Of a DNA stretch of 64,000 nt, positions 1 through 64,000 are shown in pieces. The stretch comes from Paracoccus saliphilus. Lineage in GTDB: Bacteria; Pseudomonadota; Alphaproteobacteria; Rhodobacterales; Rhodobacteraceae. The notes beneath the pieces are model-generated. The model saw only the letters and a list, made by a program, of their open reading frames with translations, was not told the DNA's origin and searched no databases. Position numbers and translations under genes: made by a program. Every line of letters begins with the position of its first letter. Position 1 is the stretch's first letter. Location: contig QKYL01000154.1 in NCBI GenBank assembly GCA_003255745.1, positions 1-64,000 of the forward strand, in the 5' to 3' direction.

Positions 1-4
1 AACC

Positions 5-301
5 TCATATCACCTCGCGCGCGAAAAAAGCTGTTGCTTTCTTCAGGATGTCACGCTCCGCCCGGAGCCGGACGACCTCTTTCTTCAGGGCTGCAATCTC
101 GGCCGGATCGGCACGTATCTGCCCGTTCCCGGGAAAGGCCGCAGCAGGGGTTGCGGTCAGTTCCCTCATCCAGCGGCGCAACACACTCTCTGCCACATCA
201 AGGTCACGGGCGGCCTGCGCCACCGCAACTCCCCGATCCGTCACCAGCCTGACAGCCTCTGTCGTGAACTCACGGCTGAACTTCCGTCTCGTCATATCCA
301 C
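5..301 (-). CDS. IS3-family transposase OrfA (element cut by window edge)
   Basis: This 98-residue protein is the DNA-binding first ORF of an IS3-type element. The N-terminal half is a helix-turn-helix of the IS3 OrfA kind (KFSREFTTEAVRLV near residues 7-20, then AQAARDLDVAESVLRRW). The C-terminal third is a leucine-zipper-like coiled coil ending in RDILKKATAFFAREV, where such elements normally shift frame into OrfB. OrfB, with its DDE integrase domain, would lie to the left of the window, so intactness cannot be judged. The gene reads on the minus strand toward base 1. Family assignment is firm; the subgroup is not resolved. Confidence 0.88.
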   Translation of the reverse strand: MDMTRRKFSREFTTEAVRLVTDRGVAVAQAARDLDVAESVLRRWMRELTATPAAAFPGNGQIRADPAEIAALKKEVVRLRAERDILKKATAFFAREVI

Positions 302-559
302 TCTCCAGTTCCTCGGTCACGATCTTGTCTTCGTGTCCACCAACCCAGCAGCAGCTCAGTCCGCCGGACTGTTTCCTGATCCTCCTCGATCCGCTTGGGG
401 ATCAGGATTTCGTTTTAAGGACGGTGAGGGCGGCAATCTGGCCGACCTTGTATTCGGCTCATGGCAGAGACCGTTTCTTGACGGCGGAGCCGGCTTGGGC
501 AAACATCTTCAGGGCATTTGATCGCTCTAATGCCCCGTGACCTGACGCCTTATGGGCTC
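302..559. other. Unassigned spacer between two IS3-type elements
   Basis: No convincing gene is seen. The bases nearest 302-345 should contain the 5' leader and terminal inverted repeat of the left IS element, but I could not fix its end without the other end. Reading frames open on both strands in the remainder resemble no protein I recognise. It may be debris of older insertions. Confidence 0.35.
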
Positions 560-1451
560 GTTCGCTCCTGACATACGACGTTGTCCGGCCCTGATGGCCA
601 TGGGCTTGCCGTAGATCCGCACCAGCGCATTCAGTTCGCGCACCACCCTGGCGCCTGAGATGCTGGTGCGGAGATTAGGGCGAGGCATTCCCGGGTGCAG
701 TCATCGACAACGGTCACCACGCGGAAGCGGCGGCCATCCGTCAGCTGGTCGGAGACGAAGTCCAGCGACCAGCGCTGGTTGAGCATCAACGGCAGCACCA
801 TTGGAGCCCGTGCTCCGATGTCCCGTTTGCGCCCGCCGCGACGGCGGACATGCAACCACTCCTCGCGGTAGATGCGGAACGGGCGCTTGTGGTTTACCTC
901 ATGGCCTTTGCGCCGCAGGACCACGTGCAGCCGCCGGTAGCCGAACCTGCGGCGCAACCTTGCCGGTTCCTTCAGCCGTTCGCGCAGCACCGGGTCATCC
1001 TGCCGGACAACCTCGTAGCGCATGGTCATCCGGCAACAGCCGATGACCCGGCACGCCCTCCGTTTGCTCATCCCGTGACTTGCAACCAGATGCGCGACCG
1101 CTTGCGGCTTCGCGGCAGGCGCTACCAATTTGTCCGAGCAGGTCTTTCAAAGCCAAATCAGCTAACATGGCGTCGGCGAGCAGCTTCTTCAGCCTGCCGT
1201 TCTCGTCCTCAAGCGCCTTCATTCGCTTGGCCTCGCTGACATCCATTCCGCCCTATTTGGCCTTCCATTTATAAAAGGTCGCATCGCTGACGCCCTGCTT
1301 GCGGCACAGATCGGCGACGGAAATCCTTGCATCGTGCTCTTTCAGAATGCCGATGATCTGGTCTTCGGTGAACCTGCTGCGCTTCATCTCTGGTCCTTTC
1401 GATTGGGCCAGAATCTATCTCAAATTGGATTAGGCGGAGGGGGCAACGTCA
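560..1451 (-). mobile_element. Decayed IS3-family insertion sequence
   Basis: A second IS3-type element reads on the minus strand. OrfA begins at 1387 and OrfB homology runs down to about 600. The probable outer end is near 1451, where the minus strand reads TGACGTTGCCCCCTCC just before fragments of an unrelated antiporter gene begin. The left end is not defined because OrfB homology fades out after a frameshift near 680. No target duplication could be assigned. Confidence 0.6.
631..1387 (-). pseudogene. IS3-type transposase OrfA/OrfB, inactivated
   Basis: From the ATG at 1387 the frame reads MKRSRFTEDQIIGILKEH, the usual start of this IS3 OrfA. An in-frame amber codon (1253-1255) sits where relatives read KYGG, and the frame continues as MDVSEAKRMKALEDENGRLK. 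The overlapping OrfB frame (from about 1128) carries the HTH_21 region (RRRFGYRRLHVVLRRKGH) and the first catalytic block of the DDE domain (RWSLDFVSDQL, then VVTVVDDCTRECLAL). It goes out of frame near 680. The expected continuation (TSISGARVVRELNALV) is found in another frame. The second and third catalytic acidic residues are not recovered, so the transposase should be dead. Confidence 0.85.
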
Positions 1452-1454
1452 CAG

Positions 1455-1778
1455 GAACCTTTATCGGGCTGACCATTACCGCGATCGACACATCGCTTCC
1501 AAAATAGCGACGTCGCTGGTTGCGGCCTTCTGCCGCCGGTCCGAGGTCGGCATCGGCAATATTGTCGGCTCGAACATCTTCAACGTGATGGACAACTGGG
1601 CGTCACCACACTGATCTCGCCCAGCTTGTTGGCTTGACAGTTACTCGTTTGGGTCTGCCGGTGATAAGCTTGGCCTTGACCGTATTTGCAGGTCTGCTGT
1701 TCTGCTGCCCCGCATCGGACGTGCGACTGACTTGTGCTGCTGTTGGGTTGCACGGCTTGCCCAGGGCAGCACAGGGTT
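1455..1778 (+). pseudogene. Fragment of a CaCA-family cation/Ca2+ antiporter
   Basis: Three short pieces in different frames join into the C-terminal part of a calcium/sodium-type antiporter. The first reads GTFIGLTITAIDTSLP (about 1455-1498). The second reads KIATSLVAAF, then EVGIGNIVGSNIFNV, with the family's GNIVGSNIFN signature. The third reads LGVTTLISPSLLA. A further segment (GLPVISLALTVFAGLLF, about 1656-1706) fits a late membrane helix. Single-base losses separate the pieces. The 5' half is absent and the decayed IS element lies where it should be, so the insertion probably contributed to loss of this gene. Confidence 0.75.
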
Positions 1779-2030
1779 AAACCGGACCCGCGCCTGAGGC
1801 ATGCCTAATCTTGCAGCACCCAAAAGAAGATGACCCTCCGACGGGCCTATTCCAGAAGTCCCAATGCACCGATGCCGGTTGAGGATAGGGCAACCTGATC
1901 GGACATTCGGACCCGCCATCGGTGCATCTGGTCCAGCGGCTTGGACAGGCGCCCGTCTTGGAACTCAGGCGCTTGTATCCGCGTCTAGTAGAGGACCCCG
2001 GTTTTGACACCATCAAAGAGGAAATTCACG
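1779..2030. other. Intergenic, no gene recognised
   Basis: No start codon, ribosome site and coding pattern agree here on either strand. The last 30 bases carry the leader and ribosome-binding site (AGAGGA) of the following lipoprotein gene. Confidence 0.4.
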
Positions 2031-2198
2031 ATGCGTATGATTGCCACCAGCCTTCTCGGCGCAATGCTTCTGGTTTCGGCTTGTGGAAACACTGTCAGTG
2101 AACGTGCGGCCACCGGCGGCGTTGGCGGTGCCGCGATGGCAGGGCCGGTGGGCGCGGTGGTCGGCGGAACCGTCGGGGCGGTCAGCGCCGTTAACTGA
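2031..2198 (+). CDS. Small glycine-rich lipoprotein
   Basis: This 55-residue protein has a classical lipoprotein signal: a short basic start, a hydrophobic stretch, and lipobox LVSAC with Cys18 as the predicted lipidation site. The mature part is only about 38 residues and almost entirely Gly/Ala/Val (GGVGGAAMAGPVGAVVGG), recalling a glycine-zipper hairpin. It resembles entericidin-like lipoproteins in size but cannot be assigned more closely. I chose the ATG at 2031 because AGAGGA lies 8 bases upstream; the in-frame ATG at 2004 lacks a good site. A strong hairpin follows directly, so it is probably monocistronic. Confidence 0.75.
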   Translation: MRMIATSLLGAMLLVSACGNTVSERAATGGVGGAAMAGPVGAVVGGTVGAVSAVN

Positions 2199-2215
2199 TC
2201 GGTGCGATTCTGGGA

Positions 2216-2244
2216 AACGGCCGCGCTCATCGGGCGCGGCCGTT
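2216..2244 (+). terminator. Hairpin terminator after the small lipoprotein
   Basis: An 11-bp perfect stem (AACGGCCGCGC with GCGCGGCCGTT) and a 7-base loop begin 18 bases after the stop codon and are followed by TCTGCTT. The T-run is weak. Confidence 0.6.
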
Positions 2245-2310
2245 CTGCTTGGCCTTGCGACGCGGCTGGCCATCGCCTACATCTGTGTGGAGCGACAAGA
2301 GGATAACTTC

Positions 2311-2553
2311 ATGGCGATGGAAGCGCATGATATCGAAGCCCTTATCAGGGCAGCCTTTCCCGATGCGCGTATCACGATCACCGATCTTGCGGGCGACGGC
2401 AATCATTATGCGGCCGAAGTCGTTGACGAAAGCTTTCGGGGCCAGAATCGTGTCCAGCAGCAGCGTGCCGTCTATGCGGCGCTTCAGGGCAGGATGGACG
2501 GACCCTCGGGTGCTCTGCATGCGCTTGCACTGACGACCAAGGCACCGGATTGA
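2311..2553 (+). CDS. BolA/IbaG-family protein
   Basis: This 80-residue BolA-fold protein contains the family core: an N-terminal helix ([19 protein letters not shown]), the [17 protein letters not shown] segment and the [14 protein letters not shown] helix. The His in GDGNHY is the conserved candidate ligand for a shared [2Fe-2S] cluster. BolA proteins work with monothiol CGFS glutaredoxins in Fe-S handling and iron signalling, and such a glutaredoxin gene starts 67 bases downstream on the same strand. The start at 2311 follows AAGAGGAT; ATG 2317 is an alternative. Confidence 0.9.
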
Positions 2554-2620
2554 CCCAAGGCAGCCCTGCCCTTCGACCTTCAAGGCCCGTCACCGGGTCT
2601 GCGACCAAAAGGACTTCTTC

Positions 2621-2983
2621 ATGAGCGACGTCACCACCCGGATTCAGGACCTAATCGACCGCAACGACGTCGTGCTGTTCATGAAGGGTACCCGCGACAT
2701 GCCACAATGCGGCTTTTCCAGCCGGGTTGCGGGCGTGCTGAACTACATGGCCATTCCCTATGAGGATGTGAACGTGCTGGCCGATGCCGACATTCGCCAA
2801 GGCATCAAGGATTTCTCGGACTGGCCCACGATCCCGCAGCTTTATGTGAAGGGCGAATTTGTCGGCGGATGCGACATCATCACCGAGATGACCTTGTCCG
2901 GAGAGTTGGACCAGCTGCTTGACCAGAAGGGCATCACCTTCGACAAGGCCGCAGCTGAAAAAATCCGAGAAGCAAATGCCTGA
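2621..2983 (+). CDS. grxD: Monothiol glutaredoxin, CGFS type
   Basis: This 120-residue single-domain Grx4-type protein carries the diagnostic CGFS active site (Cys30), preceded by KGTRDMPQ. It also has the glutathione-binding [19 protein letters not shown] segment. The family binds a bridging [2Fe-2S] cluster with glutathione and delivers it to apo-proteins, often together with BolA. The length matches the bacterial family. It is likely cotranscribed with the BolA gene just upstream, making a compact Fe-S trafficking unit. Confidence 0.96.
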
Positions 2984-3091
2984 CCTGTCCGCTTAAAAAC
3001 CTGTCGCCATCGCACCTTTTTGCAGGAGCGGTGGCGAATTGATTTAAATTTGCTTGATTCACTCATCCACGGGTGGAACTCTGGTCCAGAC

Positions 3092-3484
3092 ATGACGCAC
3101 CAGAGCTTCACCTTTGTTGTCCTTGAAAAGGACCATTTCGTGGCACAGGACATGTGCGCCGGATTGGTGGAAGCAGCCCCGGACAGTCAATTCCTGCATC
3201 TTGCCGACGGCCGCATCCCGGAAGACCTGCTGCCCCGGCTTCAGGAATGCGACAGATTGCCGGTTCTTGTCGCCAAGTCCCATATCGACGAAATGGACGC
3301 CTGTGCTGCGGTGCGGGCTTGGAAAAAACATGGGTGGCCGATCGTGCTGCGGCTTGGGATCGACCCGGTTGAGAGCATTCGCACCCGCGGCTGGTATCCC
3401 TTGGCCGCGCCGTTCACCCGAGACGATCTTGACGACCTTGTCCTCCGCCTGACGCTTGGCGAAAAGGATAGACGGCTGGCCTAA
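3092..3484 (+). CDS. Conserved hypothetical protein, possibly receiver-like
   Basis: I do not recognise this 130-residue protein. It begins MTHQSFTFVVLEKDHFVAQDM and runs through alternating short beta-strand and amphipathic helix segments (FLHLADGRIPEDLLPRL, PIVLRLG, WYPLAAPFTRDDLDDLVLRL). That pattern recalls a degenerate two-component receiver, including a terminal L-x-x-PF-x-x-x-D-L helix, but a clear phospho-acceptor Asp is not evident. The ATG at 3092 is preferred over an upstream TTG at 3020. The gene follows grxD and ends before a perfect hairpin shared with the convergent gene. Confidence 0.55.
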   Translation: MTHQSFTFVVLEKDHFVAQDMCAGLVEAAPDSQFLHLADGRIPEDLLPRLQECDRLPVLVAKSHIDEMDACAAVRAWKKHGWPIVLRLGIDPVESIRTRGWYPLAAPFTRDDLDDLVLRLTLGEKDRRLA

Positions 3485-3490
3485 GAAGAA

Positions 3491-3509
3491 AGGGTGCCCA
3501 TGGCACCCT
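3491..3509. terminator. Terminator hairpin between convergent genes
   Basis: AGGGTGCC and GGCACCCT form an 8-bp stem around a 3-base loop, in the 36-base gap between two convergent stop codons. It can serve both strands, though T-runs are short. Confidence 0.55.
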
Positions 3510-3520
3510 TCCTGCGATCA

Positions 3521-4177
3521 TCACATTAGGTCATCAGGATCCAAGTCACGGTCTCGCCTGCGGCTTTCCTGAAGCTTTGCGGCCAAGGTGATCCCGACAG
3601 CAAGAATACCGATCATCTTTGTCATGTCACCTGCATTACCGGGCGCGGGCCTGACCTGAGGCTGCCCTTCGGAAAAGACCGGGTGCGTGGATCGCGGCAC
3701 TTGGCTTGACAGGCCCACCGCACGCGCAGTCTCACGCACGGAACCCAAGACCTTACGCTCCGCGTCGCTCGCAAGCTTGGTTGCGCGAAAACTGGCCTGG
3801 TCCATCAGCGCATGCGCCTTGGTTTCGGCCATGTCCATAACGCGTGCAGCTTCGCTGCGGGCCTTGGCGGCGGCTGCGTCCGCAGCCAGTGTGGCCCGCG
3901 CCTCGACTTCGCGCTTCAGGTCGTCGGTGCTTGGCATTTCGTGCTTGCGGCGCGACCCCAGGGCGATCAGCACCGCCGCGATGACTGCCAACAAAACGGC
4001 GATGGCAAGCGAGGCCAAGGCCGATCCCCAGCCAAGTTCTGTTGCCAGAAAGGACCACAGCGCCGCCAACAGAAACCCGCCGGCGATCAGACCCAGCACT
4101 CCGGCACCTGCCTTCAATGCCGCCCGCCTTGCCGTGTCGCCAAGAGCCAGCTTTACCTTCCGCGCAAAGTCGAACAT
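3521..4177 (-). CDS. Phage-holin-superfamily (YqjE-like) membrane protein
   Basis: This 218-residue protein has two adjacent membrane helices near residues 20-75 (AGVLGLIAGGFLLAALWSFL, then a second hydrophobic helix), preceded by a basic N-terminus. This matches the YqjE/Phage_holin_3_6 layout. A long Ala/Glu/Arg-rich helical region follows (residues 90-150, many A-x-x-A repeats) and a third short hydrophobic segment (MIGILAVGITLAAKL) lies near the end. Despite the family name these are cellular envelope proteins. It follows the DUF883 gene by 11 bases, the same pairing as E. coli yqjD-yqjE, so they are probably one stress-type operon. Confidence 0.7.
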   Translation of the reverse strand: MFDFARKVKLALGDTARRAALKAGAGVLGLIAGGFLLAALWSFLATELGWGSALASLAIAVLLAVIAAVLIALGSRRKHEMPSTDDLKREVEARATLAADAAAAKARSEAARVMDMAETKAHALMDQASFRATKLASDAERKVLGSVRETARAVGLSSQVPRSTHPVFSEGQPQVRPAPGNAGDMTKMIGILAVGITLAAKLQESRRRDRDLDPDDLM

Positions 4178-4188
4178 GCTGCCACCCC

Positions 4189-4587
4189 TCAGCGGCGCGC
4201 GATCAGCAGGCCGACCAGAAAGCCGATGCCGGCCGCGATGCCCAAGGCTTGTGCCGGATTGCGCCGCACCATTTCCGAAACTTCGTCATACCGCTCTTCG
4301 GCATACTGGGCCACGTCCTGTGCCCGCTGCTGCCCGGCCTCGTACAGCCGTTCGGCCTCGACACGCGCACGATCCGCATATTCGCGGCCGGCTTCCGCGG
4401 CATTGCTGGCCATGGCTGCGCCACGCTCGCCAAGGCGCTGCGCCGATTCGTTGTCTGCAAGGCTGCGCGCGGTTTCGCGGGCATCTTCGGCCAACTTGTC
4501 GGATCCCTCGCGCAGATCGCGTTTGGCTTGGTTGGCAGCGGCGCTGGCGTCGCGTTTCATGTCGTCAGCGGTGGGGTTCTGTGCCAT
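4189..4587 (-). CDS. DUF883 / ElaB-YqjD-like membrane-anchored protein
   Basis: This 132-residue protein is a long Ala/Glu/Arg-rich amphipathic helix (residues 5-110). It ends in MVRRNPAQALGIAAGIGFLV, the RxxP-x-x-A-x-G-x-A-x-G-x-G tail anchor of the ElaB/YqjD/DUF883 family. E. coli members tether ribosomes to the inner membrane in stationary phase; whether this one does is unknown. The start at 4587 is set by AAAGGAC upstream. An EcfG-like promoter (GGAAC-N17-GGTT on the minus strand) lies 40-70 bases ahead, which fits stress induction. Confidence 0.78.
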   Translation of the reverse strand: MAQNPTADDMKRDASAAANQAKRDLREGSDKLAEDARETARSLADNESAQRLGERGAAMASNAAEAGREYADRARVEAERLYEAGQQRAQDVAQYAEERYDEVSEMVRRNPAQALGIAAGIGFLVGLLIARR

Positions 4588-4628
4588 GCTAAGTCCTTTC
4601 ACAGGTGCAATATCACCTTCTGGGACCA

Positions 4629-4654
4629 AACCATCAGGTGATGATGATCGTTCC
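4629..4654 (-). promoter_or_regulatory. EcfG-like general stress promoter candidate
   Basis: On the minus strand GGAAC (4654-4650), 17 bases and GGTT (4632-4629) resemble the alphaproteobacterial EcfG consensus GGAAC-N16/17-CGTT. One base of the -10 box differs. It lies 42 bases before the DUF883 start. Confidence 0.5.
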
Positions 4655-4704
4655 CTGATGATACAGATTCTTTGAAAGAAATCAGCAAAAGCCGTGAAAG
4701 AGCG

Positions 4705-4788
4705 TGGTAGGGGCGGCCGGACTCGAACCGGCACTCATTGCTGAAACGGATTTTGAATCCGTCGCGTCTACCATTCCGCCACGCCCCC
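4705..4788 (-). tRNA. tRNA-Leu (anticodon CAA)
   Basis: The minus strand folds into a long-variable-arm tRNA. It has acceptor GGGGGCG/CGCCCCT, a D-arm with GCGGAATGGTAGACGC, an anticodon stem ACGGA/TCCGT around TTCAAAA (anticodon CAA), a variable arm and T-loop GGTTCGAGTCC. The 3' CCA is encoded. Confidence 0.95.
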
Positions 4789-4901
4789 GAAAACCGGCGC
4801 TCTTTCGGCATGGCCCTGTGGGCCTGACTGATCGGTAAATCCAGCCGCAGGAATTTGCAAGAGGCAGACGCATCTGCCCCCTGCCCCTTTTTGTCAGCCG
4901 C

Positions 4902-5858
4902 TCAGGCGCGGGCCAGTTTGGCCAGACGCGCATCGCGCAGCCGGCTGAAATCGTCCCCGGCATGATAAGAAGATCGTGTCAGGGGGGTGGCCGACACCAT
5001 CAGGAAGCCCTTGCCATAGGCGGCCTTTTCATAGCCCGCAAATTCATCCGGCGTCACAAAGCGGTCCACCCGGTGATGCTTGGGACTGGGCTGCAGGTAT
5101 TGGCCGATGGTGATGAAGTCGATATCGGCCGCGCGCATGTCGTCCATGACTTGCAGCACGCCCTGCCGATCTTCGCCCAGACCGACCATGATCCCCGACT
5201 TAGTGAACATAGCCGGGTCCAGTTCCTTGACGCGCTGCAGCAGCCGCAGCGAATGAAAGTAACGGGCGCCGGGCCGGACCGACGGATAAAGGCCGGGAAC
5301 CGTTTCCAGATTGTGGTTGAAGACGTCCGGCCGCGCCTCGACCACGGTTTCCAGGGCGCCGGGTGCGGACTTCAGGAAGTCCGGGGTCAGCACCTCGATG
5401 GTGGACTGGGGCGAACGGTGGCGGATCGCACGGATGGTCTGGGCGAAATGCTCGGCCCCGCCATCGTCAAGGTCGTCTCGATCGACGCTGGTGATGACGA
5501 CGTGGTTCAGCCCCAGCTTCTGCACGGCATGGGCCACCCGACCGGGTTCGAATGTGTCCAGCGACTGCGGCTTGCCAGTGGCGACATTGCAGAAGGTGCA
5601 GCCGCGGGTACAGATCTCGCCCATGATCATCATGGTAGCGTGGCCCTGGCTCCAACATTCGCCGACATTGGGACAGCCTGCCTCCTCGCAGACGGTGGAC
5701 AAGCGGTTTTCGCGCAACAGGTCGCGCGTCTGCTTGTAACCGGCCGAGGTCGGCGCCTTGACCCGGATCCAGTCCGGCTTCTTGGGCTGGGCCTGGTCGG
5801 GGCGGTGCGCCTTTTCCGGGTGACGCTGGTCCGGGAGCCTGAGGTCGCGCAAGGTCAT
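4902..5858 (-). CDS. lipA: Lipoyl synthase
   Basis: This 318-residue radical-SAM enzyme inserts two sulfurs into protein-bound octanoyl groups to form lipoyl cofactors for 2-oxoacid dehydrogenases and the glycine cleavage system. Both clusters are visible. The auxiliary [4Fe-4S] motif is C57-x4-C62-x5-C68 ([12 protein letters not shown]). The radical-SAM motif is C83-x3-C87-x2-C90 (CTRGCTFC). The RSSYHAGD segment near the C-terminus carries the conserved R-S-S-Y. The start at 5858 follows AAAGGACC; a longer open frame upstream has no such site. tRNA-Leu lies downstream on the same strand. Confidence 0.97.
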
Positions 5859-6066
5859 GGTCCTTTCGGTCGCGGTTGTTGCAGAAATACAGACATTTCT
5901 TTTGCTTGGCAACGCGCGGAGGACGCCTGCGACCGCATGGCAGCCATGACTATCCGGTTTTGCCGCAACGCCGCATTGCTCTTGCCGCGCTGCGGCGTTA
6001 GCTCTGCGCGCGACGGGGCGGCCTATCCGCTGCCTCCGCGACGCCCGACGACAGACAGGAGCCACC

Positions 6067-6615
6067 ATGAAACCCGGATCGAAACTGCCCGACGTAACCT
6101 TCCGCACCCGCGTTCGCGACGAAGCCGTGGGCGGTCCGAACCCCTATCGCTGGCAGGACATGACCACTGCCGATTATTTTGCAGGCAAACGGGTCGTCCT
6201 GTTCTCGCTGCCCGGCGCGTTCACACCCACCTGTTCGACCTACCAGCTGCCGGGCTTTGAAAAGGCCTATGCGCAGCTCAAGGACCTTGGGGTTGATGCG
6301 ATCTATTGCATGTCGGTCAATGACAGCTTTGTCATGAACCAATGGGCCAAGGCGCAGAACCTGCAAAACGTGACGGTGATCCCGGACGGTTCGGGCGAAT
6401 TCACCGAAAAGGCCGGCATGCTGGTCCGCAAGGACAACCTTGGCTTTGGCCCGCGCAGCTGGCGTTATGCTGCCGTGGTCAATGACGGGATCGTCGAGGC
6501 ATGGTTCGAAGAACCCGGCCGTTGCGACGACTGTGCCGAAGATCCCTATGGCGAGACTTCGCCCGAGGCGGTTGTGGCCTGGGTCCAGAACGCCCGGGTG
6601 TCCGAGGACGCCTGA
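6067..6615 (+). CDS. Peroxiredoxin, Prx5-like
   Basis: This 182-residue protein is a thiol peroxidase of the Prx5/AhpE-like class. The peroxidatic Cys56 sits in PGAFTPTCS, where the conserved Pro and Thr precede the Cys by the usual spacing. Ahead of it come the strand VVLFSLPG and the Trp/Tyr-rich FAGKR region. A GRCDDC pair near residue 160 could supply a resolving or extra thiol, a feature seen in some bacterial Prx5 proteins. It reduces H2O2 or alkyl hydroperoxides, usually with glutathione or glutaredoxin. It is divergent from lipA. SD AGGAG lies at 6058-6062. Confidence 0.9.
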
Positions 6616-6783
6616 GCCACGGACCAGAGCCAAGAACCAGGGGCCGGCCATTCACGTGGCCGGCACTTTCTTTTTCGACGGCAGAACGCTTGAGCAAAGC
6701 CTCGTGGTGGGTCCAGAGAAACCGGTACTGCCGCAGAGAGTTTTGACTGCACGCCATGCCGGTCAGGATCAGGGGAAGCCATC

Positions 6784-7359
6784 ATGCAGTCTTGGGCACG
6801 CCGCCAGATCCTGCGCACAGGAACGGATGTTCTGCACCGTCGCCTGGACGACCAGCTAGGGGACTTGACGCGGGTGCAGGATTACATCCGCTATCTGGCG
6901 GGCACCTTTGCCTTTCGCTGCGCACTTGAGCCTGCCCTGACAACGGCGCTGGCCGATGCCGGGCAGGCGTGGCGCATTCTTCCCTTGTCGGCCGCGCTGA
7001 GGGCGGACATGCGCGACATCGGCCACCCCCTGCCCGTCTTGCCCGCTGTGCCCGACCTGACACAGCGGGCCGGCCTTGCAGGGGCGCTCTATGTGGTTGA
7101 AGGCTCTGCCTTGGGCGCGCGGTTGATCGCGTCCCGTGCAGCCGCCCTGGGCTTTGGCACCGACCATGCCGCCCGCCACCTGGCACAGCAGACGGCAGAC
7201 AAAAGCCGTTGGCGATCCTTCCTGACCTGGCTGGAGGAGGCGCCCTTCGACCCCCACATCAGCGTCCAGACCGCACAGGCGGTCTTTCACATGGCCATTG
7301 AGGCGCATGGCCCGTCGCAGGCTGCTGCCGCGGACACCGCCAATGGCCACGGCGGCTGA
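6784..7359 (+). CDS. bphO: Bacteriophytochrome-associated heme oxygenase
   Basis: This 191-residue protein has the bacterial heme oxygenase pattern. His18 in VLHRRLDD is the likely proximal heme ligand. GLAGALYVVEGSALGARLI (near residues 97-115) is the distal helix with its Gly-rich kink. It would convert heme to biliverdin, CO and Fe2+. It lies 113 bases upstream of the bacteriophytochrome gene on the same strand, the standard arrangement in which BphO supplies the biliverdin chromophore. Released iron and the nearby siderophore genes also put it in an iron context. Confidence 0.88.
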   Translation: MQSWARRQILRTGTDVLHRRLDDQLGDLTRVQDYIRYLAGTFAFRCALEPALTTALADAGQAWRILPLSAALRADMRDIGHPLPVLPAVPDLTQRAGLAGALYVVEGSALGARLIASRAAALGFGTDHAARHLAQQTADKSRWRSFLTWLEEAPFDPHISVQTAQAVFHMAIEAHGPSQAAAADTANGHGG

Positions 7360-7472
7360 TCCTGCAGTGCCATGTCATTGCCGCAACTCGGCGGAATCTG
7401 GCCGATACGATGGCATATCCGCGTGATCGATATGCCCCCGAACTGGTGTAGTGCCATATACCGCAGGATATA

Positions 7473-9638
7473 ATGTCTTTTTGTTCAACGGCGCTTCATT
7501 TCATGGATCAGAAGAAATCCGACAGTTTTTCCGAAGTTGACGATTGCGACATCGAGCCGATCCATGTTCCGGGCTCGATCCAGTCCTATGGACATATGCT
7601 GATCGCGCGCCGCAGCGACCTGATCGTGGTCGGTGCAGCAGGGCTGCAGGACGGTTGGTCGCGCAAGGCCATGGGCCAGAATCTGGCCAGCCTGTTCGAC
7701 GGCGGCTTTGCTGACCTTGATCCGACGCATCTGACAGGGGGTCGGCCCAAGGTCCTGAACCCGGTCCGGCACCAGGGCGAAAGCTACGATGCCATTGCCT
7801 ATCTCAGCGGGGATCATGTCGTGATCGAGATGGCCCCGCGTCCAGACGGAGCCACTCTTGACGCGGGCTTCCTGTCCCAGCTGGAAATGTCGGGCGCCGC
7901 GATGGAACGTTCGTCGACCCTGGCTGACCTTTATCGCAAGGCGGCGCGTCTGTTTCGCGACCTGACCGGCTTTGACCGGGTCATGATCTATCGCTTTGGC
8001 GACGACGCGTCCGGCGTGGTTGTCGGGGAAAGCTGCGCACCCCATCTCTCCGGCTTCATGAACCATCACTTTCCGGCCACCGACATCCCGCGCCAGGCCC
8101 GCACGCTTTATGTTCGCAACCGGGTTCGGGTCATTGCGGATGTGGACGCACCCGTGGCCCCCATCGCCGGGACCGAACCCGCAATCGCCGATATCGATCT
8201 TAGCGACTCGATGCTGCGCAGTGTTTCACCGATTCATCTGCAGTATCTTCGGAATATGCAGGTTGCAGCATCGGCATCGATGTCGATCGTCAAGGATGGG
8301 CAGCTGTGGGGCCTGGTGGCCTGCCATCACGCACAGCCCCATGTGCTGTCGCTGACGACGCGCCTGGCCTGCCAGGCCCTGGCGGACAGCCTGTCCCGCC
8401 AGATCAAGCTGCGCGAGGAAACCGAGCTTTACCGCGAACGCATCCGCCTGCGCGCGCACGAGGACATGGTGCTGGGGCGTCTGGGTCCCGATGAATCCTT
8501 GGCGCAATTCTTTGCCCATTCGGGGGCCGAACTTGCCGAACTGGTTTCGGCCGACGGCTTTGCCGCCGTTCAGGGCCAGGATCTGTTCACCTTCGGCAGC
8601 TGTCCGCAGGAAGATGACCTAAGGGCCCTTGCCGACCATGTCTGCCATCCCGGCTCGCTCAAAGCCTATCACAGCAGTTGCCTTGGCCGCGATCATCCGC
8701 CCGCGCAAACCTACAGCGACCGGGCCAGCGGTCTGCTGGCAGTCACCATGTCGACCGAGGTGCCGACGATCCTGATGTGGTTCCGCGCCGAAAAGCTGCA
8801 GGTCGTGACTTGGGCCGGCAATCCGCACAAGGACGTACCCGCCACGCCCGGCGCGGTGCTGGAGCCGCGCGCGTCGTTCGAGGCATGGTCGCAGCAGGTT
8901 CGCGGCTGCTCTCGCGAATGGACCGCAGCCGAAACCGAGTCTGTTACCCGATTGGTCAAGCTGATGCTGAGCGCACGCAACAACCAACGCATCCGTCAAC
9001 TGAACGCCGAGCTGCGGACGACGCTGCGGGAAAACGAAAGCTTGATCCGGCAAAAGGAATTCCTGCTGCGCGAGGTCAACCACCGCGTCCAGAACAGCCT
9101 GGCGCTGGTCGCCTCGTTCCTGCGCATGCAGGGCCGGTCGGCCGAGCCTTCGGTGCGCGCCCAGCTGGAAGAGGCGCAGAACCGCCTGACCGCCGTCAGT
9201 CTGGTCCATCGGCGCCTGTACCAGGACGACAGCTCCGAAATCGTGGACCTGTCAATCTATCTTGCCGAACTGATGAAAGAGCTGAAATCGTCGCTGGACG
9301 GGGGCTGGAACCCGCTGATCGAGACGGATTTCGCGCCCATTCTGGTGTCCACCGACAAGGCCATCAGCATTGGCCTGCTGCTGAACGAACTGATCGCGAA
9401 TGCCGCGAAATACGCCTATGCGGGCCAGCCCGGCCCCGTGTCGGTGTCCCTGCGCCAGACCCGCAACCTGCTGCGGCTGGAGGTTTCGGACCAGGGCGTG
9501 GGCGCGGACGGAACCACCAAGGGCACGGGCTTTGGAATGCGCATGGTGGCGGCTCTGGTCGACCGCCTGGAGGGAGAACTTTCGACCGAGGACAATGCCC
9601 CCGGCCTTTGTGTCATCGTCACGGCACCGACGGGATAA
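7473..9638 (+). CDS. bphP: Bacteriophytochrome sensor histidine kinase
   Basis: This 721-residue red/far-red photoreceptor kinase has the order PAS (about 20-125), GAF (about 145-310), PHY (about 320-500), HisKA_2 (about 525-600) and HATPase (about 620-721). Cys25 in DDCDIEPIHVPGSIQSYG is the biliverdin attachment site. GAF shows the DIP motif (Asp204) and SPIHLQYL (His255). The PHY tongue has PRASF (465-469). The phospho-acceptor is His537 in REVNHRVQNSL. ATP-binding boxes are NELIANAAKYAY, SDQGVG and GTGFGMRMV. The start at 7473 has AGGA upstream and gives the usual Cys position; ATG 7503 is the alternative. It converges on lovR with only 3 bases between stops. Confidence 0.95.
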   Translation: MSFCSTALHFMDQKKSDSFSEVDDCDIEPIHVPGSIQSYGHMLIARRSDLIVVGAAGLQDGWSRKAMGQNLASLFDGGFADLDPTHLTGGRPKVLNPVRHQGESYDAIAYLSGDHVVIEMAPRPDGATLDAGFLSQLEMSGAAMERSSTLADLYRKAARLFRDLTGFDRVMIYRFGDDASGVVVGESCAPHLSGFMNHHFPATDIPRQARTLYVRNRVRVIADVDAPVAPIAGTEPAIADIDLSDSMLRSVSPIHLQYLRNMQVAASASMSIVKDGQLWGLVACHHAQPHVLSLTTRLACQALADSLSRQIKLREETELYRERIRLRAHEDMVLGRLGPDESLAQFFAHSGAELAELVSADGFAAVQGQDLFTFGSCPQEDDLRALADHVCHPGSLKAYHSSCLGRDHPPAQTYSDRASGLLAVTMSTEVPTILMWFRAEKLQVVTWAGNPHKDVPATPGAVLEPRASFEAWSQQVRGCSREWTAAETESVTRLVKLMLSARNNQRIRQLNAELRTTLRENESLIRQKEFLLREVNHRVQNSLALVASFLRMQGRSAEPSVRAQLEEAQNRLTAVSLVHRRLYQDDSSEIVDLSIYLAELMKELKSSLDGGWNPLIETDFAPILVSTDKAISIGLLLNELIANAAKYAYAGQPGPVSVSLRQTRNLLRLEVSDQGVGADGTTKGTGFGMRMVAALVDRLEGELSTEDNAPGLCVIVTAPTG

Positions 9639-9641
9639 GGG

Positions 9642-10091
9642 TCACACCCTCAGCGCCGCCAGTGCGGGTGCGGTGACAAGGCTTCCGGGCGCGGCAGGCG
9701 CCGGGCCCACCTTGTGCATCACCCGTTCAAGATAGGTCAGCGCAGCCGTAACGCCGAGGGAGGTGAAGGGCTTTGCGATCAGTCCGTGCGCGCCTTCAAA
9801 GTCCTCGGGGATTTTCTTGGGATTGGCGGTCACGAAGACGACAACGGTTCCCGGCCAGCGTTCCCGGATCAGCGCGTTGACCTGCAGCCCGGTCGTGTCG
9901 CGCGCCAGTTGCATGTCGACAAGGGCAAGATCGGGCCTGTTGTCCTGTGGCAGCGCCTCGACATCTTGCAACGACGCGGCACTGGCGATGACACGGTGTC
10001 CCGCGTCCTCGATGATCATGCCAAGATCCATGGCGATCAGGAATTCGTCCTCGACGACAAGGACGTCCAGCGGGCTGATGGGCTGTGTCAT
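9642..10091 (-). CDS. lovR: Single-domain response regulator, LovR-like
   Basis: This 149-residue receiver domain has no output domain. Acidic pocket residues are E14-D15, the phospho-acceptor is Asp59 (LALVDMQL), the switch Thr88 sits in VVVFVTAN and Lys107 in IAKPF. The strand and loop around T88 resemble the FATGUY class of stand-alone receivers that act in general stress pathways. It overlaps the LOV kinase gene by 4 bases (ATGA), so the two are translationally coupled, as in Caulobacter lovK-lovR. There LovR acts as a phosphate sink that dampens the stress response; the same role here is inference. Confidence 0.88.
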   Translation of the reverse strand: MTQPISPLDVLVVEDEFLIAMDLGMIIEDAGHRVIASAASLQDVEALPQDNRPDLALVDMQLARDTTGLQVNALIRERWPGTVVVFVTANPKKIPEDFEGAHGLIAKPFTSLGVTAALTYLERVMHKVGPAPAAPGSLVTAPALAALRV

Positions 10092-11179
10092 GTGGACTCT
10101 CTGGTTGCGGCGATGTGCAGCCTTGTGCCGGTCTGGGTGGCGTTCCAGCCAACCCTGCAGCGGGCCTGCGCCGCCAGCCGCGCAATGATCAGCGCCCCCA
10201 GGCCCGAGGGAGCAGCGTCGCGGTTGCCGTCGACATCGATGGTCAACTGCGCCTCCTGCCCCTCGGTCGTGGCGGTGATCGTGACAACCGCCTCCGCGTG
10301 CTGGCCTTCGGGCGGGGCAACGGTCTGCGTCAAAATTTCGTTTATGATCAGCCCGATGGCCGAGGCCTGTCCCGCTGGCACCTCGGCCCGGCTCAGATCG
10401 GCCCGGATGCGGATGTTGCTGTCGGGATGGGCTTGTCCCAGATCCTGCGCCAGATTGACCGCATAGGTCCCGATGTCGAACCGGGTGATGTCTTCGGACT
10501 GGTAAAGGCTTCTGTGAACTGCGGCCAGCGCATCGACCCGGGCCATCATCGCGCGCAGCAACGCCTTGGTGCGCGGGTCGTCGGCCTCGCGCATCTGCAG
10601 CCGCAGGATGGAGCCGATCATGGTCATGTTGTTCTTGACCCTATGATCCACCTCGTGAAGCAGCAGCTGCTGGGCCTCGAGCGAGTTCTGCAGCTGCGCC
10701 ATCCGGCGGCCGACCTCGGCTTCGACGCGCGCCTTTTCCTGCGCGATCCGCGACTGGTCGTCGATGCGCGCAGTGACGTCCATCTGCGAGGCGAAGAAGA
10801 ACTTGATCCGCCCTTCGTCGTCTCGGACCGAACTGACAAAGAGGGCGTTCCAGAACCTGCTGCCGTCCTTGCGATAGTTCAGCAGGTCCACCGAGACGTC
10901 GTGCCCCTTGGCGATCGCTTCGCCCAGCCTGGCTACGGTGCGGCGGTCCGTGTCGCCGCCCTGCAGGAAACGGCAGTTGCGCCCCATCACCTCGTGGCGC
11001 TCGTAACCGGTCAGTTGCTGGAAGGCCCTGTTGGCAAAGACGATCGGATTGTCCGGCAGGTTCGGGTCGGTGATGATCATGGCCATCCGCGTCGACCGAA
11101 CCGCCGCCGCGAAGGGATCTCCCCGTCCGTGGTCATAGTCCAGCGCCTCCGTGAGGGTCCAGTCCAAGCGCTGTTCCAA
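10088..11179 (-). CDS. lovK: LOV-domain sensor histidine kinase, LovK-like
   Basis: This 363-residue blue-light sensor kinase has an N-terminal LOV domain (about 22-135) with the flavin-adduct Cys69 in GRNCRFLQGG. It also has the FMN-contact Asn residues in NYRKDGSRFWN. A coiled-coil linker (140-170) leads to a HisKA_2/HWE-type helix with His179 in LLHEVDHRVKNNM. The ATPase domain is shorter and weaker than usual: the N-box reads NEILTQ, and a clean D-x-G-x-G is not obvious (DVDGNRDAAPSGLG). Activity may therefore be low or partner-dependent. It is operonic with lovR and preceded by an EcfG-like promoter. Confidence 0.93.
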   Translation of the reverse strand: MEQRLDWTLTEALDYDHGRGDPFAAAVRSTRMAMIITDPNLPDNPIVFANRAFQQLTGYERHEVMGRNCRFLQGGDTDRRTVARLGEAIAKGHDVSVDLLNYRKDGSRFWNALFVSSVRDDEGRIKFFFASQMDVTARIDDQSRIAQEKARVEAEVGRRMAQLQNSLEAQQLLLHEVDHRVKNNMTMIGSILRLQMREADDPRTKALLRAMMARVDALAAVHRSLYQSEDITRFDIGTYAVNLAQDLGQAHPDSNIRIRADLSRAEVPAGQASAIGLIINEILTQTVAPPEGQHAEAVVTITATTEGQEAQLTIDVDGNRDAAPSGLGALIIARLAAQARCRVGWNATQTGTRLHIAATREST

Positions 11180-11225
11180 CCGGCAACTCCCTGATCAGGC
11201 ACATGGCCCCTTGCTGCGATGAATG

Positions 11226-11251
11226 AACCCTAGCTCGGCGATGACGGTTCC
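11226..11251 (-). promoter_or_regulatory. EcfG-like promoter of lovK-lovR
   Basis: The minus strand reads GGAAC (11251-11247), 17 bases, GGTT (11229-11226), 47 bases before the lovK start. It has the same box sequence and spacing as the candidates near 4629 and 20066. This fits general-stress sigma factor control of a kinase that would itself signal into that response. Confidence 0.55.
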
Positions 11252-11341
11252 GTATCCCATACCAAAGCGTCGCGAAACTCTGCCAATGTGTAGTGCGGGC
11301 AACGCAGTGGCAGAATGGGATGCATATCGCGCAAGTGGTAG

Positions 11342-11371
11342 TTGACGTAAATACTAAAGATTAATATGCCT
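11342..11371 (+). promoter_or_regulatory. Possible promoter of the siderophore operon
   Basis: TTGACG (11342-11347) is followed by an AT-rich block (AAATACTAAAGATTAATATG) standing out from GC-rich surroundings. A -10 near TATGCC at 17-base spacing is only fair. An iron-responsive operator is expected here but I could not match a named one with confidence. Confidence 0.3.
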
Positions 11372-11441
11372 GCCATGCCAGCATCAGCCAGCCTCTCTCT
11401 GTCCCAACCGGCCCCCGCGGCCGCCACGACCCGAGGCGCTG

Positions 11442-13097
11442 ATGACCCTGCCCAACCTGTCCGAAACGATCGATCCCCTTGAATGCGGTGACCCGGACCG
11501 CATTGCGGACCTGGCCAGCCTGCGTGCCCTTCTGGCTTGCGACCGGCTGGAACTGGGCGGGGGACGCGACCTGGTTCCCGTTGCCGGCGGCTGGATCGAG
11601 CCGCGCTTCCGCTGGCCGATGCGAACCGGGCAGCCGCGGCTGCAGCAGCTGATCCGTCACGGGGCCGAGGGGGCCCATTCCATCAACGCCTCAAAGGCGC
11701 TGGCGCTGATACTGGATCGCATCGCGTGTGATCACGGGGACTCGGGTGCCAATCTGGTCCGCCGGGTGCGCGCCAGCCGTCAGCGCATCGCCGAACTGGC
11801 CGCCCACCGGCTGTCGGAACCCGATGGCGCGCCGGATTTCCTGACCGCCGAACAGGCGCTGATCTTTGGTCACTGGATGCACCCCTGCCCCAAGGCCCTG
11901 TCGGGGATGACCCTGCCCGAGGAACGCGCGATGACCCCCGACTGGCGCGGCGCGTTGCGCCTGCACGTGCTGTCGGTCCGGGCCGACCTGGTCGAGACGA
12001 CCGGACCGGACCTGGCAACCGACCTTCCCGGCATGAACCTTGAGGCGGGGGCGGGACGGACGATCCTGCCTGCCCATCCCTTGACATGGGACCGCGCCTG
12101 GCGGGACCCGCAGATTGCCGCGCTGGTCCGCTCGGGCGATATCGTGGACCTGGGACCGGCGGGTCCGGGCTGGTGGGCAACCTCGTCGGTCAGGACCCTT
12201 TGGCGCGGGGACAGCCCCTGGCAGCTCAAGGTCTCGTTGCCGGTCACGGTGACCAATTCCCGACGGGTCAACAAGCGGCACGAACTGTTGGCGGGCGCCG
12301 CGATGGCGCAGCGGTTATGCAACCTGAACGGCCGCTTCGGTCCCTTGCGGATCGTGACGGACCCGCACTGGATGACCCTGCGCCTGCCCGGCCGCGCCGA
12401 AAGCGGGCTAGAGCTGATCCTGCGCCAGAACCCGTGGCGCGGCGCGCGCGGCGGCAAGGTGATGCAGGTGGCGGGCCTGGTCGCGGAACCCTTGCCGGGC
12501 CGTGCCTCGATCCTGTCGCAGATGGTGGCGGGGCACGATCCTGCCGCCTGGTTCGAAACCTATCTGGACTGCGCCGTAGCGCCGCTGCTGCGGCTTTACG
12601 ACGCCACCGGCATCGCCGTCGAGGCGCATCAGCAGAACGCCCTGCTGGACCTGTCGCGCGGCCTGCCCTGCCGCTGCGACATCCGCGACAACCAGGGCTT
12701 CTACATCGCTGATGACATGGCCGATGCCACCCTGCGGGCCATCCCGCAGCTGGTCTATCCGCGGTCCGACTGCGAGGACGCGCTGGCTTATACGCTGATC
12801 GTCAACCAGGTATTCTCGGTCATCCACCGCATGGCGCTGGACGGGCTGCTGTCCGAGGATCGTGCATTGGCGCGGCTGGCGTCCCACCTGACACGACTGG
12901 CGGTCCTGCCGGGCCATGGCGGTGCCTTGGCGCGGCGCTGGCTGACAGCCACCCATCTGCCGGCCAAGGGAAATTTGCTGACGCAACTGGGTGGCGTGGA
13001 CGAACTGCTGATCCCCGGCGAACGCGCGCCGATGATCCGTGTGCCGAACCCGCTGCCGGCCCACGCCGCAGGAAGGGTGCTGGCCGATGTCGCCTGA
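11442..13097 (+). CDS. asbA: NIS siderophore synthetase, AsbA-like
   Basis: This 551-residue IucA/IucC-family enzyme activates a citrate carboxylate as an acyl-adenylate and joins it to an amine. Family motifs are in order: SINASKA (near 86), GHWMHPCPK (near 147), ILPAHPLTWDRA (near 205), ATSSVRTLW, KVSLPVTVTNSRR and AVEAHQQNALL (near 395). The end reads VPNPL plus a short tail. In petrobactin synthesis AsbA couples citrate with spermidine. It is the first gene of a tight five-function operon and overlaps the next gene by 11 bases. Which NIS enzyme acts first is inferred from gene order. Confidence 0.85.
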   Translation: MTLPNLSETIDPLECGDPDRIADLASLRALLACDRLELGGGRDLVPVAGGWIEPRFRWPMRTGQPRLQQLIRHGAEGAHSINASKALALILDRIACDHGDSGANLVRRVRASRQRIAELAAHRLSEPDGAPDFLTAEQALIFGHWMHPCPKALSGMTLPEERAMTPDWRGALRLHVLSVRADLVETTGPDLATDLPGMNLEAGAGRTILPAHPLTWDRAWRDPQIAALVRSGDIVDLGPAGPGWWATSSVRTLWRGDSPWQLKVSLPVTVTNSRRVNKRHELLAGAAMAQRLCNLNGRFGPLRIVTDPHWMTLRLPGRAESGLELILRQNPWRGARGGKVMQVAGLVAEPLPGRASILSQMVAGHDPAAWFETYLDCAVAPLLRLYDATGIAVEAHQQNALLDLSRGLPCRCDIRDNQGFYIADDMADATLRAIPQLVYPRSDCEDALAYTLIVNQVFSVIHRMALDGLLSEDRALARLASHLTRLAVLPGHGGALARRWLTATHLPAKGNLLTQLGGVDELLIPGERAPMIRVPNPLPAHAAGRVLADVA

Positions 13098-15822
13098 AGC
13101 CCCCGAAAGCCGCAGCCTGCGCCAGGCCATCGAGGCCCTGGCCTTCGAGGGCATCTTGAACCCCGTCAGGGGCGGCTGGGTCGTCGGCGACCTGACCATC
13201 CGTACGCCTCACCGCCTGCAGGCCACGGGCCGGGTCCGCCTGCTGGCCGTACCCTTGGATGACGCAGGCCGTCCGGTGACGATCGGCGCCCTGGGCCGGG
13301 GCCTGAAGGCGGCTGGTCATGATCCGCACATCCTGCTGCGTGCGATCCGGCGCAGCGGACATTTCCTGCGCGCGGCCGGTCCCGTCGCGCCCGGACGGCT
13401 GCACCTGCAGGGACTTGCACTGGAAGCCGCGCTGATCGAGGGCCACCCGTATCATCCGGGCTTCAAGTCCCGCATCGGCTTCAGCGACGCCGACAACGCC
13501 GCCTATGGCCCCGAGGCTGCGGCGCCGGTTGCGCCGCTGTGGCTGCACGTGGACCCGGACCTTGCAACGCGGACCGGCACCGACGTTGCGGCAGGTTTCG
13601 CCCAAAGGGGCGCGGTGCCGGTCCATCCGTGGCAGTGGCGCCACCTGCAGGCGGACCCGCTGATCCGCGCATGGCAGGCCGCAGGGCGACTGCGCCTGCT
13701 GGATGACCGCGGTCCCGCAATGCAGGCGACATCATCCCTGCGAACGCTGGCACCGCTGGACGGGCGCGATCATCTCAAGCTGTCGCTTGGCGTCGGGGTG
13801 ACCAGTTCGATCCGCGATCTGGTGCCTTGGTCGGTGGCCGTGGCGCCCGCGATTTCGGACTGGCTTGCGCAGTTAGTTGCGACGGATCCCGGGCTGACAG
13901 ACCTGACAGTTCTGCGCGAACATGGCGCAGTCATTGTCGGGCGGGCGGGATTGGGTGGCCGCCTGGCCGCGATCCGCCGCACGGCCCCGCCGCAGGACGC
14001 GGTGCCGGTGTCGGCGCTGTCCCTGACCGAACCCGACGGCGCCCCCCTGATCGCGCCTTGGCTTGCGCGTCGCGGCACGCGGGCATGGGTGGCGCGGCTG
14101 CTGGCGGTGTTGCGCCCCGTCTGGCGCCTGATGACCCATCATGGCATCGCGTTGGAGGCGCATGGCCAGAACCTGCTGATCCGGCATCAGGACGGCTGGC
14201 CCGTCGGGCTGATCGCCCGCGATTTCAGCGAAAGCCTGGAATACGTGCAGGGGCACCTTGCCCGCCCCGACCTGCGCCCGGATCTGGCCCGGATCGAACC
14301 CGGCTATGACGCCGCGCCTGACGGCACCCACCACCGGATGGCCGCGGCGACCGACCTGCGCGACCTGGTGATGGATTGCCTGGTCACGCACGTCCTGTCG
14401 GATCTGGCCGACCTGCTGCATCGCCGTCACCTGCTGCCCGAACCCGCCTTTTGGGTCATGGCGCGTGCCGCCTTCCCGCCCGCGCCAAGCTTTCACACCG
14501 ACGCACCCGCCTATCCGGCCGAAAGCCTCGCCGCCGGCCTTCTGGGCCGCGCTGGCTGCCACATGGCCCCCAACCCCCTGAGGACCCCGCCCCCGATGAG
14601 TGATCAATTCCGTCTGAACGACCGTCTTGTGGACCCTGTGGCGCTGGACCTGCCCGACCTGCTGGCCGGCCGCGACCCCGACCGCACCCGCGTTGCCCTG
14701 CACCTGACCGACCGCGCCGCCTGCCTTGCCCAGATCTTGCGCCTGAGGGCGGCCGGCGCCTCGTGCTATCCGATCCACCCCGAGACACCCGCCCAGCAGG
14801 CGCGCGATCTGGCCTGCCGTGCCGGCTGCGATCTTCTGGCCCACGACCGCGGGCAAGAGGAGCTGTTGTCCTTGGATCCGCCCCGGCCCGGGGGCGTCCT
14901 GATCCAGATGAGCTCGGGCACCACCGGCACGCCGAAGGTCATTGCCCGCAGCTGGGCCGCCATCCAGACCGAGATCGACGCCTATATCCGCGCCTTCCCC
15001 CAGGCGCGGGACATGACCCCGGTCATCGCCGCACCCATCACCCATTCCTATGGCCTGATCGCTGGCGTCCTGGTGGGGCAGGCCCGCGGACATGTGCCGG
15101 TGGTCCTGGACAGTGCGAACCCCCGAACCATCCTGCGGCAGCTGGCGGGTGTCCGGGACCCGCTGCTCTATGCGGCGCCGCCGCTTCTGCATGTGCTGGC
15201 GCGCTTGGCGGGACCGGGCGGGATGCATGCCGTGATGTCGTCGGGGACGGTGCTGCCGCAGCCCTGGTTCGATGCGATCCGGGGCGCCAGCCGGCACCTG
15301 TTCCAGCAATACGGCTGTTCCGAGGCAGGTTGCCTGGCAATCGCCGTTGATCCCCGCACGCCTGACGACATGGGTGCTCCGCTGCCGCATGTGCGGCTGA
15401 CAGCGGGCAACGCCGCGCCGGGACCAGTGGTGGTGCAGGACGCGGGGGCAGAGGTGCAGACCGGCGATCTGGGCGTGATGGATCCGCGCGGGCACCTGAT
15501 CTTTGCCGGACGCGCCGCCGAGGTGATCGATGTCGCGGGCCTGAACGTTTATCCCGCCCAGATCGAGGCCGCGGCCATGGCCCTGCCCGGCATCCACGAC
15601 GCCGTGGCCTTTGCCATGCCTGACCCTGCGGCCACGCAGCGCCCAGCCCTGGCCTATGCGGGCGAGATGTCCGAGGCGGCCCTGGACGCGCATCTGGCCC
15701 GGCTGCTGTCGCCGCGCCAACGCCCGGCCCGCCTGATCCGCCTGCCTGCCCTGCCACGTGGCGCGAATGGCAAGATTGCGCGGCGAGAGTTGGCCGATAC
15801 CCTGCTGGAGGACGCACGATGA
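13087..15822 (+). CDS. NIS synthetase (AsbB-like) fused to aryl-AMP ligase (AsbC-like)
   Basis: This single frame of 911 residues holds two enzymes. Residues 1 to about 500 are a NIS synthetase with GHPYHPGFKSRIGF, VPVHPWQW, TSSLRTL, KLSLGVGVTSSIRDL and ALEAHGQNLLI. Residues about 510-911 are an adenylating enzyme with SSGTTGTPK (A3), QYGCSEAG (A5), TGDLG (A7), AEVIDVAGLNVYP and the C-terminal NGKIARREL lysine. By cluster logic it adenylates 3,4-dihydroxybenzoate. In Bacillus these are separate proteins, AsbB and AsbC. The junction (14575-14598) reads like a natural NIS end, then a GAGGA and ATG, so one base lost or gained may explain the fusion. Confidence 0.85.
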   Translation: MSPEAPESRSLRQAIEALAFEGILNPVRGGWVVGDLTIRTPHRLQATGRVRLLAVPLDDAGRPVTIGALGRGLKAAGHDPHILLRAIRRSGHFLRAAGPVAPGRLHLQGLALEAALIEGHPYHPGFKSRIGFSDADNAAYGPEAAAPVAPLWLHVDPDLATRTGTDVAAGFAQRGAVPVHPWQWRHLQADPLIRAWQAAGRLRLLDDRGPAMQATSSLRTLAPLDGRDHLKLSLGVGVTSSIRDLVPWSVAVAPAISDWLAQLVATDPGLTDLTVLREHGAVIVGRAGLGGRLAAIRRTAPPQDAVPVSALSLTEPDGAPLIAPWLARRGTRAWVARLLAVLRPVWRLMTHHGIALEAHGQNLLIRHQDGWPVGLIARDFSESLEYVQGHLARPDLRPDLARIEPGYDAAPDGTHHRMAAATDLRDLVMDCLVTHVLSDLADLLHRRHLLPEPAFWVMARAAFPPAPSFHTDAPAYPAESLAAGLLGRAGCHMAPNPLRTPPPMSDQFRLNDRLVDPVALDLPDLLAGRDPDRTRVALHLTDRAACLAQILRLRAAGASCYPIHPETPAQQARDLACRAGCDLLAHDRGQEELLSLDPPRPGGVLIQMSSGTTGTPKVIARSWAAIQTEIDAYIRAFPQARDMTPVIAAPITHSYGLIAGVLVGQARGHVPVVLDSANPRTILRQLAGVRDPLLYAAPPLLHVLARLAGPGGMHAVMSSGTVLPQPWFDAIRGASRHLFQQYGCSEAGCLAIAVDPRTPDDMGAPLPHVRLTAGNAAPGPVVVQDAGAEVQTGDLGVMDPRGHLIFAGRAAEVIDVAGLNVYPAQIEAAAMALPGIHDAVAFAMPDPAATQRPALAYAGEMSEAALDAHLARLLSPRQRPARLIRLPALPRGANGKIARRELADTLLEDAR

Positions 15823-17054
15823 CCAACCCTTGCCCCATTGCTTCGCCCGATGCGATCCTGACCGCAATCCGCCAGATCCTTGCCGGTCCGATGGCATGCC
15901 CCCGGATCGAGGCGTTTGGCCCGCAGGCGCGGCTTGGACATGACCTTGGCTTGGATTCCGTGGCCCTGATGACGCTGATGCTGCATCTGGACGAACAGGG
16001 GATCGAGATGGCCGAGGATACCTTCGACCAGGCCCCCGGCCTGACCGTCGGCGCCCTGGCGCTGGCCCTGGCGGGGGCCACGCCTGCCCCCGCCGACGAA
16101 CCCGTGGACATAAAGGTTCATTGCGTCGTCAGCTGCATCTGCCAAGCCCTGAAGGATCATGGCGGCATCGACCATCGGCCGATGTATCTGGGCCTGTGGG
16201 ACGGCGAGGTGGTCGTCGACGACCGCATGCGGCTGTCCTATCACGCCGAAGCCATCGACCACGACTTCTACCGGAACTGGGCGCAGCGCCTGTTCGGGCT
16301 GACGGTGACGCGTTGGTACGATCCGGCCGCGCCCAAGTCTGAAAACCTGAACCGGCTGCACGCCCTGCTGTTGGACTGGCGGCCCGGCTGTTACGTGATG
16401 CCGATGATCGACATGTTCCTGCTGCCGCAGCGGGACAACAAGTTCGCGCAAGATCCGTTTCCGCATTACGCGCTGATCCAGCCCACGGATGATCCGGACA
16501 ACTGGCTGATGCGCGATCCCGATTTTCGATGGGAAGGCACGCTGCCGGCCCGCGATCTGCGCGCGGCCTTCCTGCGTGACACCGTCGCCGGCGGCTTTGC
16601 CTTTGACACGTCCAAGGCGCGTCCCGCCGCGCGGCAGGACATTGCCGCGATGCATCACGCCACCTTCGATCCTCATGCCACACCGCTGATCGACGCGCTG
16701 CGCCGCATCATCCTTGCGCATTCCGTGGACCTGCCGCGCAAAGACCTGGAATGCGCATTGCGCGAGTTGCCGGTCATCGCCATCCGCAAATATGCCTATG
16801 AACACGCGCTGGCGGTCTTTGGCGACATCGACGGCGCGGATGGTGACGCTTTCGAAGAATGCTGCGACCGTATCGCGGCGCTGACCTCGGGCCTGAATGC
16901 CGTGCATCGCCGCGCTGTGGCCTTTGCCCGGGGCGGGGATGACGACGACCTTTCGCGCGCCCTGTCGGACCTTGACGCGCTGGCCGACCAGGAGCGGGGC
17001 ATCAAAGCCACTGTCTCTGCCTGGTTCAACAATTGGCAGGAGGCCGGAGCATGA
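15819..17054 (+). CDS. Aryl carrier protein (AsbD-like) fused to AsbE-like protein
   Basis: Residues 1 to about 85 of this 411-residue protein are a carrier protein with Ser47 in LGLDSVALM, the phosphopantetheine site. The remaining ~320 residues resemble AsbE, starting at KVHCVVSCICQALKDHGG and continuing through MYLGLWDGEVVV and LSYHAEAIDHDFYRNW. In petrobactin synthesis AsbD carries 3,4-dihydroxybenzoate and AsbE transfers it to the spermidine arms. Fusing carrier and transferase would channel the intermediate. It overlaps its upstream neighbour by ATGA and the next gene by 4 bases, so the operon is translationally coupled. Confidence 0.85.
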   Translation: MTNPCPIASPDAILTAIRQILAGPMACPRIEAFGPQARLGHDLGLDSVALMTLMLHLDEQGIEMAEDTFDQAPGLTVGALALALAGATPAPADEPVDIKVHCVVSCICQALKDHGGIDHRPMYLGLWDGEVVVDDRMRLSYHAEAIDHDFYRNWAQRLFGLTVTRWYDPAAPKSENLNRLHALLLDWRPGCYVMPMIDMFLLPQRDNKFAQDPFPHYALIQPTDDPDNWLMRDPDFRWEGTLPARDLRAAFLRDTVAGGFAFDTSKARPAARQDIAAMHHATFDPHATPLIDALRRIILAHSVDLPRKDLECALRELPVIAIRKYAYEHALAVFGDIDGADGDAFEECCDRIAALTSGLNAVHRRAVAFARGGDDDDLSRALSDLDALADQERGIKATVSAWFNNWQEAGA

Positions 17055-17851
17055 GGGTCCATGCCTGTTCCGTGGCGTTCCGTCATCTGGACGTCACTGC
17101 CGCCGATCTGGCCCGCTATGTCACGCGCGAAGGATTTGACGGGCTGGAAATCTGGGCACCCCATGCCCGCGCGGCGCTGGCCGACTGGCGGGCGCTGGCC
17201 CAGCGCCCGCGCGTTCCGATGCTGGCGGGATATCTGCCGCTTGGCACGCCCGACTTTGAACGGCCCGAGGCGCAGGCGCTGGTTGACCTGACAATTGCCT
17301 GGAACGCGCCAAAGCTGCGGCTGTTCGCGGGGGGGCTGGGATGGGACGGGGCCGATGCTGGGGCTCGCGCTGCCATCACGCGCGACCTGCGACTGGTGGC
17401 GGACATGGCTCGCGATGCCGGCCTGCGCATCGCGGTCGAGACGCATCCCGATACCCTGGCCGACAGCCTGCCTGCCACAATGGCCTTGCTGGACGGACTG
17501 GATCATCCGGCCGTGGGGATCAATTTCGATGTGCTGCATGTCTGGGAGGGCGGCGCCGAGCCGCTGGAGGCGCAGGCCCTGCTGGCACCGCACATCCTGC
17601 ACTATCACTTGAAGTCGGTAACGGCCCGCGACAGGCTGGACGTGTTCCGCCCTGGCAATGTCCACGATCCCCGCGGCCACCGCACGGGCATGTGCGGACT
17701 TTTTCATGGGGTTCTGGATTATCGGCGCATCCTGCGGGGGCTGCCGGACACGGCCGAGGGGTCGCTGGAATGGTTCGGACCCAAGCCCGCAGCCACGATG
17801 ATCGGCGATCTGCGCCAGATGCGGGAACTGAAGGTGAGCGAAGCCGCCTGA
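17051..17851 (+). CDS. asbF: 3-dehydroshikimate dehydratase, AsbF-like
   Basis: This 266-residue TIM-barrel protein of the xylose-isomerase/AP-endonuclease type would make 3,4-dihydroxybenzoate (protocatechuate) from 3-dehydroshikimate. Likely metal and catalytic residues lie in GLEIWAPHARAA (Glu), RIAVETHPDTLAD (Glu, His), GINFDVLHVWEGG (Asp, His), HILHYHLKSV (His) and EGSLEWFGP (Glu). The start at 17051 uses the ATGA overlap with the previous gene rather than the upstream in-frame codon. Its place at the end of an NIS operon is the strongest evidence that the siderophore carries 3,4-catecholates, the hallmark of petrobactin. Confidence 0.85.
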   Translation: MRVHACSVAFRHLDVTAADLARYVTREGFDGLEIWAPHARAALADWRALAQRPRVPMLAGYLPLGTPDFERPEAQALVDLTIAWNAPKLRLFAGGLGWDGADAGARAAITRDLRLVADMARDAGLRIAVETHPDTLADSLPATMALLDGLDHPAVGINFDVLHVWEGGAEPLEAQALLAPHILHYHLKSVTARDRLDVFRPGNVHDPRGHRTGMCGLFHGVLDYRRILRGLPDTAEGSLEWFGPKPAATMIGDLRQMRELKVSEAA

Positions 17852-17869
17852 AGCCTGCGGAGAAGGTTC

Positions 17870-17892
17870 GGCCCGGCATGAACTGCCGGGCC
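17870..17892. terminator. Hairpin between siderophore operon and receptor
   Basis: GGCCCGGCA and TGCCGGGCC form a 9-bp stem with a 5-base loop in the 50-base gap between convergent genes. There is no T-run on either side. Confidence 0.45.
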
Positions 17893-17901
17893 GTGTCGGC
17901 A

Positions 17902-19839
17902 TCAGAACCGCAGGTTGGCCGTCACGGCGACGCTGCGCCCCGGTTCCTGCTGGCCGATAACGCTGGTGAAGTCGCCGCCATAGCTGGCGCGGTCCACATA
18001 GGCCCGGTCAAAGAGGTTGTTCACCTCGGCCCGCAGGGTCAGGTTGCGGTAGGCCGCCGGTTCGTACTCTGCGAAAACGTCGACCACGGTATAGCTCGCG
18101 AAATCGGCGTCGGTCCCTGCCCCACCGGAAGTTTCATCCAGCGCGTGCTGCACGACGCTGCCAAGGCTCAGGCCGGCCATCACCTCGTGACGGGCCTCCA
18201 GCGTCAGGATGCGGCCCGGAACGGTGCCCAGTTCGCGCAGGTCGAAGGTCGAGGCGGCTTCGCCATCCACCTCCACGGAAACGTCGCTGTATCGCAGGAC
18301 CGCGAAACCGCCTGCCCAATCCTGGCGGGCGGACAGGTGATAACCCTCGCTTTCGACGTCGCGTGCCTCCAGCCCCTTGCGGGCGTGGCCCAACTTGGTG
18401 CGGAACAGATCAGCGCCCAGGGTGGTGCCGCCCAGGGTCCATTCCAAGCCCAGTATCGCGTTCTGCGCGCGCGTCGGCCGCAAATCGTCATAGGCGCCGT
18501 CCAGTTCGTAGGGCGCGTCCAGTTCATAGACGGATGCCAGCTGCGTGCCGCCAAAGACGCTGGAATACCCCGCGTTGACCGACAGCGCGTCCGTGGCATG
18601 CCACGTGACCGAGCCGTTCACGCTGGCGCCATCGGTGTCGATCTGCTGCCCGCCGGCTCCGGTGAAGCGGCTCCAGTCATAGCGCAGGCCGGTGCTGTAG
18701 TCGAACCGCCCATGCGTTCCGCGCGCCTGCGCGAAGACGCCGGTGTTGGTGCGATCCTCTCGGAAGGCTGCTGTCACGCCGCGGAACTGGCCGGAGTAGA
18801 GGGCGCGGCTGCGGTTGTTGTCCAGGCCCGCCGTGATCGTGGCCCCGCCCAGCTGAAAGTGGTTTTGCGCCACAGCCGAAACCGTGTCGGCGGTGCCGTT
18901 GTTGTAATCGGGATCGGTGATGTCCGCCGTTGCCAGATCGGCAGTGTTCAGGATGCTTTCCGACCGTGAGATCCGAAGCTCGGGGTCGATCAGGCCATCC
19001 GCCTGGCTGCGGCGCACGCTGAGGGTCTGGGTTTCCTGATCCAAAAGGTAACGACGTGTCTCCGGGGTCGGCCGGACGCCGATCACGCCGCCCAGGTTGG
19101 CGCGATAAGGGCGCAGCGCGTCATCCTCGACCTTTGTCGCCCCCAGCTCTGCCCGCCAATCGCCCATCTGCGCGCCCAGCTTCAGCATATAGCTGTTCAT
19201 GTCGGCGCCGGTGTAACGCACCGTTTCTCCGTCGCCGTCTTCGTAGTCGTCGCCCGTGGCGCGCTTGCCATAGATCACGGCATCAACCGGCCCTTGGCGG
19301 CCATACAGCGTCAGGGCGCCCGTTGCGGTCTTGCCGTTGCCCTCATAGCCGATCGTGACCTTGCCGCCGTAATCCTTGCCGTCTTCCAGCAGGTCCAGTG
19401 CCGATTTGGTCTCATAGGCGATGCTGCCGGCCAGGGCGCCAAAGCCCGCATCCGCCGGCGCCACGCCCGCATCGACGCGCACCGCCTTCAGCAGGCCGGG
19501 ATCGATCACGTTCGTGCCGGTGTGGTGGAAGACGCGGTTGTTCTGGGCGGCACCGTCCACAGTCACCGCCAGCTGCTGCTGGTCGATGCCGTTGACAAAG
19601 ACGCGCTCGGTCATCGCGATGCCGCCGCCGACGATCACACTGGGTTCGGCGCGGAACAGCGTGTCCAGGCTGCCGGTCTGGGCATCCTCGATCTGTTCGG
19701 GGGTGACGTCGATCTGGCCGGCGCCCTGCTCCTGCTCGGCAGTCAGGACGATCGGGTCAAGCACCACCGTCTGCGACAGCGCGACGGCAGGAAAAACGGC
19801 AGAGCCAAGCAGCAGTGCTGCCAGGGGAAGTCGTGGCAT
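17902..19839 (-). CDS. TonB-dependent outer-membrane siderophore receptor
   Basis: This 645-residue receptor has a signal peptide (residues 1-22, ending AVALSQ), a TonB-box-like TVVLDPIVL, a plug domain (about 35-150, including RVFVNGIDQQQLAVTVDG) and a 22-strand-type barrel ending in aromatic F. The C-terminal region NLTLRAEVNNLFDRAYVDRASY is typical of TonB receptors. It is convergent with the petrobactin-type operon, 50 bases away, so it is the best candidate receptor for the ferric siderophore. Heme motifs (FRAP/NPNL) are absent from what I read. No periplasmic binding protein or ABC importer for it is in the window. Confidence 0.9.
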   Translation of the reverse strand: MPRLPLAALLLGSAVFPAVALSQTVVLDPIVLTAEQEQGAGQIDVTPEQIEDAQTGSLDTLFRAEPSVIVGGGIAMTERVFVNGIDQQQLAVTVDGAAQNNRVFHHTGTNVIDPGLLKAVRVDAGVAPADAGFGALAGSIAYETKSALDLLEDGKDYGGKVTIGYEGNGKTATGALTLYGRQGPVDAVIYGKRATGDDYEDGDGETVRYTGADMNSYMLKLGAQMGDWRAELGATKVEDDALRPYRANLGGVIGVRPTPETRRYLLDQETQTLSVRRSQADGLIDPELRISRSESILNTADLATADITDPDYNNGTADTVSAVAQNHFQLGGATITAGLDNNRSRALYSGQFRGVTAAFREDRTNTGVFAQARGTHGRFDYSTGLRYDWSRFTGAGGQQIDTDGASVNGSVTWHATDALSVNAGYSSVFGGTQLASVYELDAPYELDGAYDDLRPTRAQNAILGLEWTLGGTTLGADLFRTKLGHARKGLEARDVESEGYHLSARQDWAGGFAVLRYSDVSVEVDGEAASTFDLRELGTVPGRILTLEARHEVMAGLSLGSVVQHALDETSGGAGTDADFASYTVVDVFAEYEPAAYRNLTLRAEVNNLFDRAYVDRASYGGDFTSVIGQQEPGRSVAVTANLRF

Positions 19840-20065
19840 GGGTCATCTCCATCGGTCCATGTATGGCTTGCGATGGCGAAGACCCGCCCGGCTGGCTCGG
19901 CGCGGTTGTATGCGCAATTGCGGCAAGTGTTAAGGGCTTTCGCGGCATGGACCGGCAAAGAGCAGCACCTGTTTTTCCTGCCAAGGCTGGGGCGGTCCGA
20001 TCATGCGGGCCTTGGACGACATTGAAGACGCCGAGCCCGGCAGGTGCAAAGCTGACGCTGCACCG

Positions 20066-20091
20066 GGAACAAGGTGGGGGCTGGCGCGGTT
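20066..20091 (+). promoter_or_regulatory. EcfG-like promoter candidate
   Basis: GGAAC (20066-20070), 17 bases, GGTT (20088-20091) lie 22 bases before the start codon of the small gene at 20114. The leader would be very short but would still include the AAAGGAG ribosome site. Confidence 0.45.
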
Positions 20092-20113
20092 CGACCCGGG
20101 AAAGGAGACTACC

Positions 20114-20377
20114 ATGACTCAATCCCACACGACCCGCGACCATGAGACCATCCGGAAATGGGCCGAGGCCCGTGACGGGCATCCTGCCAAGGTCGACACT
20201 GGCGGCACGGGAGGCATCCTGCGCATCGACTTTGGAGAGCCCGAGGAGTCCCTGACCCAGATCGAATGGGACGAGTTCTTCCAGATCTTTGACGAAAACG
20301 ACCTGGACTTCCTGTATCAGGACAAGACTGCCGATGGCGGCACCAGCCGCTTCAACAAGTTCGTCTCGGGCAGCTAA
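20114..20377 (+). CDS. Conserved small protein beside oxyR/katA
   Basis: This 87-residue soluble acidic protein begins MTQSHTTRDHETIRKWAEAR. Its core is GGILRIDFGEPEESLTQIEWDEFFQIFDENDLDFLYQDK. Such short proteins are widespread and usually left hypothetical; I know of no assigned activity. The many Asp/Glu residues and the final SRFNKFV are the conserved features I can point to. A strong SD (AAAGGAG) lies 8 bases upstream. It converges with oxyR, with only 3 bases between stops, and an EcfG-like promoter precedes it, so a stress role is plausible but unproven. Confidence 0.7.
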   Translation: MTQSHTTRDHETIRKWAEARDGHPAKVDTGGTGGILRIDFGEPEESLTQIEWDEFFQIFDENDLDFLYQDKTADGGTSRFNKFVSGS

Positions 20378-20380
20378 GGC

Positions 20381-21295
20381 TCAGGCCGGGCCATCGGTCA
20401 GCAGGGGGGCGGCCGCAGTTGACAGGATCTGCGCCAGCTCCTGGAACCACCCGTCGCCCGCGGTGGTGGCCCGGCGCATCAGCATCACCTGCCGCGACGG
20501 CTGCGGCCCCGGAAACCGGATTGTCGCCAGACCAGGCGCGGCCGCCAGTTCCTGTCGCCGGGCGATCTCAGGCAGGAATGTCAGCCCCATGTCCTGTGCC
20601 GCAAGCCGGCATAATGTGGCCAGCGAGGCTGCGCCAAGATCCAGCCGGCTGCTGCGGCGTCCAAAACCGCAAACCTCCAGCGCCTGGTCGCCCAGGCAAT
20701 GCCCTTCGTCCAGCAACAGCAATTGCCCAGGGTCCAAGGACCGCGGCTGGATCGCGCCCGCATCCAGTCCGGCGATCCGCTTCGTGTTGCCCGCCAGAAG
20801 GAAGGGATCGGTAAACAACGCCACCGCTTCCAGCGAGCTGTCGGGCGGCGGAGTTGCCACGACAATCGCGTCCAGCCGGCCCGCCGTCAGTTCCTCGACA
20901 AGCTGATCGGTCTGAGCTTCGCGCAAGTGAAGGTCTTGGCCGATCTCGCACCCGCGCAGGATTGGCAGCGCTTCGGGCAGCAGGTATGGCGCCACCGTCG
21001 GGATCATGCCCAGCATCAGCCGGCCGCCCTGCCCCGGCTGACGCAGGGCCTGTTCAAGATCCGTCATCGCCGCCAGCACCCGGACAGCATGGCTTTGCAG
21101 CGCCCGTCCCTGCGGTGTCAGCACAACGCCCGCTTGCGTGCGTTCCACCACCTGGGCGCCAACGATGTCCTCAAGCGCACGGATCTGCATGGACAGGGCT
21201 GGTTGGGTGACGTGGATCGCATCGGCCGCGCGGGTAAAGCTGCCGTGCTGGGCCAAGGCCAGGAAATAACGCAAGTGACGCAAGGCAATGTTCAT
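20381..21295 (-). CDS. oxyR: LysR-type peroxide regulator OxyR
   Basis: This 304-residue LysR-type regulator has an N-terminal winged helix (LRHLRYFLALAQHGSFTRAAD, then VTQPALSMQI) and a ligand-binding domain. The two redox cysteines are Cys200 and Cys209 in LLDEGHCLGDQALEVC, matching the C199/C208 switch of E. coli OxyR. It therefore senses H2O2 by disulfide formation. It is divergent from katA across 98 bases, and control of katA from this shared region is expected. The ATG at 21295 opens directly into the DNA-binding domain. Confidence 0.95.
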   Translation of the reverse strand: MNIALRHLRYFLALAQHGSFTRAADAIHVTQPALSMQIRALEDIVGAQVVERTQAGVVLTPQGRALQSHAVRVLAAMTDLEQALRQPGQGGRLMLGMIPTVAPYLLPEALPILRGCEIGQDLHLREAQTDQLVEELTAGRLDAIVVATPPPDSSLEAVALFTDPFLLAGNTKRIAGLDAGAIQPRSLDPGQLLLLDEGHCLGDQALEVCGFGRRSSRLDLGAASLATLCRLAAQDMGLTFLPEIARRQELAAAPGLATIRFPGPQPSRQVMLMRRATTAGDGWFQELAQILSTAAAPLLTDGPA

Positions 21296-21393
21296 AAGAA
21301 ACCCTGATCATCATCAACATAAAATCCAATTTCCAATTATTCCGCATCCGCTTCATCTTTCAAGCAGCAAAAGTCGAAGCAAGGGACACCACC
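21296..21393. promoter_or_regulatory. Divergent oxyR-katA control region
   Basis: This 98-base AT-rich region separates divergent oxyR and katA. The stretch AAACCCTGATCATCATCAAC at about 21299-21318 includes an imperfect dyad (TGATCATCA) of the kind LysR regulators use, but I could not define a full four-box OxyR site by eye. Confidence 0.4.
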
Positions 21394-22884
21394 ATGAGCC
21401 AGCATCCCCTGTCGGGCCGCCCGCAGATGACAACCACAGCCGGCGCCCCTATCGCGTCGAACCAGAACAGCGAAACCGCCGGGCCGCGCGGTCCGCTGTT
21501 GATGCAGGATTATCAACTGCTTGAAAAACTGGCCCACCAGAACCGCGAGCGGATCCCCGAGCGTGTGGTCCATGCCAAGGGCTGGGGTGCCTTTGGCACC
21601 TTCACCGTCACCAACGACATCACGCAGTTCAGCTGCGCCTCGATCTTTTCGCAGGTTGGCAAGACGACCGAGATGCTGGCCCGCTTTTCGACCGTGGCGG
21701 GCGAGAACGGCGCCGCCGACCACGAGCGCGACGTCCGCGGCTTTGCGCTGAAGTTCTACACCGACGAGGGCAACTGGGACGTGGTGGGCAACAACACGCC
21801 CGTCTTCTTTGTCCGCGACCCGCTGAAGTTCCCCGACTTCATCCATACGCAAAAGCGCCACCCGCGCACCAACCTGCGCAGCGCGACCGCGATGTGGGAT
21901 TTCTGGGGCCAGCATCCCGAATCGCTGCACCAGGTCACGATCCTGATGTCGGACCGCGGCTTGCCGCAGGACCCGACCTTCATGAACGGCTATGGCAGCC
22001 ACACCTATTCCTTCTGGAACAAGGACGGTGCGCGGTTCTGGGTCAAGTTCCACTTCAAGACCCAGCAGGGCCACCGTTTCTATACCAATGGCGAGGCCGC
22101 CGAGATCATCGGCCACACACGTGAGGGTTACCAGGAGGCACTGTTCGGCAAGATCGAAGAAGACCAGTTCCCGCGCTGGAAGATGTTCGTGCAGGTCATG
22201 CCGGAACTGGATGCCGAAAAGACGCCCTATGACCCGTTCGACCTGACCAAGGTCTGGCCGCATGGCGACTATCCCCTGATCGAAGTGGGCGAATTCGAAC
22301 TGAACCGCAACGCCGATAACTACTTTGCCCAGATCGAGCAGGCAGCCTTCAGCCCCTCGAACAAGGTGCGGGGCATCGGCTATTCGCCCGACAAGATGCT
22401 GCAGGCCCGCGTCTTCAGCTATGCCGACGCGCACCGCTATCGTCTTGGCACGCATTACGAACACCTGCCCGTCAACGCGCCGAAGTGCCCTGTGCATCAT
22501 TACCACAAGGACGGGCAGATGAACTTCTTTGGCCATCGCATGGAAAACCCGGATGCCTACTATGAGCCGAACAGCTTCGGCGGCGCCGTCGAGGATCCCG
22601 CCTTCGCCGAGCCTCCGCTGCGGATCTCGGGCGAGGCCGGGCGCTACGCGCACCAGCAGCAACTGGACGATTACGCCCAGCCGCGCGCGCTGCACGACAC
22701 CGTATTGACCGAGGATGAACGGGGCCGCCTCTACAAGAACCTGGCGGCCGCAATGGAAGGCGCGGACGAGGCGATTGTCCAGCGTGCGCTGGAGCATTTC
22801 GACCGCATCAGTCCCGCCTATGGCGCAGGCATCCGCGCCGCACGCGCCGAGTTGGCGCACAAGCACCAGCACGCCGCGGAATAG
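21394..22884 (+). CDS. katA: Monofunctional heme catalase
   Basis: This 496-residue small-subunit clade catalase decomposes H2O2. Catalytic His60 is in [13 protein letters not shown]. The distal Asn is in the [18 protein letters not shown] region. The proximal heme ligand Tyr343 is in [19 protein letters not shown]-binding and wrapping segments look complete. The protein ends at about the usual small-catalase length. It is divergent from oxyR and followed by a strong terminator, so it is probably a single-gene OxyR-controlled unit. Confidence 0.97.
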
Positions 22885-22892
22885 CAGTGAAC

Positions 22893-22919
22893 GGGGCGCC
22901 CTTGTGGGGCGCCCCTTTT
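22893..22919 (+). terminator. Rho-independent terminator of katA
   Basis: GGGGCGCCC and GGGCGCCCC pair in a 9-bp stem around a short loop, followed by TTTT, 9 bases after the katA stop. Confidence 0.8.
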
Positions 22920-22925
22920 CTCAAC

Positions 22926-24065
22926 TCAGCCGATCAGGGGCGCACCTTTGCCATAGGTTTCGGCATAGTGCCGCTCCAGCCGCATCAGCGCCAGGCGCAG
23001 CACGATCTTGCCCGACCGGGCGGACCAGCCCAAGCGTCGTTCGGTCAGCTCGATCCCTTCCAGAAAGCAGCAGACCCGCAGGACGATGTCGCCCATCCCC
23101 GGCCCCAGGTCGCGCAGCGCCACGGCCACCCGGTCGCGGGCGGATTCCGATCCGCCGCGATACCCCGCCCCCCCGCGCGACACCTCGATCCCCGAGGTCA
23201 TGAAACCGTCCCAGTTCTGCGTGATCCGGGGACCCATCTGGGCAAGTTCGAAATCCTCGCGCAGACGTTCGCCTGCTGCGACCATTCCGGGGGTCAGGAA
23301 GAACTGCCCCAGATGATCGCGTCGCCGCGCCAGGATCAACAGCGGGCTTTCGGCGATGTTCACCCGCACCGGACGTTTCCGGCCGTCCTCAGGGTCCTCG
23401 ACGACCCGCTCCTCCCAGATCCGGTGGCGGTCGGCATGATCAAACCCCGCCTGGGCCTCGGCCATTCCGGCGGGTTCCTCTGCGAGATGAACCCTTTCGG
23501 CATCGGCGAATGAGGAACTGCCCAGCAGGGCGCTGCGCTGCCGAGGTGAACGCAGCATGGCGCGCAGCGCATCCCGGCCGCCCGGCGCGATGACATAGCG
23601 CTGCAGGCGCCCTGACTGGCGCGACTGCACGACCCAGCCTTTCAGGGCCATCATCTCGGCCAGGGCGCGGTCCAGCACGGCCGTCCGGATATCGTCGCGG
23701 GTCACGATCGCCTTGTCCATCCCCGGCGCCGAGGCCATGACAGCCCCCGGCTCGGCCAGGCGGCGCAGCACGCGCAGGGCCTCACGCTCGTCCAGGGGCT
23801 GGGCGGCGGACGGCTTTGGCGACAGGGCGGCATCCACCAGGGGATCGTCGCGGCGCGCCTCGAACCGTCGGATCCGTCGCAGGATGGTCGAGGCATGGCA
23901 TCCCGCCTCGCGCGCCAGGGCCCGGATCGACTGTCCCTGTTCGACATGCCGCAGATAAAGCTGCGCGTCCTCGGTCAGATCATCACGGGCAGCTGATTTC
24001 TGCTCCTGGAAACGGTGTTCCGCCACGCCAGAGTCGAAAGCGAAGTCACCGGCCAAAATTGTCAT
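22926..24065 (-). CDS. DUF6456 helix-turn-helix protein
   Basis: This 379-residue protein is found in Rhodobacteraceae. Residues about 32-70 form a resolvase-like helix-turn-helix (EDAQLYLRHVEQGQSIRALAREAGCHASTILRRIRRFE). The C-terminal ~140 residues form the DUF6456 region, with AGERLREDFELAQMGPRITQNWD and VVALRD-type helices ending LERHYAETYG. It is probably a DNA-binding regulator; no ligand or target is known to me. It is divergent from the DUF6477 gene, a pairing that appears characteristic of this family of bacteria. Confidence 0.75.
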   Translation of the reverse strand: MTILAGDFAFDSGVAEHRFQEQKSAARDDLTEDAQLYLRHVEQGQSIRALAREAGCHASTILRRIRRFEARRDDPLVDAALSPKPSAAQPLDEREALRVLRRLAEPGAVMASAPGMDKAIVTRDDIRTAVLDRALAEMMALKGWVVQSRQSGRLQRYVIAPGGRDALRAMLRSPRQRSALLGSSSFADAERVHLAEEPAGMAEAQAGFDHADRHRIWEERVVEDPEDGRKRPVRVNIAESPLLILARRRDHLGQFFLTPGMVAAGERLREDFELAQMGPRITQNWDGFMTSGIEVSRGGAGYRGGSESARDRVAVALRDLGPGMGDIVLRVCCFLEGIELTERRLGWSARSGKIVLRLALMRLERHYAETYGKGAPLIG

Positions 24066-24282
24066 GGGTCAGGTCCCTTGTCGTCCTGGAGCAGTCCGGC
24101 AGATGACCACCCTGGGTTGATGTATGTTCTGTGGTTAACAGATTGTTTCTGCACATAGCCGCAACATTCCCTAACAATTCCTAAAGAAACCTTGCTGCTG
24201 CGCGCGGTGCCTGCGGGCTTTGGGCAACACATGTTAAGGTTGTGTGATGGTGTTCCTGTCGCCTGATCCAAGGACCTGAGCC

Positions 24283-24615
24283 ATGACCGCATTCTCGAAC
24301 GTCATCATCTTCCGCCCCCGTCCCGTCAATCACGGGCTGCGCCGCCCCTGCACACTGATCCGCGCTGCCCGAGAGGGGCAGCGCGGCTGGAAGCGAGAAC
24401 GAGACCTGGTGCAGTTGCTGCGGGCCGACCGCTGTCCTGCGCCGGGTTCGGCGCTGTCGCGACTGCGCGCGGAGGAAGAGATCCTGAACGACCAGCGGGT
24501 CTGCCGTGCCGCCGAATACAACCTTCAGCGCCACGTCCTGCTGATGATCGCGATCCTGGCCGAGATGCGGGCCGCCGTCGCCGCGGCCCCGTTGCCGATG
24601 ATTGCGGCCGAATAA
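24283..24615 (+). CDS. DUF6477 small protein
   Basis: This 110-residue protein begins near RRPCTLIRAAREGQRGWKRERDL, the core of DUF6477. It ends in a helix (AAEYNLQRHVLLMIAILAEM) with moderate hydrophobicity but no clear membrane span. The function is unknown. It reads away from the DUF6456 regulator gene across a 217-base AT-richer gap that should hold both promoters. The ATG at 24283 has no strong SD. The gene abuts the downstream end of the YjgR pseudogene. Confidence 0.65.
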   Translation: MTAFSNVIIFRPRPVNHGLRRPCTLIRAAREGQRGWKRERDLVQLLRADRCPAPGSALSRLRAEEEILNDQRVCRAAEYNLQRHVLLMIAILAEMRAAVAAAPLPMIAAE

Positions 24616-24619
24616 GCCT

Positions 24620-26060
24620 CTCGCTTGTCCAAAAAGCGAGTCTAACCCGCCCCGGACCAGCGCCTGCCCGGTCCGGGTGCCCAGTTGCCGCGCCAGGCTT
24701 TTGCCAAACACCTTGACGACGCTGCCGGACCGGCGGCCTGTCTGGGCGGTCGTCGGGCATGGCGCAGGGTGTCCTATGACCCACTGGCAACCCGAACAGG
24801 TTGGCGTTGAAAGCACCCGTCGCCGCATGCATGCGCCACGACCGCGTTTCATGGCCTGAAGCACGTTTCAGCCGGCGGTCATACTTTGCCCAATGGCGAG
24901 GCGTCGACGATCCTCGCCTTCTTGCGGGCATTATGTGACCCGACAGGCTGAAGGGCGGACGGATCAACGCGCGCTGTGCGATATTGGGTATGCTCTTGCC
25001 ATCTAAAACAAGGTTCCGGCTTCGCCCGTCCCGACCCAGTATATGGCATCTGCAATGCTGGTTTATGGGTTAGGACAATTATTCTGGGTCGCCCGCCCAA
25101 ATGTCTTCTGATCTTTGACCGTGAATGCCCGCAGCGCATGCTGGACCCGGTTGCCCAGTTGCCCCAGCACGGCATCGGAAAATTGGCTGAACTCTGGCTG
25201 ACGAACCACAGGCTAACGCCCTTCGAGCGGATCAGGCGGCCCACCTGCCCCAGCTTGTCAACCAGCGCCTTGGGCGCATCGAAAAGACAAAGGCGGGTCG
25301 AGATCGCTCCTAATCCCCAATTTTGGGCAGTTGTTCGAACAGCAGCCACAGCAGGAACGATGCGTAAAAAAGACGCGGCGCAGTCATCAGTTTTTCGGCC
25401 GAGCCGATGCTCACCTCCCCCCAGCCATTGGTGTCGTGGCAGATGGTGTCGGACAGAGCCAGCGCAGGCTTTCAGAGAACACGTTCGTCTCCCTCCGTCC
25501 CCAGCACCAGTGACGCGCGCTGGATGGTCCCACGCTGGCCGCGCTGACATTCCCATCGCGAGGCGAAAGGCCGCGCAGTTCTGGCCCGGACAGACCAGCA
25601 GCGACCGCATTGTCTGTCGGTTAGGTGGAAGGCAGAGTTCATCACTTCTTCCTGGGGGAAGTCAGGTCCAACACCCGCGACAGAAGCAGTGGGCGGATTG
25701 CGGCCGCGGTTGTGCGCACAGGATGTCCAGATGACGACGTGGAACGGCTGTTAGGCAAGATCAATGCCGATCCGCTGCACGGCATGCGGAAGCGTCGTGC
25801 AGCTTTCCCTCTGCCACGCCGGACTGAACCCTGCCGTTTGGTGACAAAAAAGGACCGGAACGCCCGCAATGGAAAATCTTCCGGCTAATGTTTGCAGCGT
25901 CACCGTCTTGCCGGTCCCGTCGTGTGCGTGATCAGGTTGTGCCGGTTGGCTTGGTGCAGCAGCAGCCTTTTCGGGTTCCCACTCGCCCGCGCCACCCAAG
26001 AAGATGGCGCCCTGATTTAAGATGGCCGAAACGCATACCTGCGACGCAACGCGCACGTCG
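24620..26060 (-). pseudogene. HerA-like ATPase YjgR (DUF853), many frameshifts
   Basis: Pieces of a single ~500-residue ATPase are spread over three minus-strand frames in the right order. They are IFLGGAGE and ANRHNLITHTTG, then the Walker A region GTGKTVTLQTLAGRFSIAGVPV (near 25880-25930). Next come GHPVRTTAAAIRPLLLSRVL, EKLMTAPRLFYASFLLWLL, FDAPKALVDKLGQVGRLIRSKG and KKARIVDASPL. Finally the tail reads VFGKSLARQLGTRTGQALVRG (about 24640-24715). These match the YjgR/DUF853 family of HerA-like helicases. At least five frame changes and lost Walker B context make it non-functional. Confidence 0.88.
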
Positions 26061-26091
26061 ACAAGACAATCTTAACCTGTTTATGGCAGGT

Positions 26092-26169
26092 TGATCATGC
26101 CCGGGTCGCTTATCCGGCCCGGATCCTCCTCCCTGTTGGACTGCCGCGCCTTCGGGCGCGGCATTTTTT
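26092..26169 (+). ncRNA. Candidate small RNA with CCTCCTCCC motif
   Basis: No protein gene lies upstream on this strand, yet there is a textbook terminator: stem GCCGCGCC/GGCGCGGC, TTCG tetraloop, then six T (26143-26169). Just before it is CCTCCTCCC (26125-26133), preceded by a CCGGG/CCCGG hairpin. CCUCCUCCC is the loop motif of the Rhodobacter CcsR stress RNAs. A weak promoter (TCGACA near 26058) would start transcription near 26092. Transcription is not shown by sequence alone. Confidence 0.4.
26143..26169 (+). terminator. Orphan rho-independent terminator
   Basis: An 8-bp GC stem with a TTCG tetraloop is followed by ATTTTTT. It is the strongest terminator in the neighbourhood and has no coding gene before it on the plus strand. 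Confidence 0.85.
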
Positions 26170-26195
26170 GTAAGGGCGGCCAGCTACGTGGACAG

Positions 26196-26303
26196 TTGAC
26201 GGATCACGGCGGCGCGACTAGCGTGCGACACAATGATGACCGGCCAGTCCGGCAGGGAGAAGACGCAACGCGTCAGAGGCCGTGGCGAAAGCTGCGGCCT
26301 TTT
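26196..26303 (+). ncRNA. Second candidate small RNA (promoter to terminator)
   Basis: TTGACG (26196-26201), 17 bases and TAGCGT (26219-26224) form a plausible promoter. About 75 bases on, a hairpin (AGGCCGTGGC, GAAA tetraloop, GCTGCGGCCT, 26277-26300) ends in TTTT. No open frame with a ribosome site lies between them. The unit would yield an RNA of about 26231-26303. It may equally be a leader or a relic. Confidence 0.35.
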
Positions 26304-26471
26304 GCTGTCCGGGCGCGGTCTTGGTTAGTGATGAACCCTTTGGGCGGTTCCCTGCGCAACGATCTGGCCACCTTGGTCAAGTCAAGCCATGGTGAAGCCG
26401 GTCGGGCCTGACAAGCCGCGCAGGCCGTGCTAGTTGCGGCTCAATGCTTTGAGCAAAGGGAAGAAACCAAG

Positions 26472-27209
26472 ATGTCTTTGAAACCATCGCATGTGCTGCT
26501 GACAGCCCTGGCCCTGGTCGCCGGCCCGGCTTTCGCTCAGGATGCCGCCCCCGCCGAAACCCCCGCCGCCGAGCAGCCGGCCGAAGCCCCCGCCGCGCCC
26601 GCTGACGCCCCGGCCGCAGCAACAGATGAGGCCGCTGCGGCGACTGCGACTCCGGAGGAGGCAGCCCCCGCAGACGCGGCCACCGCCGATGCCGAACGTC
26701 CGGGGTCCTATTACCCCAAATCCGAGCATGGCGACTGGACCATCCGCTGCATCCGCGCAGGCGAGGGAAAAGACCCTTGCGAGATGTACAAGCTGCTGAC
26801 GGATGAGGACGACAACGCGGTCGCGGAACTGACCCTGATCCCGCTTTCGAACGGCAATGTCGCGGCTGGCGCCACCGTTGTTGCGCCCTTGGAAACCGAC
26901 CTGATCGAGGGCCTGGGCTTTCAGGTGAACGGCGGCGAGATGCGTGGCTATCCCTTCAGCTTCTGCGCGCCGGTCGGCTGCGTGTCGCGCCTTGGCTTCA
27001 CAGAGGCCGAACTGAACGGGCTGAAGCGGGGCCGCGAGGCAACCGTCCAGCTGCTGCCGTTTGGCGGAGATCCCAACAAGCCTGTCCGCCTGGTCATGTC
27101 GCTGACAGGCTTCACGGCGGCCTTTGACGAACTGACTGCCTATGCCGCAAAACCCGGCGCTGACAATGGCTCCGAAGCAGACGCCGAAGAAGCCGCACCG
27201 GCGGAATAA
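26472..27209 (+). CDS. IalB-family (invasion-associated locus B) periplasmic protein
   Basis: This 245-residue exported protein has a signal peptide (1-22, ending GPAFAQ). A low-complexity Ala/Pro/Glu linker follows (23-75). The IalB domain runs from HGDWTIRCIR (near 86) to VRLVMSLTGFTAAFDEL. The paired cysteines typical of the family are C-x-x-x-...-CEMY and FSFCAPVGCVSRLGF. IalB was named from Bartonella, but relatives are common in free-living alphaproteobacteria and their role is unclear. The start at 26472 follows AAAGGGAAG; an upstream GTG gives no signal peptide. A terminator follows. Confidence 0.85.
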   Translation: MSLKPSHVLLTALALVAGPAFAQDAAPAETPAAEQPAEAPAAPADAPAAATDEAAAATATPEEAAPADAATADAERPGSYYPKSEHGDWTIRCIRAGEGKDPCEMYKLLTDEDDNAVAELTLIPLSNGNVAAGATVVAPLETDLIEGLGFQVNGGEMRGYPFSFCAPVGCVSRLGFTEAELNGLKRGREATVQLLPFGGDPNKPVRLVMSLTGFTAAFDELTAYAAKPGADNGSEADAEEAAPAE

Positions 27210-27227
27210 GACACCTGACATCACAAA

Positions 27228-27253
27228 AACCGCGCCCTGGAGCGCGGTTTTTT
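27228..27253. terminator. Bidirectional terminator between ialB-type gene and KAS operon
   Basis: AACCGCGC and GCGCGGTT pair around CCTGGA, flanked by A-runs on the left and T-runs on the right. It can end transcripts from both convergent sides. Confidence 0.8.
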
Positions 27254-27265
27254 CACGACAGGACG

Positions 27266-28582
27266 TCAGGCCCGCCGCAGGGCGATAACAGCGTTCAGCC
27301 CGCCAAAGGCGAAGGCGTTGGACAGGACCGCATCGACGCGCGCCTCGCGCGCCTCGTTCGGCACCACGTCCAGACCACATTCCGGGTCCGGCTCCTGATA
27401 ACCGATGGTGGGCGCGATCACGCCGTCCCGCAGCGCCATGATACAAGCCAGCAACTCGACCGCGCCGGTCCCGCCGATCAGGTGGCCGTGCATCGATTTG
27501 GTCGACGACATCATCAACCGGTCCGCATGATGCCCGAAGGCATGGGCGACGGCGGCGCATTCGGTCTTGTCATTGGCCGCCGTGCCGGTGCCATGGGCGT
27601 TGATGTAGCCGATTTGGTCCAGGTTCAGACCGGCATCCACGATGGCGCCGGTGATGGCGCGCTCGGCCCCCTGGGCCGAAGGCATCACGATGTCCTGCGC
27701 GTCCGAAGACATGGCAAAGCCCACCACTTCGGCCAGGATCTGCGCACCGCGCGCACGCGCATGTTCGTATTCCTCAAAGACGAAGACGCCCGCGCCTTCG
27801 CCCTGCACCATGCCGTTACGGTTGGCGCTGAAGGGGCGGCAGGCATCCTTGGACATGACGCGCAGCCCCTCCCATGCCTTGACGCCGCCAAAGCACAGCA
27901 TCGCCTCGGACCCGCCCGACAGCATCACGTCAGCCGCGCCCGCGCGCACCATCTGGAAGGCCAGCCCCATCGCGTGGTTCGAACTGGCGCAGGCGGTGGC
28001 CACGGTAAAGGCCGGGCCGCGCAGGCCGAACTCCATGCTGACATGGCTGGCGGCTGCGTTGTTCATCAGCTTGGGCACGACAAAGGGGTGAACGCGGTTC
28101 TTTCCTTCCTCATAGACGGCGCGATAATTCTCGTCCCAGGTGTTCAGCCCGCCGCCCGCCGTGCCCAGGATGACGCCTGCCCGCAGGCCAAGCGCGCCTT
28201 CGAAATGCAGGCCCGATTCCGCGACGGCCTGCTTGGCGGCCAGCAGTGTGAACTGGGTAAACTTGTCGTAAAGCAGGATCTGCTGCCGGTTGAAGTAGGT
28301 TTCCGGCGTCCAGTCATGGATCTGCGCACCGATCTGGATTGACAGGCGTTCGACGTCCCGGAAATCCAGCTGGGTGATGCCGCAGCGACCTTCGCGGAAG
28401 GCCTCCAGCGTGCTGGACACGTCGTGGCCAAGCGCATTGATGGTTCCCGCGCCCGTGATGACGACGCGGCGCAGCCCCCCACGGCTCGACAGATCGCCGG
28501 CGGCCGAAACCGCGGGTGCCGCGATGCCGGCATCGACCAGCGCTTCGGCCGGCAGGCCGCCGGCCTTTGGTGTGTTGCTCAT
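27266..28582 (-). CDS. 3-oxoacyl-ACP synthase, FabF-like (dedicated paralogue)
   Basis: This 438-residue condensing enzyme has the catalytic triad Cys198 (ATACASSNHA), His330 (NAHGTGTAANDKTE) and His365 (SMHGHLIGGTGA). It extends acyl-ACP with malonyl-ACP to a 3-oxoacyl-ACP. About 35 extra residues precede the usual FabF start (RRVVITGAGTINALG). The gene overlaps the ACP gene upstream by ATGA, and an LpxD-like gene begins the operon. No ketoreductase or dehydratase is nearby. It is likely a lipid A- or membrane-specific paralogue rather than the housekeeping FabF. Confidence 0.88.
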   Translation of the reverse strand: MSNTPKAGGLPAEALVDAGIAAPAVSAAGDLSSRGGLRRVVITGAGTINALGHDVSSTLEAFREGRCGITQLDFRDVERLSIQIGAQIHDWTPETYFNRQQILLYDKFTQFTLLAAKQAVAESGLHFEGALGLRAGVILGTAGGGLNTWDENYRAVYEEGKNRVHPFVVPKLMNNAAASHVSMEFGLRGPAFTVATACASSNHAMGLAFQMVRAGAADVMLSGGSEAMLCFGGVKAWEGLRVMSKDACRPFSANRNGMVQGEGAGVFVFEEYEHARARGAQILAEVVGFAMSSDAQDIVMPSAQGAERAITGAIVDAGLNLDQIGYINAHGTGTAANDKTECAAVAHAFGHHADRLMMSSTKSMHGHLIGGTGAVELLACIMALRDGVIAPTIGYQEPDPECGLDVVPNEAREARVDAVLSNAFAFGGLNAVIALRRA

Positions 28583-28845
28583 CCGTCCTTTTCCGCCACC
28601 AGCCGCTGGACCGCAGCGATGATCGTGCCCATGTTCGAGATGTCGAAGTCCGATTTTTCAGGCTCGTTGGCGTTGAAGGGGACGGTGATGTCGAATTCCT
28701 CCTCAATCGCAAAGATCGATTCGACCAGCCCAAGGCTGTCGATGCCCAGCTGCTGGGGGGTAGCCTCGTCGGTCACCTGATCGGGGTCCAGCATCGCCTG
28801 TTCGGCAATGATGGAACGGATACGCTGTCTGATGTCGTCGGTCAT
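28579..28845 (-). CDS. Specialised acyl carrier protein
   Basis: This 88-residue carrier protein has Ser37 in GIDSLGL for the phosphopantetheine arm. It begins MTDDIRQRIRSIIAE and ends with the helix GTIIAAVQRLVAEKDG. The sequence after helix II (FDITVPFNANEPEKSDFDI) is longer than in housekeeping AcpP, and the sequence differs clearly from rhizobial AcpXL. It is sandwiched between an LpxD-like acyltransferase and a KAS gene, overlapping the latter by 4 bases. It is therefore probably a private carrier for acyl chains of that pair. Confidence 0.9.
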   Translation of the reverse strand: MTDDIRQRIRSIIAEQAMLDPDQVTDEATPQQLGIDSLGLVESIFAIEEEFDITVPFNANEPEKSDFDISNMGTIIAAVQRLVAEKDG

Positions 28846-28857
28846 GTGGCCTCCTGT

Positions 28858-29958
28858 TCAGCCCTTTTCCAACAGGCGTGTAACGGTTTCCTGAAGCTTG
28901 GATAGCTGTTGCGCAAAGCGCGGCAGCCGGCGCATGGCCTTCTGGATCTCCATCTGGGTTTCCATCTTGACCGCCGGGTTGCCCAGGATCACCCGCCCGG
29001 CAGGAACGCGGGTGAAAATCTTGGTCGCACCGCCCGCGATCACGTCGTCGCCGATTTCGATATTGTCCGAAACCCCGACCTGACCCGCCAGCACCACGCG
29101 GTCGCCCACGCGCGACGAACCGGCAATGGCAGCCTGACCGCACAACAGGCAATCGCGGCCGACCACGACGTTGTGGCCCAGATGCACAAGATTGTCGATC
29201 TTGGTGCCCGAACCCACCTGCGTTGCCCGAATGGTGCCGCGGTCGATGGTCGAATTGGCGCCGATCTCGACATCGTCGCCCAGTTCGACCCCGCCAAGCG
29301 AGTGGATGCGCGTCCAGTGCTGTGCCTTGATCTGCGACCGGCTGCCCAAGGTGCGGCGGATTTCCTCAATGCCCGATTCTTCGGGTGTGACAAAGGAAAA
29401 CCCGTCGCTGCCGATCACTGCGTTGGACTGCACGATCAGGCGGTCCCCCGCCATGATGCCATGCCCGATCCGGACGCCGGAATGCAGCAACGCGTCGGCC
29501 CCGATGCAGGTCTCACGGCCGATGCTGACATGAGAGCCGATACGGGCACGGGGGCCGATGCGGACGTCGGCGCCGATGACAACAAAGGCACCGACCGACG
29601 CCCCCTCGCCCAGTTCCGCCGAGGGATCGACGATGGCCGTCGGATGGATACCTTCCGCGATGTCGGGACCCCGATCAAAGGCCCGCGTCAGCCCGGCCAT
29701 CACCAGCCGGGGCCGCGGCGCAAAGATCGCGGCCTTCAGCCCATAGGCTTCGGGATCCATCCCTTCGGCCAGGATCGCGATGCAGCCGGGACGCAGCGCT
29801 CCGGCATATCGGGGGGACATGGCCAAGGCGATCTGCCCGCCCTGCGGCCCGACCGGGGCCACGGTGGCGGGCTCTCCGGCCCCCGTGACACGAATCGTCA
29901 GGTCACCCCAGCTGCGCGCCTCCAGAGCGCGCGCAAGCTCATCCATCGTCACGGCCAT
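28858..29958 (-). CDS. LpxD-like UDP-3-O-acyl-glucosamine N-acyltransferase
   Basis: This 366-residue left-handed beta-helix protein has an N-terminal uridine-binding-like domain (1-100), hexapeptide repeats (about 105-315: IGADVRIGPRARIGSHVSIG and similar) and a C-terminal helix. LpxD adds the amide-linked acyl chain to lipid A precursor. The catalytic base His262 is in HLGHNVVVG. At the position where LpxD usually reads G-H in the next turn this protein reads D-Asn299 (VGVSDNIEIG). No lpxA/fabZ/lpxC genes are beside it, so it may be a second LpxD. The start at 29958 follows AAGGGGG. Confidence 0.85.
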   Translation of the reverse strand: MAVTMDELARALEARSWGDLTIRVTGAGEPATVAPVGPQGGQIALAMSPRYAGALRPGCIAILAEGMDPEAYGLKAAIFAPRPRLVMAGLTRAFDRGPDIAEGIHPTAIVDPSAELGEGASVGAFVVIGADVRIGPRARIGSHVSIGRETCIGADALLHSGVRIGHGIMAGDRLIVQSNAVIGSDGFSFVTPEESGIEEIRRTLGSRSQIKAQHWTRIHSLGGVELGDDVEIGANSTIDRGTIRATQVGSGTKIDNLVHLGHNVVVGRDCLLCGQAAIAGSSRVGDRVVLAGQVGVSDNIEIGDDVIAGGATKIFTRVPAGRVILGNPAVKMETQMEIQKAMRRLPRFAQQLSKLQETVTRLLEKG

Positions 29959-30051
29959 GGTGCCCCCTTTCGGACAGGGACTTAGCCTGTTTGCACCAGT
30001 CGTTCCAGTCCAAGCGGCTGTGCGCATGTCGCAGGCCGCCGCACTGTCACG

Positions 30052-31677
30052 TCAACTGGCCGGCGCGGCCCCTTCCGCCTGCAGGGCCTGCCAGACGCGC
30101 GCGTCGCGGCCATAGATGTCGTCCAGCACCCGCACCCGGCCCGAGGCATCCGGCCATGCCGTGAAATAGACCAGATGCACCGGCACGGCGGGGCGCAGCT
30201 TCAGCCAGGTTTCGCGGCCGCTGTCGCGGGCGCGGGTATACACGCCAGCGGGATCGTCGGTCTGGCGCGACAGCAGCGCATGGGCCAGATCGACCGGATC
30301 GCCGATGCGGATGCAGCCGTTGGAATAGGCGCGGATGGCATTGCCGAACAGGTGCTTGGTCGGCGTATCGTGCAGATAGATGTTCCAGGGGTTCGGGAAG
30401 ATGAACTTGACTGCGCCCAAGGCATTGTCTTCGCTGGGCTTCTGGCGCAGCCGGAACGGAAAGCTGGCGGCAGTGTACTGCGAAAAATCCAGACTGTCGC
30501 GCGACAGGACCCGCCCGCCGCTGCCCACAACGTCCAGATGCGGGACCGCATAACGGTCGGCCTTCAGCTTTGGCAGGTAATCCCGCACCGTGATCGAGCG
30601 CGGGACGTTCCAGCTGGGATTGACCACCAGGTTCGACATCATCTCACTAAACTCGGGCGTGCGCATGTCCGGGGTGTCCTTGCCCACAACGCTGCGCGAG
30701 CGGAAGACCTCCTGCCCGTTCTCGACGATGGTGGTGGAAAATTCCGGGATGTTCACCCAGACATGCCGCGCGTCCAGATCCTCGCCCGCCATCCAGCGCA
30801 GACGCTCCAGCGCGACGGTGATTGCGCGCTGCCGCAGCCCTTGGACCGAGGGACCGTCGCCATTCAGCATGGCGATGGTGCGCGGCCCGGCGACGCCGTC
30901 ATCGGGAAGGCCCGCCGCCCGCTGATAGGCTGCCACGGCGCCGGACAGTGCCTCGTCATATCGTGTCGGATCCTGGGCCGGGGCCTCGAAGCCGATGGCC
31001 TTCAGACGGGCGCGCAGCGGCAGCACGCCCTGCCCCTGCATGCCGACGCGCCACAAGGCTTCGGGCGCGCGGGCGACGCCTGGGGGCACCACCAGGTCCG
31101 CGTGTGCGGCCAGCGCCTCCTGAAGCGCAACATAGGCGGGATGGCGGGGGGCGGCCGCGGCAAAGACGGTGGCCGGGGCAGATGCCGACTGAAGGCGCGC
31201 CAGCAGGTCGGGGATTGACGGGCGGCGCGGCACCCGCTTGATCTCTGGATCGACGCGCGACGGTGTCAGCACGCCACCGGTCAGGTCGCGCAGCAGCTTT
31301 GCTGCCTGCCGGGCATAGGCCACTTCGTCGGCCAGAACGGCGGGCCGGTCGGACAGGGTTTCGGGCGCATAGCGCGCGGAAGGAATGCCGTGCCGAGGCA
31401 TGAAGCCGATCGCGGCCTTCAGGGCGGCGCGACGCGGCGCGTTTTCCGACCCCAGGAACAGCGGACTCAGTCCGTTGGCGCCATAGAAGGCCGCCAGATC
31501 CGGGTCATCTGCGACAGCGCGCGCCAGTTCCATCTGCGGGGCACTGAAATTCAAGCGTGGCGCAGATGCAACGCCCATCGAACCGGCACGGGCCTGCGCG
31601 TATCCGGGCGCCGGCTCTGCGGCAGCCACAACCCCTAGTAGAATCGAAAGAAAAACCCCGGACGGCACTCTGACCAT
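30052..31677 (-). CDS. L,D-transpeptidase, YcbB-like
   Basis: This 541-residue exported enzyme has a signal peptide (1-28), an N-terminal YcbB scaffold domain, a peptidoglycan-binding motif (YQRAAGLPDDGVAGPRTIAML, near 250) and a C-terminal YkuD catalytic domain. The active site is Cys455 in AYSNGCIRIG, with the upstream HDTPTKHLFG carrying conserved His residues. It forms 3-3 crosslinks in peptidoglycan or attaches proteins to it. The start at 31677 gives a proper signal peptide; the longer frame does not. It is divergent from the YcbK-type peptidase gene, a common pairing of cell-wall enzymes. Confidence 0.92.
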   Translation of the reverse strand: MVRVPSGVFLSILLGVVAAAEPAPGYAQARAGSMGVASAPRLNFSAPQMELARAVADDPDLAAFYGANGLSPLFLGSENAPRRAALKAAIGFMPRHGIPSARYAPETLSDRPAVLADEVAYARQAAKLLRDLTGGVLTPSRVDPEIKRVPRRPSIPDLLARLQSASAPATVFAAAAPRHPAYVALQEALAAHADLVVPPGVARAPEALWRVGMQGQGVLPLRARLKAIGFEAPAQDPTRYDEALSGAVAAYQRAAGLPDDGVAGPRTIAMLNGDGPSVQGLRQRAITVALERLRWMAGEDLDARHVWVNIPEFSTTIVENGQEVFRSRSVVGKDTPDMRTPEFSEMMSNLVVNPSWNVPRSITVRDYLPKLKADRYAVPHLDVVGSGGRVLSRDSLDFSQYTAASFPFRLRQKPSEDNALGAVKFIFPNPWNIYLHDTPTKHLFGNAIRAYSNGCIRIGDPVDLAHALLSRQTDDPAGVYTRARDSGRETWLKLRPAVPVHLVYFTAWPDASGRVRVLDDIYGRDARVWQALQAEGAAPAS

Positions 31678-31891
31678 GTCCCACCTCTTAAACCGCACGC
31701 CAAATGTGCCATATTCTATCAACACCCACCACATCATATCCCCTTGAAGATACGGCGGATTTTATTTCGTTGCCCGCGCGCCACAGCGGCGGCACCCATT
31801 TGTCACAACTGCGGCATTTCGGCGAAAAGCTGCCGAGCCGGGCGCTGCTTCAACGTCAATGAACAGAATCTGTTTCTAGCCACACAACCTT

Positions 31892-31921
31892 TTGACATAA
31901 TGTTAGCAAGTCGGGGATAAA
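31892..31921 (+). promoter_or_regulatory. Promoter of the YcbK-type peptidase
   Basis: A perfect -35 TTGACA (31892-31897) and GATAAA (31916-31921) are separated by 18 bases. They lie 62 bases before the ATG at 31983. An in-frame ATG at 31929 would fall at the transcript start, which supports the later codon. Confidence 0.6.
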
Positions 31922-31982
31922 CCTCGACATGCCGCGACGCGTCGCGGGCTTTAAAAAAACGAAGCAGGACAGGCGATCTGAC

Positions 31983-32543
31983 ATGACAATGGACCTTATC
32001 TCCCGTCGCGGCATTCTGGGTGTCTTTGCGGCTACCTCGGTTGTGGCGGCTCCGGTGATGGCCAATGCCTTCGGGTTTCTTCGCGGCGCAGGCGATATGC
32101 GGCGGGTCCGGATGTATTCCGGCCGGACAGGCGAAAGCCTGGATACCGTTTATTGGGTGAATGGCAAATATATCCGCGAATCATTAAACGAAATCAACAT
32201 ATTCATGCGCGACTGGCGCACGGGCGAGGTGATCGGCATTGATCCCCGCACCATCGACGTCGCTGCGGCCTCTGCCCGGCTGCTGCAAACCAATGAACCC
32301 TACATGATGCTGTCGGGCTACCGCTCGCCGCGCACCAACGCGATGCTGCGCCGCCAGTCGGGCGGGGTCGCGCAGAACTCGCTGCACATGACCGGCAAGG
32401 CGGCCGACCTGCGGCTCAAGTCGCGCTCGGTCGCGCAGATGTACCAGGCGGCCGTGGCCTGCCGCGCCGGCGGCGTGGGCCGCTACAGCCGCTCGAACTT
32501 CGTGCATATGGACTGCGGCGCCGTCCGCACCTGGGGCAGCTGA
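31983..32543 (+). CDS. YcbK-like (DUF882) peptidoglycan endopeptidase
   Basis: This 186-residue protein belongs to the peptidase M15 / DUF882 family. The N-terminus (SRRGILGVFAATSVVAAP) is a twin-arginine export signal. Zinc ligands are His135 and Asp142 in HMTGKAADLR and His175 in FVHMDCG. E. coli MepK (YcbK) cuts 3-3 crosslinks, the bond made by L,D-transpeptidases, and an L,D-transpeptidase gene is divergent to this one. Synthetic and hydrolytic enzymes for the same bond thus share a control region. A hairpin terminator follows. Confidence 0.92.
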   Translation: MTMDLISRRGILGVFAATSVVAAPVMANAFGFLRGAGDMRRVRMYSGRTGESLDTVYWVNGKYIRESLNEINIFMRDWRTGEVIGIDPRTIDVAAASARLLQTNEPYMMLSGYRSPRTNAMLRRQSGGVAQNSLHMTGKAADLRLKSRSVAQMYQAAVACRAGGVGRYSRSNFVHMDCGAVRTWGS

Positions 32544-32568
32544 TCCGTCACGCACAGGCTGGCGCCAC

Positions 32569-32605
32569 AAAAACGCTTTCTGCCTTGCGGTGGATGGCGT
32601 TTTTT
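32569..32605 (+). terminator. Terminator after the YcbK-type gene
   Basis: AAAAACGC and GCGTTTTTT flank an inner imperfect stem (CTGCC/GGTGG), with a long T-run, 26 bases after the stop codon. Confidence 0.7.
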
Positions 32606-32694
32606 GCTTGTCAGGCAGGCGCTGTGCGGGCTTGTGCCGGCAAGCTGCAGCCGACATCCACTTCTTTTGAACGCCCTCTCAAGATCGGAATTGC

Positions 32695-33282
32695 ATGAGC
32701 CTATTCCAAACGCGTCGTTTCAAGACCGCGAAGAAGATCCAGGCTGCCGCCGTGGAACTTGCGGTCCGGGATGGACTGGCCAATGTAACGACCGAAGCGA
32801 TCGCGCGGCACGCCGAAATCAGCACCCGCACCTTCTTTAACTACTATCCCTACAAGGAAGCGGCCCTGATGGGTCCGCCCCCGGATTACCCGCCCGATGC
32901 CTCGGAAGTTTTCGTCATGGGCAAGGGCCGGCTGATCGACGATCTGTCGACGCTGATCGAGGCGCACCTGACCCGCTTTCTGGACGAACGCGAGATGATC
33001 GGCCACATGCTGGCCCTGAGCAAGAGCGACCCCAAGCTGGAGGCGCTGCTCAACAGCACGATGCTGGCCCGTCGGGCGCAGATGCGCGCGCTGCTGCATC
33101 GCCGCCTGCCCGGATCGGACGAGCGCCTGATCGAGATCCTGGCCGCCGCCATTGTCGCCGCGACGAATGCCGCCACCAAGGATTGGGTCGCGGGCACGCG
33201 TGCGGACTTCATCATCGCGGCTCGCGAGAACATCGCCCTGATCCTGACCGCCGCAGAATTGCTGGACAAGCCCGCCCCCTAG
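32695..33282 (+). CDS. TetR-family regulator
   Basis: This 195-residue regulator has the usual N-terminal helix-turn-helix (KIQAAAVELAVRDGLANVTTEAIARHAEISTRTFFNYYPYKEAAL, 13-57) and an all-helical ligand domain. The N-F-F-N-Y-Y-style recognition helix resembles actinobacterial/alphaproteobacterial AcrR-type repressors. No obvious target is adjacent: it converges on rutR with a 4-base overlap and follows the YcbK gene. The RND pump at 40-45 kb is one possible target, but nothing in the sequence proves it. Confidence 0.85.
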   Translation: MSLFQTRRFKTAKKIQAAAVELAVRDGLANVTTEAIARHAEISTRTFFNYYPYKEAALMGPPPDYPPDASEVFVMGKGRLIDDLSTLIEAHLTRFLDEREMIGHMLALSKSDPKLEALLNSTMLARRAQMRALLHRRLPGSDERLIEILAAAIVAATNAATKDWVAGTRADFIIAARENIALILTAAELLDKPAP

Positions 33283-33896
33283 GGCGTCAGCAGCTTGCGA
33301 TAAAGCGCGTCCAGAAAGGCCGCGCCTTCCTGGACCGGGTCGCGCCCAGGCCCCAGAACAGCGCGGACCTGGATCTCGAAATCGGCATAGTGCTGGGTCA
33401 TCGCCCAGATGGAAAAGATCAGATGCCGGGGATCGGTCCGCGCCAGCTGCCCCTTGTCCATCCAGTCCTCCAGCACGGCAACGGCCCGATCGACGATGTC
33501 GCGCAGGCCACCGCCCAGGATCTGGGTCAGGTGTGGGGCGCCTTGCAGGATCTCATACGCGAACAACCGGCTTTCCCGCGGAAAGTCCCGCGACATCTGC
33601 ATCTTGGCCTGCACATAGCCCAGAACCTCGGTCAATGGTTCGCCTTGGGCGTTGATCTGCTGCATTGGTGCAAGCCACATGTCCAGAAGCGTCGTCAGCA
33701 GCGTCTTGTGGATGTCGTCCTTGGAGGCAAAATAATAAAGCACGTTCGGCTTAGAGAGCCCCGCCAAGCGGGCAATCTGGTCAATGGTTGCGCCCCGGAA
33801 CCCGTTGGCCGAAAACGCTTCCAACGCGCTTTGCAGGATCAGGTCGCGATTTTTCTGCTGAATTCGCGTCATGGGGGGCACCGTGGCGTCCGTCAT
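33279..33896 (-). CDS. rutR: Pyrimidine-responsive TetR-type regulator RutR
   Basis: This 205-residue regulator resembles RutR throughout the DNA-binding domain (ILQSALEAFSANGFRGATIDQIARLAGLSKPNVLYYFASKDDIH) and in the ligand domain. RutR binds uracil or thymine and releases DNA. The identification is confirmed by its neighbourhood. A palindrome matching the E. coli RutR operator lies between it and the divergent hydrolase/dihydropyrimidinase/ABC operon. It probably represses both directions and is induced by pyrimidines. Confidence 0.92.
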   Translation of the reverse strand: MTDATVPPMTRIQQKNRDLILQSALEAFSANGFRGATIDQIARLAGLSKPNVLYYFASKDDIHKTLLTTLLDMWLAPMQQINAQGEPLTEVLGYVQAKMQMSRDFPRESRLFAYEILQGAPHLTQILGGGLRDIVDRAVAVLEDWMDKGQLARTDPRHLIFSIWAMTQHYADFEIQVRAVLGPGRDPVQEGAAFLDALYRKLLTP

Positions 33897-34000
33897 CGCC
33901 GCTCCTGCTGTGGCTTGATCCGAATTTGGGCAGTTCCGTGGGATTTGTCACGCGCCGTATCAGGATGCTTGACTGACAACTGCCCCGTGCTAGCGTCATC

Positions 34001-34016
34001 CTGACCATTTGGTCAA
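34001..34016. promoter_or_regulatory. RutR operator
   Basis: CTGACCATTTGGTCAA matches the E. coli RutR consensus TTGACCANNTGGTCAA at all but the first base; the inner TGACCA-TT-TGGTCA is a perfect palindrome. It lies 104 bases from rutR and 139 bases from the divergent hydrolase gene, positioned to control both. Confidence 0.88.
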
Positions 34017-34155
34017 TAATGCCAAAGGGCGGCCCTGAGCGGGCATAGGTTCCGCCGCCCAGCCCTGCCGGACACAGGATGCGGTCCCACAGCCGGCGCA
34101 ACCGATCAAGCCTATCCTGCGACAGAACGGGAAGGCCAGACAGGAAGGACGAAGG

Positions 34156-35421
34156 ATGAGCGACGAAGGCGCCGCGATGGTGGCTGCAAACATGACGGTT
34201 GACGGTGACCGGCTTTGGGACAGCCTGATGGAGATGGCCCAGATCGGCCCCGGCATTGCGGGCGGTTGCAACCGGCAGACACTGACCGATGCCGACGCCC
34301 AAGGTCGCGACCTGTTCCGGCGCTGGTGCCAAGAGGCTGGAATGTCGATGGGCCTGGACCGGATGGGCAACATGTTCATGCGCCACGAAGGCGTCGAACC
34401 CGACCTGGACCCCGTCTATATCGGCAGCCACCTGGACACGCAGCCCACCGGCGGGAAATACGACGGCGTGTTGGGGGTGCTGGCGGGACTTGAGGTGATC
34501 CGTTCGATCCGCGGCATGGGCATCAGGACACGCCGTCCCATCGTGGTGACGAACTGGACCAACGAGGAAGGGGCGCGTTTTGCCCCGGCCATGTTGGCTT
34601 CAGGTGTCTTTGCCGGGGTTCTGACCGAGGATTACGCCAACAGCCGCACCGACGCCCAAGGCAAGGGGTTCGGGGAAGAACTGGACCGGATCGGCTGGCG
34701 CGGAGACGAGGCGCCGGGAGATCGCAAGATCCACGCGATGTTCGAATATCACATCGAGCAAGGCCCCATCCTGGAAGCCGAAGGCAAGCAGATCGGCGTT
34801 GTGACGCACGGTCAGGGGCTGTGGTGGCTGCAGGTGACCCTGACCGGCAAGGACGCCCATACCGGCAGCACGCCGATGGACATGCGCGTCAATGCGGGCC
34901 TGGGCATGGCGCGGATCATCGAAGCGGTGCATCGCATCGCCATGGATCATCAACCCAATGCGGTGGGCGCCGTTGGACAGGCGAACGTTTATCCCAACAG
35001 CCGCAACGTAATCCCCGGAAAGGCGGTGTTCTGCATCGATTTCCGCTCTCCCGATCTTGGCAAACTGACATCGATGCGTTCCAGATTGGAGGCCGAGGCC
35101 GCTGATATCGCGGCGGAACTTGGCTTGGGCATCAACATTGAGCCGGTTGGACATTTCGACCCGGTGACCTTTGATGCGGATCTGGTGGGCCTGGTTCGCG
35201 ACGCGGCAGAGAGGCTGGGCTATAGCCACATGGATATTGTGTCGGGGGCCGGACACGATGCCTGCTGGATCGCAAATGTTGCGCCGACGGTGATGATCAT
35301 GTGCCCCTGCGAGGGCGGGCTGAGCCACAACGAGGCGGAGGCGATCACGCCCGAATGGGCGCGTGCCGGCTGCGACGTGCTGCTGCACGCCGTTCTGGAC
35401 GCGGCCGAGATCGTCCGCTGA
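34156..35421 (+). CDS. Zn-dependent amidase, N-carbamoyl-beta-alanine type
   Basis: This 421-residue M20-family hydrolase is of the beta-ureidopropionase / N-carbamoyl-L-amino acid hydrolase class. Metal ligands fit YIGSHLDTQPTGGKYDGVLG (His, Asp), TNEEGARFAP (Glu) and EYHIEQGPILE (His). A C-terminal GHDACWIA supplies the last His. The dimerisation lid between about 215 and 330 is present. In reductive pyrimidine breakdown it converts N-carbamoyl-beta-alanine to beta-alanine, CO2 and ammonia. It is the first gene after the RutR operator, and dihydropyrimidinase follows after 47 bases. Confidence 0.9.
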   Translation: MSDEGAAMVAANMTVDGDRLWDSLMEMAQIGPGIAGGCNRQTLTDADAQGRDLFRRWCQEAGMSMGLDRMGNMFMRHEGVEPDLDPVYIGSHLDTQPTGGKYDGVLGVLAGLEVIRSIRGMGIRTRRPIVVTNWTNEEGARFAPAMLASGVFAGVLTEDYANSRTDAQGKGFGEELDRIGWRGDEAPGDRKIHAMFEYHIEQGPILEAEGKQIGVVTHGQGLWWLQVTLTGKDAHTGSTPMDMRVNAGLGMARIIEAVHRIAMDHQPNAVGAVGQANVYPNSRNVIPGKAVFCIDFRSPDLGKLTSMRSRLEAEAADIAAELGLGINIEPVGHFDPVTFDADLVGLVRDAAERLGYSHMDIVSGAGHDACWIANVAPTVMIMCPCEGGLSHNEAEAITPEWARAGCDVLLHAVLDAAEIVR

Positions 35422-35468
35422 CGCGGAGCGTGACCAAGGGTATTTGGACAACGAAGAAGAGGGAAGCC

Positions 35469-36920
35469 ATGAGCACGGTCATCAGGGGCGGAACCATCGT
35501 CACGGCGGATCTGAGCTATGCAGCGGATGTGTTGGTCGAGGGCGGCCGGATCACGGCGATCGGCCAGGGTCTGATGGGCGACCAGGTGCTGGATGCCTCG
35601 GGCTGCTATGTGATGCCGGGGGGGATTGATCCGCACACCCACCTGGAGATGCCCTTCATGGGCACCTATTCCGCCGACGATTTTGAAAGCGGGACGCGGG
35701 CGGCGCTGGCGGGGGGAACCACGATGGTGGTCGATTTTGCCCTGCCCTCGCCCGGTCAAGGGCTGCTGGACGCGCTGCAGATGTGGGACAACAAGTCGGG
35801 CCGGGCGCATTGCGATTACAGCTATCACATGGCAGTGACCTGGTGGGGCCAGCAGGTCTTTGACGAAATGCAGGCGGTGGTGGATCGCGGCATCACCAGC
35901 TTCAAGCATTTCATGGCCTACAAGGGCGCGCTGATGGTGAACGACGATGAGTTGTTCGCGTCGTTCCGCCGGGTGGGCGACCTGGGCGGCATTGCAATGG
36001 TTCATGCTGAAAACGGTGACGTGGTGGCCGAACTGTCGGCGCGGCTGCTGGCCGAAGGAAACACCGGCCCCGAGGCGCATGCCTATTCCCGCCCGCCCCA
36101 GGTCGAGGGCGAGGCCACGAACCGCGCAATCATGGTGGCCGACATGGCGGGCGTGCCGCTGTACGTGGTCCATGTCAGCTGCGAGGACAGCCACGAGGCG
36201 ATCCGCCGCGCGCGCGCCCAGGGCAAGCGCGTCTGGGGCGAGCCGCTGATCCAGCACCTGACCCTGGACGAATCCGAATACTTCAACGCCGACTGGGACC
36301 ACGCCGCGCGGCGCGTGATGTCGCCGCCCTTCCGCAACAAGATGCACCAGAACAGTCTCTGGGCAGGGTTGCAGTCGGGCAGCCTGTCGGTGGTGGCGAC
36401 CGATCACTGCGCCTTTACCACCGACCAGAAACGCACCGGCATCGGCGATTTCACCAAGATCCCCAATGGCACCGGAGGCCTGGAGGACCGCATGCCGATG
36501 CTGTGGACGCATGGCGTGGGCACGGGGCGGCTGACGCCGAACGAGTTTGTGGCCGTCACATCGACGAACATCGCCAAGATCCTGGGGATGTATCCGAAAA
36601 AGGGCGCCGTGCTGGTCGGTTCCGATGCCGACCTGGTGGTCTGGGACCCTGACGCGGAGAAGACCATCAGCGCGGGCAGCCAGCAATCGGCGATCGACTA
36701 CAACGTCTTCGAGGGCCAGCAGGTCAAGGGCCTGCCGCGCTTTACCCTGACCCGCGGCGTCGTGGCCGTGACCGAGGGCAAGGTCGACAGCCGCGAAGGG
36801 CATGGCGAATTCGTCGCGCGCGAACCGCGCGGCACCGTGAACCGCGCCCTGAGCGCCTGGAAGGAACTGACCGCCCCGCGCCCGGTCCAGCGCGGCGGCA
36901 TTCCGGCAAGCGGGGTCTGA
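35469..36920 (+). CDS. hydA: Dihydropyrimidinase (D-hydantoinase)
   Basis: This 483-residue amidohydrolase opens dihydrouracil or dihydrothymine to the N-carbamoyl-beta-amino acid. The first metal motif is GGIDPHTHLEMPF (near 56-68). The carbamylated bridging Lys lies in SFKHFMAYKG (near 150). Further ligands lie in VHVSCED and ATDHCAFT. Substrate-loop residues around NGTGGLEDRMP are conserved. The start at 35469 follows AGGGAAGC. It acts immediately before the upstream amidase in the pathway. Dihydropyrimidine dehydrogenase, the first enzyme, is not in the window. Confidence 0.95.
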   Translation: MSTVIRGGTIVTADLSYAADVLVEGGRITAIGQGLMGDQVLDASGCYVMPGGIDPHTHLEMPFMGTYSADDFESGTRAALAGGTTMVVDFALPSPGQGLLDALQMWDNKSGRAHCDYSYHMAVTWWGQQVFDEMQAVVDRGITSFKHFMAYKGALMVNDDELFASFRRVGDLGGIAMVHAENGDVVAELSARLLAEGNTGPEAHAYSRPPQVEGEATNRAIMVADMAGVPLYVVHVSCEDSHEAIRRARAQGKRVWGEPLIQHLTLDESEYFNADWDHAARRVMSPPFRNKMHQNSLWAGLQSGSLSVVATDHCAFTTDQKRTGIGDFTKIPNGTGGLEDRMPMLWTHGVGTGRLTPNEFVAVTSTNIAKILGMYPKKGAVLVGSDADLVVWDPDAEKTISAGSQQSAIDYNVFEGQQVKGLPRFTLTRGVVAVTEGKVDSREGHGEFVAREPRGTVNRALSAWKELTAPRPVQRGGIPASGV

Positions 36921-36921
36921 G

Positions 36922-37695
36922 TTGAGCGTGATCGAAGCCCAGGGCGTCAGCCTGACCTTTCAGACCGCGGACGGCCCGGTTCATGCGCTGAAGGACGTGA
37001 ACCTTTCCGTCGCCCCCGGCGATTTCGTCAGCTTCATCGGACCTTCGGGCTGCGGCAAGACCACCTTCCTGCGCAGCATCGCCGCGCTGGAGACGCCCAC
37101 CGGCGGGGCCTTGCGCGTGAACGGGATGGACCCGGACGCGGCGCGGCGGGCGCGGGCCTATGGCTATGTCTTTCAGGCGCCGGGGCTCTATCCTTGGCGC
37201 ACGATCGCGGGCAACATCTCGCTGCCGCTGGAGATCATGGGATTTTCCCGTGCCGAACGGGCCGAGCGCGTGGCCCGCGTCATGGACCTGGTCGAGCTGT
37301 CAGGCTTTGGCGGCAAGTTTCCCTGGCAGCTGTCCGGCGGCATGCAGCAGCGCGCCAGCATCGCCCGCGCGCTGGCATTCGACGCCGACATCCTGCTGAT
37401 GGACGAACCCTTCGGCGCCCTGGACGAGATCGTGCGCGACCGCCTGAACGAGGCGCTGCTGGCCCTGTGGCGCAAGACCGGCAAGACGATCGGTTTCGTC
37501 ACCCATTCGATCCCCGAGGCGGTCTATCTGTCGACCAAGATCGTCGTGATGTCGCCCCGCCCTGGGCGGATCACCCGCGTCATCGACAGCCCCCTGCCCC
37601 CGGATCGCCCGCTGGAGATCCGCGACACGCCGGAATTCATTGCCCTGGCCCATGAGGTTCGCGAGGGGCTGCGCGAAGGGCACAGCTATGACTGA
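36922..37695 (+). CDS. ABC transporter ATP-binding protein (pyrimidine-type importer)
   Basis: This 257-residue ATPase is of the nitrate/sulfonate/taurine class. Walker A is GPSGCGKTTF, the signature is LSGGMQQR and Walker B is ILLMDEPFGALDE, with the H-loop in FVTHSIPEA. It begins at a TTG one base after the hydA stop, or possibly at the GTG six bases on. It overlaps the next permease gene by 8 bases. It powers the import system whose two permeases and binding protein follow, and by operon membership the substrate should be a pyrimidine or derivative. Confidence 0.9.
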   Translation: MSVIEAQGVSLTFQTADGPVHALKDVNLSVAPGDFVSFIGPSGCGKTTFLRSIAALETPTGGALRVNGMDPDAARRARAYGYVFQAPGLYPWRTIAGNISLPLEIMGFSRAERAERVARVMDLVELSGFGGKFPWQLSGGMQQRASIARALAFDADILLMDEPFGALDEIVRDRLNEALLALWRKTGKTIGFVTHSIPEAVYLSTKIVVMSPRPGRITRVIDSPLPPDRPLEIRDTPEFIALAHEVREGLREGHSYD

Positions 37696-38602
37696 GGCGG
37701 TCCTGAACGCCCCGGTGGCACGGCGGCTGCGGCTGCCGATGGGGGATCTGCTGCCGATCCTGACCGTGCTGCTGGTGATCGTCGGCATCTGGTATCTGGG
37801 CGCGATTCGCATGAACGCCGCATGGGAACGCGATCAGGCGGCCCGCGCAGGGGTGGAACTGACCCTGCCCGACCTGGTGACGCGCACGCTGTCACAGGAC
37901 CGGCCCGTGCTGCCCGCGCCGCACCAGGTGGCGGTTGGACTGTGGGAGGGGGTTGCGGGCCAGGCCATCACCTCGCGCCGCAGCCTGGTCTGGCATGCTT
38001 GGGTGACGCTGTCGGCCACGCTGGCAGGTTTTGCGATGGGCACCGCGGCGGGCATCCTGCTGGCGGTCGGCATCGTCCACAGCCGCAGCATGGACCAGTC
38101 GGTGATGCCCTGGGCCGTGGCCAGCCAGACGGTCCCGATCCTGGCCATCGCGCCCATGGTGATCGTCGTGCTGGCCAGCGCGGGCGTTACGGGGCTTTTG
38201 CCCAAGGCGATCATCGCGGCATGGCTGTCCTTTTTTCCGGTGCTGGTGGGCATGGTCAAGGGCCTGCGAACCCCCGACGCCATGCAACTGGACCAGATGC
38301 GATCATGGAGCGCCAGCCGCGCACAGGTCTTTCTGCGGCTGCGGCTGCCCTCGTCCCTGCCCTACCTGTTCGCCAGCCTCAAGGTGGCGATCGCGGCGGC
38401 GCTGGTCGGCACCATCGTGGGCGAACTTCCAGCCGGTGCCACCGCTGGCCTTGGGGCGCGGCTGCTGTCGGGCAGCTATTACGGGCAGACGGTTCAGATC
38501 TGGGCCGCGCTGTTCGCCGCTGCGATCCTGGCCGGCGTGCTGGTCGCGCTGATCGGGCTGATCGAACGTGCGACGCTGAAGCGGATGGGGCTGGCCCGAT
38601 GA
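37688..38602 (+). CDS. ABC transporter permease
   Basis: This 304-residue inner-membrane permease of the SsuC/TauC type has an N-terminal membrane helix (LLPILTVLLVIVGIWYLGAI), a periplasmic segment of ~80 residues and then about five helices. The coupling motif is near EAA-like ASRAQVFLRLRLPSSLPYLFASLKVAI. It overlaps the ATPase gene before it and the second permease after it (ATGA). Two different permeases in one operon imply a heterodimeric channel. Confidence 0.9.
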   Translation: MTEAVLNAPVARRLRLPMGDLLPILTVLLVIVGIWYLGAIRMNAAWERDQAARAGVELTLPDLVTRTLSQDRPVLPAPHQVAVGLWEGVAGQAITSRRSLVWHAWVTLSATLAGFAMGTAAGILLAVGIVHSRSMDQSVMPWAVASQTVPILAIAPMVIVVLASAGVTGLLPKAIIAAWLSFFPVLVGMVKGLRTPDAMQLDQMRSWSASRAQVFLRLRLPSSLPYLFASLKVAIAAALVGTIVGELPAGATAGLGARLLSGSYYGQTVQIWAALFAAAILAGVLVALIGLIERATLKRMGLAR

Positions 38603-39432
38603 GCGCGCTGCCGATCCTGGGTGTCTGGCTGGGCGGCCTGGCGCTGAACATCTGGCTGGCGCGCTTCGAGACGCGCGTCACGCGCACCCTGGTCGCGGTG
38701 ATCTTTGGCGCCACGGTGATCCTGCTGTGGGAGATGGTCGTGCGGATCTATGCCGTGCCGACCGTCATCCTGCCCGCGCCCAGCCAGATCGCCGACAGTT
38801 TCGTGGCCAATCGCAGCATCCTGTGGACCGATTTCGTGCAGACGATCCTGCGCGGTGCCCTGACCGGCTGGCTGATCGGGGCCGTGGCTGCGGTGCTGAC
38901 CGCCATCGCCATTGACCGCAGCCCATTCCTGCAACGCGGGTTGCTGCCCATCGGCAACTTCGTCGCGGCCCTGCCGATCGTGGGCATCGCGCCGATCCTG
39001 GTGATGTGGTTCGGCTTTGACTGGCAGTCAAAGGCCGCCGTCGTCGTTATGATGGTGTTCTTTCCGATCCTGGTGAACATGGTCGCGGGCCTCAAGGCGA
39101 CCGATGCCATGCAGCGCGACCTGATGGCCAGCTGGGCCGCACCCTATGGTGCCGCGCTGTGGAAGCTGCGGATGCCCGCCGCGATGCCCTTTCTGTTCAA
39201 CGGGCTCAAGATCACCACAACGCTGGCGCTGATCGGGGCGATCGTCGCGGAATTCTTCGGCAGCCCGACGCGCGGGATGGGGTTTCGGATCTCGACCGCG
39301 GTGGGGCGGCTGGATCTGCCGCTGGTCTGGGCGGAAATTGTCGTGGCGGCGTTGGCGGGAACGCTGTTCTATGGGCTTGTCGCGCTGATCGAAAAGAAGG
39401 TGACGTTCTGGCACCCGTCGCAGCGCACATGA
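38599..39432 (+). CDS. ABC transporter permease, second subunit
   Basis: This 277-residue permease of the same class has six or more membrane helices. The coupling loop is ASWAAPYGAALWKLRMPAAMPFLFNGLKI. It shares layout but little sequence with the preceding permease, consistent with a heterodimer. Translational coupling by ATGA at 38599-38602. The gap to the binding protein gene is 35 bases with its own ribosome site (CAGGAGAG). Confidence 0.9.
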   Translation: MSALPILGVWLGGLALNIWLARFETRVTRTLVAVIFGATVILLWEMVVRIYAVPTVILPAPSQIADSFVANRSILWTDFVQTILRGALTGWLIGAVAAVLTAIAIDRSPFLQRGLLPIGNFVAALPIVGIAPILVMWFGFDWQSKAAVVVMMVFFPILVNMVAGLKATDAMQRDLMASWAAPYGAALWKLRMPAAMPFLFNGLKITTTLALIGAIVAEFFGSPTRGMGFRISTAVGRLDLPLVWAEIVVAALAGTLFYGLVALIEKKVTFWHPSQRT

Positions 39433-39467
39433 ACGGGGCCGATGCCCCTCAACAGGAGAGCTAGGGA

Positions 39468-40451
39468 ATGAAACGACGGATGATCTCGGCAGCCGGGCTG
39501 GCACTGATCGCGGGGGCAGCGCAGGCCGAGGACCTGACGCTGCAACTGAAATGGGTGACGCAGGCCCAGTTCGCGGGCTATTACGTGGCCCAGGACAAGG
39601 GCTTTTACGAGGAAGAGGGCCTGAACGTCACCATTCTGCCGGGCGGGCCTGACATCGCGCCGACCCAAGTCCTGGCGGGCGGCGGGGCCGATGTCATCGT
39701 CGAATGGATGCCCGCCGCGCTGGCGGCGCGCGAAAAGGGCCTGCCGCTGGTGAACATCGCGCAGCCCTTCAAGGCATCGGGCATGATGCTGACCTGCCTG
39801 AAGGAAAGCGGGATCGAGGATCCCAAGACCGACTTCGCGGGCAAGACCCTGGGGGTCTGGTTTGCGGGCAACGAATATCCGTTCCTCAGCTGGATGAACA
39901 CGCTTGGCCTGTCGACCGAGGGCGGGCCCGAAGGCGTGACGGTCCTCAAGCAGGGCTTCAACGTCGATCCGCTGCTGCAAAAGCAGGCGGCCTGCATCAG
40001 CACCATGACCTATAACGAATATGGCCAGGTCTTGGATGCCGGCCTGTCCGAGGATGACCTGGTCACCTTCAAGTACGAGGATCAGGGCGTCGCCACGCTG
40101 GAGGATGGACTTTACGTTCTGGAGAGCACGCTGCAGGAGGAGGGCAAGGTCGACGCCTTGGCCCGCTTCGTGCGTGCCAGCATGAAGGGCTGGGACTATG
40201 CCGCCCAGAACCCCGAGGAAGCCGCCGAGATCGTGCTGGAGAACGACGAATCCGGCGCCCAGACCATCGAACACCAGACCCGCATGATGACCGAGATCGC
40301 CAAACTGTTGGAGGGCTCGGACGGGCGGCTGGCCGAGGAAGATTACCAGCGCACGGTAGACATCCTGCTGTCGGGCGGGTCGGACCCGGTGATCCAGGCT
40401 GCGCCGGAAGGAGCATGGGTTTCGACAGTGACGGACTCGGCCTTCAACTGA
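39468..40451 (+). CDS. Periplasmic substrate-binding protein, NMT1/THI5-like
   Basis: This 327-residue exported binding protein has a signal peptide 1-19 (ending AAQAED). The mature protein opens with LQLKWVTQAQFAGYYVAQDKG, the hallmark of NMT1/THI5-like proteins that bind thiamin pyrimidines, riboflavin precursors and related rings. GGGADVIVEWMPAALAAREKG and KTLGVWFAGNEYPF follow the fold. In this RutR-controlled operon a pyrimidine base or its reduced product is the likely ligand; a thiamin-pyrimidine precursor is the main alternative. A terminator follows. Confidence 0.88.
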   Translation: MKRRMISAAGLALIAGAAQAEDLTLQLKWVTQAQFAGYYVAQDKGFYEEEGLNVTILPGGPDIAPTQVLAGGGADVIVEWMPAALAAREKGLPLVNIAQPFKASGMMLTCLKESGIEDPKTDFAGKTLGVWFAGNEYPFLSWMNTLGLSTEGGPEGVTVLKQGFNVDPLLQKQAACISTMTYNEYGQVLDAGLSEDDLVTFKYEDQGVATLEDGLYVLESTLQEEGKVDALARFVRASMKGWDYAAQNPEEAAEIVLENDESGAQTIEHQTRMMTEIAKLLEGSDGRLAEEDYQRTVDILLSGGSDPVIQAAPEGAWVSTVTDSAFN

Positions 40452-40472
40452 TCCCTGCCGCAGATCGGAACA

Positions 40473-40501
40473 GGGCCGCCTGCGACGGCGGCCCTTTCTT
40501 T
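40473..40501 (+). terminator. Terminator of the pyrimidine operon
   Basis: GGGCCGCC and GGCGGCCC make an 8-bp stem around TGCGAC, followed by TTTCTTT. It lies at the convergent end with the RND gene. Confidence 0.8.
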
Positions 40502-43500
40502 ATTCCGCCGGCGCGGTTCTGACCCGCCGCGCCTTCTGCCGCGCGCCGCGACGCAGGCGGCGGCGCCCGTCCCAGGCCAGCAGCGTCGGCGTCAGCAGCA
40601 GCGTCACCGCCGTGGCCACCACCAGCCCGCCCGCGATGCCCGTGGACAGCTGGATCCAGAACTGCCCCGAAGGCGCGCCGAAATAAAGGTCGCGGCCCAC
40701 AAAGTCTATCGTCATGCCCATGACCATCGGCAACAACCCGATCACCGTGGTCGACGCCGTCAACAGCACCGGCCGGAACCGTTCGGCCGCCGCGCGCCGG
40801 GCGGCGCGGTCCGGGTCCATGCCATTGCCGATATGTTCATTATAGGCGTCAATCAGAACGATGTTGTTGTTCACGACGACCCCGGCCAGCGCCATGATGC
40901 CGATGCCGCTCATCACGATCGAAAATGCCTCCTGCCGGATCATCAGGCCCAGGAACACTCCCGCGATCGAAAAGATGATCGCCGACAGCACCAGGAAAGC
41001 CTGGTAGAAGCTGTTCATCTGGATCAGCAGAATGGTGAACATCAGGAAGATCGCGGCAACAAAGGCGCCCATCAGGAAGGTCATCGCCTCCTCCTGGTCC
41101 TCAATCTCGCCGCCAAAGCTGATCTCGACGCCATCGGGCAGGTCAGCCTGATCGATGGCAGCTGAGATCCGGTCCAGTTCGGCCTGCAGCGTCGTTCCAG
41201 GCGCCAGGTCGGCGGTCAGCGTCTGCGTCTCTCGCGAGGCGATGCGGGTGATGGCCGCCGGCGCCGGCGCGGGCACGATCTGCACCACGTTCGAGATCGG
41301 GACCTGCCCCGAAGGCACGTTCACCCGCAGCGCAGACAGGTTTTCCAGGTTCCGCTGGTCGGGGGGATAGCGCAGCGCGATGTCGACCTCGTCATCGGCA
41401 AAGTCGGGCAGATAAGTGCCCAGGTTCACGCCGTTGGTCAGCAGCCGCACGGCCGTGCCGATCGTGTCCATGTCCACACCATAACGGGCGGATTCCTCGC
41501 GATCGACCACCAGCCGGATTTCCGGATTGGGGCGCGGCGTATCGTTGGCGATGTCCACAAAGCTGCCCATCTCGACCATCATCCGCTGGATCGCCTCGGC
41601 CGAGGCCTGAAGATCGGCGCGGTTGGTGGCCGACACCTCGATCTGGACCGGCCGCGACGCTGCGGGACCCGAGGCCGCAGCTTCAATCTGGATGCCGATG
41701 CCGGGCACCTGGGAGGCCGCCTGGCGCATCCCTTCGATGACTTCGTCCGACCCCGCCCGCAGGCGCCAGTCGGTGAACTCGACCTGGATCTGGCCGATGA
41801 CGTCGCTGGACAGGCTGGACCGGACCCGTTCCTCGACCGAGCCGATGGTCCGGGTATAGACACGCTCGACCCCGTCAAATCCCAGCAACTGGCGTTCCAC
41901 CAGCCCCACCAGCTGATCGCTCTCTATGACCGACAGGTTGCCGTTGGCGGTCACCTGCACCTGCGCGCGTTCGGCATCCGTTTCAGGAAAGAACTCGACC
42001 CCGCGCCCCAGCTGGCCATAGGCGTAGAACACCACCAGCAGCGACAGGATCGACAGCCCGAGCGAGGCGCCGGGCCGGGCGATGGTCCAACGCGAAAAGC
42101 GGTTCATGACCGATGGCACGTCGTCGGTGTCCGGTTCGGGCGATCCATCCTCGCCCCCGCCGCCCAGAACGGTTCCGGTGATCGGCACGAAGATCAGCGC
42201 CATGACCAGCGACATCAGCAGCGTGGCGATCATCGTGGCGGGCAGGTAGAACATGAACTGACCCGCAAGGCCCGGCCAGAACAGCAGCGGAAAGAACACC
42301 GCCAGCGTGGTCGCGGTCGAGGCGATGATGGGCCAGGCCATGCGCTGCGCAGCCACCATGAAGGCCTGGACCTTGCCATGACCCTTGGCGATTAGCCGTT
42401 CGCCCAGCTCCACCACCACGATGGCCCCGTCGACCAACATGCCCACGACCAGGATCAGCGCGAACAGCACGATCACGTTCATCGTGTAGCCCAGGGCCCA
42501 GATGATCAGGATGCCGCCCAGGAACGAGCCGGGGATCGCCACCGCCACCAGCAACGAGGCGCGCACCCCCAGGAACAGCACCGTGACCAGCATCACCAGC
42601 ACCACGGCGGCGATCACGTTGTTCTGCAGGTCCGACAGCAGGTCGCGCATCTCCTTGGACTGGTCGTTCATGAAGACGATAGAAACCTGATCGGGCCAGT
42701 CGGCCGAGGTTTCCTGCACGATCGCGCGGACCGCCTCGACCGTGTCGATAATGTTGGCGCCGGCAGACTTGCGCACGTCGATGGCCAGTGCGGGCTGACC
42801 GTCGATGCGGGCAAAGCTGGTCGGGTCCTTGAAGGTCTGGCGCACCTCGGCCAGATCCTGCACGCGCAGCACCGTGGGGCCGTTCACCAGGACCGGGATC
42901 GACATGATCTCGTCGATCTGAACCACGGTTCCGGGGATCGACACGCCAAGCCGCCCCGCGCCGGTGTCAAAGGCGCCCACCGCGATCAGCTGATTGTTGG
43001 CCTGCACCGCCTGCGACAGTTGCCCCGGCGAGATGCCATAGGTTTCCATCGCCAGCGGGTCCACCAGAATCTCCAGCTGGTCCTCGCGCTCGCCCGTCAG
43101 GTCGGCCTGAAGGACACCGCTAACCGTCTCGATCCGGTCGCTGAGGGCACGGCCAAGGCGGATCAGTTCGCGTTCGGGCACTTGGCCCGACAGGGCGACA
43201 GTCAGGATCGGAAAGGTCGACATGTCGATTTCTCGGACAAAGGGTCCGTCGGCCGCCGGCGGAATGTCTGGCTCGGCATCGTCGACAGCGTCCTTGACCG
43301 ACTGCAGCGCCGTGTCCTGGTCAAAGCCCGGCCGGAATTCAAGCGTGATCGAGGCAAAGCCTTCGGAGGCGACCGTCTCCATCCGCCGCAACCCTTCCAG
43401 CGCGTTCACCTTACGCTCGACCGGCTCGGCCAAAAGCTTGGCGGCATCCTCGGCCGACACGCCGCTATAGGTGACGTTGACGATGAAGATCGGGATATCG

Positions 43501-43622
43501 ACTTCAGGCATCGATTCCTTGGGAATCGTGACATAGGCCATAAACCCTGCCGCAATCAGCGCCACAAGGCTTAGGATGATGGTCCGGGCGCGGGAAAATG
43601 CGGCGGCGATCAGGTTGTTCAT
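40500..43622 (-). CDS. RND efflux transporter (AcrB/HAE1-like)
   Basis: This 1040-residue inner-membrane pump subunit has 12 membrane helices, two large periplasmic loops and the RND internal repeat. It starts NLIAAAFSRARTIILSLVAL, with the second half from about 540. The proton-relay helix reads VVGMLVDGAIVVVE: the first Asp is kept, but the second of the usual AcrB Asp-Asp pair is Gly. A conserved Lys in the partner helix was not checked. It exports hydrophobic or cationic compounds with the adapter encoded 11 bases upstream. No outer-membrane channel gene is next to it. Confidence 0.93.
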   Translation of the reverse strand: MNNLIAAAFSRARTIILSLVALIAAGFMAYVTIPKESMPEVDIPIFIVNVTYSGVSAEDAAKLLAEPVERKVNALEGLRRMETVASEGFASITLEFRPGFDQDTALQSVKDAVDDAEPDIPPAADGPFVREIDMSTFPILTVALSGQVPERELIRLGRALSDRIETVSGVLQADLTGEREDQLEILVDPLAMETYGISPGQLSQAVQANNQLIAVGAFDTGAGRLGVSIPGTVVQIDEIMSIPVLVNGPTVLRVQDLAEVRQTFKDPTSFARIDGQPALAIDVRKSAGANIIDTVEAVRAIVQETSADWPDQVSIVFMNDQSKEMRDLLSDLQNNVIAAVVLVMLVTVLFLGVRASLLVAVAIPGSFLGGILIIWALGYTMNVIVLFALILVVGMLVDGAIVVVELGERLIAKGHGKVQAFMVAAQRMAWPIIASTATTLAVFFPLLFWPGLAGQFMFYLPATMIATLLMSLVMALIFVPITGTVLGGGGEDGSPEPDTDDVPSVMNRFSRWTIARPGASLGLSILSLLVVFYAYGQLGRGVEFFPETDAERAQVQVTANGNLSVIESDQLVGLVERQLLGFDGVERVYTRTIGSVEERVRSSLSSDVIGQIQVEFTDWRLRAGSDEVIEGMRQAASQVPGIGIQIEAAASGPAASRPVQIEVSATNRADLQASAEAIQRMMVEMGSFVDIANDTPRPNPEIRLVVDREESARYGVDMDTIGTAVRLLTNGVNLGTYLPDFADDEVDIALRYPPDQRNLENLSALRVNVPSGQVPISNVVQIVPAPAPAAITRIASRETQTLTADLAPGTTLQAELDRISAAIDQADLPDGVEISFGGEIEDQEEAMTFLMGAFVAAIFLMFTILLIQMNSFYQAFLVLSAIIFSIAGVFLGLMIRQEAFSIVMSGIGIMALAGVVVNNNIVLIDAYNEHIGNGMDPDRAARRAAAERFRPVLLTASTTVIGLLPMVMGMTIDFVGRDLYFGAPSGQFWIQLSTGIAGGLVVATAVTLLLTPTLLAWDGRRRLRRGARQKARRVRTAPAE

Positions 43623-43633
43623 CGCCGTTCCCC

Positions 43634-44851
43634 TCAGTCGGCCGGCACAGCGGCGGCGCGGGCCTCGGCGGCATTGGCCGCCCCCACCAAGGCGGCGGGA
43701 TCTTCCTCCGCGGAAGGCGCAGCCACCCCGCGCGTCGCGGCGCCGGCCTCGGCTTCTTCGCCGCCCAGCACGCTGCGGAATTCCTCGGGCGTTTCGCTGA
43801 TCCGCGCCTTCTGCCCATCGTTCAAGGCGCCCTGCGAGATGGTGACAAGCCGCGCCTCCTCAGGCAATCCGCTGATCCAGACCGCCTCGGCCAGCGCCTG
43901 CACGATTTCTATTGGCTGAAAGCGCAGCGTCTCACCATCTTCGGCAACGGTGAACACTCCGATCCGGCCCGCGTCATCCAACCGGATCAGCGCCGGCGAG
44001 ACGCGATGCGCCCGCTGTTCCTGCATCGGCAAGGCGATCTCGGCGCTCAGCCCGGCGGGGATCTCGCCATCAGGGTTCGGAATTTCCAGCTCGACGCGGA
44101 AGGTGCGCGTTTCTGACGTCGCCACCGGCGCGATGAAGCTGACGGTCGCTTGGGCCTTTCGCCCGCCCTGAAACGTCACCTGCCCCACCTGCCCCAGCTC
44201 GACCGAAGTGATCTCGCTCTGCCGGACCTCGATCTCGGCAACCAGAGGGTCGATGTTGACCATTTCCAACACCTCGCCACCCGGCTGGACAAAGCTGCCC
44301 AGGTCCGCGATCACCCGGCTGACCGTGCCAGTGATGGGTGCCACCAGGCGGGTGTTCTGCAATTCCAGTTCGGCGGCCCGCAGGTCCGCGCGCGCCGATT
44401 CCAGGGCCGCGAAACGCGACTGCAACTCAGCTTCGGACGTGACCCCCCGCTCCCGCAACTGGCGCGCGGCCTCATAGTCGCGCTCGGCCGACCGCAACTC
44501 GGCCTCGGCCCGCGCGATGCCGGCCTCGCGGTCATCTGCCGACAAGCGCGCCAACTGATCTCCGGCCTCGGCCTCGTGTCCCTGCCGGACCACCTCCTCG
44601 ACGATGCCGCCCGTCCGCGCCCGCACGATCGAGGTCTGGTTGGGAACGACATTGCCGAACAGGACAGTGCGCGGCCGGATCACCTCGGCCGTGCTGAGGC
44701 TGGCCGCGACATTCGGGACCGGCACCACGATCGGCTCTGCCACCGGCGGCGGCTGGCGGTTCATCATCCCGCCCCCGATCCAGAAGATCAGGAATCCCAG
44801 GATCGCCAGAAACACCAGCGTCGAAGAAGACAGTAAACGCGACATCGTCAT
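43634..44851 (-). CDS. RND periplasmic adaptor (membrane fusion protein)
   Basis: This 405-residue adaptor has an N-terminal signal-anchor (SSTLVFLAILGFLIFWIGGGMM, 8-29). A biotinyl-lipoyl-like half motif follows, then a long helical hairpin (about 115-190: coiled-coil AELRSAERDYEAARQLRERG). Beta-barrel and membrane-proximal domains complete the protein. The C-terminus is Ala/Glu rich. It links the RND pump to an outer-membrane channel. The first gene of a two-gene operon; ATG 44845 is an alternative start. No repressor gene is adjacent. Confidence 0.92.
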   Translation of the reverse strand: MTMSRLLSSSTLVFLAILGFLIFWIGGGMMNRQPPPVAEPIVVPVPNVAASLSTAEVIRPRTVLFGNVVPNQTSIVRARTGGIVEEVVRQGHEAEAGDQLARLSADDREAGIARAEAELRSAERDYEAARQLRERGVTSEAELQSRFAALESARADLRAAELELQNTRLVAPITGTVSRVIADLGSFVQPGGEVLEMVNIDPLVAEIEVRQSEITSVELGQVGQVTFQGGRKAQATVSFIAPVATSETRTFRVELEIPNPDGEIPAGLSAEIALPMQEQRAHRVSPALIRLDDAGRIGVFTVAEDGETLRFQPIEIVQALAEAVWISGLPEEARLVTISQGALNDGQKARISETPEEFRSVLGGEEAEAGAATRGVAAPSAEEDPAALVGAANAAEARAAAVPAD

Positions 44852-45012
44852 CCAGTTCTGCGGGTCACGGCGGATGGCTCAGCCGCGCCTTGCGGGCCAA
44901 ACGGGCCATTTGCGAAGGTTGCCCCTTAAATGGCGACCGGGCCGCCTCCGTTCAACCGCCCGATTCCAACGGTTCTGCGCCGCCGGATCAAATTCATATC
45001 GCTGCAAGTGTC

Positions 45013-45087
45013 TGGTGGCCCGTGACAGATTCGAACTGCCGACCGGCCCGGTGTAAACGGGACGCTCTACCACTGAGCTAACGGGCC
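45013..45087 (-). tRNA. tRNA-Val (anticodon TAC)
   Basis: The minus strand gives acceptor GGCCCGT/ACGGGCC, D-arm AGCTCAGTGGTAGAGC, anticodon loop TTTACAC and T-arm GGCAGTTCGAATCTGTC. CCA is encoded. The outermost anticodon-stem pair looks mismatched (T-C), which is unusual but tolerable. Confidence 0.93.
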
Positions 45088-45158
45088 ATCGCACAAGGCG
45101 ACACGCGCAGCATAAAGCCCGCAAAACGCGGCTTGGCAAGACCAAAAAACCGTCCGGC

Positions 45159-45734
45159 TCAGTCAAGGTCCTCTGGATGCCTCAAGGTCCGGCACTGTCC
45201 GCGCCGGATCAGATGTACCGCGCCTTGGCGCATTTCGCCCTCGGCCAGCCGCGCGATCGACTGCGACAGGGCCAGCACCCGCAGCATGCGCAGCGTGATC
45301 CCGTGGCTGACGATCAGGGCGGGCCCCGTCAGTGCGTACAGAAAGCCCCGGCATCGCAGGGCCAGTGCCGCCAGCCCCTCTCCCTCCGGGCAACGGTCGT
45401 ACCAAGCCAGCGGCGGCCCGGCAAACAGGTCCGGATGATCGCGCTGAAGGTCCACCAGAAGGCGCCCTGCAAAAACGCCGATACCGATTTCCGACAGGCG
45501 CGGATCAACTGTGAAACCATTGGCGCCATATACCCGTTCCGCCGTCCGCAACGCCCGGCCCTGCGGGCTGGACAGGCGCAGGCCCGCAACGTCGCGGACC
45601 AACTCGGCCTGCCACCCGGCCTGCCGCACCCCCCGAACGGTCAGCGGCGCGTCCAGGGCGCCCTGAAGCCGGCCTTCGGCATTCCACAGCGTTTCGCCAT
45701 GCCGCATCAGATAAAGATCGGGCAGGTCACGCAT
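45159..45734 (-). CDS. Histidine phosphatase / phosphoglycerate mutase family
   Basis: This 191-residue protein of the histidine phosphatase superfamily has the phospho-accepting His in LYLMRHGETLWN (His12). Supporting Arg and Glu residues lie in GRLQGALDAPLT, and the second catalytic His is in LIVSHGITLRM. It is shorter than classical cofactor-dependent phosphoglycerate mutase and closer to GpmB/CobC-like phosphatases, so the substrate is open. It lies between two tRNA genes on the same strand. Confidence 0.88.
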   Translation of the reverse strand: MRDLPDLYLMRHGETLWNAEGRLQGALDAPLTVRGVRQAGWQAELVRDVAGLRLSSPQGRALRTAERVYGANGFTVDPRLSEIGIGVFAGRLLVDLQRDHPDLFAGPPLAWYDRCPEGEGLAALALRCRGFLYALTGPALIVSHGITLRMLRVLALSQSIARLAEGEMRQGAVHLIRRGQCRTLRHPEDLD

Positions 45735-45756
45735 TGCAGAAAATGGGTTGGGGATT

Positions 45757-45830
45757 TGGAGCGGGTGAAGGGAATCGAACCCTCGTCGTAAGCTTGGGAA
45801 GCTTCTGCTCTACCATTGAGCTACACCCGC
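45757..45830 (-). tRNA. tRNA-Gly (anticodon CCC)
   Basis: The minus strand folds with acceptor GCGGGTG/CACCCGC, D-arm AGCTCAATGGTAGAGC, anticodon loop TTCCCAA and T-arm GAGGGTTCGATTCCCTT. The discriminator base is T and CCA is encoded. Confidence 0.94.
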
Positions 45831-45871
45831 CTTGCTGTCCGGGTAGCCCAAGCCGCGCGCAGCGTCAAGCC

Positions 45872-46294
45872 TCAGCGCAGGCCCATCTCGGCCAGCGCGG
45901 CCGCAATTGCTGGCGGCAGCGGCTCCTCCGCCGCCCGGCTGCGCGGCAGGTCGGGCGGGGCATCGCCCGCAGCCAGATAGCGCCAGCCTTGGAACGGCCG
46001 GCGCGGCACCGCCGCGATCCGGACCAAATCGCGGTCCAGCATCAGGCCGCAGCGCAGGATGCCATCCCCACCCTCGATCCGCTCCAGCGACAGGATGCGC
46101 TGACGCGCCAGCATCGTACCCTTGAACACCCAGAAGATCGACCCGCCGGCCAGCAATTCGGCCTCGCGCTTGGGCCACATGCGGGTGACATGCATTGCAG
46201 GACCCGCGCCAAAGCGCTGCGCCTGCCAAGCGGCCAGATCCTCGGGCGCCTCGGCGCCGACACAAAGCTTCATCAGGTGCAAGGTCGCTTCCAT
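45872..46294 (-). CDS. DUF1489 family protein
   Basis: This 140-residue protein contains the DUF1489 core: LHLMKLCVGAEAPEDLAAWQ, then THVTRMWPKR-like HVTRMWPKREAELLAGGSIFWVFKG, and the LDRDLVRIAAVPRRPFQGWRYL segment. The family is nearly confined to alphaproteobacteria and has no known function. The many Arg residues together with a WRYL end suggest nucleic acid or phosphate contact, but that is speculation. It is followed on the same strand by tRNA-Gly and preceded by the trigger factor terminator. Confidence 0.85.
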   Translation of the reverse strand: MEATLHLMKLCVGAEAPEDLAAWQAQRFGAGPAMHVTRMWPKREAELLAGGSIFWVFKGTMLARQRILSLERIEGGDGILRCGLMLDRDLVRIAAVPRRPFQGWRYLAAGDAPPDLPRSRAAEEPLPPAIAAALAEMGLR

Positions 46295-46392
46295 GGCCCT
46301 GACCTAGTGCGATCCGCTGCTCAACTCAAGGGACCGCGATGCCGCTTCTTCTTGGCGCAATCACCTTCGGTCGATGCGCGCGCCGAAGGGAC

Positions 46393-46422
46393 AAAAAAGG
46401 GCCGCATCGGCTGATGCGGCCC
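46393..46422 (-). terminator. Rho-independent terminator of tig
   Basis: The minus strand has a 10-bp stem (GGGCCGCATC with GATGCGGCCC), a 4-base loop and a run of six T, 28 bases beyond the trigger factor stop. Confidence 0.85.
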
Positions 46423-46450
46423 CTCTTTCGGTTTCAGCCTCAGGCCGGGC

Positions 46451-47785
46451 TTACAGCTCGTCCAGCGCCTCGACGGCCTTTTCCAGCTCTTCCTTGGATA
46501 CGGTCTTTTCCTCGACCTTCGCCTGTTCGGCGATGTGGTCGACAACCTTGTCCTCGAAGATCGGCGCGCGCAGCTGCTGCTGGGCGCCCTGGTTCTGCTG
46601 GATGAACTCGAAGAACTGACGCTCTTGCCCCGGATACTGACGGGCGGCGCGCAGGACAGCCTGGGTCATCTCCTGGTCGGTCACTGTCACTTCGGCCTTC
46701 TGGCCGATCTCGGCCAGCAGCAGGCCAAGGCGCACCCGGCGCTCGGCCAAGGTCTTGTGCTCCTCGGTCGGCTCGATCGAGCCGTGGTTGTGGTCGTGAA
46801 CCTCGGGGTTTTCCTCGTGCCACAGCTGGTGGGCGATCTGGGATGCCTCGGCCTCGACCAGGGATTCCGGCAGGTCGAACTTGACCTTCTCGTCCAGCTG
46901 ATCCAGCAGCGACCGCTTCATGACCGCGCGCGCGGCACCGGCATATTCGGCCTCAAGGCGCTCGGCGATCTGCTTCTTCAGACCGTCCAGGTCCTCGGCG
47001 CCGTACTTCTTGGCCAGCTCGTCGTCGATCTCGGCCTCCTTGGGGGCCTTCACCGACTTGACCTTGCATTCAAAGGTTGCGGCCTTGCCGGCCAGGTGCG
47101 GGGCGCCGTATTCCTCAGGAAAGCTAACCTCGACCTTGACCTCGTCATCAGCCTTGGTGCCGACCAGCTGATCCTCGAAGCCGGGGATAAAGCTGTTCGA
47201 ACCCAGGACCAGCGGATAATCCTCGGCCTCGCCGCCCTCGAATGCCTCGCCGTCCACGAAGCCCTTGAAGTCGATCACGACCTGATCGCCTTCCTTGGCC
47301 TTGCTGCCCTTGCGACGCTCCTCGAAGGCCTGCGACGACTTCGCAAGGTTGGCCAGCGCCTCGGTGATGGCCTCTTCCCCGGCCGGCACGGTCAGCTTTT
47401 CCAGCGACAGCGTGGTCAGGTCGACCTCTGGGATCTCGGGCAGCTTTTCATAGGACACGTTGACGACGACGTCGTCGCCCTCTTTCCAGCCGTCGCCGTT
47501 CACCATCTCGACCTTGGGCTGGGTCGCCGGACGATCGCCCGAGCTTTCCAGGTGGTCGCGCAGCGCGCCGTCGATGGCGTCCTGCATGGCTTCGCCCAGG
47601 ATGCGCGGACCGAACTGCTTTTTCAGCATGGCCATCGGGACCTTGCCCTTGCGAAAGCCCTTCATCTCGACTTCGGGCTGCGCCTCTTTCAGCTTGGCGT
47701 CGACCGTGGCGGCCAGCTCGGCGGCGGGCAGCGTGAACTGGTAGCCCCGCTTCAGACCTTCGTTCAGGGATTCCTTGACCTGCAT
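46451..47785 (-). CDS. tig: Trigger factor (ribosome-associated chaperone/PPIase)
   Basis: This 444-residue protein has three domains. The N-terminal ribosome-binding domain has the signature GFRKGKVP (near 40). The FKBP-like PPIase domain has [20 protein letters not shown] (near 155-175). The C-terminal helical cradle ends in KAVEALDEL. It binds nascent chains at the exit tunnel. ATG 47785 is chosen because GAGGA lies 7 bases upstream; in-frame ATGs at 47788 and 47797 are too close to that site. Confidence 0.96.
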
Positions 47786-47948
47786 CATCGTCCTCATAGC
47801 AAGAAGGGCCCCCGATCCGTCGGCGGCCTGAAAATTTCCGCCGTTCTAGTCGCCGTGGCCCCTGCCTGCAAGCAGATAGCACCGGCAGGCGCTGGAACAT
47901 CCCGGCCGGGACGCTATGCTGCGCCCCGACCCATCGCAGGAGACGCCG

Positions 47949-49010
47949 ATGATCCCGACCCAGACCGCCGAACCCCGGCTGACCTCGCTGGCCCATGGCG
48001 GCGGCTGCGGCTGCAAGATCGCGCCGGGCGTGCTGTCGGGCCTGCTGCGCGGCAGCGCCGCCCTGCCCGTCCCGCCGCAGCTGCTGGTCGGGATTGAAAC
48101 CTCGGACGACGCAGCCGTCTATCAGCTGAACGACCACCAGGCGCTGGTCGCCACGACGGACTTCTTCATGCCGGTCGTGGACGACCCGTTCGATTTCGGC
48201 CGCATTGCCGCGACCAACGCGATCAGCGACGTCTATGCCATGGGCGCGACGCCGATCCTGGCGCTGGCCATCGTCGGCATGCCGATCAACGCGATCTCGC
48301 ACCAGACGATCGCGCGCATTTTGGACGGCGGCGCCGATGTCTGCCGCGCGGCGGGCATTCCCATCGCCGGCGGCCATACCATCGATTCGGTCGAACCGAT
48401 CTATGGCCTTGTCGCTCTGGGCCTGATCGATCCGGCGCGGCTCAAGCGCAATGCCGATGCCCGACCAGGCGATCTTCTGGTGCTGGGCAAACCCCTGGGC
48501 GTGGGCGTCATGTCGGCGGCGCTCAAGAAGGGCGCCCTGGACGCCCAGGGCTACGCCCGAATGATCGAGGTGACGACCCGCCTGAACCTGCCCGGGCCCG
48601 ACCTTGCCGCGATCGACGGGGTGCATGCCATGACCGATGTCACGGGGTTCGGCCTGGGCGGGCACGCGCTGGAGATGGCGCGCGGTTCCGGCTGCGACCT
48701 GCACATCGACTGGCAGGCGGTCCCCAGGCTGCCGGGGATCGAGGCGATGATCGCCGCCGGTCACGTCACCGGCGCCTCGGGCCGCAACTGGGCCAGCTAT
48801 TCCGACGGCGTCGCCCTGCCCGGGGGTTTCCCTGATGCCGACCGCGCGCTGCTGACCGATCCGCAGACCAGCGGCGGCCTGATGGTCGCCTGCGCGCCCG
48901 AGGCGCTGGACCAGGTGCGGGCAGCCTTTGCCCGCCACGGCTTTGCCGAGGCCGCAGTCATCGGCAAGGCCGGCCCCCGCACCGACAGTCCCCGCGTCGT
49001 CCTGCGCTAG
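47949..49010 (+). CDS. selD: Selenide, water dikinase (selenophosphate synthetase)
   Basis: This 353-residue enzyme makes selenophosphate from selenide and ATP. The Gly-rich N-terminal motif GGGCGCK has the catalytic Cys20 and Lys23; the residue is Cys rather than selenocysteine. DDAAVYQLND, TDFFMPVVDDPFDFG and GGHTIDSVEPIYGL carry the nucleotide and metal ligands. The start at 47949 follows CAGGAGACG. No selA, selB, selenocysteine tRNA or selU is seen, so the downstream use (selenoprotein or 2-selenouridine tRNA) cannot be told here. Confidence 0.95.
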   Translation: MIPTQTAEPRLTSLAHGGGCGCKIAPGVLSGLLRGSAALPVPPQLLVGIETSDDAAVYQLNDHQALVATTDFFMPVVDDPFDFGRIAATNAISDVYAMGATPILALAIVGMPINAISHQTIARILDGGADVCRAAGIPIAGGHTIDSVEPIYGLVALGLIDPARLKRNADARPGDLLVLGKPLGVGVMSAALKKGALDAQGYARMIEVTTRLNLPGPDLAAIDGVHAMTDVTGFGLGGHALEMARGSGCDLHIDWQAVPRLPGIEAMIAAGHVTGASGRNWASYSDGVALPGGFPDADRALLTDPQTSGGLMVACAPEALDQVRAAFARHGFAEAAVIGKAGPRTDSPRVVLR

Positions 49011-49510
49011 AACTGCAGGCCAAAGCTGATCGCGGCGCCCTCAGACCCGATGCCGAAGCTGGCGGCCCCAAGGCTGATGCCGATCAGGCTGCCGGCCAGG
49101 GCCTGCTCTGTGCTATGCTCGCCCGCCTGCACCCGGCTGAAGGCGGTCAGCCCCGCCGCGCCATAGGCGACCGCGCCCAAGGCCGGCTCGTCCACGAAAC
49201 ACTTGCCCGCCAGGTCGGCCGCGCCGAACCCTGCCGCTGCCGCATGGCCAGAGGGAAAGCCGCGCCCTTCGCCCGTGGGCCGCTGCCCCAGGCCGGAACC
49301 ATCGGTCAACGCCTTCAGCGCCAGCACCAGGCCGACCTGGACAGCGCCACGGATGGCGAAATCCTCCAGCCGGTCCTGATCCGCCGCACAGACCGCCGCC
49401 GCCAGCGGCATTCCATACTTCATCGTCGTCCCGAACCGCTCCAGCGGATCGGCCGCGCCCGGACCTGCCAGTCCTGTCGCCAGCGCCGCGCCCAGCATCA
49501 TCCGGCGCAT
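49007..49510 (-). CDS. PAP2-superfamily phosphatase
   Basis: This 167-residue exported or membrane-embedded protein has the three phosphatase blocks of the PAP2 family: K-x7-RP in KALTDGSGLGQRP, PSGH in GFPSGHAAAAGF and R-x5-H in SRVQAGEHSTEQ. The N-terminus has a signal peptide (1-20, ending GAAD). It is short for a PAP2 enzyme, with hydrophobic helices only near the active site. Candidate substrates are lipid phosphates or undecaprenyl pyrophosphate. Its stop overlaps the selD stop by 4 bases. The c-type cytochrome gene is 3 bases upstream. Confidence 0.85.
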   Translation of the reverse strand: MRRMMLGAALATGLAGPGAADPLERFGTTMKYGMPLAAAVCAADQDRLEDFAIRGAVQVGLVLALKALTDGSGLGQRPTGEGRGFPSGHAAAAGFGAADLAGKCFVDEPALGAVAYGAAGLTAFSRVQAGEHSTEQALAGSLIGISLGAASFGIGSEGAAISFGLQF

Positions 49511-49513
49511 GGG

Positions 49514-49921
49514 TTACTTTTGCAGCGTCTGGAGGTAATCGGCCATCGCGACCAGCCGCGCCGGCGTCGCCACCCGCTGCCCGGAACCGTCGTCATACAT
49601 CACCACCGGCCCCTCGCGCAGCGCGTCAAAAACCGGCATGTGGGATTCGCTGCGGCCCATCGTATAGCCGACCAGCTGCCCCATCACGCGGGACTTGGGA
49701 AAGACGCCGCCGTTCTGCGCCGCCAGCTGCGTCAGGTCGGCCGGCGCGGGCTGCATGCCCACCGCCGCCGGGCCATTGCCGCGCCCGGCCGGCCCGTGGC
49801 AGGCGGCGCAGTAATCCGCATAATCACGCGCGGCCCCCGTGGGCGCCGCCTCGGGCGCGCAGGCCGCCACCAGTCCCGCCAGGGCCAGCCCCGATATCCC
49901 CGCCATCATCACTGCCCGCAT
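49514..49921 (-). CDS. c-type cytochrome lipoprotein
   Basis: This 135-residue single-heme protein has a lipoprotein signal with LVAAC (Cys21) and a heme site C38-A-A-C41-H42 in DYCAACHGPAGRG. The likely axial Met lies in KSRVMGQL or a later MGRSESHMPVF. It is a class I membrane-tethered electron carrier. The start at 49921 follows AAGGGGG; the longer frame puts extra residues before the signal. It is probably cotranscribed with the PAP2 gene, though no functional link is evident. Confidence 0.88.
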   Translation of the reverse strand: MRAVMMAGISGLALAGLVAACAPEAAPTGAARDYADYCAACHGPAGRGNGPAAVGMQPAPADLTQLAAQNGGVFPKSRVMGQLVGYTMGRSESHMPVFDALREGPVVMYDDGSGQRVATPARLVAMADYLQTLQK

Positions 49922-49983
49922 CGCTGCCCCCTTCAGGTTTATTGTCCGCACAGTTTGCACCGCCGCCGGCGCGGGTGCAACGA

Positions 49984-50652
49984 TCAGGCCGCCCCGGCCA
50001 ACCGCACGATCCGGTCCATCCGCGCCGCAAGCGCATGGTTATGCGTGGCGATCAGCGCCGACAGCCCGGTTTCGCGCACCAGCCCCATCAGCACGTCGAA
50101 CACCCGGTCCGAGGTTTCGGGGTCCAGGTTGCCCGTAGGCTCATCCGCCAGCAGCAGGGCCGGCCCGTTGGCCAGCGCCCGGCAAAAGGCCACGCGCTGC
50201 TGCTCTCCCCCCGACATCTGCGCCGGACGGTGATCCGCCCGGTGCGCCAGCCCCACGCGGCCCAGCAGGTCCGCCGCCCGTGCCTTTGCGTCCCGCGCGC
50301 CGACGCCGTTGGCCAACTGCGGCAGGACGATGTTCTCGGCCGCGCTGAATTCCGGCAGCAGGTGGTGAAACTGATAGACAAAGCCCAGTTCGCGCCGCCG
50401 CGCCTCGGTCCGCGCACGGTCCGGCAGCCCGGTCATGTCGCGCCCCGACAGGACCACCCGCCCCGCATCGGGCGTGTCCAGCAGCCCCGCGATATGCAGC
50501 AGGGTCGACTTGCCCGCCCCCGACGGCGCCACCAGGGCCACGACCTCGCCGCGCGCGACGCTCAGGTCCAGGGCCGAAAGCACGGTGACGGGCGCGGGCC
50601 CGTCCTTGGCATAGGTCTTGGCGACCCCCTCCAGCCGCAGCACGTCATTCAT
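49984..50652 (-). CDS. lolD: Lipoprotein-releasing ABC ATPase LolD
   Basis: This 222-residue ATPase has Walker [10 protein letters not shown]-like [12 protein letters not shown], signature [11 protein letters not shown] and Walker [16 protein letters not shown]. The H-loop is in [30 protein letters not shown] is the Q-loop in the form typical of LolD. It drives release of mature lipoproteins from the inner membrane to LolA. It overlaps the membrane-subunit gene by 8 bases, so the two are coupled. Confidence 0.95.
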
Positions 50653-51940
50653 AGCGCAGGGCCTCCACCGGGTTCATCCGGGCGGCACGGCGCGCGGGAA
50701 AAATCGTGACGATAAAGGACAGCGTCAGCGACAGGCCAACGGCGCGGGCGATGTCCCAGGCCCGCAGATCGGCCGGCAGGCGATAGATGCCGCGCACCTC
50801 GGGCTGCCAGGCGCCGCCGCCGGTCAGCGCGTTCAGGGCCGCCATGATGTTCTCGACATTCAGCGCCAGCACCACCCCCAGCACCACCCCGGCAAGCGTG
50901 CCGATGATGCCGGTGAAGGCGCCGCACAGGAAGAACACCCGCAGCACCGATCCCTCGGTCAGGCCCATCGTGCGCAGGATCCCGATGTCGCGGCCCTTGT
51001 TCTTGACCAGCATGATCAGCCCGCTGGTGATGTTCATCGACGCGATCAGCACCAGCACCGACAGGATGACGAACATCACGTCATCTTCCATGTCCAGCGC
51101 CGACAGAAAGGACCCGGACGCGTCGCGCCAGTTCCAGACCTGCGCGCCCTCACCCGCCGCCTGCATCAGCGGCAGGGTCCATTCGTCCACCTGCTCGGGC
51201 CGGTTCACAAAGACCTCGATCTCATCGGCGACACCCTCGCGGTTGAAATAGGACTGCGCCTCCTCCAGCGGCATGTAGATGCGCGTCCGGTCGATGTCAT
51301 AGCGCCCGGCGCTGAACACATAGGTCACCTCATAGGCGCTGACCCGCGGGGTGGTTCCAAAGGCGGTCCGCGCGCCCTCGGGCGCGATCAGCCGGATGCG
51401 GTCGCCCACACCCACGCCCAGCTCGCGCGCGATGCCCGACCCGATGGCGATCCCCTCGCCGAACCGGTCCAGGTCGCCATAGGAGGTCTGGGGGTCCACG
51501 ATCCGCGGCATCGCCTCCAGGTCGGCGCGGCGTATGCCGAACACCTCGGCCACGTTCGAGCTGTCGTTGGCGCTGGCCATGACCTGCCCCTTGATCACGG
51601 CGGCGGTGCGGGTGACACCTGGAAGCTCGGCCAGCCGCGCCGCCATCTCCTCGTAATCGGCGATCCGGCCCGGCACGACATAGACGTCGTCGGTGTACTC
51701 GTTCGTGATCTGCTGCGGCGCCATGTAAACGGTCGTATGCGCGTTGGCCCCCAGGATCGTGTCCACGAACTCGGCCCGGAACCCCGCGCGCACCGCCAGC
51801 GTGGCGATCAGCGCCATCACCCCCAGGGCGATACCGATCAGGCTGATCCAGGTCATGACGCTGACCCCGCCTTCGGCACGCCGGGCCCGAAGATAGCGCC
51901 AGGCGATCATGAATTCGTAGCGCGAAAAGCCTATGGCCAT
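50645..51940 (-). CDS. lolC: Lipoprotein-releasing membrane subunit LolC/LolE
   Basis: This 431-residue FtsX-like protein has one N-terminal membrane helix ([21 protein letters not shown], near 26-46), a periplasmic domain of ~220 residues and three more helices. The start motif [20 protein letters not shown] is characteristic of LolC/E. Only one such gene is next to lolD, so a LolC/E homodimer (LolF-like) is likely, as reported for many non-enteric bacteria. The start at 51940 follows AGGGGCTTGG; the longer frame is not supported. Confidence 0.93.
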
Positions 51941-52077
51941 GGTCCAAGCCCCTGAATTTCCGCCCGGACCCTGACCCCGCCGACCCCGGATTTCAAGCCG
52001 ACAAAGGCGTGAGCGGCGTCTTCGTTGCGCAAAAAACCCATCTTGCGACGCCCGCCGGCGGGTGCCACATGAGGGGC

Positions 52078-53454
52078 ATGGCAAAATCCGTCACCGCCTT
52101 CACCTGCACCGCCTGCGGCGCGGCCCACAAGAAATGGGCCGGACGCTGCGACGCCTGCAATGCCTGGAACACCATCGTCGAGGAAGGGCCCTTGTCCCAG
52201 GGTCCGGGCCGCGGCCTGGGCGCAGCCAAGGGCCGTGCCGTGCCTCTTTCAGGTCTGACCACCAGCGAACCGCCCCCGCCCCGCTGCCTTTCGGGGATGG
52301 AGGAATTCGACCGCGTCCTGGGCGGCGGTCTTGTCCCGGGCTCGGCCCTTCTGGTCGGTGGCGATCCGGGCATCGGCAAATCGACGCTGCTGCTGCAGGC
52401 GGCGGCGGCCTTTTCGCGCCGCGACCTTCAGGCCATCTATTTCAGCGGAGAGGAAGCCAGTGCCCAGGTCCGTATGCGCGCGCAACGGCTTGGCCTGGCG
52501 GATGCGCCCATGCGGCTTGGCGCGGAAACCAACCTGCGCGACATCCTGACAACGCTGGACGCGGAACGCCCGGACGTTGCAGTGATCGATTCGATCCAGA
52601 CGCTGTGGTCCGACACGGTCGAGGCCGCGCCGGGCAGCGTGGCCCAGGTCCGCGCCGCCGCACATGAGCTGGTGACCTTTGCCAAGCGGCGCGGCGTCGC
52701 CGTCATCCTGGTGGGCCACGTCACCAAGGAAGGCCAGATCGCCGGCCCCCGCGTGGTCGAGCACATGGTCGACACCGTCCTTTATTTCGAGGGCGAGCGC
52801 GGCCACCAGTTCCGCATCCTGCGCTCGGTCAAGAACCGCTTCGGCCCCTCGGGCGAGATCGGCGTCTTCGAGATGACCGGCGCGGGCCTTTCCGAGGTCG
52901 CCAACCCCTCGGCGCTGTTCCTCTCGGAACGCGGCCAGCCCATCGCCGGCAGCGCGGTCTTTGCGGGCATCGAGGGCACCCGCCCCGTCCTGACCGAGGT
53001 TCAGGCCCTGGTCGCGCCCTCGACCCTCGCCAGTCCCCGGCGCACGGTCGTGGGGCTGGACAGCGGCCGCGTCAGCACGATCCTGGCGGTGCTGGAGGCG
53101 CGCTGCGGCATCCCCTTCGCGGGCCTCGACGTCTTTCTCAACGTGGCGGGCGGCATGAAGGTCGCGGAACCCGCCGCCGACCTGGCCATCGCCGGCGCGC
53201 TTCTGTCGGCGCGCGAGGACAGCCCCTTGCCTCCCGATGCCGTCCTTTTTGGCGAGATCAGCCTTTCGGGGGCGCTGCGCCCCGTCGCACAGGCCGAAAA
53301 CCGGTTGAAAGAGGCGCAGAAACTTGGTTTTTCACAAGCGATTTTACCTGACGCCTCCAAGGTCGAGGGACCAGACAAGAACGGGTCCGGAATGGCGCTC
53401 AGGCGCATCACCGACCTGACGGCATTTGTGGGCGAGGTCTTCGGCGCCGGCTGA
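52078..53454 (+). CDS. radA: DNA repair/recombination protein RadA
   Basis: This 458-residue branch-migration helper has an N-terminal zinc finger (CTACGAAHKKWAGRCDAC), a RecA-like ATPase (Walker A GGDPGIGKST near 103; KNRFG motif near 255) and a C-terminal Lon-protease-like domain (from about 275, VVGLDSGRVSTILAVLEARCG). It processes recombination intermediates. The start at 52078 has GAGGGGC directly ahead; an upstream GTG adds unrelated residues. The cvpA gene follows after 42 bases. Confidence 0.96.
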   Translation: MAKSVTAFTCTACGAAHKKWAGRCDACNAWNTIVEEGPLSQGPGRGLGAAKGRAVPLSGLTTSEPPPPRCLSGMEEFDRVLGGGLVPGSALLVGGDPGIGKSTLLLQAAAAFSRRDLQAIYFSGEEASAQVRMRAQRLGLADAPMRLGAETNLRDILTTLDAERPDVAVIDSIQTLWSDTVEAAPGSVAQVRAAAHELVTFAKRRGVAVILVGHVTKEGQIAGPRVVEHMVDTVLYFEGERGHQFRILRSVKNRFGPSGEIGVFEMTGAGLSEVANPSALFLSERGQPIAGSAVFAGIEGTRPVLTEVQALVAPSTLASPRRTVVGLDSGRVSTILAVLEARCGIPFAGLDVFLNVAGGMKVAEPAADLAIAGALLSAREDSPLPPDAVLFGEISLSGALRPVAQAENRLKEAQKLGFSQAILPDASKVEGPDKNGSGMALRRITDLTAFVGEVFGAG

Positions 53455-53496
53455 ACCGCCTGATCGACAAAGAAAACCGGCGCAAGGGACAGGAAC

Positions 53497-54096
53497 ATGG
53501 ACGGCTTTACGATCATCGACGCCGTGGTGGCGGGTGTCATCATCCTCTCGGCGATCCTCGCCTGGTCGCGCGGGTTCGTGCGCGAATCGCTGGCCATCCT
53601 GGGCTGGATCGGCGCGGCGATCCTGGCCTTTCTGTTCGCGCCGACGGTGCGGCCGATGGTGGCGCAACTGCCGGTCCTGGACCGCTTCATGGGCGACAGC
53701 TGCGAACTGGCCACCATCGCGGCCTTTGCCGCGGTCTTTGCGCTGGCGCTGGTGGTCTTCTCGATCATCACGCCGCTGTTTTCCAGCGTGGTCCAGCGTT
53801 CAGCACTGGGCGGGGTGGACCAGGGGATCGGCTTCCTGTTCGGCGTGGCCCGGGGCATCCTGCTGGTCGCGATCGCCTTCATCGTCTATGACCGGGTCAT
53901 GACCAGCCAGACCGTGGCGATGGTCGAGGAATCGCGCTCGGCCCAGGTGTTTGAACGGATGCGCGGCCAGATGGACGAACAGATCCCCCAGGACGCGCCG
54001 GGCTGGATCGTCGGCCGCTATGAACAGATGGTCCGCGCCTGCACCGCCCAGGATGCCGCCGTCAGCCCGACCGCCACGCCCCCGGCCTCGAACTAA
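53497..54096 (+). CDS. cvpA: CvpA family membrane protein
   Basis: This 199-residue inner-membrane protein has four helices (near 5-25, 29-49, 65-90, 107-125) and a soluble C-terminal tail. The ARG-FVRESL motif (WSRGFVRESLAILGW) is the conserved CvpA core. Named for colicin V production in E. coli, its cellular role is in envelope homeostasis. The next gene is purF, the same order as in E. coli. SD CAGGAAC precedes the start. Confidence 0.9.
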   Translation: MDGFTIIDAVVAGVIILSAILAWSRGFVRESLAILGWIGAAILAFLFAPTVRPMVAQLPVLDRFMGDSCELATIAAFAAVFALALVVFSIITPLFSSVVQRSALGGVDQGIGFLFGVARGILLVAIAFIVYDRVMTSQTVAMVEESRSAQVFERMRGQMDEQIPQDAPGWIVGRYEQMVRACTAQDAAVSPTATPPASN

Positions 54097-54148
54097 GGCA
54101 GGATACCGGGCGGGCCGGCCTGAACACGACAGGTTCATGACGAAAAAG

Positions 54149-54172
54149 CGCCCCCGCCCCGCTGCGGGGGCG
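54149..54172 (+). terminator. Possible terminator between cvpA and purF
   Basis: CGCCCCCGC and GCGGGGGCG make a 9-bp stem 53 bases after cvpA, followed only by TGACTTTAT. Termination is likely partial; it may also modulate purF. Confidence 0.5.
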
Positions 54173-54236
54173 TGACTTTATGGGCGGGCAGGACTACATA
54201 CCCCTCGACAGCCCCCAGCCATCACAGGACGTGCCG

Positions 54237-55727
54237 ATGCAACCCTTCCTGGCCCATCCGTTCGATTCGGACCGACTGCACGAAGAGTGCGGGATCTTCG
54301 GTGCCATCGGCGTGGCCGATGCCTCGAACTTCGTCGCCCTGGGGCTCCATGCCCTGCAACACCGCGGCCAGGAAGCCGGCGGCATCGTGGCCCACGACCC
54401 CGAACATGGGTTCAACAGCGCGCATCGCTTCGGCTATGTCCGCGACAACTTCACCAAGCCCGAACTGATGGCGACCCTGCCCGGCTCGCTGGCCATCGGC
54501 CATGTGCGCTATTCGACCGCCGGGACCAAGGCCAACACCGCGATCCGCGACGTTCAGCCTTTTTTCGGCGAATTCCACATGGGCGGCTGCGCGATCGCCC
54601 ATAACGGCAACATCACCAATGCTCATGCACTGCGGCGCGAATTGATCGAGCGCGGCTCGATCTTTCAGTCCTCCTCGGACAGCGAATGCATCATCCACCT
54701 GATGGCGCGGTCCATTCAGCGCAACATCCCCGAGCGGATGAAGGACGCGCTGCGCCGGATCGAGGGCGCCTTCAGCGTCATCGCCATGACCCGCACCAAG
54801 CTGATCGGCGTGCGCGACCCCTTGGGCGTACGCCCTCTGGTCCTGGGCCGCGTAGGCGAGGACGGCTATGTTCTGGCCTCGGAAACCTGCGCTCTGGACA
54901 TCATCGGCGCCGAGTTCCTGCGCGAAATCGAGCCGGGCGAGATGGTTGTCATCTCCAAGGGCGAGGTTGTCTCATCGCGCCCCTTCGGGCCGTCGACGGG
55001 CCGGTTCTGCATCTTTGAACACGTTTATTTCTCGCGCCCCGATTCCATCATCGGCGGGCGCTCGGTCTATGAAACCCGCCGCCAGATCGGCGTGGAACTT
55101 GCCCGCGAGGCGCCCGTCGAGGCGGACCTGGTCTGCCCGGTGCCCGACAGCGGCACCCCGGCTGCCATCGGCTTTGCGCAGGAATCGGGCATTCCCTATG
55201 GCATGGGGATCATTCGCAACCAGTACATGGGCCGCACCTTCATCGAGCCGTCCGAGCAGATCCGCAACATGGGCGTCCGGCTGAAGCTGAACGTGAACCG
55301 CGCCCTGATCGCGGGCAAGCGCGTGGTGCTGGTCGACGACAGCGTGGTGCGCGGCACAACCAGCCGCAAGATCAAGGACATGATCCTGGACGCGGGTGCG
55401 GCCGAGGTGCACTTTCGCATCGCGTCGCCCCCCACATCCTGGCCCTGCTTCTATGGCGTGGACACGCCCGACCGCGACAAGCTGCTGGCGGCGAACATGT
55501 CCACCGAAGAGATGCGCGACTGGATCGGCGTGGACAGCCTGTCCTTTGTCTCGCTGGACGGGCTTTATCGCGCGGTGGGCGAGGCCGAGGGGCGCAACAG
55601 CAAATGCCCGCAATATTGCGATGCCTGTTTTTCGGGCGACTATCCGGTGGCGCCCTTCGACCAACTTGAGCGCGGCTTCCGAATGAAGTCGGGGTCCGAA
55701 ACGGCGGTCAAGCAGGCGGCCGAATAG
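54237..55727 (+). CDS. purF: Amidophosphoribosyltransferase
   Basis: This 496-residue enzyme runs the first step of purine synthesis, moving glutamine amide nitrogen to PRPP. The N-terminal Ntn-amidotransferase nucleophile is Cys18 in EECGIFGAIG; a 17-residue propeptide would be removed. RYSTAGTK and the GxxRPLVLG region follow. The PRPP motif is VVLVDDSVVRGTTS (near 361). Cys residues near the end (PQYCDACFSGDYP) suggest an Fe-S type enzyme, as in Bacillus PurF. The start at 54237 follows AGGACG; a longer frame exists. Confidence 0.95.
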   Translation: MQPFLAHPFDSDRLHEECGIFGAIGVADASNFVALGLHALQHRGQEAGGIVAHDPEHGFNSAHRFGYVRDNFTKPELMATLPGSLAIGHVRYSTAGTKANTAIRDVQPFFGEFHMGGCAIAHNGNITNAHALRRELIERGSIFQSSSDSECIIHLMARSIQRNIPERMKDALRRIEGAFSVIAMTRTKLIGVRDPLGVRPLVLGRVGEDGYVLASETCALDIIGAEFLREIEPGEMVVISKGEVVSSRPFGPSTGRFCIFEHVYFSRPDSIIGGRSVYETRRQIGVELAREAPVEADLVCPVPDSGTPAAIGFAQESGIPYGMGIIRNQYMGRTFIEPSEQIRNMGVRLKLNVNRALIAGKRVVLVDDSVVRGTTSRKIKDMILDAGAAEVHFRIASPPTSWPCFYGVDTPDRDKLLAANMSTEEMRDWIGVDSLSFVSLDGLYRAVGEAEGRNSKCPQYCDACFSGDYPVAPFDQLERGFRMKSGSETAVKQAAE

Positions 55728-55815
55728 GATTGCGTCCCGCGACGGCCGGGGGCTGGTCGCCCCCGGACCCCCGCGGGGCGGTTCCAGTGGTCAGGTTCGG
55801 GGAAAGCGCACGCAC

Positions 55816-56853
55816 CTAGCCGCTGATCCGGTTCACATGGCCCATCTTGCGGCCCGGACGCGCCTCGCCCTTGCCATAAAGATGCACTTGCGTCCGCGGC
55901 GCGCGCAACAGGTCCGGCACGCGATCCATGTCATCGCCGATCAGGTTTTCCATCACGACGTCGGCGTGACGCTTGCCGTCGCCCAGGGGCAAGCTTGCCA
56001 CGGCGCGAATGTGCTGCTCGAATTGGTCGACGGCGCAGCCGGCTTGTGTCCAGTGGCCGGAATTGTGCACACGCGGCGCGATCTCGTTCACGATCAGGCC
56101 CTGCGGCGTCACGAACATCTCGACCCCCAGAACGCCGACATAGTCCAGCGCATTCGCGATCCGGGCGGCGATCAGGACCGCGTCGGTCGAGACACGCGCC
56201 GGCTGGCCGCTGGGCACGGTGGTGGTGCGCAAGATGCCGCCTTCGTGGACGTTCAGGCCGGGATCGAAGGCCGCTACCTGCCCGTCAGCGCCGCGCGCGA
56301 TGATGACGCTGATCTCGGCCGTGAAGGCGACGAAGCCCTCCAGCACCGACGGCGCCCCGGTCCAATCCGCCTGCCCGTCCTTGCCGATGCGGACCTGGCC
56401 CTTGCCGTCATAGCCCATGCGCCGCGTCTTGAGGATCGACGGCCGGCCGATCTGCGCGATGGCCCCCTCCAGCGCCGCCTGATCGGGCACGTCGGCAAAG
56501 GGTGCGGTTGTCAGGCCAATGTCGTTCAGGAACGTCTTTTCGGTCAGCCGGTCCTGCGAGACCGCAAGGGCGCGACGATTGGGGCGGATCGGGCGGATCG
56601 ATTCCAGCAGGTCCAGCGCGCTGGTCGGCACGTTCTCGAACTCATAGGTGATGACATCGACTGACAGCGCGAACTCGCGCAGCGCCGCTTCGTCCTCGTA
56701 GGGGGCATTGGTCACGCGCCAGGCCACGTCACCCGCCGGCGCCGCGCCGGGTTCGAAGATGTGACAGCGCAGCCCAAGCCGACTGGCCGCAACCGACAGC
56801 ATGCGGCCCAACTGGCCGCCGCCCAGGATGCCGATGGTCCGGATCTCACTCAT
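55816..56853 (-). CDS. purK: 5-(carboxyamino)imidazole ribonucleotide synthase
   Basis: This 345-residue ATP-grasp enzyme couples AIR, bicarbonate and ATP to N5-CAIR. The N-terminal domain starts [31 protein letters not shown] is the ATP-binding loop, [23 protein letters not shown] the metal-binding region, and the C-terminal [16 protein letters not shown] is typical. It overlaps purE by 8 bases, so PurK product passes directly to PurE. Confidence 0.96.
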
Positions 56854-57331
56854 CGCGCGGCTCCTCGGGGATCGAGGCAGACAGCGCGTCGCGCCAAGCC
56901 TCCAGACGGGCGGCCAGATCGGCATCCGACAGCGCCAGGATGCCCGCCGCCATCAGCCCCGCATTGGCGGCCCCGGCCGCGCCGATGGCCATGGTCGCCA
57001 CCGGATAGCCCTTGGGCATCTGAAGGATCGAATAAAGCGAATCCACCCCGGACAGCGCCTTGGTCTGGACAGGGACGCCGATCACCGGCACGCGCGTCTT
57101 GGACGCCATCATGCCGGGCAGATGCGCCGCGCCGCCCGCGCCCGCGATGATGACGCGCAGGCCCCGCTCGACGGCGGTCTTGCCATAGGTCCACAGCCGG
57201 TCCGGGGTGCGATGGGCGCTGACGATCCGCGCCTCAAATCCGATCCCCAGTTCGTCCAGGATCGTCGCCGCCTCGCGCATGGTTGGCCAGTCAGACTGAC
57301 TGCCCATGATGATTCCCACCGGTCTGTCCAT
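56846..57331 (-). CDS. purE: N5-CAIR mutase
   Basis: This 161-residue class I PurE moves the carboxyl group of N5-CAIR to give CAIR. The signature is [15 protein letters not shown] at the N-terminus, with [10 protein letters not shown] (catalytic His) and [16 protein letters not shown]. The presence of purK beside it confirms the class I route. ATG 57331 is the start ([15 protein letters not shown]). Confidence 0.97.
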
Positions 57332-57391
57332 CGCTTGTCCCCATCAGCGTCCGTTGCGCCCTCGCATAGCGCGGGCGCGCGCGGGTCGCAA

Positions 57392-57610
57392 TCAGGCGAT
57401 GATGTCGGGGGTCAGCTCGTCTTCCAGCCGCGCGATGCGGTCCTTCAGCGCCAATTTTTGCTTCTTGAGGCGCTGCAGCGCCAAGGACGATGTCAGCTGC
57501 TGGTCCTGCAGGGCGGCGATGGCCTGGTCCAGGTCGCGATGCTCGCAGCGCAGGGCCTCCAGCCGGGCGCGGGTGATCTCGTCATGGGTCATCGAGTGCT
57601 GCATGTTCAT
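57392..57610 (-). CDS. YdcH/DUF465 small helical protein
   Basis: This is a 72-residue protein of the DUF465 family. Helices are AALRCEHRDLDQAIAAL-like (LEALRCEHRDLDQAIAALQ) and RLKKQKLALKDRIARLE, the usual end of this family. It forms a helical hairpin; no function is established. The start is uncertain: ATGs at 57610, 57604 and 57592 are in frame and none has a strong ribosome site. It is upstream of purE on the same strand, with a gap of 60 bases. Confidence 0.8.
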   Translation of the reverse strand: MNMQHSMTHDEITRARLEALRCEHRDLDQAIAALQDQQLTSSLALQRLKKQKLALKDRIARLEDELTPDIIA

Positions 57611-57812
57611 GGGACGGACTCTGCTGAAGCGCGTGGCCTTGTAATGAAACATATAGCCCGAAGAGGGTGCCATGTTAACAGGATCCTTGCGCTGACCAAT
57701 GAAAATCGGCGCTTCCCCTGCGGCAACCCATTGCCAAACCTTGGCAATCGGGGCAACCTTGGGTCATCTCGGTTCGTCGGTTTTTCGTGTTCGTCCTGCC
57801 CGGAGTTCCGTC

Positions 57813-58349
57813 ATGCAGTCAGCCGCTGCCCTCGGCATCGCCATTCTGATCCTTGCCGCCCCAGCCTCTGCCCAGCCCGTTCCGCAACGCTGCCCGCCGC
57901 CTTGCTCTGCCTTCACCGCCTCGGGCAGCGCGCCGGTGGACTGTCCGCCGCACGAATGCCAAACCGCCGTGGTGGCGCGCCAGCCGATCGGCGGATGGAC
58001 CGTAACCGCGACGCCGGGCGCCGATGCACACGCCGCCACGGTGCAGATCCATGGCCGCACCCTCAGCTATCGCTGCCGCAGGGGGCAGCCGGGCTTGGTC
58101 GAGGTGACGGGCGTGGACAATTCTGTGGTGCTGGGCGTTGACGGATCGCGACTGGACGTGGCCTTCACGGCGGAGGGACAGGTCCATCACGCCCAGGCCG
58201 ATCCTGGCTCGAACCTGCTGGAGGCTCTGCTGGAGGGGCATCAGGCACAGATCACCTCGGGACAGATCACCACCAGCTTTCCGTTGGTCGGATCGGGCAC
58301 GGCGATCCGCCGCGCGATGGTTGCCTGCGGCATGACGCCCCCGTCCTGA
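57813..58349 (+). CDS. Exported hypothetical protein
   Basis: I do not recognise this 178-residue protein. A signal peptide (1-21, AALGIAILILAAPASAQP) is followed by a Cys/Pro-rich segment (CPPPCSAFTASGSAPVDCPPHEC) with four or more cysteines, likely disulfides. The rest is beta-rich with Ser/Thr/Gly (GVDNSVVLGVDGSRLDVAFT, TSGQITTSFPLVGSGTAIRRAM). It could be a periplasmic binding or envelope protein. ATG 57813 is preferred because it opens into the signal peptide. It precedes the Hsp20 gene by 109 bases with its own promoter region between. Confidence 0.65.
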   Translation: MQSAAALGIAILILAAPASAQPVPQRCPPPCSAFTASGSAPVDCPPHECQTAVVARQPIGGWTVTATPGADAHAATVQIHGRTLSYRCRRGQPGLVEVTGVDNSVVLGVDGSRLDVAFTAEGQVHHAQADPGSNLLEALLEGHQAQITSGQITTSFPLVGSGTAIRRAMVACGMTPPS

Positions 58350-58361
58350 AACACGCGGGAT

Positions 58362-58390
58362 CTTGCGGCGCGCCCGTGACGTTACCATAT
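58362..58390 (+). promoter_or_regulatory. RpoH-like heat-shock promoter candidate
   Basis: CTTGCGG (58362-58368) and TACCATAT (58383-58390), 14 bases apart, resemble the sigma-32 consensus CTTGAAA-N11-16-CCCCATNT, with the -10 half well matched. It lies 69 bases before the Hsp20 start. Confidence 0.5.
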
Positions 58391-58458
58391 TGAAGATACC
58401 GGAAAGGTCGCCGTTGCGGGGCCTTGGCCGGACAGTCGCTTCAACGCAAAGGGCTGAG

Positions 58459-58869
58459 ATGACAAAGATTTCCTTGGGGGCGCATCCCTATCTGCTGGGG
58501 TTTGACCAGCTGGAACGCCTGGCGGAACGCGCCGCCAAAGGGGCCGAGGGCTATCCGCCCTATAACATCGAACACATGGCACCCGACGGGTTCCGTATCA
58601 CCTTGGCCGTTGCGGGATTTTCGGAACCCGACCTGGCCATCACCACCGAGGACCGGCAGCTTGTCATCCGGGGCCGCATGCCCGAGCTTGATGACAACCG
58701 TGTCTTCCTGCATCGCGGCATCGCCGCCCGCGCCTTCCAGCGCAGCTTTGTGCTGGCCGACGGGGTCGAGGTTGTCTCGGCCGCCATGGAAAACGGGCTT
58801 CTTCATGTCGATCTGCGTCGGGTCCAGCCTCAGCAGATCGTCAAGACCATACCGATCAGCCGCAAATAA
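58459..58869 (+). CDS. Small heat-shock protein (Hsp20 / alpha-crystallin)
   Basis: This 136-residue sHsp has an N-terminal arm (1-35), an alpha-crystallin domain (about 36-125: PPYNIEHMAPDGFRITLAVAGF, then NRVFLHRGIAARAFQRSFVLADGV) and the C-terminal tail IPISRK. The IPI motif is the I-x-I type anchor used in oligomer assembly. It holds unfolding proteins for refolding by DnaK or ClpB. The downstream DUF1150 gene begins 12 bases after the stop; together they look like a heat-shock operon, and an RpoH-like box precedes it. Confidence 0.93.
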   Translation: MTKISLGAHPYLLGFDQLERLAERAAKGAEGYPPYNIEHMAPDGFRITLAVAGFSEPDLAITTEDRQLVIRGRMPELDDNRVFLHRGIAARAFQRSFVLADGVEVVSAAMENGLLHVDLRRVQPQQIVKTIPISRK

Positions 58870-58881
58870 GGGGGGATCACC

Positions 58882-59109
58882 ATGAACAGCAAATTCAACT
58901 TCGGTGACGCCGAGAATACCCAGACCGTCTACATCCGCACCGTTGCGACCGAGACGCTGCCAGCCGATATCCGCGACCAGCTGCCCGGCGTCGAGACGAT
59001 GTATGCCGTGCATGACACCGACGGCGAACGCTTGGCGCTGGTTCAGGATCGCAACACGGCCTTCATGCTGGCGCGCCAGAACGAACTGTCGCCGGTCAGC
59101 GCCCATTGA
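58882..59109 (+). CDS. DUF1150 small protein
   Basis: This 75-residue protein is of the DUF1150 family, usually found directly behind an Hsp20 gene in alphaproteobacteria. The body reads TVYIRTVATETLPADIRDQLPGVETMYAVHDTDGERLALVQDRNTAFMLARQNEL. It has no membrane segment or cysteines. The constant Hsp20 pairing suggests a partner or regulator of the chaperone, but no mechanism is established. The SD GGGGG is 6-8 bases upstream of the ATG. Confidence 0.88.
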   Translation: MNSKFNFGDAENTQTVYIRTVATETLPADIRDQLPGVETMYAVHDTDGERLALVQDRNTAFMLARQNELSPVSAH

Positions 59110-59112
59110 GGC

Positions 59113-59949
59113 TCATGTCTGGCGCGCATAGCGCATAAAGGCGAATGCCCGTCCATCAGGCGACCAGCAGGGCACGTTCAGCGTGCCCTGCCCTCCGAAC
59201 AGGTCCAGCAGCTTGCGCCGTCCGGTCCCATCGGGTCGCATGACCCACAGCGACACATCTTGGTCGCGCGGATGCCCTTCGGTTCCCGGCGCGTAGGCCA
59301 GATAAACCACATGCCCTCCGCAGGGGGATGGATGCGGAAACCAGTTCACATTGTCATCCCGAAAGACTGGTGCCGCATCCGTGCCATCCTGCTTCATGCG
59401 CCAGATCTGCGCATGGCCTGTCGCGTCCGAGTTGAACCAGATGAACTGCCCGCAGGCTGAAAAATCCGGGCCGTCGTGATGGGCTTCCCCCGGCGTCAGC
59501 ACCACCTCGTTCCTGCCGTTCAGGTCGCTGCGAGCGATTCGCACGATCCGATCTCTGCCGCGCACGCAGGCATAGGTCAGGTGTCGCTGGCTGGCCCCGT
59601 GCCACCAGCTGGGACGCAGCTGCGGCAGGGGGCGCAAGCCTTGCGCGTCATGGACATGCATGCCCGCGCCATTGCCATTATGGGCGGAAAAAATGATCCC
59701 GCCACCGGGCAGAAACCCGTGATCGTTGTTGCACCGCTCGGCGCTGCCAGTGTCGATGGGGCTCAGGCCTACCGTATCGGCACGCCACAGCCGCCCGTCG
59801 CCATTCACCAGGAACCATCCGTTGGGATGCCAGTTTGGCGCCTCGATCAGGCGAGGGGTCCGCAGCACTACGCGCAGCGCCCCCGTCGTGATGTCCAGGA
59901 CCTCTAGCGATGACTGCCAACCGAAAGCGGCTTGATCCTGCAATGTCAT
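59113..59949 (-). CDS. TolB-like WD40/PD40 beta-propeller protein
   Basis: This 278-residue protein consists of TolB/PD40-type beta-propeller blades: APNWHPNGWFLV, HHDGPDFSACGQFIWFNSD, WFPHPSPCGGHVVYLAY, CWSPDGRAFAFMRY. No signal peptide is found at the ATG 59949 start, so it is probably cytoplasmic, unlike TolB itself. Such proteins are often annotated as biopolymer transport TolB-like or sugar/peptide hydrolase-like; no catalytic signature is seen. It follows sat-cysC on the same strand after a terminator. Confidence 0.75.
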   Translation of the reverse strand: MTLQDQAAFGWQSSLEVLDITTGALRVVLRTPRLIEAPNWHPNGWFLVNGDGRLWRADTVGLSPIDTGSAERCNNDHGFLPGGGIIFSAHNGNGAGMHVHDAQGLRPLPQLRPSWWHGASQRHLTYACVRGRDRIVRIARSDLNGRNEVVLTPGEAHHDGPDFSACGQFIWFNSDATGHAQIWRMKQDGTDAAPVFRDDNVNWFPHPSPCGGHVVYLAYAPGTEGHPRDQDVSLWVMRPDGTGRRKLLDLFGGQGTLNVPCWSPDGRAFAFMRYARQT

Positions 59950-59994
59950 GGCCTGCCCCCTTGCTAGCCCGGTGCGACCCGGTGGTGAAACGCG

Positions 59995-60021
59995 AAAAGG
60001 CCCCGGCAATGTGCCGGGGCC
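59995..60021 (-). terminator. Terminator of the sat-cysC gene
   Basis: GGCCCCGGCA and TGCCGGGGCC form a 10-bp stem with a 3-base loop, followed on the minus strand by TTTT. Confidence 0.8.
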
Positions 60022-60042
60022 TGATTTTTAGTTATTGCGCGA

Positions 60043-61752
60043 TCAGCTAAGGCCGATCAGGCCCATGCCTTCCAGCTTCAGCAGGACCTGATGGGCGGCG
60101 GCGTCCACGTCGATATCGGTCGTGTCCACGCGCAGCTCGGGGTTCTTGGGTTCTTCATAAGGGTCGGAAATCCCGGTGAATTCCTTGATCTTGCCTTCGC
60201 GGGCCAGCTTGTACAGCCCCTTGCGATCACGCTTTTCGCATTCGTCCAGGGGGGTTGCGACGTGAACCTCGACGAAGGCGCCACCTGCCTCAACCATCTC
60301 GCGCACGGCGCGGCGGGTTGCGGTATAGGGCGCGATGGGCGCGCAGATCGCGATCCCACCGTTCTTGGTGATCTCGGACGCGACATATCCGATGCGCTTG
60401 ATGTTGATGTCGCGGTGCTCCTTCGAGAAGCCCAGTTCGGACGACAGGTGCTTGCGCACCACGTCGCCGTCCAACAGCGAAACAGGACGCCCACCCATCT
60501 CCATCAGCTTGACCATCAGCGCGTTAGCGACGGTCGATTTGCCCGAACCCGACAGGCCGGTGAAGAACACCGTAAAGCCCTGCTTGGCGCGCGGGGGCGA
60601 GGTGCGGCGCAGCTGCTGCACGACCTCGGGGAAGCTGAACCATTCGGGAATGTCCAGACCTTCGCGCAGGCGGCGGCGCAGTTCGGTCCCGCTGATGTCC
60701 AAAACAGTCGCGCCCTCGGGCACCTCGTTGGCGGGATAATAGCTGGCCTTTTCCTGCACATAAACCATATGCTTGAAGTCGACCATCTCGACGCCGATCT
60801 CGTCCTGGTACTGCTTGAACAGCTCCTGCGCATCATAGGGTCCGTAGAAGTCCTGGCCTGCGCTGTTCTTGCCGGGGCCGGCATGGTCGCGGCCGACGAT
60901 GAAATGCGTGACGCCGTGGTTCTTGCGGATTAGGCCGTGCCAGACCGCCTCGCGCGGGCCTGCCATGCGCATGGCCAGGTTCAGCAGCGACAGGTTGGTG
61001 GTCGCCGCCGGATACTTGTCCAGCACCGCCTCATAGCAGCGGACGCGGGTGAAGTGGTCCACGTCGCCGGGCTTGGTCATGCCCACGACCGGATGGATCA
61101 GCAGGTTGGCCTGCGCCTCGCGCGCGGCGCGGAAGGTCAGTTCCTGGTGGGCGCGGTGCAGCGGGTTGCGGGTCTGGAACGCCACGACCCGGCTCCAGCC
61201 CAGCTTCTTGAAGAAGGTGCGCAATTCGTTCGGCGTATTGCGGCGGGCGCGGAAATCGTAATGCGTCGGCGCCTGCAGGCCCTTGATCGGACCGCCCAGA
61301 TAGACGGGACCCGCAACGTTGTGCAGATAGTTCACGGCCGGATGCGCCAAATCGTCGGCGCCAAAAACCTTCTCGGCCTCGCGGGCCTTGTTCGGGACCC
61401 ACTTGTCGGTCACCGACATGATCGCCAGGATCACCCCCTCCTGGTCGCGCAGCGCGATGTCCGTGCCCGGCTCCAGCCCCTCGGCGAATTTCTCGTTCAC
61501 GTCCAGCGTGATGGGCATGGGCCAAAGGGCGCCCGATTCCAGGCGCATGTTCTCGACCACACCCTCGTAGTCGGCCTGGGTCAGAAAGCCCTTCAGCGGG
61601 TTGAAGCCGCCGTTCATCAGCAGTTCCAGGTCGCAGATCTGGCGCGCGGTCAGGTCCCAGCTGGCCATCTGGCCGGCCTCGTCCTTCAGCGCGGCGGCCG
61701 CCTCGGACGAGACGTAAAGCTCGGGGATCGGGGTGTGGTTGGAAAGGGTCAT
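60043..61752 (-). CDS. Bifunctional sulfate adenylyltransferase / APS kinase
   Basis: This 569-residue fusion activates sulfate to APS and then to PAPS. Residues 1-390 are a Sat-type ATP sulfurylase with [14 protein letters not shown] (near 196) and [11 protein letters not shown] (near 287). Residues about 395-569 are APS kinase with Walker [10 protein letters not shown] and [18 protein letters not shown]. The order (sulfurylase first) matches bacterial Sat-CysC rather than human PAPSS (kinase first). The 569-residue length is typical. It would feed assimilatory sulfate reduction, but no reductase genes are here. A terminator follows. Confidence 0.95.
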
Positions 61753-61908
61753 GTCGAGCGCTCGAGTGGTTGAACAATCACAATGCGAACGCGGCCCGAA
61801 CGGCTCGCGTCACTTGGGCGCAGTCCTAGCGGCGTTCAAAGCGATATTCAAGTCTGGGAAAACGCTTTTGTCGAACCGCTGCGGCGGCTGTGTCCGATCT
61901 GCCCGCCG

Positions 61909-61933
61909 GGAACCTTGAAGCCCGTCTTCCGTT
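61909..61933 (+). promoter_or_regulatory. EcfG general stress promoter
   Basis: GGAAC (61909-61913), 16 bases and CGTT (61930-61933) match the EcfG consensus GGAAC-N16/17-CGTT exactly. It lies 36 bases before the ATG of the following hypothetical gene. It is the best of the four such boxes in the window. Confidence 0.72.
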
Positions 61934-61968
61934 GGATTTCCAGAGCATAGAGGACAAGGACATCCGCC

Positions 61969-62517
61969 ATGAGCCAAGATGCAGCAACCCCCGAAGAACA
62001 GCGCGCCCTCAGCAAGGATGAACAGGATCTGGCCGACCGCGCCCGTCAGCCCGCCTTGGGCGCCCTCAGCGACAAGGAGCTGTCCGACCTGATTCCCCTG
62101 CTGCGCGATCGCCGAAACCGTGCACGCGACATCAGCGACCGTCAGGGCCGCGAGGCGCGCGGCAAGGCCGATCCGGCCGGCGCCAACCCAGCGGGCGGCA
62201 ACGAAGGCACCCGCAGCAAGGCAGATTACCTGAACGCCGCGCTGGACCGGGCGATGGCCGAACGTGACCGCCGCCAGTCGGGGGGCGACGATCAGGTCAG
62301 CCAGGCCGAGCTGTCCCGCAGGGCCATGGAGATGAAGGACGACGCCCAGGACCAGAACCCGATGATGGAAGACGGCGCGCCGCTTCATCCCGATGATCCC
62401 GACGCGGACCCCGGCAAGAAGGGCATGGCCCAGACCGAGCGAAACACCGCGCCCTCTGGCGCGCTGGATCACGCGGGCGAAGGTCCGGCCCGCGAACGGT
62501 CCCGCATGCGCCGGTGA
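61969..62517 (+). CDS. Hydrophilic hypothetical protein under stress promoter
   Basis: I do not recognise this 182-residue protein. It is very hydrophilic and rich in Asp/Arg/Ala, without membrane helices or signal. The first half is helical (RALSKDEQDLADRARQPALGALSDKELSDLIPLLRDRRNRARDIS), an arrangement seen in many short stress proteins. The second half (62230 on) looks disordered, with HPDDPDADPG and GPARERSRMRR. A consensus EcfG promoter lies 36 bases upstream, so it is probably a general-stress protein. The terminator downstream is shared with the convergent trxB. Confidence 0.7.
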   Translation: MSQDAATPEEQRALSKDEQDLADRARQPALGALSDKELSDLIPLLRDRRNRARDISDRQGREARGKADPAGANPAGGNEGTRSKADYLNAALDRAMAERDRRQSGGDDQVSQAELSRRAMEMKDDAQDQNPMMEDGAPLHPDDPDADPGKKGMAQTERNTAPSGALDHAGEGPARERSRMRR

Positions 62518-62529
62518 CGCAGTGATGAC

Positions 62530-62561
62530 AAAAAAGGCCCGGACAAGCGTCCGGGCCTTTT
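62530..62561. terminator. Bidirectional terminator before trxB
   Basis: GGCCCGGAC and GTCCGGGCC pair around AAGC, with an A-run before and TTTT after. It serves both the plus-strand hypothetical gene and minus-strand trxB. Confidence 0.85.
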
Positions 62562-62577
62562 CGTTGCGGGCAAAGGA

Positions 62578-63561
62578 TCAGGCGATACTGGCGACCAGCT
62601 GCTCGGGCGCCGTTTCGACTCCATCCTGAGCCGCCAGGAAATGTTCGGCATCCAGCGCCGCCATGCAGCCCATTCCTGCGCTGGTGACGGCCTGGCGATA
62701 GACGTGGTCGGTCAGATCGCCCGCCGCGAAAACGCCCGGGATCGAGGTGCGGGTGCTGCCCGGTTCGACCTTCACGTAACCGCCGTTGTGCAGTTCCAGT
62801 TGGTCCTTGACCAGTTCGCTGGCCGGCGCATGGCCGATCGCCACAAAGATCCCGTCAGCGGCGACCTGCCGCGTGGACCCGTCCAGCAGGTTGCGCAGGA
62901 CCGCACCCGAAACGCCCATCGGCGTCTCGGCGCCCGTGACCTCGGCCAGCTCGTGATTCCAGATCACCTCGACCTTGGGATGGTTCAGCAGGCGGTGCTG
63001 CAAGATCTTTTCGGCCCGCAGACTGTCGCGCCGATGAACCAGCGTCACCTTGCTGGCGAACTTGGTCAGGAAAAGCGCCTCCTCGACCGCGGTGTTCCCG
63101 CCGCCGATCACGATGACCTCGCGGTTGCGATAGAAGAACCCGTCGCAGGTTGCGCAGGCGCTGACGCCAAAACCCTTGTATTTTTCTTCGGACGGCAGGC
63201 CCAACCACCGCGCCTGCGCGCCGGTGGCCAGAATCACTGCATCTGCCCGGACCACCCGACCGCTGTCGCATTCGGCCGTAAAGGGCCGCGACGACAGGTC
63301 CAGCCGCGTGACCATGTCAGTCACGACATCGGCCCCCATCGCAAGGGCGTGGGCCTCCATCTTAACCATCAGCTCGGGACCCTGGATTTCGGTCTCGCCG
63401 GGCCAGTTCTCGACTTCGGTGGTGATGGTCAGCTGCCCGCCAGGCTGCATTCCCTGGATCAGCATCGGCTCCAGCATGGCGCGAGAGGCATAGACAGCGG
63501 CGGTGTAGCCCGCAGGCCCCGATCCGATGATCAAAAGTTTAACGTGGCTGCGTTCGGTCAT
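62578..63561 (-). CDS. trxB: Thioredoxin reductase
   Basis: This 327-residue flavoprotein reduces thioredoxin with NADPH. The FAD site is [17 protein letters not shown] (near 11-27). The redox centre is Cys136-Ala-Thr-Cys139 in [11 protein letters not shown]. The NADPH motif is [13 protein letters not shown]. The C-terminal FAD loop is [23 protein letters not shown]. The length is normal. The start at 63561 is preferred because it opens into the FAD motif; a longer frame adds nine basic residues. It is divergent from an Lrp-type gene, an arrangement common in this group. Confidence 0.96.
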
Positions 63562-63727
63562 CTTGCGCCTCTTTGCCGGTTTGTGCATGAGGTAATCGCT
63601 CGCGCGGCCGACTGCAACGTATCAGGCCCCTCCGCCGCGCATGCAAATTTCATGAAATATTGTTGCGCGAGGCGCGGGCACATTGTAGTTTCCGGCAACG
63701 CCAAGACCAAACAAAAGAAAGATCATC

Positions 63728-64000
63728 ATGGCCGGCGCCAAACTCGATGACATTGACCGCAAGATCCTGGCCGAGTTGCAGGCCGATGGCCGAATGACCA
63801 ATGTCGAACTGGCCCGCCGCGTCGGCATCTCGGCGCCGCCCTGCCTGCGCCGGGTCCGTACGCTGGAGGAACTGGGCTATATCCGCGGCTACCACGCCAT
63901 TCTGGACGCCCGCGAACTGGGGTTCGAGGTGCAGGTCTTTGCTATGGTGCGGCTCGCTTCGCAATCCGAACGCGACCTTTCCGCCTTCGAGGCGCTGGTC
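63728..64000 (+). CDS. Lrp/AsnC-family regulator (cut by window edge)
   Basis: The first 91 residues are seen. The N-terminal winged helix reads LDDIDRKILAELQADGRMTNVELARRVGISAPPCLRRVRTLEELGYI. The RAM ligand domain then begins at VQVFAMVRL. About 60 more residues are expected outside the window. Lrp-family proteins sense amino acids and act as feast/famine regulators. It is divergent from trxB over 166 bases. Confidence 0.92.
   Translation, partial: MAGAKLDDIDRKILAELQADGRMTNVELARRVGISAPPCLRRVRTLEELGYIRGYHAILDARELGFEVQVFAMVRLASQSERDLSAFEALV

Follow-up and report, generated by a model that had tools for sequence, protein, structure and literature searches.

A probable petrobactin-type siderophore operon condensed into four genes in Paracoccus saliphilus

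The genes for petrobactin, asbABCDEF, form a set of six genes, known from Bacillus, Marinobacter, Alteromonas and Sinorhizobium fredii. A condensed layout has been published for methylolanthanin in Methylobacterium extorquens AM1, whose locus reads mllA-mllBC-mllDE-mllF (PMC11317620). In Paracoccus marcusii CP157, an asbABEF cluster was described in which asbC and asbD were reported as not found (PMC8273931).

The window analysed here (64,000 nucleotides of P. saliphilus, contig QKYL01000154.1) contains four overlapping forward-strand genes (11442-17851) that hold six asb-type functions arranged as A-(B+C)-(D+E)-F. This is very likely a petrobactin-type NRPS-independent siderophore operon. The initial annotation had already proposed such an operon in an alphaproteobacterium, a reading that Pfam, PDB matches and motifs bear out; its Bacillus-like gene order, the single B+C and D+E proteins and the overlap of all genes (by 11, 4 and 4 bp) are likewise confirmed. 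The features are as follows:

11342-11393, + strand: conserved putative promoter footprint, with TTGAC (11342-11346), an AT-rich stretch and the direct repeat GCCAGC-N4-GCCAGC (11377-11392)
11442-13097, + strand: asbA, 551 aa, predicted type A NIS synthetase (citrate + spermidine)
13087-15822, + strand: fused asbB+C gene, 911 aa
13087-14631 (boundary approximate), + strand: asbB half of asbBC, type C NIS synthetase (Pfam, AsbB 3to3)
14632-15822 (boundary approximate), + strand: asbC half of asbBC, predicted aryl-AMP ligase (NF006167, A3-A10 motifs)
15819-17054, + strand: fused asbD+E gene, 411 aa
15819-16094, + strand: asbD half of asbDE, aryl carrier domain with a GLDS phosphopantetheine site (PP-binding)
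16107-17054, + strand: asbE half of asbDE, DUF6005 acyltransferase with a predicted CtaG/CcbD-like papain fold
17051-17851, + strand: asbF, predicted 3-dehydroshikimate dehydratase forming 3,4-dihydroxybenzoate (AsbF 3dx5, motif residues)
17902-19839, - strand: TonB-dependent outer-membrane receptor (Pfam Plug and barrel), convergent with asbF, likely a ferric-siderophore receptor

The order of functions matches that of the Exiguobacterium and Marinobacter loci, and the window shows the arrangement of the mll type (A, BC fusion, DE fusion and F in order). The start of asbF was placed at ATG 17051, which has AGGAGG upstream and overlaps the preceding stop as ATGA, instead of at TTG 17033 as given by the open reading frame lister. 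A sequencing slip in one genome was ruled out as the source of the fusions, since, counting the window, they are found in 18 different loci of Paracoccaceae.

Pfam assigns IucA_IucC and FhuF to A; IucA_IucC, FhuF, AMP-binding and AMP-binding_C to BC (the last at 24.4 bits against a cut-off of 24.5); PP-binding and DUF6005 to DE (DUF6005 at 391 bits, cut-off 25); and AP_endonuc_2 to F. As regards membership of the petrobactin family, type A and type C NIS synthetases are both present, and the two IucA_IucC matches of the genome both lie inside the operon. AsbE (DUF6005) and the AsbF dehydratase are also in the cluster, and the AsbC aryl-AMP ligase and AsbD carrier are present as fused domains that score below the NCBIfam equivalog cut-offs (374 against 513 bits for the acyl-CoA synthetase model NF006167; 34 against 100 bits for the AsbD model NF005798). 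Since the Phaeobacter proteins fall short of both models too, the family is divergent.

In PDB sequence searches, the B part matched petrobactin AsbB 3to3 (E 2.1e-50) and F matched AsbF 3dx5 (E 3.7e-48), while the best matches of A were IucA and AcsD, with the general-base Glu and His of AcsD kept. A script scan found the NIS motifs HxxHPxxK, SxRT and ExHxQN in A and B, the adenylation motifs A3/A5/A7/A8/A10 in C and GLDS in D. F carries ETHP, NxDxLH and LEWFG, with the motif residues conserved across the family alignment. Within this clade, the A8 region of BC carries Ala where Asp is usual, and the hinge motif was unmatched by the scan in L005/L079, L086, L087, L081 and L147.

A sequence search of the PDB with the DE protein found nothing up to E 0.1, and its AsbE domain was modelled with AlphaFold2 (pLDDT 83.8, pTM 0.69). 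The model resembles CtaG/CcbD-like structures (Foldseek E 2.2e-7; VIA-align Z 15-17 over ~280 residues, with Z 17.0 for CtaG 9qvj). CtaG, CcbD and AziU2-U3 catalyse acyl transfer from carrier proteins to amines. These proteins, from closthioamide (CtaG) and celesticetin (CcbD) biosynthesis among others, share the predicted fold and the Cys-His-Asp pattern of the AsbE domain at 8-15% sequence identity; AsbE Cys102, His216, Asp233 and Asp235 show no variation in any of the 65 aligned rows (duplicates counted). PDB titles name CcbD-PCP complexes and indicate that the carrier is not fused in these systems, in contrast with the tethered carrier here. The model thus casts the AsbE domain as a cysteine acyltransferase with a CtaG/CcbD-like papain fold, to which the carrier domain is tethered. 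It is rather probable that AsbE works as an enzyme of this kind, with Cys102 carrying the catechol to spermidine as an acyl-enzyme, that the donor carrier is tethered to it by the D+E fusion of alphaproteobacteria, and that two lineages separately tethered the adenylating enzyme to a NIS synthetase, a convergent condensation to four proteins. The proposed catalytic cysteine is testable and would settle how the catechol amide bonds of petrobactin are formed.

The order of the proposed steps follows the petrobactin scheme in PMC6836290. AsbF would convert 3-dehydroshikimate to 3,4-dihydroxybenzoate, which the C half of BC would adenylate and load onto the D carrier domain. From there, the dihydroxybenzoate would pass to a cysteine acyl-enzyme in the E half of DE and be placed on spermidine by it, and AsbA and the B half of BC would join two (dihydroxybenzoyl-)spermidine arms to citrate, so that petrobactin or a very near relative would result.

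The polyamine supply agrees with this product. The host appears to make spermidine via the carboxyspermidine route, judging by its adjoining genes for CANSDC (412.5 bits, cut-off 409.05) and CANSDH (408.9 bits with NF043000, below the cut-off of 800, yet near carboxyspermidine dehydrogenase 8deb, E 1.1e-94). No PF01564 match for a spermidine synthase (SpeE) was found in the genome. Because this route is encoded and SpeE was not found, the expected polyamine is spermidine and the expected siderophore therefore petrobactin or a close relative. On a Leisingera plasmid, speA-CANSDH-CANSDC-speB directly adjoins a homologous unfused cluster.

A product like rhodopetrobactin or methylolanthanin, with homospermidine and/or 4-hydroxybenzoate arms, has to be weighed against this expectation. 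The four-gene layout is the same as that of mll, and M. extorquens PA1, which has a similar cluster, makes rhodopetrobactin B (PMC13251462). Furthermore, methylolanthanin contains 4-hydroxybenzoate, together with acetylated homospermidine, according to PMC11317620, so that an asbF gene is no guarantee of 3,4-dihydroxybenzoate and does not by itself fix the acid. However, the window enzymes group with those of Phaeobacter and Leisingera and not with Methylobacterium; no GNAT acetyltransferase was found among the eight neighbours scanned, and the 64-kb window holds no homologue of the DUF2218 protein of Phaeobacter. Homospermidine synthase was sought through PF03435, the sole model used, and the second PF03435 protein of the genome resembles saccharopine reductase. 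With the carboxyspermidine pathway present and no GNAT among the scanned neighbours, a homospermidine or acetylated variant lacks genetic support here, as does the different polyamine considered in the initial annotation, and such a product is unlikely.

Upstream of asbA, the TTGAC element aligns in 17 of 17 loci, and the GCCAGC repeat (as a pattern with a 4-5 base spacer and some variation) is found in 15 of the 17 distinct fused loci of Paracoccaceae whose upstream sequence is available, which points to a promoter function. Within the window, the only exact copy of the repeat is that before asbA; there is none upstream of the TonB receptor or in the unlinked FatB-type locus described below. 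Given this restriction, no regulon is claimed, the repeat was rejected as a shared-regulon mark, and no sequence is assigned to Fur, RirA or Irr. In Phaeobacter and Leisingera the copies are looser, have a 5-base spacer and lie at other distances, too little to regard the repeat as a general Rhodobacterales element.

Iron could be returned to the cell through the linked TonB receptor and an unlinked FatB-type locus. The receptor, a single match in the genome, is found in the same place in six other Paracoccus loci (60-72% identity) and beside asb in Phaeobacter and Leisingera (39-40%). Within the stretches read, however, 11 of the 18 fused Paracoccaceae loci have no such receptor beside asb, and the NCBIfam models that it matches best, all below cut-off, are those of haem/haemoglobin-type receptors. 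The one FatB-like substrate-binding protein of the genome (C22:37026-37853) is 50% identical to that of Phaeobacter's cluster, and its locus also holds two FecCD permeases, an ATPase, ExbB, TonB and a siderophore-interacting/ferric-chelate reductase (SIP). As for the wider neighbourhood, control of a photoreactive siderophore by the light-sensor genes nearby was considered and set aside. For the phytochrome, HWE kinase, response regulator, LysR and catalase genes, tblastn gave no match longer than 60 aa in any of the other 17 fused loci of Paracoccaceae, six of which match the receptor.

The comparison covered 56 distinct loci, same-genome duplicates being merged by identical C domain. The C tree holds 54 loci (L019 and L147 left out), and the B tree, a quick search, 53 (L011 also left out, its B part being too short). 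L018 ends before D and E and so gives no D/E state; the AsbD of L020, missed by BLAST, is a separate 84-aa frame; and L010, a draft record whose contig begins inside asbA, shows two frames for B and two for F. The Methylobacterium set comprises 23 regions plus L013, that is, 24 of 24 genomes with a match, where absence of asbF refers to the fetched stretch and the L123 contig ends at DE.

The initial annotation had implied that the operon is unusual for alphaproteobacteria, which is not supported: 245 alphaproteobacterial genomes with AsbABCDEF are reported in PMC8822346, and the fused layout was already published (PMC11317620). It had also suggested transfer with subsequent compaction, here read as import from a Bacillus-like source. 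The Bacillus-like gene order would fit, gain and loss are indicated by the patchy occurrence (16 of 125 Paracoccus genomes) and a plasmid-borne copy, and S. fredii carries Bacillus-like asb genes. These are reported to be 62-69% identical to those of B. anthracis; such genes thus do occur in other alphaproteobacteria, but those of the window are of another kind. The phylogeny proposed for each domain, run for C and B, placed the window with Phaeobacter/Leisingera. In the C tree this grouping has support of 100/98, and the one Bacillota row, on a long branch, sits with Marinobacter, away from the window. D and E are fused in 52 of the 56 distinct loci, including every alphaproteobacterial locus read, and the Paracoccus enzymes lie beside the unfused Phaeobacter/Leisingera ones, inside Rhodobacterales, which argues against direct import. 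These trees, which do not include S. fredii, and the spread of the D+E fusion make direct transfer from Bacillota highly improbable. The four-gene form probably arose within Rhodobacterales instead, from a Phaeobacter-like five-gene ancestor (A-B-C-DE-F) by fusion of B and C.

Read most simply, the B+C fusion arose twice, in Paracoccaceae and in Methylobacterium. The fused Methylobacterium rows, taken to represent mllBC, stand apart from the fused Paracoccaceae rows in both trees, a pattern that one old gain with losses also fits. The fused label requires three changes on the C tree, which could be read as fewer gains with losses, and split forms occur inside the Methylobacterium clade. Yet at least two changes are forced by starred branches in each tree, a single gain costs more changes by count, and the fused proteins fall into two length ranges (886-968 and 1050-1098 aa, counting open frames apart from truncated ones); a single ancient alphaproteobacterial fusion that was later re-split is accordingly the less likely history. 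That the operon is a decaying remnant whose siderophore is no longer made is very doubtful. Damaged copies do exist in relatives: on the P. aestuarii plasmid asbA is split in two and asbF is absent, in P. beibuensis the last part of A and the first part of B are missing, and in Paracoccus sp. PAMC 22219 B and F are each divided between two frames. In the window, on the other hand, all four genes are open and overlapping, the checked motifs are present and the promoter footprint is intact.

Compared with known systems, the locus shares six functions and their order with the petrobactin clusters, including those of Marinobacter and Exiguobacterium, which have six separate genes and 32-44% identity by domain. 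Among named outgroups, Phaeobacter inhibens pPGA1_78 (the inferred roseobactin locus) and Leisingera sp. S132 are closest in both the C and the B tree; they also have D and E fused, but B and C are separate genes; ABC importer genes lie near the Phaeobacter cluster, and an ABC exporter-like gene near both. The mll locus has an identical four-gene layout with both fusions and a linked TonB receptor, although the fused Methylobacterium loci, taken as mll-type by layout, are only ~34-53% identical to the window by domain, and the GNAT and DUF2218 neighbours of mll were not seen at the window within the scope given above. The layout was therefore already known from mll and seems to have a separate origin here. 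Apart from the fusions and the AsbE cysteine, this is an ordinary siderophore locus. P. marcusii CGMCC 1.8602 (L007), a strain related to CP157, has the operon with both fusions; fused domains would explain the 'missing' asbC and asbD of CP157 and its published 'incomplete' cluster, which suggests that these genes can be overlooked in Paracoccus because they are fused. Finally, the repeated fusion, combined with known products that differ in acid and polyamine (petrobactin, rhodopetrobactin and methylolanthanin), provides natural pairs to test the effect of fusion on product choice.

In the 3.75-Mb genome, of which the window represents bases 1-64000 of contig C125, the asb operon is formed by four plus-strand genes with successive overlaps of 11, 4 and 4 bp. 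An asb function was assigned to each domain from Pfam and PDB matches:

11442-13097, plus strand: asbA, with Pfam and PDB matches
13087-15822, plus strand: asbBC (B+C fused), with Pfam and PDB matches
15819-17054, plus strand: asbDE (D+E fused), with a Pfam match to DUF6005 (the AsbE family) and a carrier domain
17051-17851, plus strand: asbF, with Pfam and PDB matches

The whole genome contains two IucA_IucC matches, namely asbA and the B half of asbBC. The catalytic residues of AcsD, given as E442, H444 and R305 (PMC3323832), have their counterparts in AsbA E394, H396 and R275, as counted by eye on the alignment. The ExHxQN motif is also kept in the B half, at 357, and the adenylation motifs, the carrier serine and the AsbF motif residues are present. 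In the A8 region of the adenylation domain (residues about 808-818 of the AsbBC protein P0002, window 15508-15540), all 15 readable fused Paracoccaceae proteins (of 18) have R-x-A-E, most other proteins R-x-D-D and the nine Methylobacterium loci lacking asbF R-x-S-D. This position is presumably the domain-alternation hinge.

DUF6005 was found in 16/125 genomes of the genus, 3/394 sampled across the family and 3/385 across the class (each count including the genome of the window), and in 24/111 Methylobacterium genomes. Both fusions occur in 15 of the 16 genus genomes, B and C being separate in the remaining one (G033). Among 56 distinct loci, 33 carry both fusions (18 Paracoccaceae and 15 Methylobacterium), 19 have D+E alone fused and four were scored as unfused (two Marinobacter litoralis, one Exiguobacterium and one Marinobacter contig ending before D). 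Thus, the D+E fusion is found in all the alphaproteobacterial loci compared, and the B+C fusion is confined to two groups.

Several loci depart from this layout. A second Methylobacterium type, with separate B and C, accounts for 9 of 24 loci (L013, L122-L124, L129, L131-L133, L141), and no asbF homologue was found in these nine within the stretch read. On P. aestuarii plasmid p296221 (L121 / L075), the operon copy lies next to genes for replication and partition; its asbA is split into two pieces, asbF is missing and nadC follows DE instead. In Paracoccus beibuensis (L011), an apparent internal deletion has removed the C-terminal part of asbA together with the N-terminal part of asbB; the frames of C, DE, F and the receptor are open. 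The asb cluster of G033 (L081) is quite divergent, with a long branch, and may represent a second acquisition within the genus.

The origin of the B+C fusion was analysed with an AsbC-domain tree (54 rows, careful method) and an AsbB-domain tree (53 rows, quick method), with the midpoint root serving for drawing only. In the C tree, the 18 fused Paracoccaceae rows form a single group (100/100), included in a 22-row group (100/98) together with Phaeobacter, Leisingera, G450 and, weakly, L081, the placement of the long rows L081 and L020 being unsure. The 15 fused Methylobacterium rows, mll-type (the methylolanthanin locus) judging from their layout, fall in a separate Methylobacterium group (100/100) that also includes nine unfused rows. 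Fusion state requires three changes on the C tree, at least two of them forced by well-supported branches, and two on the B tree. The simplest reading of these trees would be two B+C fusions, plus one re-splitting or extra gain within Methylobacterium; a single old gain followed by several losses is a less likely alternative. The fused frames measure 886-968 aa in Paracoccaceae (P. beibuensis apart, 645-aa) and 1050-1098 aa in Methylobacterium (L139, whose frame is cut by the contig end, 950). A small change could fuse AsbB and AsbC, since the gap between their genes is 2 bases in Phaeobacter and 5 in Leisingera.

The AlphaFold2 model of the D+E protein (16 rows) has a mean pLDDT of 83.8 and a pTM of 0.69. 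A Foldseek search against the PDB (E under 0.001) returned 17 chains, all CtaG, AziU2-U3 or CcbD entries, with VIA-align Z of 16.1-17.0, 15.8 and 15.2-15.3, respectively, over 276-283 residues at 8-15% identity. The N-terminal 80 residues match acyl carrier proteins with a VIA-align Z of about 9-11. PDB titles name the variants C11A, H128A and D144N of CtaG and C19S of CcbD; in the window protein, C102, H216, D233 and D235 have similar spacings and are invariant in 65/65 aligned rows (duplicates included). We infer that the protein would work via a cysteine acyl-enzyme, with its donor carrier tethered. Our literature search found no link of AsbE, DUF6005 or petrobactin to CtaG, closthioamide, CcbD, LmbD or BtrH among the papers listed, an absence that is not proof of novelty.

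In the petrobactin scheme, AsbA couples citrate to spermidine, AsbB attaches the second arm, and 3,4-dihydroxybenzoate from AsbF is loaded by AsbC onto AsbD and moved by AsbE to spermidine (PMC6836290). The genome encodes a carboxynorspermidine/carboxyspermidine decarboxylase (412.5 bits, cut-off 409.05) adjoining a carboxyspermidine dehydrogenase homologue (NF043000, 408.9 bits, below the 800 cut-off; PDB 8deb, E 1.1e-94). The profile search gave no PF01564 match in the genome, and its second PF03435 protein resembles saccharopine reductase. On a Leisingera sp. S132 plasmid (L145), speA, the dehydrogenase and decarboxylase genes and speB directly precede the receptor gene and the asb genes, as though polyamine supply had travelled along with the siderophore cluster. 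Together, these gene contents favour spermidine as the polyamine and, hence, petrobactin or a close relative as the probable product. The product is uncertain, because M. extorquens AM1 uses 4-hydroxybenzoate despite mllF (PMC11317620), while PA1, with a similar cluster, makes rhodopetrobactin B (PMC13251462).

The flanks of the operon hold the following genes:

7473-9638: bacteriophytochrome with HWE-type kinase
9642-10091, minus strand: receiver-only response regulator
10088-11179, minus strand: PAS/HWE histidine kinase
17902-19839, minus strand: TonB-dependent receptor, facing asbF

No other match to this type of receptor appeared in the genome. The receptor is 60-72% identical to receptors at the same position in six other fused Paracoccaceae loci and absent from 11/18 such loci within the stretch read. 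Its ligand is inferred from position and relatives, since the NCBIfam models that it matches best are those of haem-type receptors, all below their cut-offs. The SBP of the Phaeobacter cluster has one match in the window's genome (50% identical), at an unlinked FatB-type locus that also has two FecCD permeases, an ATPase, ExbB, TonB and a siderophore-interacting FAD protein. None of the 17 other fused Paracoccaceae loci showed the light-sensor block (7473-11179) next to asb. In the region preceding asbA, a TTGAC element aligned in 17/17 fused Paracoccaceae loci with an upstream region, and a GCCAGC direct repeat about 30 bp after it is kept, with some variation, in 15/17; these counts come from related sequences and are not independent evidence, although the flanks have diverged. 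A search of the 400 upstream bases did not detect the repeat in L081 or in the loci of Methylobacterium, Rhizobiaceae, Azospirillum or Marinobacter.

The four-gene layout was published for mll in 2024, with the mllBC fusion stated as not observed in characterized homologues and the D+E fusion as common to the rhodopetrobactin and roseobactin loci (PMC11317620); roseobactin is made by Phaeobacter inhibens (PMC13421778). AsbABCDEF was counted in 245 alphaproteobacterial genomes (PMC8822346), and petrobactin potential has been placed in Alphaproteobacteria, Gammaproteobacteria and Bacilli (PMC8776838). In P. marcusii CP157, asbABEF but not asbCD was reported (PMC8273931). The related strain CGMCC 1.8602 (L007) has both C and D as fused domains, so there may be no need to assume replacement genes for asbC or asbD. 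Given the published mll layout, P. marcusii cluster and alphaproteobacterial AsbABCDEF, the window operon belongs to an already known type, and its B+C fusion is apparently separate from that of mll.
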